From IMG/VR virus record IMGVR_UViG_3300037487_000459, positions 1-35,893 of that record: DNA of 35,893 nucleotides, one strand, 5' to 3'. The notes beneath the pieces are model-generated. The model made no database searches, was not told where the DNA came from, and saw only the letters and a list, made by a program, of their open reading frames with translations. A program made the position numbers and the translations under genes. Shown here in pieces: positions 1-35,893 of the stretch. The stretch comes from a virus. Numbering within the stretch: position 1 is the first letter of the stretch; each line of letters opens with the position of its first letter.

Positions 1-77
1 TAATACCCAGTTTCCATGTCGTTCTCTGGATGTATTACCAATTTAATCTGTCCGTTAATCAAACAATCTATTTTCAT
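1..77 (-). CDS. Partial small early protein, second allele
   Basis: Only the first 25 codons are present; the gene runs off the left edge. The protein begins MKIDCLINGQIKLVIHPEN, identical to the start of the 71-aa gene at 34683-34898. The DNA differs by three synonymous substitutions in nine bases and by one single-base indel near position 7-10, after which the edge sequence reads GY instead of EV. The synonymous changes suggest a real related strain rather than sequencing noise, while the indel at the very edge may be an assembly fault. Function unknown. Confidence 0.6.
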   Translation of the reverse strand, partial: MKIDCLINGQIKLVIHPENDMETGY

Positions 78-130
78 TGTTTTATAGTTTTAAATTTATA
101 CTTCAAACCTTCGCAAAGCTGAGAGTTATA
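1..130. repeat. Left copy of flank A of the variable locus
   Basis: This stretch matches 34821-34951 apart from three substitutions and one indel. The match ends at GAGAGTTATA (121-130), after which the two copies diverge completely. It carries the 5' end and leader of the small early gene. Taken with the exact match of 482-596 to the right end, it shows that the window ends hold two versions of the same locus. Confidence 0.9.
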
Positions 131-425
131 AGCCATTTCCGATAGTGCCAGTAAAGACAATTTTCGGACTAATTTGCTTACCTCTTTGCTCTAACCATTT
201 TGTATATTTAAAGCCATCATTATATTGCACAATTCTTATTCCTCTCCACCTTACTTTACCTTTTGTAATCTCGCCTTTAATTGGTGGTTCTGCCATTATT
301 CGCAAAGCAGAAGTGAAAATTTCTTCCTCTTTCTTTTGTTGCTCCGAAATAAAACGGCTTATAACATCGGCTATATTCAAGCTGGGCATTTCGGGTAAAT
401 CAAAGTTTAGTTTTTCTAATTTCAT
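126..425 (-). CDS. Cassette-like ORF, unknown 99-aa protein
   Basis: I do not recognise the family. The 99-aa product has an acidic, probably helical N-terminal half (a QQKKEEE stretch near residues 29-35) and a basic C-terminal half rich in aromatic residues (VRWRGIRIVQYNDGFKYTKW). No signal peptide or membrane segment is seen. Its stop codon lies inside the GTTATA boundary that ends flank A, and its start is about 57 bases from the GTT beginning flank B, so it fills one version of the variable locus exactly. At the other end the same place holds two different ORFs. This suggests exchangeable cargo. The hairpin expected upstream of its start is weak and degenerate. Confidence 0.6.
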   Translation of the reverse strand: MKLEKLNFDLPEMPSLNIADVISRFISEQQKKEEEIFTSALRIMAEPPIKGEITKGKVRWRGIRIVQYNDGFKYTKWLEQRGKQISPKIVFTGTIGNGL

Positions 426-481
426 TTTGTCTTAATTTAAAGTTTCGTTTTCATAATCCCAGCCTAAATATAGCCGAAAAC

Positions 482-596
482 CGTTAGCTGCTATTACCAT
501 TCACCGACAACGTGACCGCTCGGATAAACTGGACTTCCTGCAAATCTTCCAGTAGGTTCTATTGATAATATATCAACGTCTTTACCTTTAAAAAGC
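482..596. repeat. Left copy of flank B, 115-bp exact repeat
   Basis: These 115 bases are identical to 35779-35893, the right end of the window. The identity starts at CG|TTAGCTGC, a G|TT boundary, and continues until the window ends, so the true shared length may be greater. It covers the last codons of the 79-aa ORF. Because it lies 481 bases inside the left end, it is not a simple terminal repeat. It is where two alternative sequences (1-481 and the right end) join the same continuation. Confidence 0.95.
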
Positions 597-733
597 CATT
601 TGATAGTATCTCTAACACCAATTTCGCTATAACATAAACATTCTCTTTCTTCTTTCCATTTTTTACCAGATGGATAATTAAACTGATATTTAACTTTGAA
701 GTATTGATGCTTTCTTTTTTCTCCGTATGCCAT
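494..733 (-). CDS. Cassette-like ORF, unknown 79-aa protein
   Basis: I place the start at the ATG at 733 (MAYGEKRKHQYFKVKYQF), giving 79 aa. A longer reading to 826 would run through the hairpin element at 743-835. The product is basic and rich in aromatic residues, ending GSPVYPSGHVVGEW; its family is not recognised. The ORF forms one cassette-like unit of about 350 bases (484-833). The unit's first bases, GTTAGCTGC (483-491), are complementary at 8 of 9 positions to the box GCTGCTAAC (743-751) at its other end. A partial second copy lies at the right edge of the window. Confidence 0.65.
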   Translation of the reverse strand: MAYGEKRKHQYFKVKYQFNYPSGKKWKEERECLCYSEIGVRDTIKWLFKGKDVDILSIEPTGRFAGSPVYPSGHVVGEW

Positions 734-742
734 AATATAACT

Positions 743-835
743 GCTGCTAACAGCGTGTTTATGCAAGCGGGCGGACAACTTGCGGTTAGTATTTAAGTTC
801 GTGCTATGCCCGCCTGACATAAACACGCAATCATT
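743..835. repeat. attC-like imperfect hairpin (element 1)
   Basis: Reading the plus strand: box GCTGCTAAC (743-751), a 21-nt arm (752-772), a 35-nt loop, a 25-nt arm (808-832), then ATT (833-835) where the other copies have GTT. The outer stem pairs GCGTGTTTATG with CATAAACACGC (11 bp) and the inner stem pairs GCGGGC with GCCCGC, with a one-base bulge between. AAC followed by an A that cannot pair is shared with the elements at 35289-35372 and 35696-35788. The layout resembles an integron attC site, but the arm asymmetry is not that of class 1 sites. The G-to-A change may mark a decayed array end. Confidence 0.7.
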
Positions 836-1067
836 CCTCCTTAATTTTAGTAAGCATTTCCAAACTTAGTTCATAGAAATCAAAGTTATCTTTGTTGAGC
901 AACGGATAAATATCCGTATCGTGCCAGATAATCTTATTGATTTCAAGTTCATCTGGCGAGCCATCGTGTCCTACATCTCCGTTTGCCATGTAACGCTGTG
1001 CAGGTTCGCCTTTGCTGAATGTACCAATGACATCCACTTCAATCTCAATAGTTAGTGTAATTTTCAT
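831..1067 (-). CDS. Unknown acidic 78-aa phage protein
   Basis: A small acidic protein beginning MKITLTIEIEVDVIGTF, with a middle segment GHDGSPDELEI. The pattern of a short beta-rich start followed by a G-x-P-x-E-x-E-I segment reminds me of a small phage family of unknown role that I cannot name with certainty. The stop codon at 831-833 falls in the degenerate last triplet of the hairpin element 743-835, so this gene marks the edge of the cassette-like region. It is probably co-transcribed with the short ORF upstream from the promoter near 1188. Confidence 0.65.
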   Translation of the reverse strand: MKITLTIEIEVDVIGTFSKGEPAQRYMANGDVGHDGSPDELEINKIIWHDTDIYPLLNKDNFDFYELSLEMLTKIKEE

Positions 1068-1167
1068 ATTTGATTAGTTTTAAAGTTATAACCCCCATAC
1101 CAAGTCTGCTAAGACCAATCACGAACTTGCCGAGCTTGATTAGGGAGTTAATTTCTTTTAGTTTCAT
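1045..1167 (-). CDS. Possible 40-aa leader ORF
   Basis: ATG at 1167 opens a 40-codon frame (MKLKEINSLIKLGKFVIGL...) with a hydrophobic, basic centre. It overlaps the start of the 78-aa gene by 23 bases. The start codon lies 20 bases after a good Bacteroidota -7 box, and an 11-bp perfect inverted repeat (1116-1126 and 1169-1179) encloses the start and the first codons. It could be a real small protein, a leader peptide that tunes the next gene, or a chance frame. A longer reading of the same frame to 1314 lies inside the methyltransferase gene and is not accepted. Confidence 0.4.
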   Translation of the reverse strand: MKLKEINSLIKLGKFVIGLSRLGMGVITLKLIKYENYTNY

Positions 1168-1179
1168 TGTTCGTGATTG
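1116..1179 (-). promoter_or_regulatory. Leader inverted repeat around a start codon
   Basis: CAATCACGAAC at 1116-1126 and GTTCGTGATTG at 1169-1179 are perfect 11-bp inverted repeats 42 bases apart. In the minus-strand transcript they would form a stem whose loop holds the start of the 40-aa ORF. This fits a leader structure or a protein-binding operator. No U-run follows, so it is not an intrinsic terminator. Confidence 0.5.
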
Positions 1180-1187
1180 TGTGTGTG

Positions 1188-1214
1188 CAAATATAGTAAT
1201 TAATTCATAACAAA
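1188..1214 (-). promoter_or_regulatory. Bacteroidota-type promoter, leftward
   Basis: The minus strand reads TATATTTG (1195-1188), an exact match to the TAnnTTTG -7 box of Bacteroidota. A TTTG at 1214-1211 could be the -33 element, although the 15-base spacing is shorter than usual. It sits at the 3' end of the methyltransferase gene and would drive the small genes to its left. The upstream part overlaps the 23-bp direct repeat at 1203-1225. Confidence 0.5.
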
Positions 1215-1225
1215 CTAATATATTT
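1203..1225. repeat. 23-bp direct repeat, left of methyltransferase
   Basis: Identical over 23 bases to 2975-2997. On the minus strand both copies encode the same protein end, KYISLL-stop, once for the methyltransferase and once for the VRR-NUC protein. The two copies bracket the methyltransferase gene with a 1772-base period, so recombination between them would remove it while leaving the nuclease gene intact. Confidence 0.9.
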
Positions 1226-2980
1226 AAAAATATGAGCAATGACATCAATAGTCCAACCATTGCCGAGCATCTTGTACCTCTGCGAATCGCTGACTGGCAT
1301 TTTGTAATTGTCATTAACTGTTTGCAAACGCATACACTCTAATGGTGTTAGTCTGCGGATGCGTGTGTTAATAAAAGCTAATTGACTACAGCTCTCATCC
1401 TCTCTTGCTCTTGCTCTTAAAGTACCACTTTTACCATTTTGTCTTTCTCTAAAATTACCATCAAAATCAAAATCTCCACTTCTTATCTCAACAGCGTGAG
1501 TTCTCCCATCAGTATTCAAAGCAGGACTTATTCCATCAATATCATAAACTCTGTCTTGTTGATATGGTTGTATTCCTCCGTTTGATTTGTTGTTAGTGCT
1601 TAATTGTTTGACCTCTCTTACCAAAATTCTTTCATCAGCACTTGTACTTGTTAAAGTTGGAGCAATTCCATTCTCATCATATACTCTATTAGTCTTTTCA
1701 AAAACGCTTTCTTTTTCTTCAAAGGTCATAATAGATTCGTCAAATTCATTTGTATTAATTTTAAGTATTTCTTTTAATTTTATCCAAATATCTTTATCGG
1801 GAATAGAAAAATAAGTGTCAGTTCTAAACCAATGTTCAACCATTGTTTTTGGAATATTTAAAGCATTGGCAATTTCTTTATTATTAAATTTTTTATGTTG
1901 CTTTAAACAATCTTGTAATGCAAGGATATTAACTTCATATTTTCTAACACTAACAATTTCTGGAATAATATGTTGAATTATACCTCGCACCTCCACCGCA
2001 TTGGTGTTGCCTGTGTCTAAACAATAAGTCTTTCCATCGTTTCTGCTCAAATGTCCTGTTCCACCTTTGCCTGTTGTTGATGAACGTGGCATGGTGTTGT
2101 GAACAATTAAATCCATATCAGAATGATTACCTCCTGAATGACCTCCTGCTGTAAAACATGATGCTTTATTTTGTTCATCTTTAATGTTTCCTTGTTTGTC
2201 AATTTTTACAATTTGCCTACAATTATCACATCTAATTCCAACTCCTTTATAATAAGAACCATCTATTGTCATACTTTTTTCATTAGATACTGATTTATTA
2301 ATTATTTTTTCGCCTAATAAATTAAGTGCTTTACCACTCAAAAAATATTTCTCATCAACTTCGCTTTCTAAAATATCTTTCAGCAATATCTTTTTATCTT
2401 TTGGCTTTTCAATGATGCTTACCGGATAACCAAATAATCCTGCTGATTCCATTCCTATGTTAGTAAAGTATATTCGCTTTCTGTTCTGCGCTGAAACAAG
2501 TGCAGAATTAATATGCAATGCGTGAACTCCGATTGCCTTTGTCAATACTTTCTCCCACTTCTCGCCCATCTCAACATTCTCCAACAAAAAGTATTTAGGT
2601 TTCACTTCATAAAGCAATCTCATAAACTCCCAAAACAAATACGACTGCCCTTCAAACTCATAACCATCTGCTTTCAGTTGCAGGTAGTGTTCTAATGTCA
2701 ATATCTGTTGTTCATCTTTTGTTGCCATTCCTTTTCTCTTACCAGCAAATGAAAACGATTGACAAGGTGATCCACCTATTAATAAATCAATCTTTGGTAA
2801 CTTATAACCATCAACTCCAACGACACTCCCAAGCTGAATTGTATCTGGATAGTTAGCCATCGTTACTTGTATGGCATACTTGTCAATCTCAGATGCAAAG
2901 TATTTGTCTACTTTGATTCCTGCTCTTTCAAGAGCTTGCTGTCCGCAAGACATCCCATCGAATAGTGATAGTACATTCAT
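1205..2980 (-). CDS. dcm: DNA cytosine-5 methyltransferase, long form
   Basis: Transfers a methyl group from SAM to C5 of cytosine, probably to protect phage DNA from host restriction. Visible motifs: SAM site LFDGMSCG (residues 6-13), catalytic GGSPCQSFS (Cys73), ENV (134-136), QNRKR (165-169), and the C-terminal RRLTPLECMRLQ (about 542-553) with GNGW (about 573-576). At 591 aa it is well over the usual length of about 350-450. The extra length is in the target-recognition region, which contains two RVYDxDGIxPxL motifs and an HTH-like insert near residues 365-410 (NKEIANALNIPKTMVEHWF). Its ATG overlaps the VRR-NUC stop as ATGA, so the two genes are translationally linked. No cognate restriction enzyme is evident, although VRR-NUC and HNH nucleases lie just upstream. 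Confidence 0.95.
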   Translation of the reverse strand: MNVLSLFDGMSCGQQALERAGIKVDKYFASEIDKYAIQVTMANYPDTIQLGSVVGVDGYKLPKIDLLIGGSPCQSFSFAGKRKGMATKDEQQILTLEHYLQLKADGYEFEGQSYLFWEFMRLLYEVKPKYFLLENVEMGEKWEKVLTKAIGVHALHINSALVSAQNRKRIYFTNIGMESAGLFGYPVSIIEKPKDKKILLKDILESEVDEKYFLSGKALNLLGEKIINKSVSNEKSMTIDGSYYKGVGIRCDNCRQIVKIDKQGNIKDEQNKASCFTAGGHSGGNHSDMDLIVHNTMPRSSTTGKGGTGHLSRNDGKTYCLDTGNTNAVEVRGIIQHIIPEIVSVRKYEVNILALQDCLKQHKKFNNKEIANALNIPKTMVEHWFRTDTYFSIPDKDIWIKLKEILKINTNEFDESIMTFEEKESVFEKTNRVYDENGIAPTLTSTSADERILVREVKQLSTNNKSNGGIQPYQQDRVYDIDGISPALNTDGRTHAVEIRSGDFDFDGNFRERQNGKSGTLRARAREDESCSQLAFINTRIRRLTPLECMRLQTVNDNYKMPVSDSQRYKMLGNGWTIDVIAHIFKYISLL

Positions 2981-2997
2981 AACAAACTAATATATTT
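2975..2997. repeat. 23-bp direct repeat, right of methyltransferase
   Basis: Second copy of the repeat at 1203-1225, covering the end of the VRR-NUC gene and the start of the methyltransferase gene. The mismatch at position 2974 and at 2998 marks its limits. Confidence 0.9.
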
Positions 2998-3429
2998 TTC
3001 CATGAAGTCATCAAACGACCTCACAATATAATAAATACCTCCTGCCCTTTCAACGCTTTCTTGATACTTCTTTTGTGCCTCAGATTGTTTGTCTTTCATC
3101 TTTACCTCTATCTTGACTGATTTCCCTTTGATAATCGCTGAGATGTCCGCTGTTCCATTAGTTCCTGCTCCTGGTATGAACTTGCCACTCCCTATCTTAA
3201 TGCGCTGTCCGAGTACATTGGTAACTACCTTTGAGCTGTCAATGTATCTGCCCATGTTTGAGATGCGTTCTGCTTGCCCTCCGTTAAGCGTGATCCAATC
3301 AATGACCATCTTAGTAAGTCCGTTGGCTGTCTTATCTGAATAGACAGGTCGTGGAATGCAGTCTGGATGCATGTTGGGATGTTTCGCCTGAGAGCTTGCC
3401 ATCTTTAACTTGATTAGTTCCTTCTTCAT
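2977..3429 (-). CDS. VRR-NUC family nuclease
   Basis: A 150-aa protein of the VRR-NUC group in the PD-(D/E)XK superfamily, often a structure-specific or Holliday-junction-type nuclease in phages. The C-terminal half shows the expected core: GTNGTADI (catalytic Asp near 95), then KIEVKMKDKQSEAQKKY (the E-x-K pair and the Q of the family), then a G-x-Y-x-V-R-S-x-x-x-F strand-helix end. The N-terminal half has no motif I recognise. It overlaps the 48-aa gene upstream and the methyltransferase downstream by ATGA junctions. A role in resolving replication or packaging intermediates is inferred from the family and the neighbouring primase. Confidence 0.85.
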   Translation of the reverse strand: MKKELIKLKMASSQAKHPNMHPDCIPRPVYSDKTANGLTKMVIDWITLNGGQAERISNMGRYIDSSKVVTNVLGQRIKIGSGKFIPGAGTNGTADISAIIKGKSVKIEVKMKDKQSEAQKKYQESVERAGGIYYIVRSFDDFMEKYISLL

Positions 3430-3572
3430 AATACACGCTCATAACCGTTATAGTGCATGTAACACAATGTTACAAGATAAGTCTCAGCGATTGAATCCCA
3501 TATTAACTTTGGATTCATTCCTCTGGCTTTCCATGTTGTAAATTCTCCGAATGCTTTGCTGAATGATTTCAT
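3426..3572 (-). CDS. Unknown 48-aa link gene
   Basis: An uninterrupted frame of 48 codons starting MKSFSKAFGEFTTWKARGMN and ending NGYERVL. Its ATG overlaps the HNH stop as ATGA, and its own stop overlaps the VRR-NUC start as ATGA, exactly filling the gap between these two genes. This double coupling is the main reason to accept so short a gene. The product is small, mixed in charge and has no recognisable domain. Confidence 0.6.
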   Translation of the reverse strand: MKSFSKAFGEFTTWKARGMNPKLIWDSIAETYLVTLCYMHYNGYERVL

Positions 3573-4057
3573 TTTTCTCTATCTTGTTTAGTTAAATTTA
3601 TATGACATTTACTACACATACTTATAAGCTCAAATAATGGTTCTTGTTTATAATGTTTATAGGTTAAATGATGTGCCTCAGTAGCTTCATTAATTAGACA
3701 TGCTTGACAAGTAAATTTATCTCTAAATAATACTTTTTTTCTTTTCTCTTTCCATTCATTGCTGTTTAAATAAGGAGTGTGAACATTATCTAACCATGAT
3801 TGTCTTTCTTCAGTTTTATTTTTATAATATTCCTCCCTCTTTCTTGTGCTTTCTTGCATTGCTTCATCATATTTATTTTTTTCAAATTCTTCTTTTAAAG
3901 ATATATTTGCTTCTTGTATTTCATTTATTTTAATTATATTATGAGCGTATGACTTTGAATCAAACATACCACATTCTAAACATTGTTTGTTTAGTATCAA
4001 AGTTCCATTGGAGCTTTTCCGTTTTACGAAAATTAAGTTATGATTTCTGCACTCCAT
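3569..4057 (-). CDS. HNH endonuclease
   Basis: A 162-aa HNH nuclease. The C-terminal domain (about residues 92-160) shows CQAC, then EAHHLTYKHY with the HH pair, then CSKCH, the usual zinc-stabilised HNH layout. The N-terminus has a further possible zinc site (CRNHN near residue 3 and CLECG near 26-30), and a charged coiled-coil-like middle rich in E, K and R links the two. HNH proteins beside terminases assist packaging, but this one is beside the replication protein, so a role in replication, recombination or homing is as likely. Its start lies 20 bases inside the end of the primase gene. Confidence 0.85.
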   Translation of the reverse strand: MECRNHNLIFVKRKSSNGTLILNKQCLECGMFDSKSYAHNIIKINEIQEANISLKEEFEKNKYDEAMQESTRKREEYYKNKTEERQSWLDNVHTPYLNSNEWKEKRKKVLFRDKFTCQACLINEATEAHHLTYKHYKQEPLFELISMCSKCHINLTKQDREK

Positions 4058-6290
4058 CTTTTAGATATTTATGTAACATTTGTCTGCTTATTCCTAATGT
4101 TTCTGCTACTTCATTCTTCTTTGCCTCTGGATGATTTCTAAAGATTTCAATAGCTTTCTCCTTAGTTGATTTGTCTTTGTTCAATACTATAAGTTTTTTA
4201 ATTTCATTCTTTTCAATGCTTTCAGTTTTTATTTTCTTTGCATTTGCTATAAAATACTTAGATAGCTTTTCTGCTTTCAATATAGATTCCATTGTTACAT
4301 GCAACATATTATCTTTGCCTCCTGCATCATAAACCGATAAGCAATTTATAAGCAATGCGAATCGTGGTATGTATGACTTCTGCTTCGGCAACATAGACTT
4401 CATGTATTCATTCTCAATCTCTGAATTTTGTATGGATGTTATTTCATCATGCATCCGAATCCACTCCGCTTCTGAATCCTTAGTAAAGAATGCAGTATGA
4501 GATACAATCTCGCCATCTTCATCTTTCTTAACTACTTTTGTCTTTACTAACTCATAAAAATTTACAATATAATCATTATACCAAGTAAGAGCTGATTCTT
4601 CAATAGTCTTGTTGCAATATACATCAACTTGTAAGTCTGGAAAGCAAGTCAGCATCCTATCAATAAATCCATTGTCTTTATTCTCATCTGTAAAGAAATT
4701 AGTAAGTATTGATGGCTGTATGCCACCAAGAACAGGAATGATTGGCGATTCTACAAATGAGTTCTTAGATGTTTTTCGATTCACCGCCACTCCTTTGTTG
4801 GACCAGGAGCTGAGCCAGAACTCCAAGTCCGAACCTGCTCTATATTTATTCATGTCTTTGAACCATCCTGCAAGTTCATCCTTAAACACTCCAACAGAGT
4901 TCTTGCTTTCTTCGTGCAAGTCAATCAATGCCTCAATCGTTACATCGTTAGCGATGAATTGAGACTTCATTGGTTTCTTTATTTCTTCAACTTGTTCCCT
5001 TTCTTTTTTATCGAGTTCATAATAATTGTCATACTTTTCTTTCTCCTTAATGTAGTTCTTGATTTCTTTGTTATTCTTTTTTGTCAGAGGGAATATAATG
5101 TGATTAATAGATGGTGTCTTGCCTATTCCTGGCTTGCCTACACAACAGATCCATACATTCGCAGGTTCTAACCATCCTGTCTTAACTTCAATTTTTATAC
5201 TGTTGCCAATGATAACTGACATGAGCCAGAGAAAAGACGAACCCATGTAGTCTATGCTTCCGTTCAATGTTTCTTTGCATTGTAGTATGTAGTTTTGTAT
5301 CGACTGAGGGAATATATCAATAGGGAACTCTAAGTCCTTTACATCGTAAGTGATTGACTTTTCAATGGATTCAACTTTCTTAATTATTCTACTTCCGTAA
5401 CCATCTTTGTAAAGTTGTTTTGTGCTTTCTGAGAAATTTCCTCCATGATTCTTGTAGGTATAAATTGCGAATGAAGATAGTAGTTTCTCATTCGGATATG
5501 CTGTTGCTGTTGTAAACAAATACATGCAGTTGCTATCTGTGAACACATAACCGCTATGTGCAGACTCAGCTCCGTTCCTACGGATAATTGTTTTGTCTTT
5601 GAGTTTTTTTACTATTGTGAAATCATTGTTAATTAAATCCCAGATGCTTTTCTTTGTGTTGTAGTCATCCCATGTCTTAATCTCCTGCTCTGAATTGTTT
5701 TCTGTTTCTTTTTTTTCTTTTTTAGGTATTACATCTTTGTTTATGTAATCGTATATCTTAGAACACTCCCATAGTGTAGCTCTATCAAGTACGGATATTT
5801 CTTTTATCTGAGAATAAGAATTGATTGATACTTGTTTGTCATAAATAAATATGTAACCGCCAATCCCTCTCGTTTCAATCAATGCGCTATTGTTCTCAAG
5901 TTTAGCTATCTTCTTATTGCCTACTATTGTTTGACATTTATAAATAATGTGATAGCCATTGTTTATCGTTTTATAAATTACAAATTTATTATCAAAGTCA
6001 TCAATGTTATTTTTGAGTAGTTGTAGATATTCATTCCAGAAGTCTTGTTGTAATTTTAAAGAGCTGAGAACTTTTAAATCAACATCGATAACTTCTAAGT
6101 TATCATATCCTGTAACTATTCCGACTCCATTTGTGTCTGGAAGATTCCATACCTTTTCAAAATCATCCTTGTTCAGTTGCTTAGATTGAGATGGCTTCCA
6201 TTTGGTATTGGGTATCTTATTCTCTCCAATAGTTATCAATGAAAGACCGCAGTCAATCAACTTCCTACATTTTTCAATTTGAGTTTTCAT
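4038..6290 (-). CDS. Prim-pol / DUF3987 helicase replication protein
   Basis: A 750-aa replication initiator-like protein combining primase and ATPase parts. The N-terminal archaeo-eukaryotic-primase-type domain (about 1-150) has GVGIVTG, the metal-binding EVIDVD (D69, D71), NGYHIIY (H114) and ALIETRG (E139). The C-terminal ATPase of the DUF3987 type has Walker A GKPGIGKT (385-392) and a Walker B-like VGVFKDELAGWF (about 466-477). The last 50 residues form an HTH (AETLGISRQMLHKYLKDG) that could bind the origin. The iteron-rich non-coding region lies directly upstream, which supports an initiator role at that site. Confidence 0.9.
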   Translation of the reverse strand: MKTQIEKCRKLIDCGLSLITIGENKIPNTKWKPSQSKQLNKDDFEKVWNLPDTNGVGIVTGYDNLEVIDVDLKVLSSLKLQQDFWNEYLQLLKNNIDDFDNKFVIYKTINNGYHIIYKCQTIVGNKKIAKLENNSALIETRGIGGYIFIYDKQVSINSYSQIKEISVLDRATLWECSKIYDYINKDVIPKKEKKETENNSEQEIKTWDDYNTKKSIWDLINNDFTIVKKLKDKTIIRRNGAESAHSGYVFTDSNCMYLFTTATAYPNEKLLSSFAIYTYKNHGGNFSESTKQLYKDGYGSRIIKKVESIEKSITYDVKDLEFPIDIFPQSIQNYILQCKETLNGSIDYMGSSFLWLMSVIIGNSIKIEVKTGWLEPANVWICCVGKPGIGKTPSINHIIFPLTKKNNKEIKNYIKEKEKYDNYYELDKKEREQVEEIKKPMKSQFIANDVTIEALIDLHEESKNSVGVFKDELAGWFKDMNKYRAGSDLEFWLSSWSNKGVAVNRKTSKNSFVESPIIPVLGGIQPSILTNFFTDENKDNGFIDRMLTCFPDLQVDVYCNKTIEESALTWYNDYIVNFYELVKTKVVKKDEDGEIVSHTAFFTKDSEAEWIRMHDEITSIQNSEIENEYMKSMLPKQKSYIPRFALLINCLSVYDAGGKDNMLHVTMESILKAEKLSKYFIANAKKIKTESIEKNEIKKLIVLNKDKSTKEKAIEIFRNHPEAKKNEVAETLGISRQMLHKYLKDGVQKS

Positions 6291-6314
6291 AATAAAAAAT
6301 TCCCTACTAAAGAA

Positions 6315-6390
6315 CTGCTACCCAGCTGTGATAAATCACATAGGAAATTCTTTTTCGGGATTTTTTTTAATTTTTTCATCTGAGTAGCGG
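6315..6390. repeat. Imperfect inverted repeat ahead of primase gene
   Basis: CTGCTACCCAG (6315-6325) and CTGAGTAGCGG (6380-6390) are inverted copies matching at 9 of 11 positions. Between them lies a short palindrome, GTGATAAATCAC (6329-6340). This lies just upstream of the primase start at 6290 and could be an operator, a leader structure or part of the origin. Confidence 0.4.
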
Positions 6391-6445
6391 TACAATATTA
6401 ATACTTATTTTTTAATAAATAAAATCTTTGATAAAATAAAATAGT

Positions 6446-6489
6446 GTAAACCAAACGTAAACCAAATGTAAACCAAACGTAAACCAAAA
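6446..6489 (+). repeat. Four tandem 11-bp iterons
   Basis: GTAAACCAAA occurs at 6446-6455, 6457-6466, 6468-6477 and 6479-6488, each followed by one variable base (C, T, C, A). The strict 11-bp period places all copies on the same face of the helix, as for initiator-binding iterons. On the minus strand three junctions also read TACGTTTG or TACATTTG, matching the TAnnTTTG -7 box, so binding here could also control transcription of the primase gene. Confidence 0.75.
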
Positions 6490-6528
6490 AACGAGGTAAC
6501 TTACTGATTCTCACAGCAACTATGTAAA

Positions 6529-6673
6529 GTTTACATGGTTTACACTCTTTTTTGATATTTATTTTATTTTGGCTCATTGATTTTTTGTAAATTTATTGAT
6601 GTCAACAGGTTTACGTTTACACTTTTTTTCTGATAATCAACTACTTATGATTTGTAGGTTTACATTGGTTTAC
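6529..6673 (-). repeat. Inverted iteron half-sites
   Basis: Three pairs of GTTTAC, the inverse of the iteron core, occur at 6529-6543, 6609-6620 and 6658-6673. Two pairs are spaced about one helical turn and the middle pair is directly adjacent. They face the four tandem iterons across an AT-rich spacer. Confidence 0.6.
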
Positions 6674-6685
6674 ACTTTTTAAGGC

Positions 6686-6714
6686 AAAAAGAAGCCACAT
6701 CCTAAGACATGGCT
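6686..6714 (-). terminator. Intrinsic terminator after the recombination genes
   Basis: On the minus strand AGCCATGTC, loop TTAG, GATGTGGCT forms a nine-pair stem counting two G-U pairs, followed by TCTTTTT. It lies just after the stop of the DUF3127 gene (6722) and would end the ERF/Gp157/DUF3127 transcript before it enters the iteron region. Confidence 0.75.
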
Positions 6715-6721
6715 CTTTAAT

Positions 6722-6997
6722 TTACTTCTTCGTTACCTTCGTTGCCATGAGTGAGTTGAACACTCTGCCATCTGGCATCTGCCGACCTCTGAGTTGAAAC
6801 TCTACATCAACAACATCGCCTTCCGAAAGGAAGTCAAGTTGATCCGTATTAGACTGCGTAAGTTCAAACTTTAAGAATTGGGGATAAGAATCTCCCATCT
6901 TCACGACAAATTCTTTCTTCTTGAACTTGTCGCTGATTTGCATCGTCTCAGCGATTGAAACGATTGTTGCATTGCTGCCTGTGGTTGTGTGTGTCAT
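6722..6997 (-). CDS. DUF3127 family, probable ssDNA-binding OB protein
   Basis: A 91-aa protein of the DUF3127 type, common in Bacteroidota and their phages. Recognisable features are KKEFVVKMGDSYPQFLKFEL near residues 27-46 and the GDVVDVEFQLRGRQ segment followed by a short C-terminal strand, matching the family's compact OB-like pattern. The family has no proven function that I can cite. Its place after an ERF annealase and a Gp157-like protein suggests single-strand DNA binding during recombination or replication. It is last in this operon: its start overlaps the Gp157-like stop as ATGA, and a terminator follows its own stop. Confidence 0.8.
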   Translation of the reverse strand: MTHTTTGSNATIVSIAETMQISDKFKKKEFVVKMGDSYPQFLKFELTQSNTDQLDFLSEGDVVDVEFQLRGRQMPDGRVFNSLMATKVTKK

Positions 6998-7476
6998 TTG
7001 ATTTGGATTGATTGATTAGTTGTTAATGTTGCTCCTGGTACATTGATACCCATCTCGATTGCTTTCTTGATGTCAGTCTTTGAGATTGTAGGTATCCATG
7101 ACTTGTATTGAGATGGTATCTCGTTCTCGTCAAATATCATTACTGATTTGCTCTTACGGAACGATATGGAGTGAGTTGTGTCTTTTATCTTGTCTATGTT
7201 CAACTGCTCCATTGCATCGCTTAGATTCAATCTAAGGCGGTTTGCGAGGTTCTCCCTCAGCTTGCGGATGTCAGCAAGTTCTTTCTCTCTTACTCGGATG
7301 GTTTCTGCCTCCGCTTCCAGAGTGCGAATGAACTTAGCATAGTTGATTCCTTTCTCCTGAATAGACATCTCGGACATCTGCAATGCTTGCTCCATGTCTG
7401 GTGTCAGCTCGCCACCTGCCTCAATGATGTTATTGAGGAGGGTTAAGTGTGTATGTGTGATTTCGTATAGGTTCAT
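6994..7476 (-). CDS. Gp157-like recombination-associated protein
   Basis: A 160-aa protein resembling the siphovirus Gp157 family. The N-terminal two thirds are helical and probably coiled-coil (about residues 20-105, rich in E, R and L). A short beta-rich tail follows: THSISFRKSKSVMIFDENEIPSQY, then SKTDIKKAIEMGINVPGATL and a last strand. This order of a long coiled coil, a phenotypic S-x-S-V-x-I strand and a K-x-x-I-K-x-x-I-K-x-G motif is typical of the family. Family members sit beside ERF or SSB-type genes, as here. The exact role is unknown. Confidence 0.8.
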   Translation of the reverse strand: MNLYEITHTHLTLLNNIIEAGGELTPDMEQALQMSEMSIQEKGINYAKFIRTLEAEAETIRVREKELADIRKLRENLANRLRLNLSDAMEQLNIDKIKDTTHSISFRKSKSVMIFDENEIPSQYKSWIPTISKTDIKKAIEMGINVPGATLTTNQSIQIK

Positions 7477-7477
7477 G

Positions 7478-8017
7478 TTACTTAGTTTTAATTGCGGTTA
7501 GTTCTGCTCTTGTTGCATCGTTAAGTTTGTACTTCTTCTCTACATCTGCGATTGTGAACTTGCCAGAGCTGATTGCTTCCTTCGCAGCGGTCATATTAGC
7601 TCCTGCATTCAGCCACTCTCTTGTGTCGGTTACTGCCTTGTTGCCATCGTCATCGTCAGCTCCAATGTTGCAGAGTGATTGAAGTCCGTATCGTCTTGCG
7701 TAAGTCAGTCCGCTGCCATAAGATTGAGCATCGTTTGGTTTGTTGCAGATTATCTCATTCATTGAAGTAAGCATCTCGCCAGATTCGTGTAGCAGGATTG
7801 TGTGTACATAGTTCTTGCCATCCTGTTGAACGATTGGTTGAATGACTGATATTCCATTCTTGTTGAGTGCAGGCATACATGCCTCTCGTATTGAGTTGAG
7901 GTCTGCATACTTAGACTTGAAGAATGGATTTGTTGAATCTTTGCTTGCAACAGTCATCTCTGACTGCGCCTTGACGAATGCCTTAGCGATTGTCGTGATT
8001 GGGTTTTCTTGGTTCAT
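7478..8017 (-). CDS. erf: ERF family single-strand annealing protein
   Basis: A 179-aa recombinase of the ERF superfamily, which anneals complementary single strands and can circularise or recombine phage DNA. Diagnostic segments are NPFFKSKYADLNSIREAC (about 27-44), the following P-x-L-x-x-x-G-I-x-V-x-Q, and QSYGSGLTYARRYGLQSL (about 98-115) followed by GADDDDGN. The C-terminal 50 residues are a variable tail. It is followed after one base by the Gp157-like gene. Such an annealase could help recombination between related phages, including between the shared flanks of the variable locus at the window ends. Confidence 0.93.
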   Translation of the reverse strand: MNQENPITTIAKAFVKAQSEMTVASKDSTNPFFKSKYADLNSIREACMPALNKNGISVIQPIVQQDGKNYVHTILLHESGEMLTSMNEIICNKPNDAQSYGSGLTYARRYGLQSLCNIGADDDDGNKAVTDTREWLNAGANMTAAKEAISSGKFTIADVEKKYKLNDATRAELTAIKTK

Positions 8018-8018
8018 A

Positions 8019-8273
8019 TTAGTTGTTGTTGATTAGGTTTTGTATTTTCTGCTCGATGCTTAACACATCAATATCCTGTATGCCTTTGAGTTCCTTTTCA
8101 AGTTGGAACTTCTTTTGTATCCAATAGTTTTGCGGTGTGTCATTCACTTGCCATGTGTTGATGAATGATTGATACTTGATAACTCGTTTGCGAGCTGCAG
8201 CCACATTCTTGTTGAACTGTATGGCTTGTTCAAACTCAGCAATAAGTGATTCTATTATTTTAGATTGTGTCAT
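8019..8273 (-). CDS. Unknown 84-aa helical protein
   Basis: Not recognised. The protein is mostly helical by composition, with long runs rich in K, E, Q and N and no membrane segment, and its end (SIEQKIQNLINNN) could form a short coiled coil. It starts inside the end of the 85-aa gene upstream (14-base overlap) and stops one base before the ERF start, so it belongs to the recombination operon. An accessory role for the annealase is a guess from position only. Confidence 0.65.
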   Translation of the reverse strand: MTQSKIIESLIAEFEQAIQFNKNVAAARKRVIKYQSFINTWQVNDTPQNYWIQKKFQLEKELKGIQDIDVLSIEQKIQNLINNN

Positions 8274-8517
8274 AAGTCTTTATTTTATTAAGGGTTTCTA
8301 TAAATGCTTGTTTGAATGTTTGTTCATCCGATGGCTCGCTAAATGAGGCGAATGCTGAGCCTGATGCGTACTCGCCTATTTGAATAGTTTCATTGTCAGT
8401 AACGCAGATTGCTTCTTTATCTGATATTATTTTCCAATGGTGTACTCGCGACTTGCGGTAACAAGGGAATTCGACTTCGAACTCTACCTCTGTTGTGATT
8501 TTCTTTTTGTATATCAT
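8260..8517 (-). CDS. Unknown 85-aa protein
   Basis: Not recognised. The N-terminal half is strand-like (KKKITTEVEFEVEFPCYRKS, then HHWKIISDKEAICVTD), and the C-terminal 25 residues are helical. No signal peptide is seen. It has the same 20-base leader and start context as the next gene upstream, suggesting duplicated expression signals. The 14-base overlap with the 84-aa gene suggests coupled translation. Confidence 0.65.
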   Translation of the reverse strand: MIYKKKITTEVEFEVEFPCYRKSRVHHWKIISDKEAICVTDNETIQIGEYASGSAFASFSEPSDEQTFKQAFIETLNKIKTYDTI

Positions 8518-8534
8518 TTGATTTGGTTTTGGTG
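8515..8534 (-). promoter_or_regulatory. Duplicated 20-base start leader, copy 1
   Basis: The minus strand reads CACCAAAACCAAATCAAATG, ending in the start codon of the 85-aa gene. The identical 20 bases precede the gene at 8555-8761. There is no Shine-Dalgarno motif; A-rich leaders of this sort are normal for translation in Bacteroidota. The first bases of the DUF3127 leader (6995-7007) share the CCAAATCAAATG part. Confidence 0.6.
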
Positions 8535-8554
8535 TTAGTTAATATAAATGTGAA

Positions 8555-8761
8555 CTATTGATTTGTATAACATTTGTTAGAGTTTATTATTCTTGATATT
8601 AAACTATTTATTGCTGATTTATATCCACGTTCTTGAGAATAAATTAAATCAAAAGTCGGAGCATCAGTAAAGTGCATACTTATTTCTTTTCCGTAATAAG
8701 TAGTAGTTACTTTCCATTGTCCGTAACCTGTTCTTGTAAAATTAATTGTTTTATTTTTCAT
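8555..8761 (-). CDS. Unknown 68-aa protein
   Basis: Not recognised. The first 35 residues alternate polar and aromatic residues (TRTGYGQWKVTTTYYGKEI), suggesting beta strands, and the rest is probably helical (YKSAINSLISRIINS). It starts with the same leader as its neighbour at 8260-8517. A family of small host-takeover or regulatory proteins would fit such a position, but nothing in the sequence identifies it. Confidence 0.6.
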   Translation of the reverse strand: MKNKTINFTRTGYGQWKVTTTYYGKEISMHFTDAPTFDLIYSQERGYKSAINSLISRIINSNKCYTNQ

Positions 8762-8778
8762 TTGATTTGGTTTTGGTG
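8759..8778 (-). promoter_or_regulatory. Duplicated 20-base start leader, copy 2
   Basis: Identical to 8515-8534, immediately before the start of the 68-aa gene. The bases beyond the 20 differ, so only the translation start region is conserved. Confidence 0.6.
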
Positions 8779-8871
8779 AGAGCTTAGTTGCTTTCGGGAG
8801 CTAAATTATATTATTACTTTTGATTTGTAAAATAAAAATTACAATTATTTGCTAACTTGCTGATAATCAAA

Positions 8872-9051
8872 TCAATTATTTTCATTAAAGGACTTCAAAA
8901 GTATTAATAATTCGTCTTTTTTCTCAGGATATTTCCTACGCTCATTGATTAAGAATGAGAACTCTGTTGGCTTCATGCCTATTAATTTTGCGAGGTATTT
9001 CTTTTTCCTTCCGCAATTAATTATCATATTCTTGATGTCGTTTTTCTTCAT
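8872..9051 (-). CDS. Small HTH DNA-binding protein
   Basis: Start taken at the ATG at 9051 (MKKNDIKNMIINCGRKKKYL), giving 59 aa. The segment KKKYLAKLIGMKPTEFSFLINERRKYP (about 16-42) fits a Cro/XRE-type helix-turn-helix, with the recognition helix at TEFSFLINERR. It stands between the lysis genes and the recombination genes, so it could repress or time the early operon. A CAAAATTA on the plus strand at 9095-9102 reads as TAATTTTG on the minus strand, a match to the -7 box 44 bases upstream. Being a lone Cro-sized protein, it does not by itself show lysogeny. Confidence 0.75.
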   Translation of the reverse strand: MKKNDIKNMIINCGRKKKYLAKLIGMKPTEFSFLINERRKYPEKKDELLILLKSFNENN

Positions 9052-9094
9052 TGTATATATTTTTTTACAAAGAAAATAAAAAAAAACCAATAAA

Positions 9095-9102
9095 CAAAAT
9101 TA
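9095..9102 (-). promoter_or_regulatory. Possible -7 box for the small HTH gene
   Basis: The minus strand reads TAATTTTG, which fits TAnnTTTG. It lies at the end of the holin gene and 44 bases before the HTH start, in an A-rich stretch. I see no clear -33 element. Confidence 0.35.
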
Positions 9103-9588
9103 ATCTTTCTTTGACAGCTCAGATATAGTCTTGTTTTTATCTTCGCTACCTCTGCTTGATCCAAAGAAAAAAGATACAACAGATACAAGTGCTGTTCCGT
9201 TGATTGTGCCTACAACTACATTGATTATCGTTTCATTCTTTGTAGGTATTTGCTGAAAACATAATATAAAATCAAACGAGAATGCCATGACTACAATACC
9301 AAGCGCAAAGAAGTAAATGAATCTCTTGCTGAATGTATCAGTCTGCGTAAGTGCCGCCATCTGCATCGCTCTGGCATCGGCAACATCTTTGAGATACAGC
9401 TCAACTGACTTGTTAGCGTGTTCCGCCATCAACTCAATATGCTTGTTCACTTCCATCTGTACTTTGAGATTGAACTCTTGCCTTTCGGATGGTGTTGTAA
9501 TGAACTTGTCGGCTACGTTGCCAATAGCATCAATGATGCCTCCGTTTCCCTTGTTGAATATATTTGCTAAGAAACTTCCTATCGGCAT
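9100..9588 (-). CDS. 3TM-type phage holin
   Basis: A 162-aa membrane protein that would open the inner membrane for lysis. The first 80 residues are amphipathic and include GNVADKFITTPSERQEFNLK, the characteristic start of the 3TM holin family, followed by a helix with ARAMQ. Two clear hydrophobic segments follow (about 91-112, FIYFFALGIVVMAFSF, and about 123-143, VVVGTINGTALVSVVSFFFG), then a charged tail. It lies one base after the GH25 lysin stop, the classic lysis pair. Confidence 0.85.
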   Translation of the reverse strand: MPIGSFLANIFNKGNGGIIDAIGNVADKFITTPSERQEFNLKVQMEVNKHIELMAEHANKSVELYLKDVADARAMQMAALTQTDTFSKRFIYFFALGIVVMAFSFDFILCFQQIPTKNETIINVVVGTINGTALVSVVSFFFGSSRGSEDKNKTISELSKKD

Positions 9589-9589
9589 A

Positions 9590-10180
9590 TTACATTCTAT
9601 TTAAGTCTACGTTCCCTCTAATACCATCAATGCTCCCTTTACTTGAATACTGCCAACAGAATGCCGCTTGCCATCCCTTTGCTATGCGTGGAGTTGTTGC
9701 ATCTGTATATTGAGCGTGCCACAATGGAACGCTTCCGAATGAGTGATTGACAGGTAGGTTTGCGTTCAGGAAGTAGTAACCAGAATAGATGCAATACGTT
9801 CTACCTGCCGCTGTGAGTATGTCAATGAATGTCGTTAGAAACAATGCGAACTCCGTTGGATTCAAGTCTATTTCCTCCTTCTCAATGTCAATCGCCAATG
9901 GCAAGTCATTCATTGGCAAGTTGTGAATGGCTTTAAGGAAGTGCAATGCTTGTTCCGTTGCAGACTTAACGACATCCTTAGTGTTTAGGTTTACGAAGTG
10001 ATAGTATCCTATCTTCAATCCTACACGCTTCGCCTCCGTTGCGTTCCTTGTAAGTTTTGAATCTACAAGTTTAGTTCCTTGCGTTGCCTTGATGAATATG
10101 AACTCAGGATGTTTCTTGTCAAGTATTACCTTGTCAAAGTTTATAATTCCTTGCCATACGCTTACATCTATGCCAAACAT
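9590..10180 (-). CDS. GH25 muramidase endolysin
   Basis: A 196-aa glycosyl hydrolase family 25 lysozyme that cuts the beta-1,4 bond between MurNAc and GlcNAc. Seen: DVSVWQG at residues 5-11, FIKATQG (29-35), GYYHF (58-62), the catalytic pair in AIDIE (D98, E100), and DLN near the C-terminus. There is no signal peptide and no wall-binding module, so it fills only the catalytic domain and depends on the holin for release. Its ATG shares a base with the stop of the 59-aa membrane ORF upstream (TAATG). Confidence 0.95.
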   Translation of the reverse strand: MFGIDVSVWQGIINFDKVILDKKHPEFIFIKATQGTKLVDSKLTRNATEAKRVGLKIGYYHFVNLNTKDVVKSATEQALHFLKAIHNLPMNDLPLAIDIEKEEIDLNPTEFALFLTTFIDILTAAGRTYCIYSGYYFLNANLPVNHSFGSVPLWHAQYTDATTPRIAKGWQAAFCWQYSSKGSIDGIRGNVDLNRM

Positions 10181-10359
10181 TATTTCTTTTTTTTAGTTTT
10201 ATCTTGTTTCAAATCACTTCTCCACTTGTAGATGGTGTATGCAATCGCCAACAATAGCGATGTAATCTTCAACCAATCTTCAAAGTCTGTGATGCTGATT
10301 GCGAGTGCGGTTATATGTGCGAGTAACACCGAACCAATGCTGTGTATAGAGTCTTTCAT
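10180..10359 (-). CDS. Small membrane protein in the lysis module
   Basis: A 59-codon frame (MKDSIHSIGSVLLAHITALA...) that fills the gap between the 72-aa gene and the endolysin. Its ATG overlaps the previous stop as ATGA and its stop overlaps the lysin start as TAATG. It shows two hydrophobic stretches (about 8-24 and 33-45) with DFEDW between them and a very basic tail (KQDKTKKKK). This fits a two-segment holin, antiholin or pinholin-like protein. The 3TM holin on the other side of the lysin would be its partner or antagonist. Confidence 0.65.
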   Translation of the reverse strand: MKDSIHSIGSVLLAHITALAISITDFEDWLKITSLLLAIAYTIYKWRSDLKQDKTKKKK

Positions 10360-10574
10360 AATGAGTTTAAATATGTTTGTATTGTGGTTTCAATTATAAT
10401 TATAGCTTGTTTGATGCTATCGGTGTCAATTATTATTGGCAAAGATAGTTCTTTAGTGCATCCCTGCGAATCTCCAACAGGAGCAAATGTGATATAAACA
10501 TTCTGCATCTGTATTCCATCGTTGAAGTATAGACCTCCGTTCAATGTGTATGGCTGTGTAAGTTCGTATTTCAT
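10356..10574 (-). CDS. Unknown 72-aa protein
   Basis: Not recognised. It begins with a beta-rich segment (YELTQPYTLNGGLYFNDGIQMQ) and ends with an isoleucine-rich amphipathic helix (KQAIIIIETTIQTYL). It starts one base after the fibre gene stop and overlaps the small membrane ORF by ATGA. The position suggests a small virion or fibre-associated protein, but no motif shows this. Confidence 0.6.
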   Translation of the reverse strand: MKYELTQPYTLNGGLYFNDGIQMQNVYITFAPVGDSQGCTKELSLPIIIDTDSIKQAIIIIETTIQTYLNSL

Positions 10575-10575
10575 T

Positions 10576-12015
10576 TTATGCGTTTCTATATTGTAAGATT
10601 GCGTTCATGTTCGTATAACTATTAACTGCTGTTGTTGCTGAAGTGATAACTCCTATCGCATACATCCCTGCCGCAGGTATGGCAAAGTCAGTTCCCTGTT
10701 TGTTTGTGAGTGTGTTCAATGCAGGTGTAACGAACTGAGCTGGCTGACTTCCACTTATCACAGTTCCAATAGTCCATGTGATTGTTGATGCTCCGCCTCC
10801 ATTCCTTGTAATCGGATAAAGTCCAAATGTAAATGAACAACCAGGAGCAGCGTTGTTGGTAGATATTGTTGCTGATATTCTTAGCTTAGTTGTAACTCCA
10901 TTCACTGTTGGGTAGTCCGTAGGATTCAAGTACATGATTGCTCCGAGCTGAGATACTGTTTGATTCCAACCATTTGCGCTTGTATCACTTCTAAAGTAAG
11001 TACCTGCTACAAATGCCGCTGTGAGATGTCCTTGCGTTTGCTGAATAAAGTAATACTGTGCGTTCTTAGATACGAATGCAGCATCGACATACGCTTCCGT
11101 TGTCTTAGCGTTGAACGTAGTCCAATCAGTTGATGTCAAGTAACCATTGATGCTTGTTGTTGCCGCAGGAATACTGATGGCAGGTGTTGTACCTCCACTC
11201 GACACTATCGGTGTCGTTCCTGTTACGCTTGTTATTGTTCCACTTCCTTTGTTATTGAACGTAGTCCAATCTGTTGAACTCAATGCGCCTCGATTACTTG
11301 CTGATGCTGTTGGTACGTTTAGCGTGATTACAGGCGTTGTAGTGCCACTTGCTACTGTACTTGTTAAGTCAGTACCACTTGTTCCCAATGTAAGCGCAGA
11401 AACGCTTGTTACTGTTCCGCTCCCTGTTGAGATAGTCCAAGTTCTGTTCTGGCTAAGGTCGTATTCAACTCCGTTGATTGTTAGCGTTCTTGTTGATGGT
11501 ACATAGGTAGTGTTTACTGTTGTGCCACTACCAGGATTCTGCTCTGTATTCGGAATCGGTTGATAGGCGAATGGTATCGCACATCTATCTCTATCGTAAT
11601 TCTGTTTGATAACCAAGTTGAAACTGAATCCTGCAAGCTCGTCATCGTGGAATTTATCGAAGATAGGTGTCAGTTGGTTGCCGATGTCTACAACGAACTC
11701 ATATCCGCTCTTATTGAGCTGAGCAATGACATCAAGAACTATCTGTTGCGTGTCGCTAAACACATCTTCAAGATTGCCCTTTCCTTTCTGCAAGCGGTCA
11801 ATAATCCATACAGTATAACTTTGCTGTGTGTATAGTGATTGTTCATCTTCATTGCCTCCAATGGAGCAATCGCCAATGTCCACCCACATCGCAGGGTAGT
11901 TAGTAGTTCCAGAGGTTGCATAGTCTTGAATCTCGCCAAACCCAAATGAATTGATTTGCCGATGGGCAGATGCAATGTCAAGGAATTGGCTTAATATCTG
12001 GTTTACTGTCTGCAT
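10576..12015 (-). CDS. Tail protein fused to a fibre-like region
   Basis: A 479-aa protein with two unlike parts. Residues 1 to about 150 look like a small tail-completion or tail-terminator domain (conserved-looking strands around YPAMWVDIGD and TVWIIDRLQKGKGNL). From about 165 on it changes to low-complexity T/S/G-rich fibre sequence with the repeated phrase STDWTTFN (two copies near 250 and 295) and a SVxGTTPIVSSGGTTP segment. The last 150 residues probably form a beta-rich tip. The latter part is a candidate for host binding. The fusion could be natural, since the frame is continuous with no stop or codon shift visible. Confidence 0.7.
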   Translation of the reverse strand: MQTVNQILSQFLDIASAHRQINSFGFGEIQDYATSGTTNYPAMWVDIGDCSIGGNEDEQSLYTQQSYTVWIIDRLQKGKGNLEDVFSDTQQIVLDVIAQLNKSGYEFVVDIGNQLTPIFDKFHDDELAGFSFNLVIKQNYDRDRCAIPFAYQPIPNTEQNPGSGTTVNTTYVPSTRTLTINGVEYDLSQNRTWTISTGSGTVTSVSALTLGTSGTDLTSTVASGTTTPVITLNVPTASASNRGALSSTDWTTFNNKGSGTITSVTGTTPIVSSGGTTPAISIPAATTSINGYLTSTDWTTFNAKTTEAYVDAAFVSKNAQYYFIQQTQGHLTAAFVAGTYFRSDTSANGWNQTVSQLGAIMYLNPTDYPTVNGVTTKLRISATISTNNAAPGCSFTFGLYPITRNGGGASTITWTIGTVISGSQPAQFVTPALNTLTNKQGTDFAIPAAGMYAIGVITSATTAVNSYTNMNAILQYRNA

Positions 12016-12109
12016 GCTTTTCTTTCTTTAAAAACTTCTCAAGTAGTACATACTTCTTGAGCGGTCTTCCGTTACTTTTCTTAATAATAGTTTTCGTTTT
12101 GTATGCCAT
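11978..12109 (-). CDS. Possible 43-aa basic ORF
   Basis: ATG at 12109 opens a frame MAYKTKTIIKKSNGRPLKKY... of 43 residues with many lysines. It overlaps the end of the connector gene by 29 bases and the start of the fibre gene by 38 bases, and covers the 65 bases between them that otherwise code for nothing. Either a small nucleic-acid-binding protein or a chance frame; no family recognised. Confidence 0.4.
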   Translation of the reverse strand: MAYKTKTIIKKSNGRPLKKYVLLEKFLKKEKHADSKPDIKPIP

Positions 12110-12680
12110 AGTAGCCAGGATATTTAAGTCTTTCTATAAATGGAACGTATCTGTTGCGTCTTGTAAAGTGTATGCCTGCATCGTAACCGACACGCATTGG
12201 GAATATTGTATCAATAGCATCGCCTGCATTAATGTATAACGGATAGTCTGTTATATTCTGCAACAAGAATAGTTCAACTCGCTTAGCATAGAACTTCGCC
12301 TCCGCCATGTATAAGTTGATTTGCCGAGTGATGTCTATCTGGTCCGCACTTACTGAGTTATCGCTGTTCTTTCTTACGATGCCCTTGTTAGTAATTTTCA
12401 AGTCATCGTATTCAAGCAAGTAACATATTGAGAACGCTCTAATGAATGGAGCTAAGTGTGCATTGAGTAAGGTAGTGTTCAACTGAGTCAATGTTCCTGC
12501 TGAAATCTGCCCATCAATCTCATTGAGTAGTCCTGTACCTATCAAGTACATTAACTCTATGTCTTGAACTCGCTTGATTGATGTTCCTATGTACTTGTCA
12601 TCAACATTCGGATCAACTACGGATGTACGCTTGACATACTCCGAAGATATGAATAGTGTTGTTGTTAGTGTTACGCTCAT
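12081..12680 (-). CDS. Probable head-tail connector protein
   Basis: A 199-aa protein following the portal gene (one shared base), which is where head-completion adaptors usually lie. The composition is mostly helical: a YIGTSIKRVQDIELMYLIGTGLLNEI stretch near 28-55 and a long helix around residues 115-140, then an aromatic, basic C-terminal tail (HFTRRNRYVPFIERLKYPGYYG). It resembles the small adaptor proteins of Bacteroidota phages (possibly DUF6712-like), but I base the call mainly on position. Confidence 0.65.
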   Translation of the reverse strand: MSVTLTTTLFISSEYVKRTSVVDPNVDDKYIGTSIKRVQDIELMYLIGTGLLNEIDGQISAGTLTQLNTTLLNAHLAPFIRAFSICYLLEYDDLKITNKGIVRKNSDNSVSADQIDITRQINLYMAEAKFYAKRVELFLLQNITDYPLYINAGDAIDTIFPMRVGYDAGIHFTRRNRYVPFIERLKYPGYYGIQNENYY

Positions 12681-14641
12681 TATCTTTTTTCTTTAACTAC
12701 ATTTTGTACCCAAATATGTCTGCAGAACGGATACAATGCTCCATCCTTGCCTTTCTTGCGCCACCATCCGCCACGCATTTCCCATACATTCCTATTAACT
12801 TTCATTGATATAGTTTCAATCTCTGCTCTCGAATAATACTTATTGAGTTCAATCAACGCTCTGCAGAATGGTCTGCTCCCTGCTATCAATGATGGCAATC
12901 CTGGTCGTGGTTCGTAAGAGTATAATATCTTGATGTTAGCCATGCGGCTGTCGTTGCCTTCAATAGCATTGTTGCCATCGTCAGTCAGCTTGTACTTCGT
13001 AATCTTATCATCGCCACTTGTCTTCGTTCCCTCTTTGATGTATTCATTCTCAATCAAGTATTCAATGGCTGTTTGTATCTGAGCTTCTTTCTTCTTTAAT
13101 ATCTTAGATATAGTTACAGCATCAATCAATCCATCCTTGTTGATTAGTTCGAGTATGTTCTTGTAAACAGTTTTCAGTTCATCTGTGATTGCCTCTGCGA
13201 AATTAGACTTAGTTATCGCCATTCCGCTATCGTTCACTTCTATTGTTTCTAATGTTTCAAACGCATCTTTGTTTGTTCCGCATGATTCAAACTCTGGAAT
13301 CACTTGTGCAAGTGCAGTCAGTTCATCGCTCATGTCTTGCTCTGTAAACTTGTCAGCACAGCAATCATTGAATTGATGGTGCATAGATGTTGCGATTGCC
13401 ACCTTATCTTCCTTCGGCAATGGTGGAAGTCCAACACGCTCTCTTATCTCATCAACAGTCATAACCTTAATCAAGTCCGCTGGCTCAAAGATAGAGATGG
13501 CATCAACCTCTCGTAAGTGTACTCTGCCCTCGAATCCCTTGTAAGATAGTATATCGTTCAAGAAGTTGTTTAGTCTATATTGACGAGGTTTCACATAGGT
13601 ATTCTTGAACAGCTCAAACGCTTCAATGAGTTCATTGCGTTGTCCGAGTGTTCCTGCGGTCTGCATGCCAAGTAGTATCTTACTCATGCGGTGTCCTAAG
13701 AACAACTGTTCCGATGTATCAGTCTTCAATGAAGTGAACTGCTCATGGATGTTATCAGGTGTCAATCTAACGAGCTGAGGCGCATCGTCCTTAGTTCGTG
13801 CATTGATTATAAATAGTGAGTTAGCTCTGTCAGTTCCTGTGAATGATTCTCTTGCTGCATCGTAGAATGAATCTTTCTCCTCCGCTGTTGGTTTCTGACC
13901 GAACAATGTTAAGATAGTTCCTGCGTAGAATCCACTCTTTATTCCTGTAGCATGGAAGTTAGCAATCTCCCAATCAATCTCAGCATAAGGAATCGCAGCA
14001 ATGTAAGATGGTAGCGTGTACCACTTCATCGCAGGTCGGTAGTTCCTTAATGCAAGTATCTGTTTACCTATTGGATTCGCAGCATCGAAGTCTGGAATGA
14101 AATGGAAGTTTGTGTCCTCAAGCGTTTGCTTGTTCTTTGCTCTGCTCCAATCGTTAGAATAGAACCATCCGTTCTCATCTTTACTTCTGCGTATCTTAGT
14201 GAAGTCTACATGGTAGAAATCAAAGTCTATTTTATTTTTTGCCCATACCACTTCAACATAACATGAATCTGAAATCTCAAAGTCTGCTGCAAGTTTTAAA
14301 GCAATGTCCGAGATGGTTTCTCCGTATCTGTTTACCTTGCCAAGCTCATGGATGAGCAAGCTCTTACGTTCTATATTCAATCCAACCAAGTCTATGTCTA
14401 CTCCGTTCCCTGCAATATAGTGTACCTTAGCATTGATTAACGAGTTGTGAGTGTTTGCTCTGTTGTATAGTTCTATTAAATATTGCGGATATAAATTCAC
14501 AAAGCCAGGTTCGTTGCCAAACACAATCCAATCAGTATCTTTTCTTTCAACAAAGACGGGCGGTTTATGTGTTGCAAAGTTTACAACCATCAACTCATTG
14601 TTTGGATTCAGTCCGTATATTTTTCTTTCTTCGTTTTCCAT
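12680..14641 (-). CDS. Portal protein with extra C-terminal domains
   Basis: Forms the dodecameric ring at the capsid vertex through which DNA passes. Residues 1 to about 420 have a portal layout: a NLYPQYLIELYNRANTHNSLINAKV start, YAEIDWEIANFHATGI mid-region, and a helical LGHRMSKILLGMQ...LGQRNELIEAFELF stem region with the wing beyond. At 653 aa it is long. Residues about 480-570 look like a winged helix (ILELINKDGLIDAVTISKILKK, then IEYLIENEYIKEG). The last 80 residues carry PFC and PFCRHIW motifs with two tryptophan-rich turns, reminiscent of the C-terminal end of MuF-like head proteins. I infer a fusion of portal and minor-head functions. Confidence 0.85.
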   Translation of the reverse strand: MENEERKIYGLNPNNELMVVNFATHKPPVFVERKDTDWIVFGNEPGFVNLYPQYLIELYNRANTHNSLINAKVHYIAGNGVDIDLVGLNIERKSLLIHELGKVNRYGETISDIALKLAADFEISDSCYVEVVWAKNKIDFDFYHVDFTKIRRSKDENGWFYSNDWSRAKNKQTLEDTNFHFIPDFDAANPIGKQILALRNYRPAMKWYTLPSYIAAIPYAEIDWEIANFHATGIKSGFYAGTILTLFGQKPTAEEKDSFYDAARESFTGTDRANSLFIINARTKDDAPQLVRLTPDNIHEQFTSLKTDTSEQLFLGHRMSKILLGMQTAGTLGQRNELIEAFELFKNTYVKPRQYRLNNFLNDILSYKGFEGRVHLREVDAISIFEPADLIKVMTVDEIRERVGLPPLPKEDKVAIATSMHHQFNDCCADKFTEQDMSDELTALAQVIPEFESCGTNKDAFETLETIEVNDSGMAITKSNFAEAITDELKTVYKNILELINKDGLIDAVTISKILKKKEAQIQTAIEYLIENEYIKEGTKTSGDDKITKYKLTDDGNNAIEGNDSRMANIKILYSYEPRPGLPSLIAGSRPFCRALIELNKYYSRAEIETISMKVNRNVWEMRGGWWRKKGKDGALYPFCRHIWVQNVVKEKR

Positions 14642-15045
14642 TATGGTATATTATGAACAACTAATGTGTCTGGTGTTGTTGAATTTGTTGCTGTGTCGGC
14701 TGTTGTTGTTGTAACAATGAACATCCCATCTTCAAGAAGTGTTGTTGTGTTTGCTACGGATAAGTTCGTTGGCGAAGTCTGCTCGAATACTCTGTAATAG
14801 TAATTCCCTGCGCTTACTAAATTTATCTTGCCATTGACAGCATCCTCAGCTCCTGCCGCAACTTCTTCAACACTTAACAAGTTGTATCTATAAGTGAACT
14901 GAGATGTATCGGCAGAGATGAATGTTTTTGTGATATTACTTTCAACACTTCGCATCTCGACTAAAAAGTAGGGAGCTGTGAGTGTTACTTTCTCCGTTAG
15001 AGTAAGGCACAATGTTGATGTAGTATTTTTTGCGATGTATTGCAT
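14641..15045 (-). CDS. Unknown 134-aa virion-associated protein
   Basis: A Thr-rich, beta-rich protein between the 175-aa structural protein and the portal gene. It alternates strands and turns through its length (FLVEMRSVESNITKTFI, then GNYYYRVFEQ) and has no helical core or signal peptide. Its stop shares a base with the portal start. The fold and site suggest a small virion decoration or neck protein, but no family is recognised. The upstream terminator may lower its expression relative to the capsid genes. Confidence 0.6.
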   Translation of the reverse strand: MQYIAKNTTSTLCLTLTEKVTLTAPYFLVEMRSVESNITKTFISADTSQFTYRYNLLSVEEVAAGAEDAVNGKINLVSAGNYYYRVFEQTSPTNLSVANTTTLLEDGMFIVTTTTADTATNSTTPDTLVVHNIP

Positions 15046-15056
15046 TTTTCAAAGTT

Positions 15057-15088
15057 AAAAAAAAAGCCGCATAATCAAACGCGGCTTT
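15057..15088 (-). terminator. Intrinsic terminator after the 175-aa gene
   Basis: AAAGCCGC (15063-15070) and GCGGCTTT (15081-15088) form an eight-pair stem with a ten-base loop. On the minus strand a run of nine T follows. A strong terminator between two same-strand late genes, so it is probably partial and shapes expression levels. Confidence 0.85.
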
Positions 15089-15111
15089 AAATAATATTTT
15101 ACAAAACTAAA

Positions 15112-15639
15112 TTACTGCCCTATGGATAGCGTAGCAAAACACGCTGAACTCATTGGAGTTGCTCCGAGTGGTTCGTTGCCTGTCATTGTAATCACATATC
15201 CGTTCATCTCGCCAAGTTTCTTTCCTGTCTGCGTTGCAATAGTTGATACCATTGAGCTGCGTGTAAGTCCGATAACAAAGTAACTGCCATCAACCATCTT
15301 AGCGATTGCCATCAACCTTGCTTGTACCATTGTAGCAAGTAGGTTTCTGTTCTTCGCTGACATTGAATACTGATTCCAAACAAGTGATTGAGCATAGAAT
15401 CCATTCCAAGTATCTGTTGAACCTGTGAACGCTTCTGTGTATGCTGCATTCTCTTGCTCCATGTCGAACTGCCAGAACTTAGTTGATGCGGCTTGTGTCA
15501 TTGCTGTAATCGTTCCAGATACTATTGTATAACCAGATGTCTGAGTTATATTTCCGAACTCCGTTAAATATATCTTATCAATACCAGGTATGCCATCACG
15601 ACAAGCTGTGTATCTTCCTTCAATAAATGTACATGCCAT
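15112..15639 (-). CDS. Major structural protein, probable tail tube
   Basis: A 175-aa protein next to the major capsid gene and bounded on both sides by terminators, as expected for a gene expressed at high level. It begins MACTFIEGRYTACRDGIPG and ends with GKKLGEMNGYVITMTGNEPLGA, an end common to small structural proteins of Bacteroidota phages. It is beta-rich, with no signal peptide. No other gene in the window looks like a tail tube, so by elimination I favour major tail protein. A capsid decoration protein is the alternative. Confidence 0.6.
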   Translation of the reverse strand: MACTFIEGRYTACRDGIPGIDKIYLTEFGNITQTSGYTIVSGTITAMTQAASTKFWQFDMEQENAAYTEAFTGSTDTWNGFYAQSLVWNQYSMSAKNRNLLATMVQARLMAIAKMVDGSYFVIGLTRSSMVSTIATQTGKKLGEMNGYVITMTGNEPLGATPMSSACFATLSIGQ

Positions 15640-15650
15640 ATTTTAAAATT

Positions 15651-15677
15651 TTAAAAAGGAAGTGAGTGAACACTTCC
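15651..15677 (-). terminator. Intrinsic terminator after the capsid gene
   Basis: GGAAGTG (15658-15664) and CACTTCC (15671-15677) form a seven-pair stem with a six-base loop, and five T follow on the minus strand. It lies directly after the major capsid stop, so capsid mRNA would often end here. Confidence 0.8.
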
Positions 15678-15683
15678 TTCTGA

Positions 15684-16655
15684 TTAAGTATTTTTGTATT
15701 GAACGATTTGGTCAAAGTATTTTGCATTGATTCCATAACGGAATCTAACATACATCTTTAATAAACGAGTGTTCTTGTCAAACCAAACATCGAATTGCTC
15801 TGCATCGTTCATAGACACACAACCAATCATTATGTTAGATGGAACTAAGCCAAGTATTCTATGTTGAACTGCTGTTGGTAGTGTTCCTGATTCAACAGGA
15901 TTTCCGCTGTTCAATTCTGGTAGTGCTACAATCTTAGTCAATGAACCTGGATACAAATATTCTCCTACAACATTATTATCTCCTCCCTGCATGAAGAAAT
16001 TAAAGTTGTTAAGATTCTTTAACGCTTGTAAAGACAAACGATAATCTTCTTGAGATAACCAAATCTCTGGTTGCTCTCCTAAGATAGCATTCGGCAATTT
16101 GCTAAATACAATTTCATCAAGGATTCCTAAGATAGTTCCCGATGTGATAGATGCTTGTTGAGTAGCTGCTACTGCAGTTCCGTCTGTGTCAATCAAAGAA
16201 ATCAAACCATTCAACTGCTTTAAGTAAGTTGCGTTTGTATAAGTTGTTTTCCCTTGTACTAACTGCATGCCGATATTTCTTGCGAACACAGTAGCCATAC
16301 GATCCATAATCGGTTGGAATATTTCCACTTCTTGTGAGTTAGTTTGTTTCTTTAGATACTGACTTGTGAAGTAAGTTTCTAAGTCATTTCTACACCAAGA
16401 CAATTCAACAGCCATTGCAGTTGTTGATAGTGTTACTTGCGATGGAGTTGTTACTCCAGATGAGTTGAACGCACAGTCAGTTCCTGATTGGAATGGTACT
16501 GTTTGCTCTAATTTTGGAAGTTTTTGTGTTCCAAAGATACCTTCACGAATATCAACACCTCGTCCAAATATCTTTGAACCTGTCATTGATTTAGTGATGA
16601 ATTCTCCTGCTTGTTCGTTTACCCATGTGGCTAAACTTGTCATGTCAAATGCCAT
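15684..16655 (-). CDS. Major capsid protein, HK97-like
   Basis: A 323-aa major head protein. Position after protease and scaffold, length, and fold-like features support the call: an N-terminal arm (about 1-50), a long helix near residues 108-130 (EIFQPIMDRMATVFARNIGM), a middle domain with GTILGILDEIVFSKLP, and a C-terminal segment (VWFDKNTRLLKMYVRFRYGINAKYFDQIV) typical of the final beta strands of capsid proteins that assemble without a long delta domain. The gene has its own terminator. Confidence 0.9.
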   Translation of the reverse strand: MAFDMTSLATWVNEQAGEFITKSMTGSKIFGRGVDIREGIFGTQKLPKLEQTVPFQSGTDCAFNSSGVTTPSQVTLSTTAMAVELSWCRNDLETYFTSQYLKKQTNSQEVEIFQPIMDRMATVFARNIGMQLVQGKTTYTNATYLKQLNGLISLIDTDGTAVAATQQASITSGTILGILDEIVFSKLPNAILGEQPEIWLSQEDYRLSLQALKNLNNFNFFMQGGDNNVVGEYLYPGSLTKIVALPELNSGNPVESGTLPTAVQHRILGLVPSNIMIGCVSMNDAEQFDVWFDKNTRLLKMYVRFRYGINAKYFDQIVQYKNT

Positions 16656-16689
16656 AATTTTCTTTTTTTAGTTATTATTATTAATTAAA

Positions 16690-17322
16690 TTAAATTTCGC
16701 CTGCTACTTTTCTGCGCCATGCTTCCATCTCAGCCATCTTCACTATCTTGTTCTTAGGGATAGATGTTGCTTCAACTTGCGGCATCTTTGCAAATGCTTC
16801 AAATGTATTTAGTGTGCTTTCTGCAAACTTTCTTAGTTCTTCCTTATCGGATTCTAACTTTATGATAGTTGCTTTTAGTTCGTTGTTAGATGTCATTGCT
16901 TCTTGTTTAGCCATGTTCATAGCTTCTTCAATAGCAGCGATTCTGTTTTCGCATTCAACCATGCGAGGTGTTAAGTCTTCAGCCATAGCTTGATTTGTTT
17001 GAACAATTTCTTCATCCGATGGTTCGATTGCTTCTTCTGCAATCATTTCAAGTGTAGTGATAAGTCCAGATTCAACAGTTATGTTGAAAGTCTTACCATC
17101 AACAGCAAGTTCATAAGAGCCATCTGCAACAGGAACAACAGTACCATCCGCTGCAACAACTGAAATCGGAACACCGATTGCCGCCATGTCAGCTTCAATT
17201 CTTAATACTGTTCCATCTGTTTGTGCGTAGTCTTTGAACGACTGCTTGCCTGTTATTAGCTTAATAGTAGAGGCATAGACCTCTCTAAAGTTCTCTAATA
17301 TATTTTTTCTTGTGTCTTCCAT
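16690..17322 (-). CDS. Scaffold protein, probable
   Basis: A 210-aa acidic protein between prohead protease and capsid genes. The middle (about 35-90) is a small beta-rich segment (GTVLRIEADMAAIGVPISVV, then ADGSYELAVDGKTFNI). A long coiled coil follows (about 120-170, rich in E, A, K and M), and the end is basic (KMAEMEAWRRKVAGEI), as in scaffold tails that contact capsid subunits. The mixed beta plus coiled-coil build is common in Bacteroidota phages. It could instead be a capsid-fibre or head-opening protein. Confidence 0.75.
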   Translation of the reverse strand: MEDTRKNILENFREVYASTIKLITGKQSFKDYAQTDGTVLRIEADMAAIGVPISVVAADGTVVPVADGSYELAVDGKTFNITVESGLITTLEMIAEEAIEPSDEEIVQTNQAMAEDLTPRMVECENRIAAIEEAMNMAKQEAMTSNNELKATIIKLESDKEELRKFAESTLNTFEAFAKMPQVEATSIPKNKIVKMAEMEAWRRKVAGEI

Positions 17323-17331
17323 ACAATTACA

Positions 17332-17347
17332 ATAAGGTAAAATTTAT
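17332..17347 (-). promoter_or_regulatory. Repeated leader motif before scaffold gene
   Basis: ATAAGGTAAAATTTAT on the plus strand lies 10 bases before the scaffold start at 17322. Almost the same 15 bases (one A fewer) lie 10 bases before the tail chaperone start (25327-25341). This could be a shared late expression signal or a translation leader; the sample is only two. Confidence 0.35.
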
Positions 17348-17353
17348 CAAATG

Positions 17354-17965
17354 TTATAAAACCCCTAATTTTTTTCTCAGAGTAACTAACTTTTCGTGAA
17401 GTGATTCAAGTGATTTCTCATTCGCATCTACAAGATACTTATGTTCGAAGATTCCCTCTACGCTGAATCCTTTGAACACTCCTGTCTTGATGAAGTCGTT
17501 CCACATCTCATCATTATCAACTTTGAATGAGCCGAACCATGAACCATCGGCAAGCTCGCCATATCCTGATGGTGCAATCATGCCTCGTGTCTTATCAATG
17601 AACAATGATTCAATCATGTACACTCCATCCACCTTGCGCTGTTCATCGTGCATCATATTGACATTTGAAGTGAATCCGTTGCGGAAGTATTTCTGTATAA
17701 TCTTGAAGATAGTTTCTTTGTCAAAGATGCAATAGTATTCGCCCATTGAATCGTTGCGGTATATCGGCATCCCTGCCACCATCAATGCGCCAGATACGAT
17801 TCTGCGTTCTTCGTTGCCAATAAACATCTGCTTGCGTTGCTCAGCGAATGCCATCCACTTCATGTCGATTGCAGGTGCATCCACGAATGCAACATAATCA
17901 ACACCACTCTTGTCGTTATCATCGTCATTGATAACAAGTTTATAGACAGGTAATTTCTTTTCCAT
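17354..17965 (-). CDS. Prohead protease, XkdF-like
   Basis: A 203-aa protein of the XkdF-like serine protease group (Peptidase_S78_2 type), which matures the capsid shell. Family features: YKLVINDDD and VAFVDAPAI near the start, RIVSGALMVAGMPIYRND (about 54-71), YCIFDKETI, the histidine in NVNMMHDE (about 103), LFIDKTRG, and FKGFSVEGIFEH (about 164-175), which carries the candidate catalytic serine. It is directly followed by the scaffold and capsid genes. Confidence 0.88.
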   Translation of the reverse strand: MEKKLPVYKLVINDDDNDKSGVDYVAFVDAPAIDMKWMAFAEQRKQMFIGNEERRIVSGALMVAGMPIYRNDSMGEYYCIFDKETIFKIIQKYFRNGFTSNVNMMHDEQRKVDGVYMIESLFIDKTRGMIAPSGYGELADGSWFGSFKVDNDEMWNDFIKTGVFKGFSVEGIFEHKYLVDANEKSLESLHEKLVTLRKKLGVL

Positions 17966-17968
17966 AGG

Positions 17969-19924
17969 TTATTCGATTAGTGCTTTAGTTTTTATTTTTT
18001 CGACTGTATTGTTTGCTGAATGTATATCTGTTTGTGTTACATAGACTTTTACAGGCGGAGTGTTTACTGTTCCGTTTGCGTTCAAGTTAGTTGATGTATT
18101 GTTCACTCCGTTGTTCATTCCAGACTGCGAGAATGAACCTATGTTGCCGCCTCCACTATCAGCGGATGTACTTGCTGAGCTACCGAACTGCGTTGCTTTA
18201 ATCTTAGCTATTGCCGCCATAGAACCAACAGCTGAGATGGCTGCGTATGCTGCTCCCCAAATAGGTGCTGCTGCGGCTGTAACACCTCCTGCAACTGCCG
18301 CTGTTACTCCTGCTCCGTATGCTGTGATTCCGTTTTGTATTCCTGTGATAGTTGCCATTGAGATTTGAAGTTTCTTATTGACATCAAATTGTTTTCTGAG
18401 TATGGCTTCCTCTTCTTTGCTTCCTTTTTTTACGCCGCTTAATTTATTCGTAAAATAAATGTCCGACATTGATTGCAAGCCATCATTTAGTTGCTTAGTA
18501 GATTCAAGTGCTAAATTAGTAGCCGCTAATACTGCTGCTCGTCTTTCTGATTTTTCTCTTGCAATTTCTTCTTTTGTTTTCTCAATGATAGTATCTACTT
18601 CAACAATCTTCATTGCTATAATAGCATCCGATGTTTCTTGTGCATCTTGTAATCTTCCATCGCTTTGAAGTTTTAATATCGCATCTTCTTTTCCAACAGC
18701 ATGCATGTTTGTATCAGCAATGGCTTGCAGTCTTTTCTTTTCCGCTTCTATTGCCGCTTTCTCTTTTGCCTCCGCTGCTCTTTTCGCTGCTGCTGCTGCT
18801 GCGGCATCTGCTGCTGCTGCCTCTGCTGGACTTAGTATTCCGACTGCGTTAGAAATCTTCTCAGCTTCCGTTGTTATGTCCGTTGCTAATTTAGTATAGA
18901 TGGCTGATTCTTCCGCTGCGCTAACTTTCGTCTCCGCTACTCTTTTTTTCTGGTCTTGTTGAATTTTATTAAACCCATTTGTTAAAACCTCAAAGGGATT
19001 CAAATCAAGAAATTTATCTAAGAAAGTTGTTTGGTCTTCCAATTCTGCTGTCGTTCCTTTAACTGCCGCCTCCGCTGCCTTTGCTAACAATATGTTTGCT
19101 TGTGCTTTCATGCCTTGTATTTTTATATAGGCATCGGCTTTCAGTAACATATTTTTTTCTGCAACAGCTAAGTCGTCTGTTTTACCAAGTGAATCTCCAA
19201 GAGTATCATTGTATAATTTTAATGCATCTCTTTTATCAACAACTCCCTTTCTCGCTAAGTCAAATGATATTTTTACTTTATCAACAGCAACAGTAGCATC
19301 CTCAGCTCCTTTTCTAAATTCTCCAAGTGTTTCATTGAGTGCTTTTGTTTCTTCTTGTCCTTTTGAGAAACTTTCAAAAAATTTCTTTACATCATCCCAA
19401 TATGCAACCAATGCTCCAACAGCAACGACAAGCAATCCGATGCCTGTTGCTGCTATGCCTGCCTTCATTCCTTTCAGCGCATCAACTGCTGACCTGCCGA
19501 AGTCTACTGCTACTGTCTTAGCATTCTTGAACGCATCGCCTAATCCCTCCAATCCCCTCAGTCCATCTGCGAATGCCATTGCGGCTTGTACCCTTAGCAA
19601 TGCTTGTTCCACTTCCTCAGACTTGCTTCCAAACAATGCCGCTGCTCCTGTTGCCGCTGCGAATCCACTTGCTATTGATGAACCAACCTTTGAGAACGCT
19701 TCGAACTTACCTGCTCCCATCTGAGACTTGATGGCATCGTTCAAGTCTTCAATCTCATCCTTAGTGTTGGCTAACTTCTTTAGCGTTGCTGTGTATTCCT
19801 TCGAGGATGCATCCAATCCCTCCAATGCTGTTTGAGTTTCTTTGAACTCTGCTTTGAGTTGTTTAAGTGATTTCGCACCATCATCAACATCAACATTTAC
19901 TTTTAAATTTTCTACTATTGCCAT
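17969..19924 (-). CDS. Tail tape measure protein
   Basis: A 651-aa protein that sets tail length. The first 90 residues are coiled coil (SLKQLKAEFKETQTALEGLD), then comes a small hydrophobic segment (about 154-176, AGIAATGIGLLVVAVGALVAYW), a long Ala- and Lys-rich coiled coil (about 370-490) and a Gly/Ala-rich part (about 535-580) before a low-complexity Ser/Asn tail. By the usual ratio of about 1.5 angstrom per residue, this predicts a tail close to 100 nm. Its presence with no sheath gene in view supports a siphovirus. Confidence 0.92.
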   Translation of the reverse strand: MAIVENLKVNVDVDDGAKSLKQLKAEFKETQTALEGLDASSKEYTATLKKLANTKDEIEDLNDAIKSQMGAGKFEAFSKVGSSIASGFAAATGAAALFGSKSEEVEQALLRVQAAMAFADGLRGLEGLGDAFKNAKTVAVDFGRSAVDALKGMKAGIAATGIGLLVVAVGALVAYWDDVKKFFESFSKGQEETKALNETLGEFRKGAEDATVAVDKVKISFDLARKGVVDKRDALKLYNDTLGDSLGKTDDLAVAEKNMLLKADAYIKIQGMKAQANILLAKAAEAAVKGTTAELEDQTTFLDKFLDLNPFEVLTNGFNKIQQDQKKRVAETKVSAAEESAIYTKLATDITTEAEKISNAVGILSPAEAAAADAAAAAAAKRAAEAKEKAAIEAEKKRLQAIADTNMHAVGKEDAILKLQSDGRLQDAQETSDAIIAMKIVEVDTIIEKTKEEIAREKSERRAAVLAATNLALESTKQLNDGLQSMSDIYFTNKLSGVKKGSKEEEAILRKQFDVNKKLQISMATITGIQNGITAYGAGVTAAVAGGVTAAAAPIWGAAYAAISAVGSMAAIAKIKATQFGSSASTSADSGGGNIGSFSQSGMNNGVNNTSTNLNANGTVNTPPVKVYVTQTDIHSANNTVEKIKTKALIE

Positions 19925-19928
19925 TGCT

Positions 19929-22820
19929 TTATGTTATTGCGGTTATGTACCAAACTGAGTTCCTGTAAGTGTAGACTGCCGAATGGTACGCATTCAAGTC
20001 ATCATGGTCTGAGCCATTCTCCATCAATGCGCCATCAACTATTGTTACTACTACCTTCTTTCCTGTTGCGTTCACACACTTAATCTCTATGCGCCATCCA
20101 TTCGCTATTGTGAGCAGCTCAGGAAGGTCAAATATTGCGTTGTTAGTAATGTCCATGATAACAAGTTGATTCAAGTCAAGTGATGTTGATTTGTACCCTG
20201 CTGTCTTGCGAACTATGTTAGCGAATCCGTATATTATATTGTTTACTATCGTTTGATTGTTGTACCTGGAATCAAAGATTGTGTTTTGGCAGTTTACTGC
20301 TGTGATATTAGTTGTGTTTGGAGCTGCTGTGCATCCACTTGTATTGATGAATGATACATTCTGGCACATTGAACCGATGAAGTTGTTGTTGCCGATAACC
20401 ATTGCACCAACAGCGGATGGATCAATGACATTGTTATCGCCTCTATTGATTGAGCCATTGGAGTTCGCTCCGTTGTTGTTCACTCCTACACGCTGAACAT
20501 TCTGCGGAAGTATCTCATCGTAACCATTGAACACAGTCCACCCAGAGCCATTCGTGTCGGCAACTGTTGGCGAGAATGGAACTCCGTTGAGTATGCGAAT
20601 GAACTCACACTTAGTCGGTACATTCTGCGCTGCATCGTAATCTATAATCTTGTTAAGGCGGAAGTTTTCTCCCTCGAAGTAGAATGTATCTTGAAAAGTA
20701 AGCGTTTCAATGTCCGATGAATTGAGATGGAAGTATGCGCTTACTATCTTTGAGTTGATTCCTGTAATCTCATCAATGAACACCCTCCAGAATCTATTGA
20801 ACAAGTTGTTATCTGTGTACTTGCTTGCTGTGTAGAACACCTCTTTAGGCACTCCGAAGTTCAAGTCGTATGTTGGATTCTCGACATCGTCAAGATGTCC
20901 GCAGTAGCCATAATGTGTTGCAACTGTTGTTCCGCTGACTTGAAGAATGTTGTAAGGGAATAGCGTTTCTTTGATGCCTCCGTAATATATTATTCGGATG
21001 TTACCTGTCTTTGCTGAGATTGTTCCTGTTGAATCAACTTGATAGATGCGAGGTATCACTCTATCCGTTCCGTTGCGGTCTGCCAATGGAGTTGCTGAGA
21101 ATATTGTCTCAGTTATCTTTTCGGAATTTATAAAGTCATTGTCGATGTCGTATCTTAGTCTTGCATAATTCTCAGTCCATCTATCTTGATAGAACTTGTT
21201 GAAGTAGTCTTCATCTTTCTTGAACTGATACAAGTAAGTTCGTGCATCAAGTTCTCCCATCGGCATAATCTCAATGTCTTTGCTGAGGTCTAACTTGTAA
21301 GTCCAATCATTGATGGTTGTATCTGGATAGAAGTCGTTGCGTGGTTCAATGATAAGAAGATTCTGCGTTTGTTTGGATTGCTCAATGTAAATATTGAACA
21401 TCTTGAAGATTGAAGATAAGAAGTCTTTCTGTTTGATTTTTGTCGGCAAGACTTGATTCATGTTTACAATATCGCCCTCTGAGATTACAGGATTCTGCAA
21501 GAACGCTTCAAATGAACATCCTGTTACGAAGTTCAAGTCTGTATATCCTGTGCCACCTGCATAGACAGATGCAGCTCCGTATAAGTTGGTCATGTAGAAT
21601 TGAGAATAAAAGACAGCGTATATCTTATCGCCTCCGTATATCGTTACATTTCCCGTTGATAGTTGCCCTGTGAATGTTGAGGATGTTGTTCCCGATGTGA
21701 TTGTTGCGGCAGTAATTATGTTCATTGAATCGGCTGCAAGTCCACTTGAGCTTGCATAGACATCATGTGAACCGATAACTGTTATGATTCCTGTACTTCC
21801 AAGATTATAAATATTGATGCTCCCTAACTTCTTAGGAGTAGCTGACACGCTTCCTGTTGCTCCTGTTGGATAGTGCGTTATGCTTGCTGATACATTGAAA
21901 TTTACTTTGTATTGTGCGCTGTATGGCACAGTAAACTGATTCGTTACTATGCTGTAGTTGTTGCCTGCATCGTGGTTCGTGCCTGTTGAATCGTCTTGAA
22001 AGTCAATGACTGTTGCGATTCCACCATTGCCATCAATAGTTGCTATCTGGTTGCTTGTATTTGTTGCTTTGAATGTCCGTTCATTGATTGCTGTTTCTCC
22101 AAGTGTGAGCTGACCGCCTCCGAATGGTATTATCAACTTTGAGAACTCCACCGAATCAAAGAATGTTGATGTGTACTGAAACCCTGCCGCATTGATTATC
22201 TTATCAACTATTGTCTTTACATAGACCGATGGCAAGAAGTCTGTAATGTTGTAATTCACATCGTTATTCCTACCGAAGTCAATCATTGGATACACATACC
22301 CATCGCCAAGTGTGAACGAGAAGTCTGCTCCGTTCTTTTGTATCTTTAAACTGAGCGAATCTACTACATGCGGATAGTTCAATGTGTGATTGTACTCACT
22401 CAAGTCAATGTCGCTCAATAGCAGTTCGCCTATGTTGATGAACAAGTCTTTGAGCTTGCCAAACACATTGCATTGATATTCTATCTTGTAATCTGCTTCG
22501 CTTTTCTTTATGGCAACAAGTTGAAAGTAACCTGTAAATATTATATTGTCATCGAACATGATTATAACATCGGCTTTCTTGTTCGGATTGATAGGCATGT
22601 TTGAATTGACACTACCACTTGAATTGACATCAACTGAAATGTCAAAGAGCATACCGAACAAGTCATTATTTACCGATGTACCTGGTATCGTCAATGTCTT
22701 GCTGAATGAGGTGTTGCGTTTCTCTGGATTGCGAATGTCAGCGATTGCAAAGTTCAAAGGCATACTGATTTCATCAATCAAATCAACATCATATCCGTTC
22801 AGTAATATTCTTGTCCTCAT
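19929..22820 (-). CDS. Large tail tip protein, probable
   Basis: At 963 aa the largest product here. It starts with MRTRILLNGYDVDLIDEISMP, the style of distal-tail or baseplate-hub proteins of Bacteroidota phages, and has long beta-rich segments in the middle. Residues about 790-900 are rich in Asn and Gly with a repeating V-x-x-x-x-x-N pattern (GVNNNGANSNGSINRGDNN, then short INxVNCQNTIF strands), suggesting a small right-handed beta helix. The gene is between the 397-aa tail gene and the tape measure gene. A role in tail-tip assembly or receptor contact is inferred, not shown by a motif. Confidence 0.65.
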   Translation of the reverse strand: MRTRILLNGYDVDLIDEISMPLNFAIADIRNPEKRNTSFSKTLTIPGTSVNNDLFGMLFDISVDVNSSGSVNSNMPINPNKKADVIIMFDDNIIFTGYFQLVAIKKSEADYKIEYQCNVFGKLKDLFINIGELLLSDIDLSEYNHTLNYPHVVDSLSLKIQKNGADFSFTLGDGYVYPMIDFGRNNDVNYNITDFLPSVYVKTIVDKIINAAGFQYTSTFFDSVEFSKLIIPFGGGQLTLGETAINERTFKATNTSNQIATIDGNGGIATVIDFQDDSTGTNHDAGNNYSIVTNQFTVPYSAQYKVNFNVSASITHYPTGATGSVSATPKKLGSINIYNLGSTGIITVIGSHDVYASSSGLAADSMNIITAATITSGTTSSTFTGQLSTGNVTIYGGDKIYAVFYSQFYMTNLYGAASVYAGGTGYTDLNFVTGCSFEAFLQNPVISEGDIVNMNQVLPTKIKQKDFLSSIFKMFNIYIEQSKQTQNLLIIEPRNDFYPDTTINDWTYKLDLSKDIEIMPMGELDARTYLYQFKKDEDYFNKFYQDRWTENYARLRYDIDNDFINSEKITETIFSATPLADRNGTDRVIPRIYQVDSTGTISAKTGNIRIIYYGGIKETLFPYNILQVSGTTVATHYGYCGHLDDVENPTYDLNFGVPKEVFYTASKYTDNNLFNRFWRVFIDEITGINSKIVSAYFHLNSSDIETLTFQDTFYFEGENFRLNKIIDYDAAQNVPTKCEFIRILNGVPFSPTVADTNGSGWTVFNGYDEILPQNVQRVGVNNNGANSNGSINRGDNNVIDPSAVGAMVIGNNNFIGSMCQNVSFINTSGCTAAPNTTNITAVNCQNTIFDSRYNNQTIVNNIIYGFANIVRKTAGYKSTSLDLNQLVIMDITNNAIFDLPELLTIANGWRIEIKCVNATGKKVVVTIVDGALMENGSDHDDLNAYHSAVYTYRNSVWYITAIT

Positions 22821-24013
22821 TAAAATTGTTGTCTAATTCTCATCGTTGAAAAGTCCATCATAAATTCTAAGCTAAATAGTTTCTCCCTTGAAGTAGTTTT
22901 CCAAGTGAAGTTGGTATCTGTTATGTTCACAGGAATCAATGAATAATCTCCATAAGTAACCAAGACATCTGGCGAGCTGAATAGTTCTTCAAGCCATGTC
23001 GCTTGTTCGTCTGTTATCCATCCTGTCATCAACTTCACAGAATCTTGAATCATGGTTTGATACTGTACTTTGTTTCTGTCGGTTTGTGAGTAGATATACG
23101 CTGTTGAATGCCAACTTCCTTGCCTCTTTTTAAAATTAGACTTTGTTGCTGTTGATGTTTTCAATGGCTGTCCGAAGAAGTTCATTGAATCATATCCGCC
23201 AAGTTTATTCAAGAATGTTAGCGTGTAGGTTTCTGAGATAGGCGAGCAGTATTCTATTAAGTTGAATGTTCTAACTTCCGACACTCCATGTCCTGAATCT
23301 GATAGCACGACTGTATAATAACTTGTTGCTGCATCCATGCCTATTGAATTGACAATGTTAGCAGCTCCGCATCCAACTTGTTGAATGGTTGCTGTAAGTC
23401 CTAATGTATCGGCTGTATGGTCTGACTGCAACAGTCCACCTGCGCTGTTGTATTGACGAATCAACACATCAACAACATCGCTATCATTGTTGATGAATGA
23501 TAGCCAGAAGTAGTCTTGTAGTCTTACTTGAATGTTATCTGGAATGTTTGTTAAGAATCTTGAATTTGCATTCAATCCCATGTTGAAGTCATCAACAGTT
23601 ATTAATCCCTGAGTGAAATCAACGTAATCAATAGCTGCTATGAATGTGATTTGTGATACTTCCTCTAAGTCTGGATATTCAACTATGCCAGAGGTCGCTC
23701 CGTATTCTTCGCCAAACTTTACTGTGTAGTTAGCATAAGACTTCGTGCAGTCTATGAATTGTACCAAGTCATCCGTTGGTGGATTGCTTGTCATGTAGTT
23801 GCGGACTATTCCTGCTATGTCAAAGTAGCAATAGCCATTCGAGGGATTCGCAGGAAGTTTCTTGCGGATGAACACAGTAGGATACGCATCATTGTAAATG
23901 TCGCAGATGAATTTGAAGTTAGCGTTGCCAACATTCGAGGATTCAACCGAGAACACCATGTTGTTGTATGCAGGTGCAATGAGGTCTGGTTGTGAGTTGA
24001 TTGTGATTGCCAT
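22820..24013 (-). CDS. Tail structural protein, 397 aa
   Basis: A beta-rich protein with many N, T and Y residues, no signal peptide and no helix-rich domain. Conserved-looking turns include GYDSMNFFGQPLKTSTATKSNF (about 271-292) and the basic C-terminal end. The start of the 963-aa gene shares one base with its stop. Such pairs are common at the tail tip of Bacteroidota siphophages, so I call it tail-associated. A major tail protein is possible but less likely than the 175-aa protein because of its length and neighbour. Confidence 0.6.
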   Translation of the reverse strand: MAITINSQPDLIAPAYNNMVFSVESSNVGNANFKFICDIYNDAYPTVFIRKKLPANPSNGYCYFDIAGIVRNYMTSNPPTDDLVQFIDCTKSYANYTVKFGEEYGATSGIVEYPDLEEVSQITFIAAIDYVDFTQGLITVDDFNMGLNANSRFLTNIPDNIQVRLQDYFWLSFINNDSDVVDVLIRQYNSAGGLLQSDHTADTLGLTATIQQVGCGAANIVNSIGMDAATSYYTVVLSDSGHGVSEVRTFNLIEYCSPISETYTLTFLNKLGGYDSMNFFGQPLKTSTATKSNFKKRQGSWHSTAYIYSQTDRNKVQYQTMIQDSVKLMTGWITDEQATWLEELFSSPDVLVTYGDYSLIPVNITDTNFTWKTTSREKLFSLEFMMDFSTMRIRQQF

Positions 24014-24592
24014 TTATTTTGATATTTTTTGAAGTGCTATCTTTACATCCTTGCCTGTTTGTTTCCTGAGTTCATCTTGAAGTTCGGTTTTGAATTTATC
24101 AATCTCCTTTGAAAAGAATCCACTCCCTTTGTAACCGAATCTTTTTATAGTTCCTTTCTTTAAGATTGCTCTTGATATTCTGAATGCCGCTTGCAGTCTT
24201 TTCTTTTCTGTTTCCGTTCCTTTGATTCCTTTCTTAGCAACAAGCCATCTGCTAATCTTAGGCATCAACTCAGTCATGTTTGCCTTGCTGTACCCTTTCG
24301 GCTTCGTGCCTTGATCCACATCCTCCCAATAGTCTTCAGCTAAGAATACTATCTGATAAGTCGCTCCCATGTGTTTGATGGGGAGCTGAGGTTGTATTGA
24401 TGCTTGTAGCTTACCTGTTGCAATGGTGTCATCATTGCTGATATTATCACGCATCGCCTGAATGAAGTCTGCACATGCCTTGCCGATGCCATGTTTAACA
24501 TTCTCAAACATATCTTTGCCCTTGCCCTCAGTTGATAGCAAAGACTTGAACAAGTCAGTTTCAAAGTTATGTTTGTTTGAGAATTGAGGCAT
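24014..24592 (-). CDS. HK97 gp10-like tail completion protein
   Basis: A 192-aa protein of the HK97 gp10-like group, which closes the head-tail neck. Seen: a helix with ACADFIQAMRDNI near 40-55, TGKLQASIQP (about 60-68), the strand YQIVFLAEDYWEDVDQGTKPKG (about 80-100) with the family's D-x-G-T-x-P turn, and a basic C-terminal tail. The gene begins 6 bases after the frameshift frame ends at 24599. Confidence 0.8.
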   Translation of the reverse strand: MPQFSNKHNFETDLFKSLLSTEGKGKDMFENVKHGIGKACADFIQAMRDNISNDDTIATGKLQASIQPQLPIKHMGATYQIVFLAEDYWEDVDQGTKPKGYSKANMTELMPKISRWLVAKKGIKGTETEKKRLQAAFRISRAILKKGTIKRFGYKGSGFFSKEIDKFKTELQDELRKQTGKDVKIALQKISK

Positions 24593-24598
24593 AGTTTA

Positions 24599-25317
24599 TT
24601 AATCGATTAAATCTTCTTTCTCTTTATAAAACATTGCAGTCCGTAACGCTCTGCATACATTTAAGTTTAAAAAATAATCCCACTTCGTTGCATCGTGATT
24701 GCTCATGTTGTCAAGCATGACTATAAATCCCCAATAAGCAGCGAACTCTCCATATCCTTCAACTCCCTTCCTATTAGCTCTAATTTTCCGTTTGCCGAGA
24801 TTACTAAATTGTTCATTAAGCCCTCTAAGACTTTGCAAAAAAAAACACTCAAAGGATAGGCAATAGTAATCGGACAAACCTTCATGCGTTCAATCTTCTC
24901 CTCCATTGTCATCTTCACTTTGAACAGTCTGTATGGCTGACAGAATATCGCCATCAACTCAGGCAGTTTCTTGATGCCTTCCTTAGCGAATGAATCAAGG
25001 TCTATGTATTCTCCAAAGCTCAATGTACGGATGTCATTGTTCACATGCCAAGTGTAACCATTTAGCCAGAATCTATTGACTTGTTTCTCCGATGGCATCT
25101 CGTTAAGGAATGCTAACTGCCGAGAAATCTTGACGATGTCCTTATCTGCTTCAATGTCGGTGTAAGATTCTCCTGACAATAGCGCAATGAGATGGCATTC
25201 AAGTTCAAGTGCAGCAAATGAGGGATTAGACTTGCCGATTGAGGTGTCGTTCTTTAAGTCATCAATGTCCATGAACTGACGAACTGTTATATCTTTCCAA
25301 GAGTTAGGTAGTTTCAT
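24599..25317 (-). CDS. Frameshifted tail assembly chaperone, long form
   Basis: Predicted 239-aa product: residues 1-160 of the 198-aa frame, then a -1 shift into the frame that ends at 24599 (79 more residues, LQSLRGLNEQFSNLG...). The slip site is T-TTT-TTT within a run of nine T on the minus strand (24845-24837); after the shift the next codon is TTG (Leu). The downstream frame overlaps the 198-aa frame by over 150 bases and has no good start of its own. This is the standard arrangement of tail assembly chaperone pairs (lambda G/GT type) upstream of the tape measure gene. Transcript slippage at the T9 run would give the same protein. Confidence 0.7.
24721..25317 (-). CDS. Tail assembly chaperone, short form
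   Basis: The unshifted 198-aa product. It is helical, with the early segment WKDITVRQFMDIDDL, a mid-part LSFGEYIDLDSFAKEG (about 110-125), and FFCKVL at the shift site (159-164). The pattern of a short N-terminal ITVRQF, a long helical middle and a Y-I-D-L-D-x-F motif is familiar from the small proteins ahead of the tape measure gene in Bacteroidota phages. It would bind the tape measure protein during tail assembly. Confidence 0.65.
   Translation of the reverse strand: MKLPNSWKDITVRQFMDIDDLKNDTSIGKSNPSFAALELECHLIALLSGESYTDIEADKDIVKISRQLAFLNEMPSEKQVNRFWLNGYTWHVNNDIRTLSFGEYIDLDSFAKEGIKKLPELMAIFCQPYRLFKVKMTMEEKIERMKVCPITIAYPLSVFFCKVLEGLMNNLVISANGKLELIGRELKDMESSLLIGDL
24837..24845 (-). promoter_or_regulatory. 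Slippery T9 run for -1 frameshift
   Basis: Nine T on the minus strand (GTT TTT TTT TGC in the chaperone frame). The heptamer T-TTT-TTT fits X-XXY-YYZ. The change of frame joins two ORFs at the expected place for a tail chaperone. A run this long can also slip during transcription. Confidence 0.7.
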
Positions 25318-25326
25318 ACATCAAGT

Positions 25327-25341
25327 ATAAGGTAAATTTAT
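25327..25341 (-). promoter_or_regulatory. Repeated leader motif before chaperone gene
   Basis: ATAAGGTAAATTTAT on the plus strand, 10 bases before the start at 25317. It matches 17332-17347 with one A missing. It lies in the only gap between the large terminase and the chaperone gene. Confidence 0.35.
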
Positions 25342-25360
25342 TGAATTGTTAGTGTTAATG

Positions 25361-26563
25361 TTAAAAATTATATCCCCATCCTGACTTGTTCTTGAGGTAG
25401 CACTCAAATCCGATGGCTGTTGCCATGATTCCGTCATCGTGGAAGCCATTAGGTGCGCTGTAACGAACATTCCTTGACTTAGCGTTATATTCGTATGTAA
25501 ACACTTCAAACTCTTTCTGTAGCCAATTATGCGGCATAAACGATACCTCGTTGTTCTGGTTGGCTACAATCAAGCGTTCAATGATGTCTTGTTTGCTCTT
25601 TGAGGTGGTTAGGAACGAATCCAGAAAGAACTCTGAGCCGATTTCCTTCTGCAGCATCTCAAAGACTACATCGCCAATCGAATTGATTTCCATTGTAGTC
25701 GCACATCTGTATCTGCGTATTGCGTTGCCTATGTGCTTAACGATGGCAGACCATTCCATCTGCCTCCACCTTTCACAGAAGAACATCTCGCCTCTATCGT
25801 TGAAGATTGATAAGACTGTGTAATCGTCTGCCCTGCCGACATCTATTCCTGCGAAACATTTCTCAGTTGGTTCGCCATGTTGCCACTTCATGTTCACGAA
25901 CAGAGATGCTCCGCCATCAATGAACTCCGCCATGTACTCTTGCCTAAACACATGGTCTGGAAGTGTTGCCCTCGCATCGTCAATCTCCGTTGGATTGATA
26001 ATCGGATTGTCGTATGAGGTCATGCTGAATGACTTGTACTGAGGATTGATGCCATCAAGCTGAAACAAGTTAAAGAAGTGGTTCTTGCCCTTCGGTGTTG
26101 AGATTAGTAGAACTTTCTTGCCATTGACTAAGACAGTTGCCCTCAACACTTCGCTCCATGCCTTCTCATCCATAAAAGCGAACTCATCGCATATTAAGAA
26201 GTCAAAGGTATTGCCTCGAATAGTGTCATAACGCTCCGCTGAAAAGAACTGAATAGTGCTTCCTGTTGCATACTCAATGATAAGCTCAGAGCGATTGACA
26301 TTCTTGTAAATCTTAGGTTTTCTTATGAATGCCTTTACTGTTTCTTCAAATACTTTCTTTGACTGCCTATAAACAGGAGAAACCCATCCAATCTTTACTT
26401 GTTGGTTGTTCAATGCCCAATCCAACATCTGATTGATGCCGAGTAATGTCTTACCGAACTGCCTACCGATGTTAATCACATAATACTTGTGATTGTCATT
26501 GCGGATTGAGTTATGTATCTTGAGTTGGTTCGGATGCGGTGTGTATAGTATTGCTTGTGCCAA
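25361..26563 (-). CDS. terL: Large terminase subunit
   Basis: A 400-aa DNA packaging motor. ATPase domain: Walker A GRQFGKT (33-39), Walker B FLICDEFAF (D126, E127) and the coupling motif STPKGK (155-160). Nuclease domain: AGIDVGRADDYT (D241), a second acidic position in EINSIGDVV, and HDDGIMA near 375-381. I choose the TTG at 26563 because the frame has no ATG between the previous stop and Walker A; it overlaps the small terminase by 53 bases, so translation may be coupled. Confidence 0.95.
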   Translation of the reverse strand: MAQAILYTPHPNQLKIHNSIRNDNHKYYVINIGRQFGKTLLGINQMLDWALNNQQVKIGWVSPVYRQSKKVFEETVKAFIRKPKIYKNVNRSELIIEYATGSTIQFFSAERYDTIRGNTFDFLICDEFAFMDEKAWSEVLRATVLVNGKKVLLISTPKGKNHFFNLFQLDGINPQYKSFSMTSYDNPIINPTEIDDARATLPDHVFRQEYMAEFIDGGASLFVNMKWQHGEPTEKCFAGIDVGRADDYTVLSIFNDRGEMFFCERWRQMEWSAIVKHIGNAIRRYRCATTMEINSIGDVVFEMLQKEIGSEFFLDSFLTTSKSKQDIIERLIVANQNNEVSFMPHNWLQKEFEVFTYEYNAKSRNVRYSAPNGFHDDGIMATAIGFECYLKNKSGWGYNF

Positions 26564-26909
26564 AGTCTGCTTTGAATTTACTGTTGCCTCTTATTTCAAC
26601 TATATTCTGCTCAATATATCCTCGTTTCTTTGCCTTGCATTTAAGATAGAACATTGTCGATAATGGATTGCCCTTTGCTATCTGTTTATGGAGATGGCTC
26701 TCAGCAAAGTCCAGAGCAACATTCTCAATGTCTTTGACAGCTTTTCGATATAGTCTGTTTGTTTTGAGCCATAAATAATGCGTGCCTCTATCAATGCCGA
26801 CCTCTCTGCAAGCAGTTGTAACGATGCCAAGATGTTTCTCTAATGCCTTAATAGTTGCGAGCTGTCTTAGGTCTAACTCATTTATAGTGTTGATTTTCGT
26901 TGTACTCAT
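26511..26909 (-). CDS. terS: Small terminase subunit
   Basis: A 132-aa DNA-recognition subunit. The first 60 residues hold an HTH of the phBC6A51 type (ALEKHLGIVTTACREVGIDRGTHYLWLKTNRLYRKAV), followed by a helical oligomerisation part with ALDFAESHLHKQIAKGNPLSTMFYLKCKAKKRGY, a segment typical of small terminases of Gram-negative phages. It directly precedes and overlaps the large subunit. It would bind the packaging site, which probably lies in or near this gene. Confidence 0.88.
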   Translation of the reverse strand: MSTTKINTINELDLRQLATIKALEKHLGIVTTACREVGIDRGTHYLWLKTNRLYRKAVKDIENVALDFAESHLHKQIAKGNPLSTMFYLKCKAKKRGYIEQNIVEIRGNSKFKADFGTSNTIHTASEPTQDT

Positions 26910-26927
26910 TGTGTAATTTTTACTATT

Positions 26928-27620
26928 TCAATCATTAATTTCTAAATTAGTATATCCTTTAAAAGTAACACGAACAATTCCACCCCTATCTCCTTTTGCC
27001 CTTGTAGGATTGCAGATGTGCTGAGCGTTTGGAGTTTCTGAAGGAACTTGACAGGTTTGTTTGCCTTCTGTATTAACGCAATTAGTACATCCATAAGGAT
27101 AAACACCTACTCTGTTTGTGTTTTTATACATTGAATCATTTTGCAAAATTCGTGGATTAGGGTACAAAGGAGTTGCTTCCCAATCTGGACCACCAATTAA
27201 ATCACATCGTAATATACAATTCACTCCTGCAATACAACTTATGTCAATAGATTCCTGTGGTTCGTTAAGATTGAATTCAAAAATATTCATTCCTGTTTTC
27301 CATGCAGTTGTTGAGCAGTTCATTGGAGCTACACCAAAAGAAATGTTTCCAGAAAAGCATTTAGTTGAAACGTAAGTTAGTGTTTCGTTAGGTTGTACCC
27401 ATACGATTCCATTCAACCCTATTTGCTTGCAATTAAAGATTCCATTTACATTCTGAATAAAAGTGCTGTCATGTCCGCCTCCAAGCGTTACATACATAAG
27501 AACGCTGTCTTTAAATTCATTTATGACTTGCATTTCAGTATTGGAGTTATTGATGTTTGCTTTATTCAAACAGCCAATTAATAACCAGGAAGTAAGTATT
27601 ATTATTATTATGTGTTTCAT
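26928..27620 (-). CDS. Predicted phage-encoded lipoprotein
   Basis: A 230-aa exported protein. The N-terminus IIIIILTSWLLIGC is a signal peptide with a lipobox, so Cys17 would be lipidated. The rest is Cys-rich (about eleven Cys), with motifs YPYGCTNCVNTEG and AQHICNPTRAKGDRG and a strand-like end, suggesting a disulphide-stabilised beta fold. I do not recognise the family. It is placed just before the terminase genes, so it may be expressed by the phage for host-surface change (for example superinfection exclusion) or be a virion spike. Not needed for virion assembly in any way I can see. Confidence 0.65.
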   Translation of the reverse strand: MKHIIIIILTSWLLIGCLNKANINNSNTEMQVINEFKDSVLMYVTLGGGHDSTFIQNVNGIFNCKQIGLNGIVWVQPNETLTYVSTKCFSGNISFGVAPMNCSTTAWKTGMNIFEFNLNEPQESIDISCIAGVNCILRCDLIGGPDWEATPLYPNPRILQNDSMYKNTNRVGVYPYGCTNCVNTEGKQTCQVPSETPNAQHICNPTRAKGDRGGIVRVTFKGYTNLEIND

Positions 27621-27633
27621 GTTATTTATTTTA

Positions 27634-27888
27634 TTATAAGTTACTCATATCAAATCCACTTGTTGCCTTTGGTTTCTTATCAAGCTCCAATAATTGTGCG
27701 TATAAGTGCGTGCATACATAGTCATAACACGCTCCGCAGCTTATCATCTTAGGAGGTTCAATGTTCAATGCGTTGTAGAAGTGTAGCCACTCAATTTGAA
27801 TGCTGTTAGCCACAGAGCCACCATGTACGTTGTAATGAACGAGATAATCTCGCCATTCTCTTAGTTGCACCTCTTGTTCTAAAGTCAT
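27634..27888 (-). CDS. Unknown 84-aa protein with a CxxC motif
   Basis: Not recognised. The middle holds ISCGACYDYVCTH (about 50-62), which could bind zinc or be redox-active. The ends are helical and polar. It overlaps the membrane protein gene by ATGA and starts the last part of the glycan block. A regulatory or metal-binding role is possible. Confidence 0.55.
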   Translation of the reverse strand: MTLEQEVQLREWRDYLVHYNVHGGSVANSIQIEWLHFYNALNIEPPKMISCGACYDYVCTHLYAQLLELDKKPKATSGFDMSNL

Positions 27889-28133
27889 AATTTCCTATAT
27901 AAAAGCATGAATATAACAGTTAAGCAAGATGCTATTGAAGCCCTGCCTATAATATCTATCGGTTGCAAATGTAATAAATATCCGACACATAACGAAATCC
28001 AGAAAGATAAACACATGGAGCAGTCAAATGGTTTGAGCTGTTTGAGTTTGTATGCCCACTTGATCCGCTGAGGGATGCCACTCATATCGGCAAAGAGAAT
28101 AGAGATGGCGATTGCGTATAGGTAGTTAAGCAT
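27885..28133 (-). CDS. Small membrane protein, DUF1360-like
   Basis: An 82-aa protein with two or three hydrophobic segments (about 2-16, 42-56 and 65-79). The FDCSMCLSFWISL motif (about 36-48) resembles the CxxCxxFW signature of DUF1360-type inner-membrane proteins. It lies at the end of the glycosyltransferase block and could anchor or supply a lipid-linked step. Function not established. Confidence 0.6.
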   Translation of the reverse strand: MLNYLYAIAISILFADMSGIPQRIKWAYKLKQLKPFDCSMCLSFWISLCVGYLLHLQPIDIIGRASIASCLTVIFMLLYRKL

Positions 28134-28722
28134 GCTGATAAGTATTGCTTACTTTCCATTCTCCAAACACTAAGCCATCCCACTTTGATAAATCATAATG
28201 ATTAGAGAGTGCGATTGCTCCTGTTGGATAATCGTTTGTTTCAATATTAAATGGAGGTTGCAATCTTATACTGTATTTAAAATCTTTTAAAATTGTTTCA
28301 AATTGATAATCTCCTGCGTTGGGCTTAGGTTGTGCATCATGGCATATTATTATACACTTTTCATCTTTGTATTGAACTGCCCTAAATTTTCTATCCTCTC
28401 CTGGCGAATGGTCTATTAATATTACGCTTGCTGTTATGTTATTGTCATAAACAAGTGAATAATCATTTACTAAATTTATAGAATGAAACAAATGCTCAAA
28501 ATGTTTGTACTTGTTTAGCCATTCAGCATTGTTATCGTAACTGAATAATTTTCTTTTTGATTCTAAGGCATAATTACTCAGTTGAACAGTTGATCCATCG
28601 CCCATTCCCATTTCAACAATATTTCCCTCTCCTGTTTCTTTTAATGCTAAATAAACAAGAGGCAAATGGTTATTCCATCCTGTGCTTTTGTTTGCTTCTT
28701 TTAGTAGTTTACTATTTTCCAT
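28126..28722 (-). CDS. SAM-dependent methyltransferase
   Basis: A 198-aa class I methyltransferase. The SAM-binding loop NIVEMGMGDGST (about 34-45) is followed by FSYDNN (acid end of the second strand, about 59-64) and the VILIDHSPGEDRK core strand (about 99-111), then a His-Asp pair in ICHDAQ. These are the marks of the TylF/CmcI-like O-methyltransferase fold or a close relative. Its position in a glycosyltransferase block suggests that it methylates a sugar, but the substrate cannot be read. Confidence 0.75.
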   Translation of the reverse strand: MENSKLLKEANKSTGWNNHLPLVYLALKETGEGNIVEMGMGDGSTVQLSNYALESKRKLFSYDNNAEWLNKYKHFEHLFHSINLVNDYSLVYDNNITASVILIDHSPGEDRKFRAVQYKDEKCIIICHDAQPKPNAGDYQFETILKDFKYSIRLQPPFNIETNDYPTGAIALSNHYDLSKWDGLVFGEWKVSNTYQHA

Positions 28723-29282
28723 AATTTATTTGATTTTACGTTTCTAAATGATTTTTCTTTTTTAAAATGATATATTAGTTTTCCGTTTGGTTTTAAATAT
28801 TCTATTAATTGTTTAAATGAACTCTCTATGCAATGAACTTCTTTTGCGTTTTCTATTATATTAATATAATGAAATATGCTTTTTTTTCCGTTTGGTCTAT
28901 ATCCATCAATGTTTATTTTATACTCTGGAGAATCGCAAACAACTATGTCGTGTTTTTCTGATAAATAATAATAACCTTCTTGCATTGATGGAGAGTGCTT
29001 CCACCTATCTTCATACTTCAAACCTGCTTGTCTATAAAATTCTTCCCCAAAATTTAATTCAGTTTCACAAACATTGTTAAATCCAATTTTAATATCATAT
29101 TCTTTTATTTCTGAATCGTCATTAATTTCTATTAATTTTATTTTTGTGTTATAATACAAATCAGAAACACTATCAATGTTATTTTTTTTACAATATAAAT
29201 ATCCATCTCCTCCTGTCAATTCCATGACTAAAGAAAAACAAATTAAATGGTCGCCTAATCCTAAATGATGATATATTATCAT
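28701..29282 (-). CDS. Glycosyltransferase-like protein, GT9-like start
   Basis: I take the ATG at 29282; the frame's earlier TTG lies inside the end of the preceding gene. The 193-aa protein begins MIIYHHLGLGDHLICFSLV, close to the N-terminal loop of heptosyltransferase-like (GT9, GT-B fold) enzymes. The middle is rich in Y, N and D, with ending HFKKEKSF. It is about half the length of a full GT9 enzyme, so it may be a small relative or a binding partner. AT content appears higher than in nearby genes. Confidence 0.55.
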   Translation of the reverse strand: MIIYHHLGLGDHLICFSLVMELTGGDGYLYCKKNNIDSVSDLYYNTKIKLIEINDDSEIKEYDIKIGFNNVCETELNFGEEFYRQAGLKYEDRWKHSPSMQEGYYYLSEKHDIVVCDSPEYKINIDGYRPNGKKSIFHYINIIENAKEVHCIESSFKQLIEYLKPNGKLIYHFKKEKSFRNVKSNKLWKIVNY

Positions 29283-29284
29283 TT

Positions 29285-30073
29285 TTATATACAAAATTTA
29301 TCGTGAAACTCTTTTACATAACTATCAAACCATTCAGGACATTCTCCATGATATTTGATTAATAAATCTTTTATTAAGTCTGTGTTTTCTGGTCGTGTAA
29401 CTCCTCCATTATAACAATGAATGTCTATTAAATTAGGTTGATTCAATGTTTTATTATAGTCATATCTATCAACCCTACCTGCTGCAGTTGAATCTTTTGC
29501 AAGATGAACCATACCTCTATTAACAAAGGTAAACTCTCCTATTTTCGGCATTACTTTACTTGTCAATATATCCCAATCCGTATTCCAATAAGTTTCCCAA
29601 TCTTCTGAGTAAGCTCTGCCATTAAGTTTCATCTCTCTTTCCATGTCTTCGTGCATATTACCTGTGCAACCCATTAAATCATACCAATCACTTCCAAGCA
29701 TAGTTGTATAGTGCATAGGTATAAAACTTTTACCTGTTAGCTCCCATCCGTAAATTGTTTTCTTAGTTGGATCAGGATTCCACTCCTTTAAAGGAATTAT
29801 ATCGGTGTCATTTATTTGAATCAACGCATCTTTTGGTAACACATTTGAAACGAATAATCTAACTGTTGCAACATTTAACACAGGTTTTACTATTGCAACT
29901 TTTGGAGCAATATGTATCTGTGTAGTAGATAAGTTTGTTGTATAACCATTGCAATCGTCAGAAACAAACAAAGCCATTTCCCATCCTAATTTATTCCAAA
30001 CCCATTCTATAATTGGTATATAAAATTTATAATTTGGATTGTTATCTGAAACTATTACTACTATTTTTTTCAT
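29285..30073 (-). CDS. Glycosyltransferase-like protein, GT-A type
   Basis: A 262-aa protein starting MKKIVVIVSDNNPNYKFYIP, with a nucleotide-sugar-binding Rossmann-like start and a DxD candidate in ALIQINDTDIIPL (about 83-95). Other segments are KKTIYGWELTGKSFIPMHYTTML and a His-rich C-terminal end. No membrane segment. It is in the same operon and orientation as the other sugar-transfer genes. The donor and acceptor are not predictable. Confidence 0.6.
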   Translation of the reverse strand: MKKIVVIVSDNNPNYKFYIPIIEWVWNKLGWEMALFVSDDCNGYTTNLSTTQIHIAPKVAIVKPVLNVATVRLFVSNVLPKDALIQINDTDIIPLKEWNPDPTKKTIYGWELTGKSFIPMHYTTMLGSDWYDLMGCTGNMHEDMEREMKLNGRAYSEDWETYWNTDWDILTSKVMPKIGEFTFVNRGMVHLAKDSTAAGRVDRYDYNKTLNQPNLIDIHCYNGGVTRPENTDLIKDLLIKYHGECPEWFDSYVKEFHDKFCI

Positions 30074-30098
30074 GTTTTTATGTTTTTATGTTTATAAA

Positions 30099-30908
30099 TT
30101 AGTCATGCCAATAGAATATATCTTGTTCAATGTTTTCAATGTCTTTGTAATTTTTTGCATCAAGTTTAAGAAACTGCATCCAGATTGGTTCGTACCATCC
30201 TGCAGCTCCGATATGCCCTGTCATATCGTTAGTCATTCTAAATTTCTCATCAACATTCGGCAATGGTTCGTCAATAAACTTGTTGCGGTAGCCAGATAGG
30301 AATGTGTTAGGCATACCGAGTATGTAATGCTGTAGAATAGATTCCGTTCCTGACTGAGCGTAGATAGGATATACCCTTTGATTGAGCATGTCCTGGTCTG
30401 TGCCTTTTCTCTCATAATTATACCCTTGTATTAAGTCATTCCAACTGCTAAATCTTTGCTTAAAGTGATGACTAATGCCAATCATTCCACCAAGCAGAGG
30501 GATGTTGTGAGATATTGAATCGGTTATTGCGTGAATAACTTTGTCATATTGCAACCATTCTTGAACCATCTGCGCCTCTCGATAAGTAAGCGAAGAATCT
30601 AAATCTCTACAAAGTAAGTGAGTAACTCCCTCATGCCAGATAGGTTTCATCCGCCATAGCATCGCCTCACATAATGGAGCAGGATTGTTCTTGTAGAATA
30701 ACACTCCCCTATCTTGAAGTGCGTTGAATAGTTTCTCAAACCTTTCATAAGTTGCATCGTCTGTATTGACAGCAACAGTCCAACCAGGATAAAGAACTTT
30801 AGCAAGTCGAATGTTAATCATAAGCCCTCGCAGATATGTCTTGAAGTCAAAGCAGTTCTCTGGTTTTTCTTTGTTGTAGCCAAATAGTGAGTAAGATATT
30901 ATTTTCAT
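30099..30908 (-). CDS. Glycosyltransferase-like protein, GT-A type
   Basis: A 269-aa enzyme-like protein with the start MKIISYSLFGYN and the likely metal and sugar-nucleotide site LLCRDLDSSLTYREA (about 97-111, DxD). Conserved-looking parts include AMLWRMKPIW before it and SHNIPLLGGMIGI after it. The layout resembles a small family of phage and bacterial GT-A enzymes with a CRDxDS motif. It overlaps the end of the next upstream GT2 gene by four bases. Confidence 0.7.
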   Translation of the reverse strand: MKIISYSLFGYNKEKPENCFDFKTYLRGLMINIRLAKVLYPGWTVAVNTDDATYERFEKLFNALQDRGVLFYKNNPAPLCEAMLWRMKPIWHEGVTHLLCRDLDSSLTYREAQMVQEWLQYDKVIHAITDSISHNIPLLGGMIGISHHFKQRFSSWNDLIQGYNYERKGTDQDMLNQRVYPIYAQSGTESILQHYILGMPNTFLSGYRNKFIDEPLPNVDEKFRMTNDMTGHIGAAGWYEPIWMQFLKLDAKNYKDIENIEQDIFYWHD

Positions 30909-31465
30909 TTGTGTTTGTATTTGTAAAAATATAAGACTTTATTGATTCTAACTTCTTTCTTTAGCAGTCCGCTGTTGTATATCTTAGTTGCCCAATCTTC
31001 ATCTTCGCCAAAGTCTATCTCTTGAAAACTAAACTGCTTTGCTATGCTTGACTTGATGGTGTTAAGATGGTTCGGGAATCTCTCATATTTTATATTGTTA
31101 GTTGTTGTTGCGTATGCTGAGTAACGGATTGAGTGTTCAAACATTTCTGCATTCCTGCCATCCCAAGTGATAACTCCAAGCAATGACACGCAGTCCGGCT
31201 TAGAATCTAATGCGCTTATAATGTCCTGAATGTATGTTGCGCTGATTTCGTCATCGTCATCAATGTAACAAATATATTCGCCTATTGCGGCATTGAGTAA
31301 GTCGTTGCGCTTAGTACCTATGCTGTTCTCATTATCGTAATTGACAAGCAGTTCAATCTCATTCTCCATGTTGATAGCTGATACTTGCTTGCACAGCTCA
31401 GCATAAAGTTTGTTGAACAAATCAACTCTGGTGTCTATTGTAAGAACTAATATAGATAGTATCAT
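30905..31465 (-). CDS. Family 2 glycosyltransferase
   Basis: A 186-aa GT2 protein: LSILVLTIDTRVD opening, GTKRNDLLNAAIGEYICYIDDDDEI (about 50-74) holding the DxD region, and GEDEDWATKIYNS (about 153-165), the usual ED motif near the catalytic base. It is a catalytic domain only, without membrane helices. The ATGA overlaps at both ends show co-translation with its neighbours. Confidence 0.85.
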   Translation of the reverse strand: MILSILVLTIDTRVDLFNKLYAELCKQVSAINMENEIELLVNYDNENSIGTKRNDLLNAAIGEYICYIDDDDEISATYIQDIISALDSKPDCVSLLGVITWDGRNAEMFEHSIRYSAYATTTNNIKYERFPNHLNTIKSSIAKQFSFQEIDFGEDEDWATKIYNSGLLKKEVRINKVLYFYKYKHK

Positions 31466-32106
31466 AACTCAAAGTTTAATTGTTTGCGCCTTGTAAACAC
31501 AGAGCCATCCTTTTGCCACATAGCAGCGTTATCCGTTGCCAAGTATTGTTCATCTGAGGCAGCCAAACCCCAAGCAGGATGCAAGTGATTGAATAGTATG
31601 TTGCCATCGCCCATGTATTTGTGTTTGCCGAGTAACTTCGCCACCTCTGTTGATTCTTCGTCAGCAAAGAGTGAAGTGTAGTCTGGATGGTAAATGTAAT
31701 TAAATCTTTCGTAATACGTTCTACCCATGATTGACATCGTGCATACGTTTGACTTCTGGTTGCCATCGTTCCAATGAATGAACTGATCCAAGTCAGCTCC
31801 AAACGCATCAAGTATGTCAAGGTCGAATCCCTCTTTAATGAACCTCATGTCATCGGACATATTAACAAGAACATCCCACTCTTCGTTGCTGTTCATATCT
31901 CTATTGATTGCATGTATCTTGTTGATGCTCCTTCCTAAAATGACTTCAACACGACTATTGTATATCGCAGGATATTCCACATCGTTATCGTCAAGAGTGC
32001 AAAGAATCTTGTAGTCTTTATGTTTGACATTTCTTATAATGTTGTTAAGCGTATCAAGAAACTTCTGAGGTCTTGAACGAGATGTTAGTTTGTATAGAAT
32101 CTTCAT
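31462..32106 (-). CDS. Glycosyltransferase-like protein, GT2 type
   Basis: A 214-aa protein that begins MKILYKLTSRSRPQKFLDTL, close to GT2-like sugar transferases, with an SDDM candidate metal site (LVNMSDDMRFI, about 81-91) and a GDGNILFNHLHPAWG segment. It overlaps the upstream GT2 gene by 53 bases and the downstream one by four. Confidence 0.7.
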   Translation of the reverse strand: MKILYKLTSRSRPQKFLDTLNNIIRNVKHKDYKILCTLDDNDVEYPAIYNSRVEVILGRSINKIHAINRDMNSNEEWDVLVNMSDDMRFIKEGFDLDILDAFGADLDQFIHWNDGNQKSNVCTMSIMGRTYYERFNYIYHPDYTSLFADEESTEVAKLLGKHKYMGDGNILFNHLHPAWGLAASDEQYLATDNAAMWQKDGSVFTRRKQLNFEL

Positions 32107-32758
32107 AAGGTTTGTAAATTTGTGTTCCTTTTTTTTCAGTTAAAAATATATTCCAATTATGCTCCAAAAATAATTCTTTTTTAATGTTAGGCAATGAAGA
32201 TTCAATCTTCTTATCAGAGTAATCATGTGCGAACAGTAAGTTGTTAAGTCCCTTCGGCATCATGTACGGATGTGGATTCAATCCTGCCTTGTAGATGCGC
32301 TGTGAGTATCCTGCATGTTCATAGCCATAAGACTTGTAATTGTTATCAAAGTAACCAACACGCATCCACTCCTTGCGAGTTACTGACATAAACACTCCGC
32401 CACATTCATCAAACACATCATAATTGAAGCGGTGTGATTGGTATGTGTTACTGCGTTTGTGGAGTTTGTGATTGAGCAGAAGAACATGGCGGTCTGGCAT
32501 GAACTTATCCCATCCAAACTTGATAGGGAAGCAGTCATCGTCAAACAAATACACTATATCGCATTTAAACAGTTCAAACAGGTTGTATAGGCATTTGTTC
32601 TTCGCCTGAGCAATACCTCTGTATTCATCGTCTATGTGCGTGTATAGGGCAAATGATTGCTGTGTGTATTGTTTGATGTTGGCGATACATTCATCGTATC
32701 TCGCCATCCTGTTAGGTGTCGTTGTGATTCCTATGCCTATCTTCGCTGTTATTTCCAT
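32054..32758 (-). CDS. Family 2 glycosyltransferase
   Basis: A 234-aa GT2 enzyme: start IGIGITTTPNR, GIAQAKNKCLYNLFE (about 48-62), DIVYLFDDDCFP (DxD, about 67-78), GGVFMSVTRKEW and a YGYEHAGYSQRI acceptor-side motif. A complete small GT-A domain. It overlaps its two neighbours, which shows an operon. Confidence 0.85.
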   Translation of the reverse strand: MEITAKIGIGITTTPNRMARYDECIANIKQYTQQSFALYTHIDDEYRGIAQAKNKCLYNLFELFKCDIVYLFDDDCFPIKFGWDKFMPDRHVLLLNHKLHKRSNTYQSHRFNYDVFDECGGVFMSVTRKEWMRVGYFDNNYKSYGYEHAGYSQRIYKAGLNPHPYMMPKGLNNLLFAHDYSDKKIESSLPNIKKELFLEHNWNIFLTEKKGTQIYKPYEDSIQTNISFKTSEVS

Positions 32759-33780
32759 TCGTTAATTAAATTATTGTAAATATCAAATCTTCGTTTGCTA
32801 TATTTCGACAAGTCATAGTTTGACTTGACAAATCTTGACAAGTTACTTGCATACTGCTCCCTCGTATCTTTATCCATCATGGCTTCCATACAGTCAAACC
32901 ATCCATTGTTCACATCGCCAGGATTGACGAACATCACACAGCTATCAGGGAAACAATCGTAAGGCGGTACTCTGGATGCGATTACTGCCTTGCCCATCAT
33001 ACCTGCCTCCACTATCTTCAGCTCCGACTTACATGAACTGAATGTGGATGGTCGCAATGGAACGAGTGCCACATCAATCTCGTTGTATAGCTTAGAGTAG
33101 TTGAATACATCGAGTGTGTTCAATCGTTTGTACTGAGCGTGTTCTCCCTTGCGGTTGCTGAACATCTTCTCATGCTCAATGTACTCTGGAGCTGAGCCGA
33201 ATGAACATGCAAACTGAAACCCACTTAACTGCTCATAAACCTTGCCTATGCCGACACGCAGGAGTTCTGTGTCCGTTCTGTGATAGATGCCTCCTATCCA
33301 TCCGAATCTTACAACATCGGATTCTGTTGGAGCTGCAAGCCATGTCGCATCTAAGCAGTTCGGAAGTATGTGTATCGGTGTGTCGGTACGCTGTGCAATC
33401 TTCTCAGCAAGCGTTGTTGTAGTTGTTGTTATGACATCGGCAAGCTGAAAGTCTGCATTGATTTGTTTGGCTATCTTGTTCTTTTCAAACTGCTCTTTCA
33501 TCGGATGCGTTGATGGTAGCTCCCATGAATCGTCAAGGTCGTATATTATCTTCAACCCTGCCTCCTTGCATATCTCAACGATACGCTGTGAGTTGCTCTT
33601 GACTCCAATGTTGCGCAGGAAGTGAATGGCATCGAACTGCTTTAAGCGTTCAACACTTGTATCAGGTGTTGTCGTTTCGACATCTACCTCTGGATACATC
33701 TCGCATAGATGCTGATGCGGAACAATCTGCCTGTGGTATTGTAAACCTGTATGTGCGGTTATGTTTAGGAGTAGTTTCAT
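32749..33780 (-). CDS. GT-B glycosyltransferase, family 4-like
   Basis: A 343-aa enzyme with two Rossmann-like halves. The N-half has IIYDLDDSWELP (about 78-89) and ILPNCLDATW (about 147-156), and the C-half has VRFGWIGGIYHRTD (about 166-179) and the sugar-nucleotide motif KSELKIVEAGMMGKAVIASRVPPY (about 252-275) with its E-x(7)-E-like arrangement. It is the first gene of the glycan block, linked by ATGA to the sigma-like gene. Confidence 0.85.
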   Translation of the reverse strand: MKLLLNITAHTGLQYHRQIVPHQHLCEMYPEVDVETTTPDTSVERLKQFDAIHFLRNIGVKSNSQRIVEICKEAGLKIIYDLDDSWELPSTHPMKEQFEKNKIAKQINADFQLADVITTTTTTLAEKIAQRTDTPIHILPNCLDATWLAAPTESDVVRFGWIGGIYHRTDTELLRVGIGKVYEQLSGFQFACSFGSAPEYIEHEKMFSNRKGEHAQYKRLNTLDVFNYSKLYNEIDVALVPLRPSTFSSCKSELKIVEAGMMGKAVIASRVPPYDCFPDSCVMFVNPGDVNNGWFDCMEAMMDKDTREQYASNLSRFVKSNYDLSKYSKRRFDIYNNLINEWK

Positions 33781-34292
33781 ATCTTTCTAAATGAGTTTAT
33801 ATCGTTGCAGATGGTTGAATGCGGTATCTTTGTGAGCTGTGAAATCTTTCTGTATGACTTATACTTGATGTAAAGTCTAATGAGATTCTTCTTGTAGAAT
33901 GTTTCTTTCGTGTCGTTCTCATTGTCTTTGATTCGTTCTTCATATTCGTCAAACAGACTGTTGTATTCAATCTCGCCTATGTTTATATTCTCGTTAAATT
34001 CTGCCTCAATGACATTGCTCTTTGCTCTGTTGTTATACTTGTAGTTGTACTTATCCTGGTTGTTGGGATTCCGTATTACATTCCTACATACTGAGATGAA
34101 TATCTTGCTTACTTCTTCGTCTGTTTTGTTATCAAAATTAAACTTCTTTTCTATTATGTAAATAATTGTTTCACTAAATATATCTTCTTCAATAGAGGGG
34201 AATCTCTTGCAGATGTTTATGCAATAGACTTTGAATCTTCGCTCTGTGCAGATTCTTTCAATCACTTGTTCATTGTTAGGTATTGCCGACAT
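33777..34292 (-). CDS. Divergent phage sigma factor-like protein
   Basis: A 171-aa protein with an ECF-like layout. Residues about 20-60 (YCINICKRFPSIEEDIFSETIIYIIEKKF) resemble region 2 helices, a charged linker follows, and residues about 138-168 (LYIKYKSYRKISQLTKIPHSTICNDINSF) form a region-4-like HTH. It stands at the head of the late block, ahead of the glycan, terminase and structural genes, so it may redirect host RNA polymerase. The similarity is remote; a plain HTH regulator is the alternative. Confidence 0.65.
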   Translation of the reverse strand: MSAIPNNEQVIERICTERRFKVYCINICKRFPSIEEDIFSETIIYIIEKKFNFDNKTDEEVSKIFISVCRNVIRNPNNQDKYNYKYNNRAKSNVIEAEFNENINIGEIEYNSLFDEYEERIKDNENDTKETFYKKNLIRLYIKYKSYRKISQLTKIPHSTICNDINSFRKI

Positions 34293-34465
34293 AATTTAAC
34301 CTCATTAAAGATAACGCTGCGAATCTTATCTCTGCGTTTTATTCTGTTAGTATTCTTGAACTGAATCTTAATAGTTTCATCAATAGATTTGTTGCAGTTA
34401 GCAAAATTAACTAATTCATCGTAATAATTTTCAATCAGAGTGATGTACTTCTTTTCTTTTTTCAT
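34262..34465 (-). CDS. Unknown 67-aa early protein
   Basis: Not recognised. Very basic and helical (KKEKKY..., then NRIKRRDKIRSVIFNEVKLCRQYL), which suggests nucleic-acid or polymerase contact. It overlaps the sigma-like gene by 31 bases and the next upstream gene by ATGA. A partner of the sigma-like protein is a position-based guess. Confidence 0.6.
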   Translation of the reverse strand: MKKEKKYITLIENYYDELVNFANCNKSIDETIKIQFKNTNRIKRRDKIRSVIFNEVKLCRQYLTMNK

Positions 34466-34686
34466 TTCATTAAGGTTTTAGAATAGCGGTAAATTATACG
34501 GAACGGAACGTAGTCTGGATTGTATGTAGTCTTGCCTTTTGTCTTAATCTTAATGACCAATCCTGTATCTCCAAACTCTTTTTTAATAAGTTTCTGCGAT
34601 TGCTCCATGTCAAGCTCATGTTCAACATTCTTTTCTCCGTTGATGTTGAATGCTGTGAAATATATTCGTGTTGCTTTGAGTATCAT
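34462..34686 (-). CDS. Unknown 74-aa early protein
   Basis: Not recognised. A short alpha/beta protein (RIYFTAFNINGEKN, then QSQKLIKKEFGDTGLVIKIK and YVPFRIIYRYS). ATGA overlaps on both sides tie it to the early operon. Confidence 0.6.
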   Translation of the reverse strand: MILKATRIYFTAFNINGEKNVEHELDMEQSQKLIKKEFGDTGLVIKIKTKGKTTYNPDYVPFRIIYRYSKTLMK

Positions 34687-34898
34687 TGTTCTTCAATTTT
34701 ACTTGACAAAACTTCTTGCGGTTTACGTTCAATCATTATGGCATGCGTTATTGTCTTGCCTAATATCTGAACGCTGCTTCTTATTTCGCTGAGCATGTTA
34801 TCCTGTTTCATTAATTGCTTTAATACCTCAGTTTCCATGTCGTTCTCTGGATGGATAACTAATTTAATCTGTCCGTTAATCAAACAATCTATTTTCAT
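34683..34898 (-). CDS. Unknown 71-aa early protein, full allele
   Basis: Not recognised. It starts with a strand pair (MKIDCLINGQIKLVIHPEN) and ends in a helical part with LGKTITHAIMIERK. It is the first gene after the variable cassette-like locus and is present in both versions, with only synonymous differences in the shared N-terminal part. Its leader lies in flank A, so its expression might depend on what is inserted upstream. Confidence 0.65.
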   Translation of the reverse strand: MKIDCLINGQIKLVIHPENDMETEVLKQLMKQDNMLSEIRSSVQILGKTITHAIMIERKPQEVLSSKIEEQ

Positions 34899-34951
34899 TG
34901 TTTTATAGTTTTAAATTTATACTTCAAACCTTCGCAAAGCTGAGAGTTATA
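34821..34951. repeat. Right copy of flank A of the variable locus
   Basis: Matches 1-130, apart from three substitutions and one indel. Its end, GAGAG|TTATA, is the boundary after which this version contains the 102-aa ORF. The G|TT at 34946-34947 is the predicted exchange point. Confidence 0.9.
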
Positions 34952-34959
34952 TTCAAGTT

Positions 34960-35268
34960 TTAAAAATTTGCCACCGCACCCTTAATCCTTGATAATAATT
35001 CTTTCGCCTGTTTCAATTCGGCTCTAACTTCATCACAAGGTGCATATTCGGCTTTTAGCATTTTATCAAAATATTCCTCATTCACTATTGCGCCTTTATC
35101 TACAAATTTGATAAATCCCGTATCATTAAAAGTTATCGTATTTATGTAAGCCATTATGATAGCATTAACTTTTTCGCCATCAAATATTACATCTTCTGTT
35201 CTGCAATCAAATTGTCCATCGCCAACTTGTCGCTTAAATGTGTATTGTTCTTTTTTATCTATTTCCAT
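34960..35268 (-). CDS. Cassette-like ORF, unknown 102-aa protein
   Basis: Not recognised. The first half is strand-like (YTFKRQVGDGQFDCRTEDV...), and the C-terminal 30 residues form an amphipathic helix (DEVRAELKQAKELLSRIKGAV). It fills a unit of about 418 bases (34947-35364). The unit starts with GTTATATT (34946-34953), whose exact complement, AATATAAC (35290-35297), begins the hairpin at the other end. One or no copy is present in the other version of the locus. Confidence 0.65.
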   Translation of the reverse strand: MEIDKKEQYTFKRQVGDGQFDCRTEDVIFDGEKVNAIIMAYINTITFNDTGFIKFVDKGAIVNEEYFDKMLKAEYAPCDEVRAELKQAKELLSRIKGAVANF

Positions 35269-35288
35269 CGCTTAAATTTTTAAAACCT

Positions 35289-35372
35289 AAATATAACACA
35301 ACCTAAAATCAAACCGCCACATACTAACCGCTTATAAAGGCGGTCAGCTTTTAGCTTGATGCCGTTATCGGC
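35289..35372. repeat. attC-like imperfect hairpin (element 2)
   Basis: Plus-strand layout: AAATATAAC (35289-35297), 21-nt arm (35298-35318), 20-nt loop, 25-nt arm (35339-35363), GTTATCGGC (35364-35372). The arms pair at 16 of the 20 inner positions (ending ACCGCC/GGCGGT), and after AAC the first arm starts with A, three paired bases, then a C that cannot pair. The same A-NNN-C mismatch pattern is found in element 3. Confidence 0.75.
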
Positions 35373-35376
35373 AACC

Positions 35377-35652
35377 CTATGACTTCATCCAGTTATCAAT
35401 TTCCGACTTTAAAAACCTTAACTTTTTACCACCCTTGTGAACAGGTATTTTACTTGAATTTACCCATCCATAAACCGTTGCTTTACTTGGTTGGTCTGGC
35501 ATGTATTCGCATAATTCATTTAAGTTCATCCACCTATCAGGGGTTTCTTCTTGTTTTAATTCTTTCAATTCTGCCAAAACTTTTTTGACACTTTTTTCAA
35601 TTAGCACCTCTAATTCTTCGGGTGTAATTTGTACGATTGTTACTGCTTGCAT
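35377..35652 (-). CDS. Cassette-like ORF, HTH_17/excisionase-type protein
   Basis: A 91-aa DNA-binding protein. Residues 1-40 are helical and may dimerise. Residues about 42-90 are a MerR-like winged HTH of the kind found in excisionases and in Bacteroidota mobile elements: MNLNELCEYM, SKATVYGWVNSSKIPVHKGG, KLRFLKSEIDNWM. It could direct recombination or control its neighbours. It fills a unit of about 416 bases (35365-35780) whose first bases, GTTATCGGC, are the exact complement of GCCGATAAC (35699-35707) at its far end. Confidence 0.85.
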   Translation of the reverse strand: MQAVTIVQITPEELEVLIEKSVKKVLAELKELKQEETPDRWMNLNELCEYMPDQPSKATVYGWVNSSKIPVHKGGKKLRFLKSEIDNWMKS

Positions 35653-35695
35653 TTTGTTTTTATTTTAAATTGTTAATATTAATTCCGAAAGAAGG

Positions 35696-35788
35696 GCAGC
35701 CGATAACAGCACATTTGAGAAATTGGCTACCCTCGCTCAATTCCCACGCTAAAAAGCCAACTTCACAAATCTGCAAATCGTTAGCTGC
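35696..35788. repeat. attC-like imperfect hairpin (element 3)
   Basis: Plus-strand layout: GCAGCCGATAAC (35696-35707), 21-nt arm (35708-35728), 26-nt loop, 25-nt arm (35755-35779), GTTAGCTGC (35780-35788). The inner 16 positions pair at 14 (ATTTG, GAA, TTGGCT). The arm begins A-GCA-C against T-GCA-G, the same two mismatches as element 2. The final GTT is where flank B, shared with the left end, begins. Confidence 0.75.
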
Positions 35789-35893
35789 TATTACCATTCA
35801 CCGACAACGTGACCGCTCGGATAAACTGGACTTCCTGCAAATCTTCCAGTAGGTTCTATTGATAATATATCAACGTCTTTACCTTTAAAAAGC
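35779..35893. repeat. Right copy of flank B, 115-bp exact repeat
   Basis: Identical to 482-596 and running to the window's end. The identity begins at CG|TT. It shows that this end continues into the sequence after position 596, which would close the genome into a circle of about 35.3 kb. Confidence 0.95.
35791..35893 (-). CDS. Partial 79-aa ORF, second copy
   Basis: The last 33 codons of the ORF found complete at 494-733, with identical bases. The rest is outside the window. It is the same gene seen again because the window's ends overlap, not an independent paralogue. Confidence 0.8.
   Translation of the reverse strand, partial: LFKGKDVDILSIEPTGRFAGSPVYPSGHVVGEW

Follow-up and report, generated by a model that had tools for sequence, protein, structure and literature searches.

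The stretch of DNA analyzed here (the window, a virus contig of 35,893 bp from IMG/VR) carries related flanks at its two ends. Positions 1-130, which include flank A, are ~97% identical to 34821-34951, with four substitutions or gaps that all fall in the outer 45 bp and with the last ~90 bp identical, and positions 482-596, which include flank B, equal 35779-35893 over 115 bp (100%). The preliminary description had reported both as matches; the identity of flank B stands, and the match of flank A must be read with these four differences. It had also proposed that the DNA between the flanks is unrelated and that the breakpoints lie at G^TT on both sides, and both observations are borne out. Positions 126-483 encode a 99-aa ORF and positions 34947-35780 a 102-aa and a 91-aa ORF, all on the minus strand, and the plus strand reads G^TT, complementary to TAA^C, the cut sequence of the coding (minus) strand, at 125/126, 483/484, 34946/34947 and 35780/35781. 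The right-end version does contain the two ORFs described, but they belong to two cassettes, separated at 35364/35365 by a further G^TT. From these coordinates, a circular genome carrying the right-end allele would measure 35,297 bp, and one carrying the left-end allele 34,821 bp. The features of the locus are collected in Table 1.

Table 1. Flanks, cassettes, ORFs and attC-like sites at the two ends of the window (bit scores refer to covariance model R1, described below)
Feature	Position	Strand	Basis or remark
Flank A, left copy	1..125	-	conserved phage sequence, hairpin-less attI-like array end; 97% identical to 34821-34946
Cassette L, 358 bp, left-end allele	126..483	-	G^TT bounds (TAA^C on minus strand)
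99-aa ORF, cassette L	126..425	-	start in hairpin loop; end on TAA of cassette-end box
attC-like site, cassette L	356..490	-	arms 367-386 / 458-477, 90% complementary; 106.8 bits, training sequence
Cassette P, common to both alleles, upstream array end	484..834	-	110-aa ORF 494-826
attC-like site, cassette P	742..834	-	upstream TAAC box decayed; fold; 37.7 bits, E 4.8e-5, not training sequence
Flank A, right copy	34821..34946	-	alignment to left copy
Cassette R1, 418 bp, right-end allele, adjoins flank A	34947..35364	-	G^TT bounds
102-aa ORF, cassette R1	34960..35268	-	ORF list
attC-like site, cassette R1	35288..35371	-	42.2 bits, not training sequence
Cassette R2, 416 bp, right-end allele	35365..35780	-	G^TT bounds
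91-aa predicted HTH_17 / excisionase-like DNA-binding protein, cassette R2	35377..35652	-	PF12728 E 1.1e-9; phrog_668 1.6e-10
attC-like site, cassette R2	35698..35787	-	66.9 bits, training sequence
Flank B, right copy = end of cassette P	35781..35893	-	identical to 484-596

The 99-aa ORF of cassette L has no match in Pfam or PHROG, and neither collection places the 102-aa ORF of cassette R1 in a family with confidence. Elsewhere in the window, positions 1205-2980 encode a cytosine methyltransferase of 591 aa with an unusually long middle region and a split Pfam domain match, and a perfect 11-bp inverted repeat (CAATCACGAAC / GTTCGTGATTG, 1116-1126 / 1169-1179) lies between this gene and a 78-aa gene.

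Each unit that starts after a plus-strand G^TT opens with about 13 bases that complement a box further along the same unit. Positions 125-138 complement 352-365 in cassette L, 34946-34969 complement 35274-35297 (92% of 24 nt) in cassette R1 and 35360-35378 complement 35693-35711 in cassette R2, and an imperfect hairpin lies between each cassette's box and the next G^TT. The end boxes fit their own cassette best, with 8 (cassette L), 7, 7 and 6 of 9 outer positions complementary and at most 5 in any other pairing. A hairpin detector defined as AAC, arms and GTT gives the sites of cassettes L, R1 and R2 as its three best matches in the whole 35.9 kb (scores 16, 14 and 12), against only two matches scoring at least 12 in 20 dinucleotide-preserving shuffles of the window. 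The site of cassette R1 includes a stretch that is 87% identical in another phage contig.

Relatives of the window phage were collected through its methyltransferase and primase genes; a search with its sigma-like gene returned a single contig, covering the wrong side of the locus, and the window flanks were not found in the other viral contigs searched, a set from which near-identical records may be missing. The hairpin detector reports 44 sites at a score of at least 15 in these relatives and none in shuffles. An alignment of 51 sites, taken from IMG/VR phages and the window only, was used to build covariance model R1. In the aligned sites 89.7% of cells are paired, versus 63.5% in shuffles and less than 47% in slid structures, a signal that is partly due to selection because the sites had been pre-selected for pairing; compensatory change and heavy covariation extend throughout the stem. 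On the coding strand the consensus site reads TAA^C-G(G/T)TTT-stem-loop-stem-T-GTTA, G.T wobbles being frequent in its stem, and a whole cassette can be written as C-G(G/T)TTT-[hairpin]-T-GTTANNNGC...-gene-...GCNNNTAA. The model finds 73 sites in 2.06 Mb. When the folding of the two strands is compared, the strand on which the model was built is the better one in 92 of 107 phage sites, a strong bias, and in 51 of 83 host sites, a weak one. A class 1 integron region yields no match to the model, although it is a weak control with few attC sites. Over 87 cassettes, some of them shared between phages, the end box pairs with its own cassette at 0.80 of the nine outer positions, versus 0.31 with the upstream neighbor and 0.345±0.017 under random pairing, and one position is nearly always a G.T wobble. 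Such complementarity between the two ends of a cassette, evident here from the comparison of sequences, is the imprint that a circular intermediate with joined ends would be expected to leave.

When searched for in a phage collection, the typed consensus matches only Flavobacterium phages, and in nine Flavobacterium phages from the Baltic Sea, which lie outside its training set, covariance model R1 locates about 10-15 sites per phage; it also locates several in phage 6H. These sites are nearly all on one strand of a single early region. In pairwise comparisons between phages all nine indels, which range from 343 bp to 5.5 kb and are not all independent events, break at TAAC, and 34 cassettes are shared among 15 phages. 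A 439-bp cassette is present in sniff9-1 and absent from sniff9-2. Cassette F, 439 bp in length, is identical in five phages; it sits mid-array in sniff9-1, lillamy9-1, lillamy9-6 and morran9-1, and in lillamy9-7 it is the last of the array, adjoining the conserved flank, that is, the end that is polymorphic in the window. The hairpin-less TAAC at this array end receives several of the insertions. Comparison of the phage genomes thus shows a common site family, a cut position, and units that have been gained, lost and relocated whole between near-identical isolates. The paper describing these phages mentions neither integrons nor cassettes.

Ordinary phage mosaicism, in which homologous or illegitimate recombination between repeated hairpins would exchange the units with no dedicated site-specific enzyme, might draw on the short conserved stretches common to the sites, on the 4-12 bp of microhomology at junctions and on the recombination proteins, such as those of the NinG type, that the phages themselves encode. 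The nine indel comparisons, however, break at TAAC and not anywhere along the 130-nt site, the cassette ends complement their own box and not that of a neighbor, and cassette F has been relocated to the array end as an identical unit, so that we consider mosaicism a distinctly unlikely source of the pattern.

The same comparisons bear on the window itself. Because its breaks coincide with cassette boundaries, where cultured relatives gain, lose and move cassettes, the proposal of the preliminary description that the two ends are alternative versions of one locus is strongly supported by the sequence comparison. It did not recognize the alleles as attC-like cassettes, nor the way in which they would be exchanged. 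Since the two copies of flank A are not identical, the left end would come from a slightly different strain. These four differences also favor the idea that the left end is an assembly chimera, in which the cassette of another phage was joined through the 115-bp shared repeat. We find this unlikely, though less so than mosaicism, as both breaks fall exactly on cassette boundaries; moreover, even a chimera would still represent a second allele, one contributed by a closely related phage of that sample. The arrangement of the contig suggests that the genome is circular and that both versions coexisted.

The cassette content of the cultured phages includes several DNA methyltransferases, one of which (cassette V) is missing from lillamy9-1 and morran9-1. 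According to one study (PMC7077304), some LMO9 phages plate 3-4 orders lower on LMO6, which its authors tie to a missing methyltransferase; lillamy9-1 and morran9-1 were for this reason re-grown on LMO6, after which they plate equally on both hosts. The absence of cassette V and the LMO6 plating history of these two phages are correlated.

The site family is not confined to phages. A search of bacterial genomes with a degenerate pattern finds at least 119 stretches, which by title come almost exclusively from Bacteroidota, Chlorobi or Ignavibacteria, and chosen whole genomes hold arrays of up to ~100 sites. In an even sample of the phylum, 37 of 61 Bacteroidota genomes have sites, and host cassettes display the same own-end complementarity as those of phages. 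The pattern also occurs in a Thermoproteota MAG contig (L215), which probably reflects Bacteroidota contamination. The orientation of the cassette genes differs sharply between the two settings. In phages the gene is on the strand of covariance model R1 in 87 of 95 cassettes (1 opposite, 7 ambiguous), and 41 of these 87 genes start inside the site, whereas in 56 of 59 chromosomal cassettes the gene is on the other strand (2:56 for the R1 strand versus the other). Given these opposite orientations, simple capture of host cassettes does not account for those of phages. Some long chromosomal sites (L340:6710-6845, L339:13146-13281 and L335:12888-13024) have an apical loop of ~70 nt with a repeated AGCACtaAtgTTcAatTT-like motif, which could provide extra binding sites for a recombinase; in phage sites this loop often holds the start codon.

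In 15 of 20 genomes, sites lie within about 10 kb of the best IntI-like recombinase; the other five have no site near it, although two of these are cut off by contig ends. By comparison, no site occurs in the 368 kb that surround 20 other recombinases of the Xer type encoded in these genomes (15/20 versus 0/20, Fisher p 8e-7). Because the genomes were chosen for holding sites, this comparison shows linkage between recombinase and array at the sequence level, and not the prevalence of the enzyme. Co-location was used for this purpose because TIGR02249, considered as a presence test, was dropped for matching all controls through their Xer proteins. The array-linked recombinases are mostly 275-602 aa long, with invariant catalytic R, K, H, R, H and Y residues, and reach 204-220 bits with the XerA and IntI models, short of the cut-off of either (204-209 bits for TIGR02249, versus a cut-off of 265). 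In a phylogenetic tree they are set apart from XerC/D with full support; IntI1, represented by a reference sequence 100% identical to the annotated intI1, falls on their side, but its long branch makes this placement uncertain. Structure prediction yields a fold that matches XerA (Z 22.6) and IntI4 (Z 20.7, with an rmsd of 4.3 over 260). For the N-terminal domain, searched as part of the protein, VIA-align lists no fold. The N-terminus of the enzyme encoded at L337:6215-7342 and longer homologs in L339, L350 and L356 contain one or more repeats that resemble HARP by eye and match no Pfam family. In L339 a gene for a single-strand DNA-binding protein (ssb, 6934-7281) is directly downstream of the array-linked recombinase, which is suggestive of a single-strand substrate. 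On the other hand, the ~43-residue insertion that carries the I2 helix in IntI is absent from these enzymes, which makes their use of hairpin DNA uncertain.

The presence of a tyrosine recombinase with all its catalytic residues beside the host arrays also bears on a further explanation. IS200/IS605 elements move through asymmetric hairpins in a subterminal position and a cleavage motif that is short and fixed, features that the present sites resemble, and a Y1 (HUH) transposase acting in trans could conceivably cut hairpin-flanked units after TAA. The linked enzyme is, however, of a different kind, and the palindromic boxes lie at both ends of the units, as in attC, so that single-strand transposition appears very improbable. 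As for the phages, a PF00589 recombinase is absent from the window and from 32 of the 33 other phage records searched, the only match being a 180-aa frame in phage 6H. The host, therefore, probably supplies the enzyme.

Taken together, these results lead us to favor, with good confidence, an explanation in which a Bacteroidota phage carries a small integron-like array of gene cassettes, the locus forms the end of this array, and the contig has captured two of its cassette contents. According to this model, the joined ends of a free cassette circle would form one long imperfect palindrome akin to attC, and a tyrosine recombinase would cut it at TAA^C (read as G^TT on the opposite strand), excising and inserting cassettes, possibly through single-stranded intermediates. 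Insertion would often take place at the hairpin-less array end adjoining flank A. The enzyme would most likely be supplied in trans by a chromosomal array of the host, which adjoins the gene for a distinct IntI/XerA-like recombinase, and anti-restriction and regulatory cargo may have been selected for.

On a broader scale, it can be postulated that the Bacteroidota have a widespread integron lineage of their own, with a folded-site recombinase devoid of the IntI I2 domain, and that their virulent phages hold a separate pool of inverted cassettes reshuffled by host recombinases, a proposition that we consider about as likely as not. If true, this pool would give phages a plug-in arsenal made up of regulatory and anti-restriction genes. 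For phage biology, the system offers a candidate mechanism by which virulent phages could rapidly exchange genes. The occurrence of the site family in 37 of 61 Bacteroidota genomes is to be set against the one complete integron that IntegronFinder 2.0 reports in Bacteroidetes proper, besides those in Chlorobi and Ignavibacteriae (PMC9024848), and standard integron surveys seem to have largely missed the system. The open-access journal literature searched contains no description of a Bacteroidota cassette system. Moreover, IntI is considered to have acquired the capacity for single-strand recombination through the I2 helix (PMC7790495). Should the linked recombinase act on hairpins without it, this accepted account of how integrases gained that capacity would become open to a direct test with natural proteins.

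The system can be compared with several known ones. The attC clusters without integrase (CALINs) described by Qi et al. (2023, PMC9892861) likewise occur in virulent phages and carry methyltransferases, and the window phage, with several attC-like sites and no PF00589 match, may resemble them in this respect, a CALIN being defined by two or more attC sites without an integrase. That study, whose text names no Flavobacterium phage, lists 17 CALINs among 10,705 phages and shows that attC2 of the Bacteroidota phage P12002L recombines with IntI1 (PMC9892861). Covariance model R1 finds no site of the present family in P12002L, and hence this experiment is not transferable to it. With integrons proper, the present system shares presumably circularizable cassettes in tandem arrays, an apparent tendency to insertion at one end and, in host chromosomes but not in the window, a site-specific tyrosine recombinase beside the array; the cut site likewise delimits the units that move, as the gain, loss and relocation of cassettes in cultured phages indicate, and the sites, like attC, are foldable imperfect palindromes that contain R boxes and are cut at G^TT, which corresponds to AA^C on the strand that folds. 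Unlike integron attC, they present a box complementary over 13 nt that includes a fixed G.T wobble, a stem in which G.T pairs are conserved, and a 5-nt/1-nt spacer asymmetry that sets them apart from the attC of class 1 integrons. Also unlike in integrons, the array-linked recombinase is co-directional with the chromosomal cassette genes, and the gene of phage cassettes is inverted, its start codon often lying inside the hairpin. Since the IntI-specific domain was tested for and not found, the system is not filed as a canonical integron, though it is integron-like in its working. The closest match of the array-linked enzyme in both sequence and fold is XerA, the archaeal Xer (NF040815, PDB 5hxy), from which it differs in adjoining cassette arrays, in its extra N-terminal domain and in a C-terminal SPLD motif that it has in common with IntI1.

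Follow-up and report, generated by a model that had tools for sequence, protein, structure and literature searches.

The cassette locus of the window

The window, that is, the whole stretch of DNA analysed, is an IMG/VR virus contig of 35,893 bp. Its gene set includes the terminase large subunit, portal, head protease, Erf-like annealing protein and endolysin, every one encoded on the minus strand, and we consider it to be a tailed-phage genome whose host is probably a member of the Bacteroidota. Phage records queried with the window's terminase protein gave only distant matches. The ends of the contig overlap: positions 1-130 are a copy of the stretch ending at 34950 (127/131), and 478-596 are a copy of 35775-35893 (118/119). 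The window therefore closes into a circle carrying two versions of one locus, bounded by two fixed phage genes on the minus strand that encode proteins of 71 aa (34683-34898, to the left) and 78 aa (831-1067, to the right). The left version holds one cassette (A) and the right version two (B and C), and cassette D follows in both. These cassettes measure about 350-420 bp each and consist of one small ORF and an attC site.

Cassette A, the left-end allele (126-483, 358 bp), starts at G125|TT126, and its start GTTATAAGCC (125-134) pairs with the inner box GGCTTATAAC (352-361) at 10 of 10 positions. Its ORF (126-425, minus strand; 99 aa, no known family) uses the TTA of the cut box as stop codon. 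The attC site lies on the minus ('bottom') strand, from the R'' box at 352-361 to the R' box at 483-491; it is the best attC match of the window to the covariance model described below (357-491, minus strand, 82.4 bits, E 1.5e-18) and folds to -20.8 kcal/mol on the bottom strand versus -17.8 on the top. Cassette D (484-833), common to both alleles, recurs at 35781-35893, where it is truncated by the contig end. Its boxes GTTAGCTGC and GCTGCTAAC match at 8 of 9 positions, its ORF (494-826, minus strand) encodes 110 aa of no known family from a GTG start, its site is matched by the model at 743-841 (minus strand, 18.7 bits, E 0.01), and its far edge reads (A)TTCC in place of G|TT.

The right-end allele begins with cassette B (34947-35364), with boxes GTTATATT and AATATAAC matching at 8 of 8 positions, a stem at 35290-35364 and an ORF at 34960-35268 (minus strand, 102 aa), for whose protein no relatives were found in IMG/VR. 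Because its site fits the covariance model poorly (7.5 bits, E 6), this cassette rests on its boxes and stem only. Cassette C (35365-35780) has boxes GTTATCGGC and GCCGATAAC matching at 9 of 9 positions, a site matched at 35699-35788 (minus strand, 33.5 bits, E 2e-6) and an ORF (35377-35652, minus strand) encoding a helix-turn-helix protein of 91 aa (HTH_17, E 1e-9). The left edge of the array is a half attC-like motif, CCTTCGCAAAGCTGAGAG|TTA (34929-34946, plus strand), with a copy at 108-125. Identity between the two alleles breaks at GAG|TTATA and resumes at (C)G|TTAGC, the G|TT points expected for cassettes. Both the anatomy of the cassettes and the exchange of alleles at the cuts are shown by these data. 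As both alleles come from a single metagenome contig, a mis-join of two strains is possible; even in that case both sides show exchange at the cuts.

With at least two tandem attC sites and no integrase gene nearby, the window array meets the criterion for a CALIN (A, C and D have sites with E <= 0.01, and B is counted from its boxes). No integrase was found in the window by tblastn with array integrases as queries, and the phage attI described below is absent from it, the left array edge being half an attC. An Rfam scan of the window returned no family. Simple repeats were considered as the identity of the units and dropped.

The sequence-only reading had described integron-like cassettes at 34947-35364, 35365-35780 and 484-833. 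These units held, and their box matches (8/8, 9/9 and 8/9) were confirmed, but the count was too low, as cassette A had been overlooked. Nor do the units at the two contig ends form separate arrays: both ends are one locus with different cassettes between.

Two other features of the genome deserve mention. A C5-methyltransferase gene (1205-2980) lies just beyond the array, and related genes are cassettes in other phages (L043, L033, L029 and G001); it may be a former cassette that is now fixed. At 31462-33780 there is a run of glycosyltransferase-like genes, adjoining a weakly sigma-factor-like gene (33777-34292).

Relatives carrying other cassettes at the same locus

In the related IMG/VR contig 3300007734_000622 (G001; 35,460 bp, with a 94-bp exact terminal repeat) the left-hand fixed gene is 100% and the right-hand one 99% identical to those of the window. 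Within the array edges shared with the window lie a C5-methyltransferase cassette, another cassette and a remnant, both cassettes being box-matched. A further contig, 3300031746_000505 (G002), has the right-hand gene (94% identical) and the edge motif with some 45 bp between, and is thus nearly empty. The left edge motif is common to the window, G001 (as CTTCGCAAAGCCGAGAG|TTA) and G002. Since G001 carries different cassettes and G002 almost none, the locus is a site of cassette exchange and not a set of fixed genes. The earlier proposal of integron-like cassettes is supported, and both of its stated refuting conditions were put to the test and were not fulfilled: the ORFs are not fixed, as seen in G001, in G002 and in the two versions of the window, and the box matching within units is kept in relatives.

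A family of attC sites in phages and Bacteroidota

An exact-pattern search with both arms of the G001 sites retrieved 47 IMG/VR contigs, of which three were clearly false and 44 were kept, together with 67 genome contigs, nearly all the true ones belonging to Bacteroidota (more than 50 genomes). The family sites are about 135 bp long, with RYYYAAC before and GTTRRRY after. In a search within 1.5 kb, the inner 9-base box had its reverse complement upstream in 44 of 67 sites and downstream in none; for the outer box, the reverse complement lay downstream in 37 sites and upstream in one. This pattern is the mark of cassettes that were once circular. Of 106 viral cassettes, 75% match at 8-9 of 9 box positions, and of 72 chromosomal ones 83% do so; shuffling the pairing lowers these figures to 10% and 8%. 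Thus, the integron criterion that the R'' box be complementary to the first bases of its own cassette (GTTRRRY), with the cut at G|TT, is met.

A covariance model built from 50 pattern-selected sites, none of them from the window, recovers sites A, C and D of the window and gives a weak match at B, every one on the predicted strand. Stem pairs beside the invariant arms covary across the 50 aligned sites. As expected of the imperfect attC hairpin, the bottom strand is the more stable in 81 of 89 family sites, which were picked by their arms, a bias toward this result. Among sites that the model detected, the same holds for 111 of 126 in viruses and 59 of 77 in chromosomes; within the window the bottom strand folds better than the top strand at A, B and C and not at D. 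No conserved bulges were found in the L stem, in which the 50 sites have 14 consecutive consensus pairs, 11 of them invariant (the arms being set by the search pattern). The 11-bp arm is unbroken on the bottom strand by virtue of two G.T wobbles, and the same positions are A.C mismatches on the top strand. The I2 domain of integron integrases is held to read the bulged bases of attC (PMC7790495); we infer that an enzyme lacking I2 and a bulge-free attC would suit each other. That these hairpins are used as single strands is likewise inferred. In Polaribacter phage P12002L, a Bacteroidota phage from the literature that carries attC, only one weak site (26 bits) was found.

Phage integrases and their attI

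A tblastn search with recombinases from the ends of Bacteroidota arrays matched two viral loci, and the alignment of these two viral tyrosine recombinases led to 35 viral contigs, found by the integrase alone. At least 22 of the 35 carry attC arrays, which invariably lie upstream of the integrase with a single orientation. Of the remaining contigs, most end near the integrase. The first cut, located by box matching, lies 53-54 bp from the integrase start codon in 13 contigs, and five more align there; in six others the first detected attC is farther away and the array edge is uncertain. The conserved phage attI ends in TACATATAGTAG|TTA. The linkage of integrase, attI and array is thereby shown; that the linked integrase performs the recombination is inferred, as none was observed. 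The claim of the sequence-only reading that a host enzyme would have to act on the phage DNA held only in part, this being one option while 35 viral contigs encode their own integrase.

Viral status was checked for only some of the contigs called viral, the terminase family phrog_2 being present in 16 of the 44 pattern-derived contigs. At least two integrase-bearing contigs are clearly phages: in G063 a terminase (543 bits) is accompanied by portal, tape measure and DnaB as well as by a phage integrase distinct from the integron-type one, and G058 encodes a terminase, portal and helicase. As a side observation, two integrase genes occupy 9386-10186 and 16596-17771 in G063 (L194), a temperate phage that carries one of the ordinary phage kind and one of the integron kind.

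Arrays in Bacteroidota chromosomes

Recombinases of the kind found with the phage arrays also lie near Bacteroidota chromosomal arrays. In 7 of 8 chromosomal cases checked, box matching (one mismatch at most) placed a first cut at a distance of 98-306 bp from the integrase gene; some of these cases gave more than one candidate array start. An attI beside the integrase gene, as expected of an integron, is therefore met in relatives (53-54 bp in phages, mostly 98-230 bp in chromosomes) and not in the window. In Bacteroidota bacterium SSA2 (G016, CP058707.1) at least 300 attC sites lie on one strand between 3,475,737 and 3,982,503, covering 507 kb or about 12% of the chromosome (loci L151, L155, L156 and L211-L235), with an I2-less recombinase about 3 kb past the last attC. 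It is possible that this array is bigger than any described superintegron.

Two observations concern the chromosomal recombinases themselves. In Ca. Parvibacillus calidus (G035:C1), about nine near-identical broken copies of a recombinase gene lie at approximately 913,597-990,701 and 3,124,085-3,817,752, several of them among attC sites; they have an in-frame TAG and a frame of 224 aa, and may represent a multiplied cassette or element. Many chromosomal array integrases (L143, L145, L149, L152 and L153) have an extra N-terminal stretch of about 70 aa that is absent from the phage ones.

Array integrases lack the I2 domain

The extra domain I2, of about 40 residues, is held to define integron integrases (PMC7784347, PMC2426708). 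It is missing from both the phage and the chromosomal array integrases, and the criterion of an integrase with I2 is not met. The segment between the KG and HxxRH motifs (GKG..HxxRH) measures 65-71 aa in the phage enzymes and 70-73 in the chromosomal ones, compared with 74-78 in XerC/D and 111-113 in two canonical IntI, and alignment to the IntI 2A3V leaves out chain residues 184-245. None of nine proteins scanned reached the TIGR02249 cut-off, and no canonical IntI above the cut-off was found in any of the 41 array-bearing genomes. An AlphaFold (AF2) model (pLDDT 90.5) likewise predicts no extra helix; its top PDB match by E-value is XerA (5hxy), and its highest TM-score (0.77, query length, among the leading hits) is with the attC-bound IntI 2A3V. 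In a phylogenetic tree the phage integrases form one clade (100/99), and phage and chromosomal array integrases together group with IntI, apart from XerC/D (100/100). Branches are long, and the order inside the IntI-containing group is unsure.

Opposite polarity of phage cassettes

Phage cassette ORFs run antisense to attC in 103 of 106 cassettes and, on integrase-bearing contigs, in 26 of 26, a total of 129/132. In chromosomes they run in the sense direction (59 of the 67 cassettes with an ORF, and 96 of 97 in a further set; 155/164). Polarity was called from the longest ORF per cassette. The two chromosomal sets partly overlap (some loci on the same contigs), so 155/164 is approximate, and a few phage contigs are in both phage sets. 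Under stricter ORF rules the counts were 69 antisense to 0 in phages, and 52 sense to 2 (first set) and 96 to 0 (second set) in chromosomes. Cassettes within one contig are not independent, although the split spans dozens of contigs on each side. Phage cassette ORFs often terminate at the TTA of the cut box itself (24 cassettes) or 12 bp inside (24). Thus, an ORF in the direction of attC, a further criterion for integrons, is not met in phages (3 sense of 132), unlike in chromosomes. Neither this polarity nor the absence of the integron-specific domain had been visible to the earlier reader.

Cassettes shared among phages and their cargo

An all-against-all comparison showed that whole cassettes are common to otherwise different viral contigs, the shared pieces ending 0-11 bp from the cuts. 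Examples are the G001 methyltransferase cassette and L029 (1,084 bp, 94%), L047 and L025 (332 bp, 94.6%), and L053 and L025 (222 bp, 91%); numerous further shared pieces are a single attC only. Phage and chromosomal attC are 71-89% alike, and cassette bodies are hardly ever common to both. The search for a host donor of the phage cassettes found attC similarity only, the longest piece being 240 bp at 89%. Among 123 phage cassette proteins the majority had no match at all. Those assigned to families include DNA methylases (C5, 4; N6/N4, 4; MT-A70, 2), Mom, a TET-associated glycosyltransferase, dATP/dGTP pyrophosphohydrolases and HNH nucleases. This cargo is rich in DNA-modification genes, and it is likely, though inferred, that it serves quick swaps of anti-restriction genes between phages.

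Proposed explanation and its rivals

The window is likely to be a tailed phage in which two fixed genes flank an array of integron cassettes that has no integrase and is served by a recombinase in trans; recombination itself is inferred. In this view, a tyrosine recombinase from an integron, either phage-encoded or on a Bacteroidota chromosome, would recognise the folded bottom strand of attC and cut at G|TT, and cassettes would leave as circles or be inserted. Related phages possess the complete device: their integrase is without I2, attI is found 53-54 bp from the integrase start codon, and the cassettes are inserted with ORFs antisense to attC. As the cassette ORFs run with the phage operon, it is inferred that they are read by phage transcription rather than from an integron promoter at attI.

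One alternative is that these are ordinary integron cassettes which the phage acquired from a host chromosome and which are mobilised by the host's canonical IntI. Canonical attC sites usable by IntI1 do occur in virulent phages (PMC9892861), and the 71-89% likeness between phage and chromosomal attC would fit capture. However, the polarity is opposite (129/132 antisense in phages against 155/164 sense in chromosomes), the bodies are not common to phage and chromosome, canonical IntI is lacking in 41/41 array-bearing genomes, and the phages have their own integrase clade and attI, so we regard this explanation as unlikely. Still less probable is that host XerC/XerD act on the arrays as dif-like sites, the linked integrase being an unrelated phage integrase. 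XerC/D are present in the hosts checked, and attC stems without conserved bulges look like duplex DNA, a likeness also reported for the CTXphi site (PMC4792948). Against this, the linked integrase lies 53-54 bp from the first cut in phages and beside the array end in chromosomes, it groups with IntI and apart from XerC/D (100/100), and an ordinary integrase is encoded separately in at least one phage (G063).

It could also be argued that the hairpins are terminators or regulatory elements between fixed small phage genes, box matching being merely part of the stem. Some hairpins do act as terminators, and attC-like sites are intergenic hairpins. However, the two matched boxes are separated by 200-1500 bp, one at each end of the cassette, and do not flank one hairpin; the outer boxes of one hairpin differ because the right box belongs to the next cassette. 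Moreover, relatives differ in gene content with breaks at G|TT, and both alleles and cassettes are exchanged, so this possibility is practically ruled out.

Beyond the preferred reading of an integrase-less cassette array served in trans, a bolder one can be put forward, to which we give slightly less than even credence. Phages and Bacteroidota would share a class of integron without I2, whose bulge-free attC is read as duplex DNA; the two wobbles closing on one strand would select the strand, and phages would hold a separate, mirror-image pool of cassettes. If true, this class may preserve a stage that preceded I2, and would lend weight to the viral link that has been suggested for the origins of integrons.

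I2 sets IntI apart and is thought to have made single-stranded attC a substrate for recombination; IntI1 is inactive once I2 is deleted. Direct causal proof is described as missing, and the idea that integrons arose from viruses has been only speculation (PMC7790495, PMC4792948, PMC7784347). A natural combination of attI, attC and cassettes without I2 makes both the I2 requirement and the viral origin testable. Integrons have been reported as rare in Bacteroidetes, IntegronFinder 2.0 naming one complete in Bacteroidetes proper, in Salinibacter (PMC9024848). Searches requiring I2 would miss systems such as these, and integrons in Bacteroidota and their phages are probably far commoner than reported. 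Phages would also possess a dedicated trade route for single genes, DNA-modification genes included.

Comparison with known systems

The window array is of the CALIN type, a known kind, and the surrounding system is an integron variant that we did not find described in the literature searched. The system works like an integron, as far as its activity can be inferred, and strict membership fails on the integrase domain. Neither phage integrons with their own I2-less integrase nor mirror-oriented phage cassettes were found in that literature, preprints and many subscription journals being outside its scope.

Integrons and CALINs in phages have already been published, with host-type IntI where an integrase was found (Qi et al. 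2023, PMC9892861). As here, those phages carry integrase-less attC cassettes with DNA methyltransferases among the cargo; in the assay of that study, IntI1 used the phage attC. However, the complete integrons reported there are of the host type and encode a canonical IntI, and the arrays typically have the usual orientation. The phages described here instead possess an integrase clade of their own that lacks the extra domain, together with a fixed attI and ORFs antisense to attC.

Sedentary chromosomal integrons of the Vibrio type share the integrase, the attI, the long attC array and box matching within cassettes. They differ in that the integrase here lacks I2, the attC L stem has no conserved bulge, and the integrase gene in the Bacteroidota chromosomes seen mostly points in the same direction as the array. 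Tyrosine recombinases of the XerA/XerC type (PDB 5hxy, 4a8e; NF040815) are the best sequence matches and also lack the extra domain, but the array integrases are linked to attI and attC arrays and group with IntI against host XerC/D, and only one of nine scanned (L148) passed the NF040815 cut-off. Elements of the CTXphi type, which exploit Xer (PMC4792948), resemble this system in having a duplex-looking hairpin site and an enzyme without I2. However, those elements hijack the host Xer and integrate whole phages, whereas here the system has its own integrase and handles single-gene cassettes.
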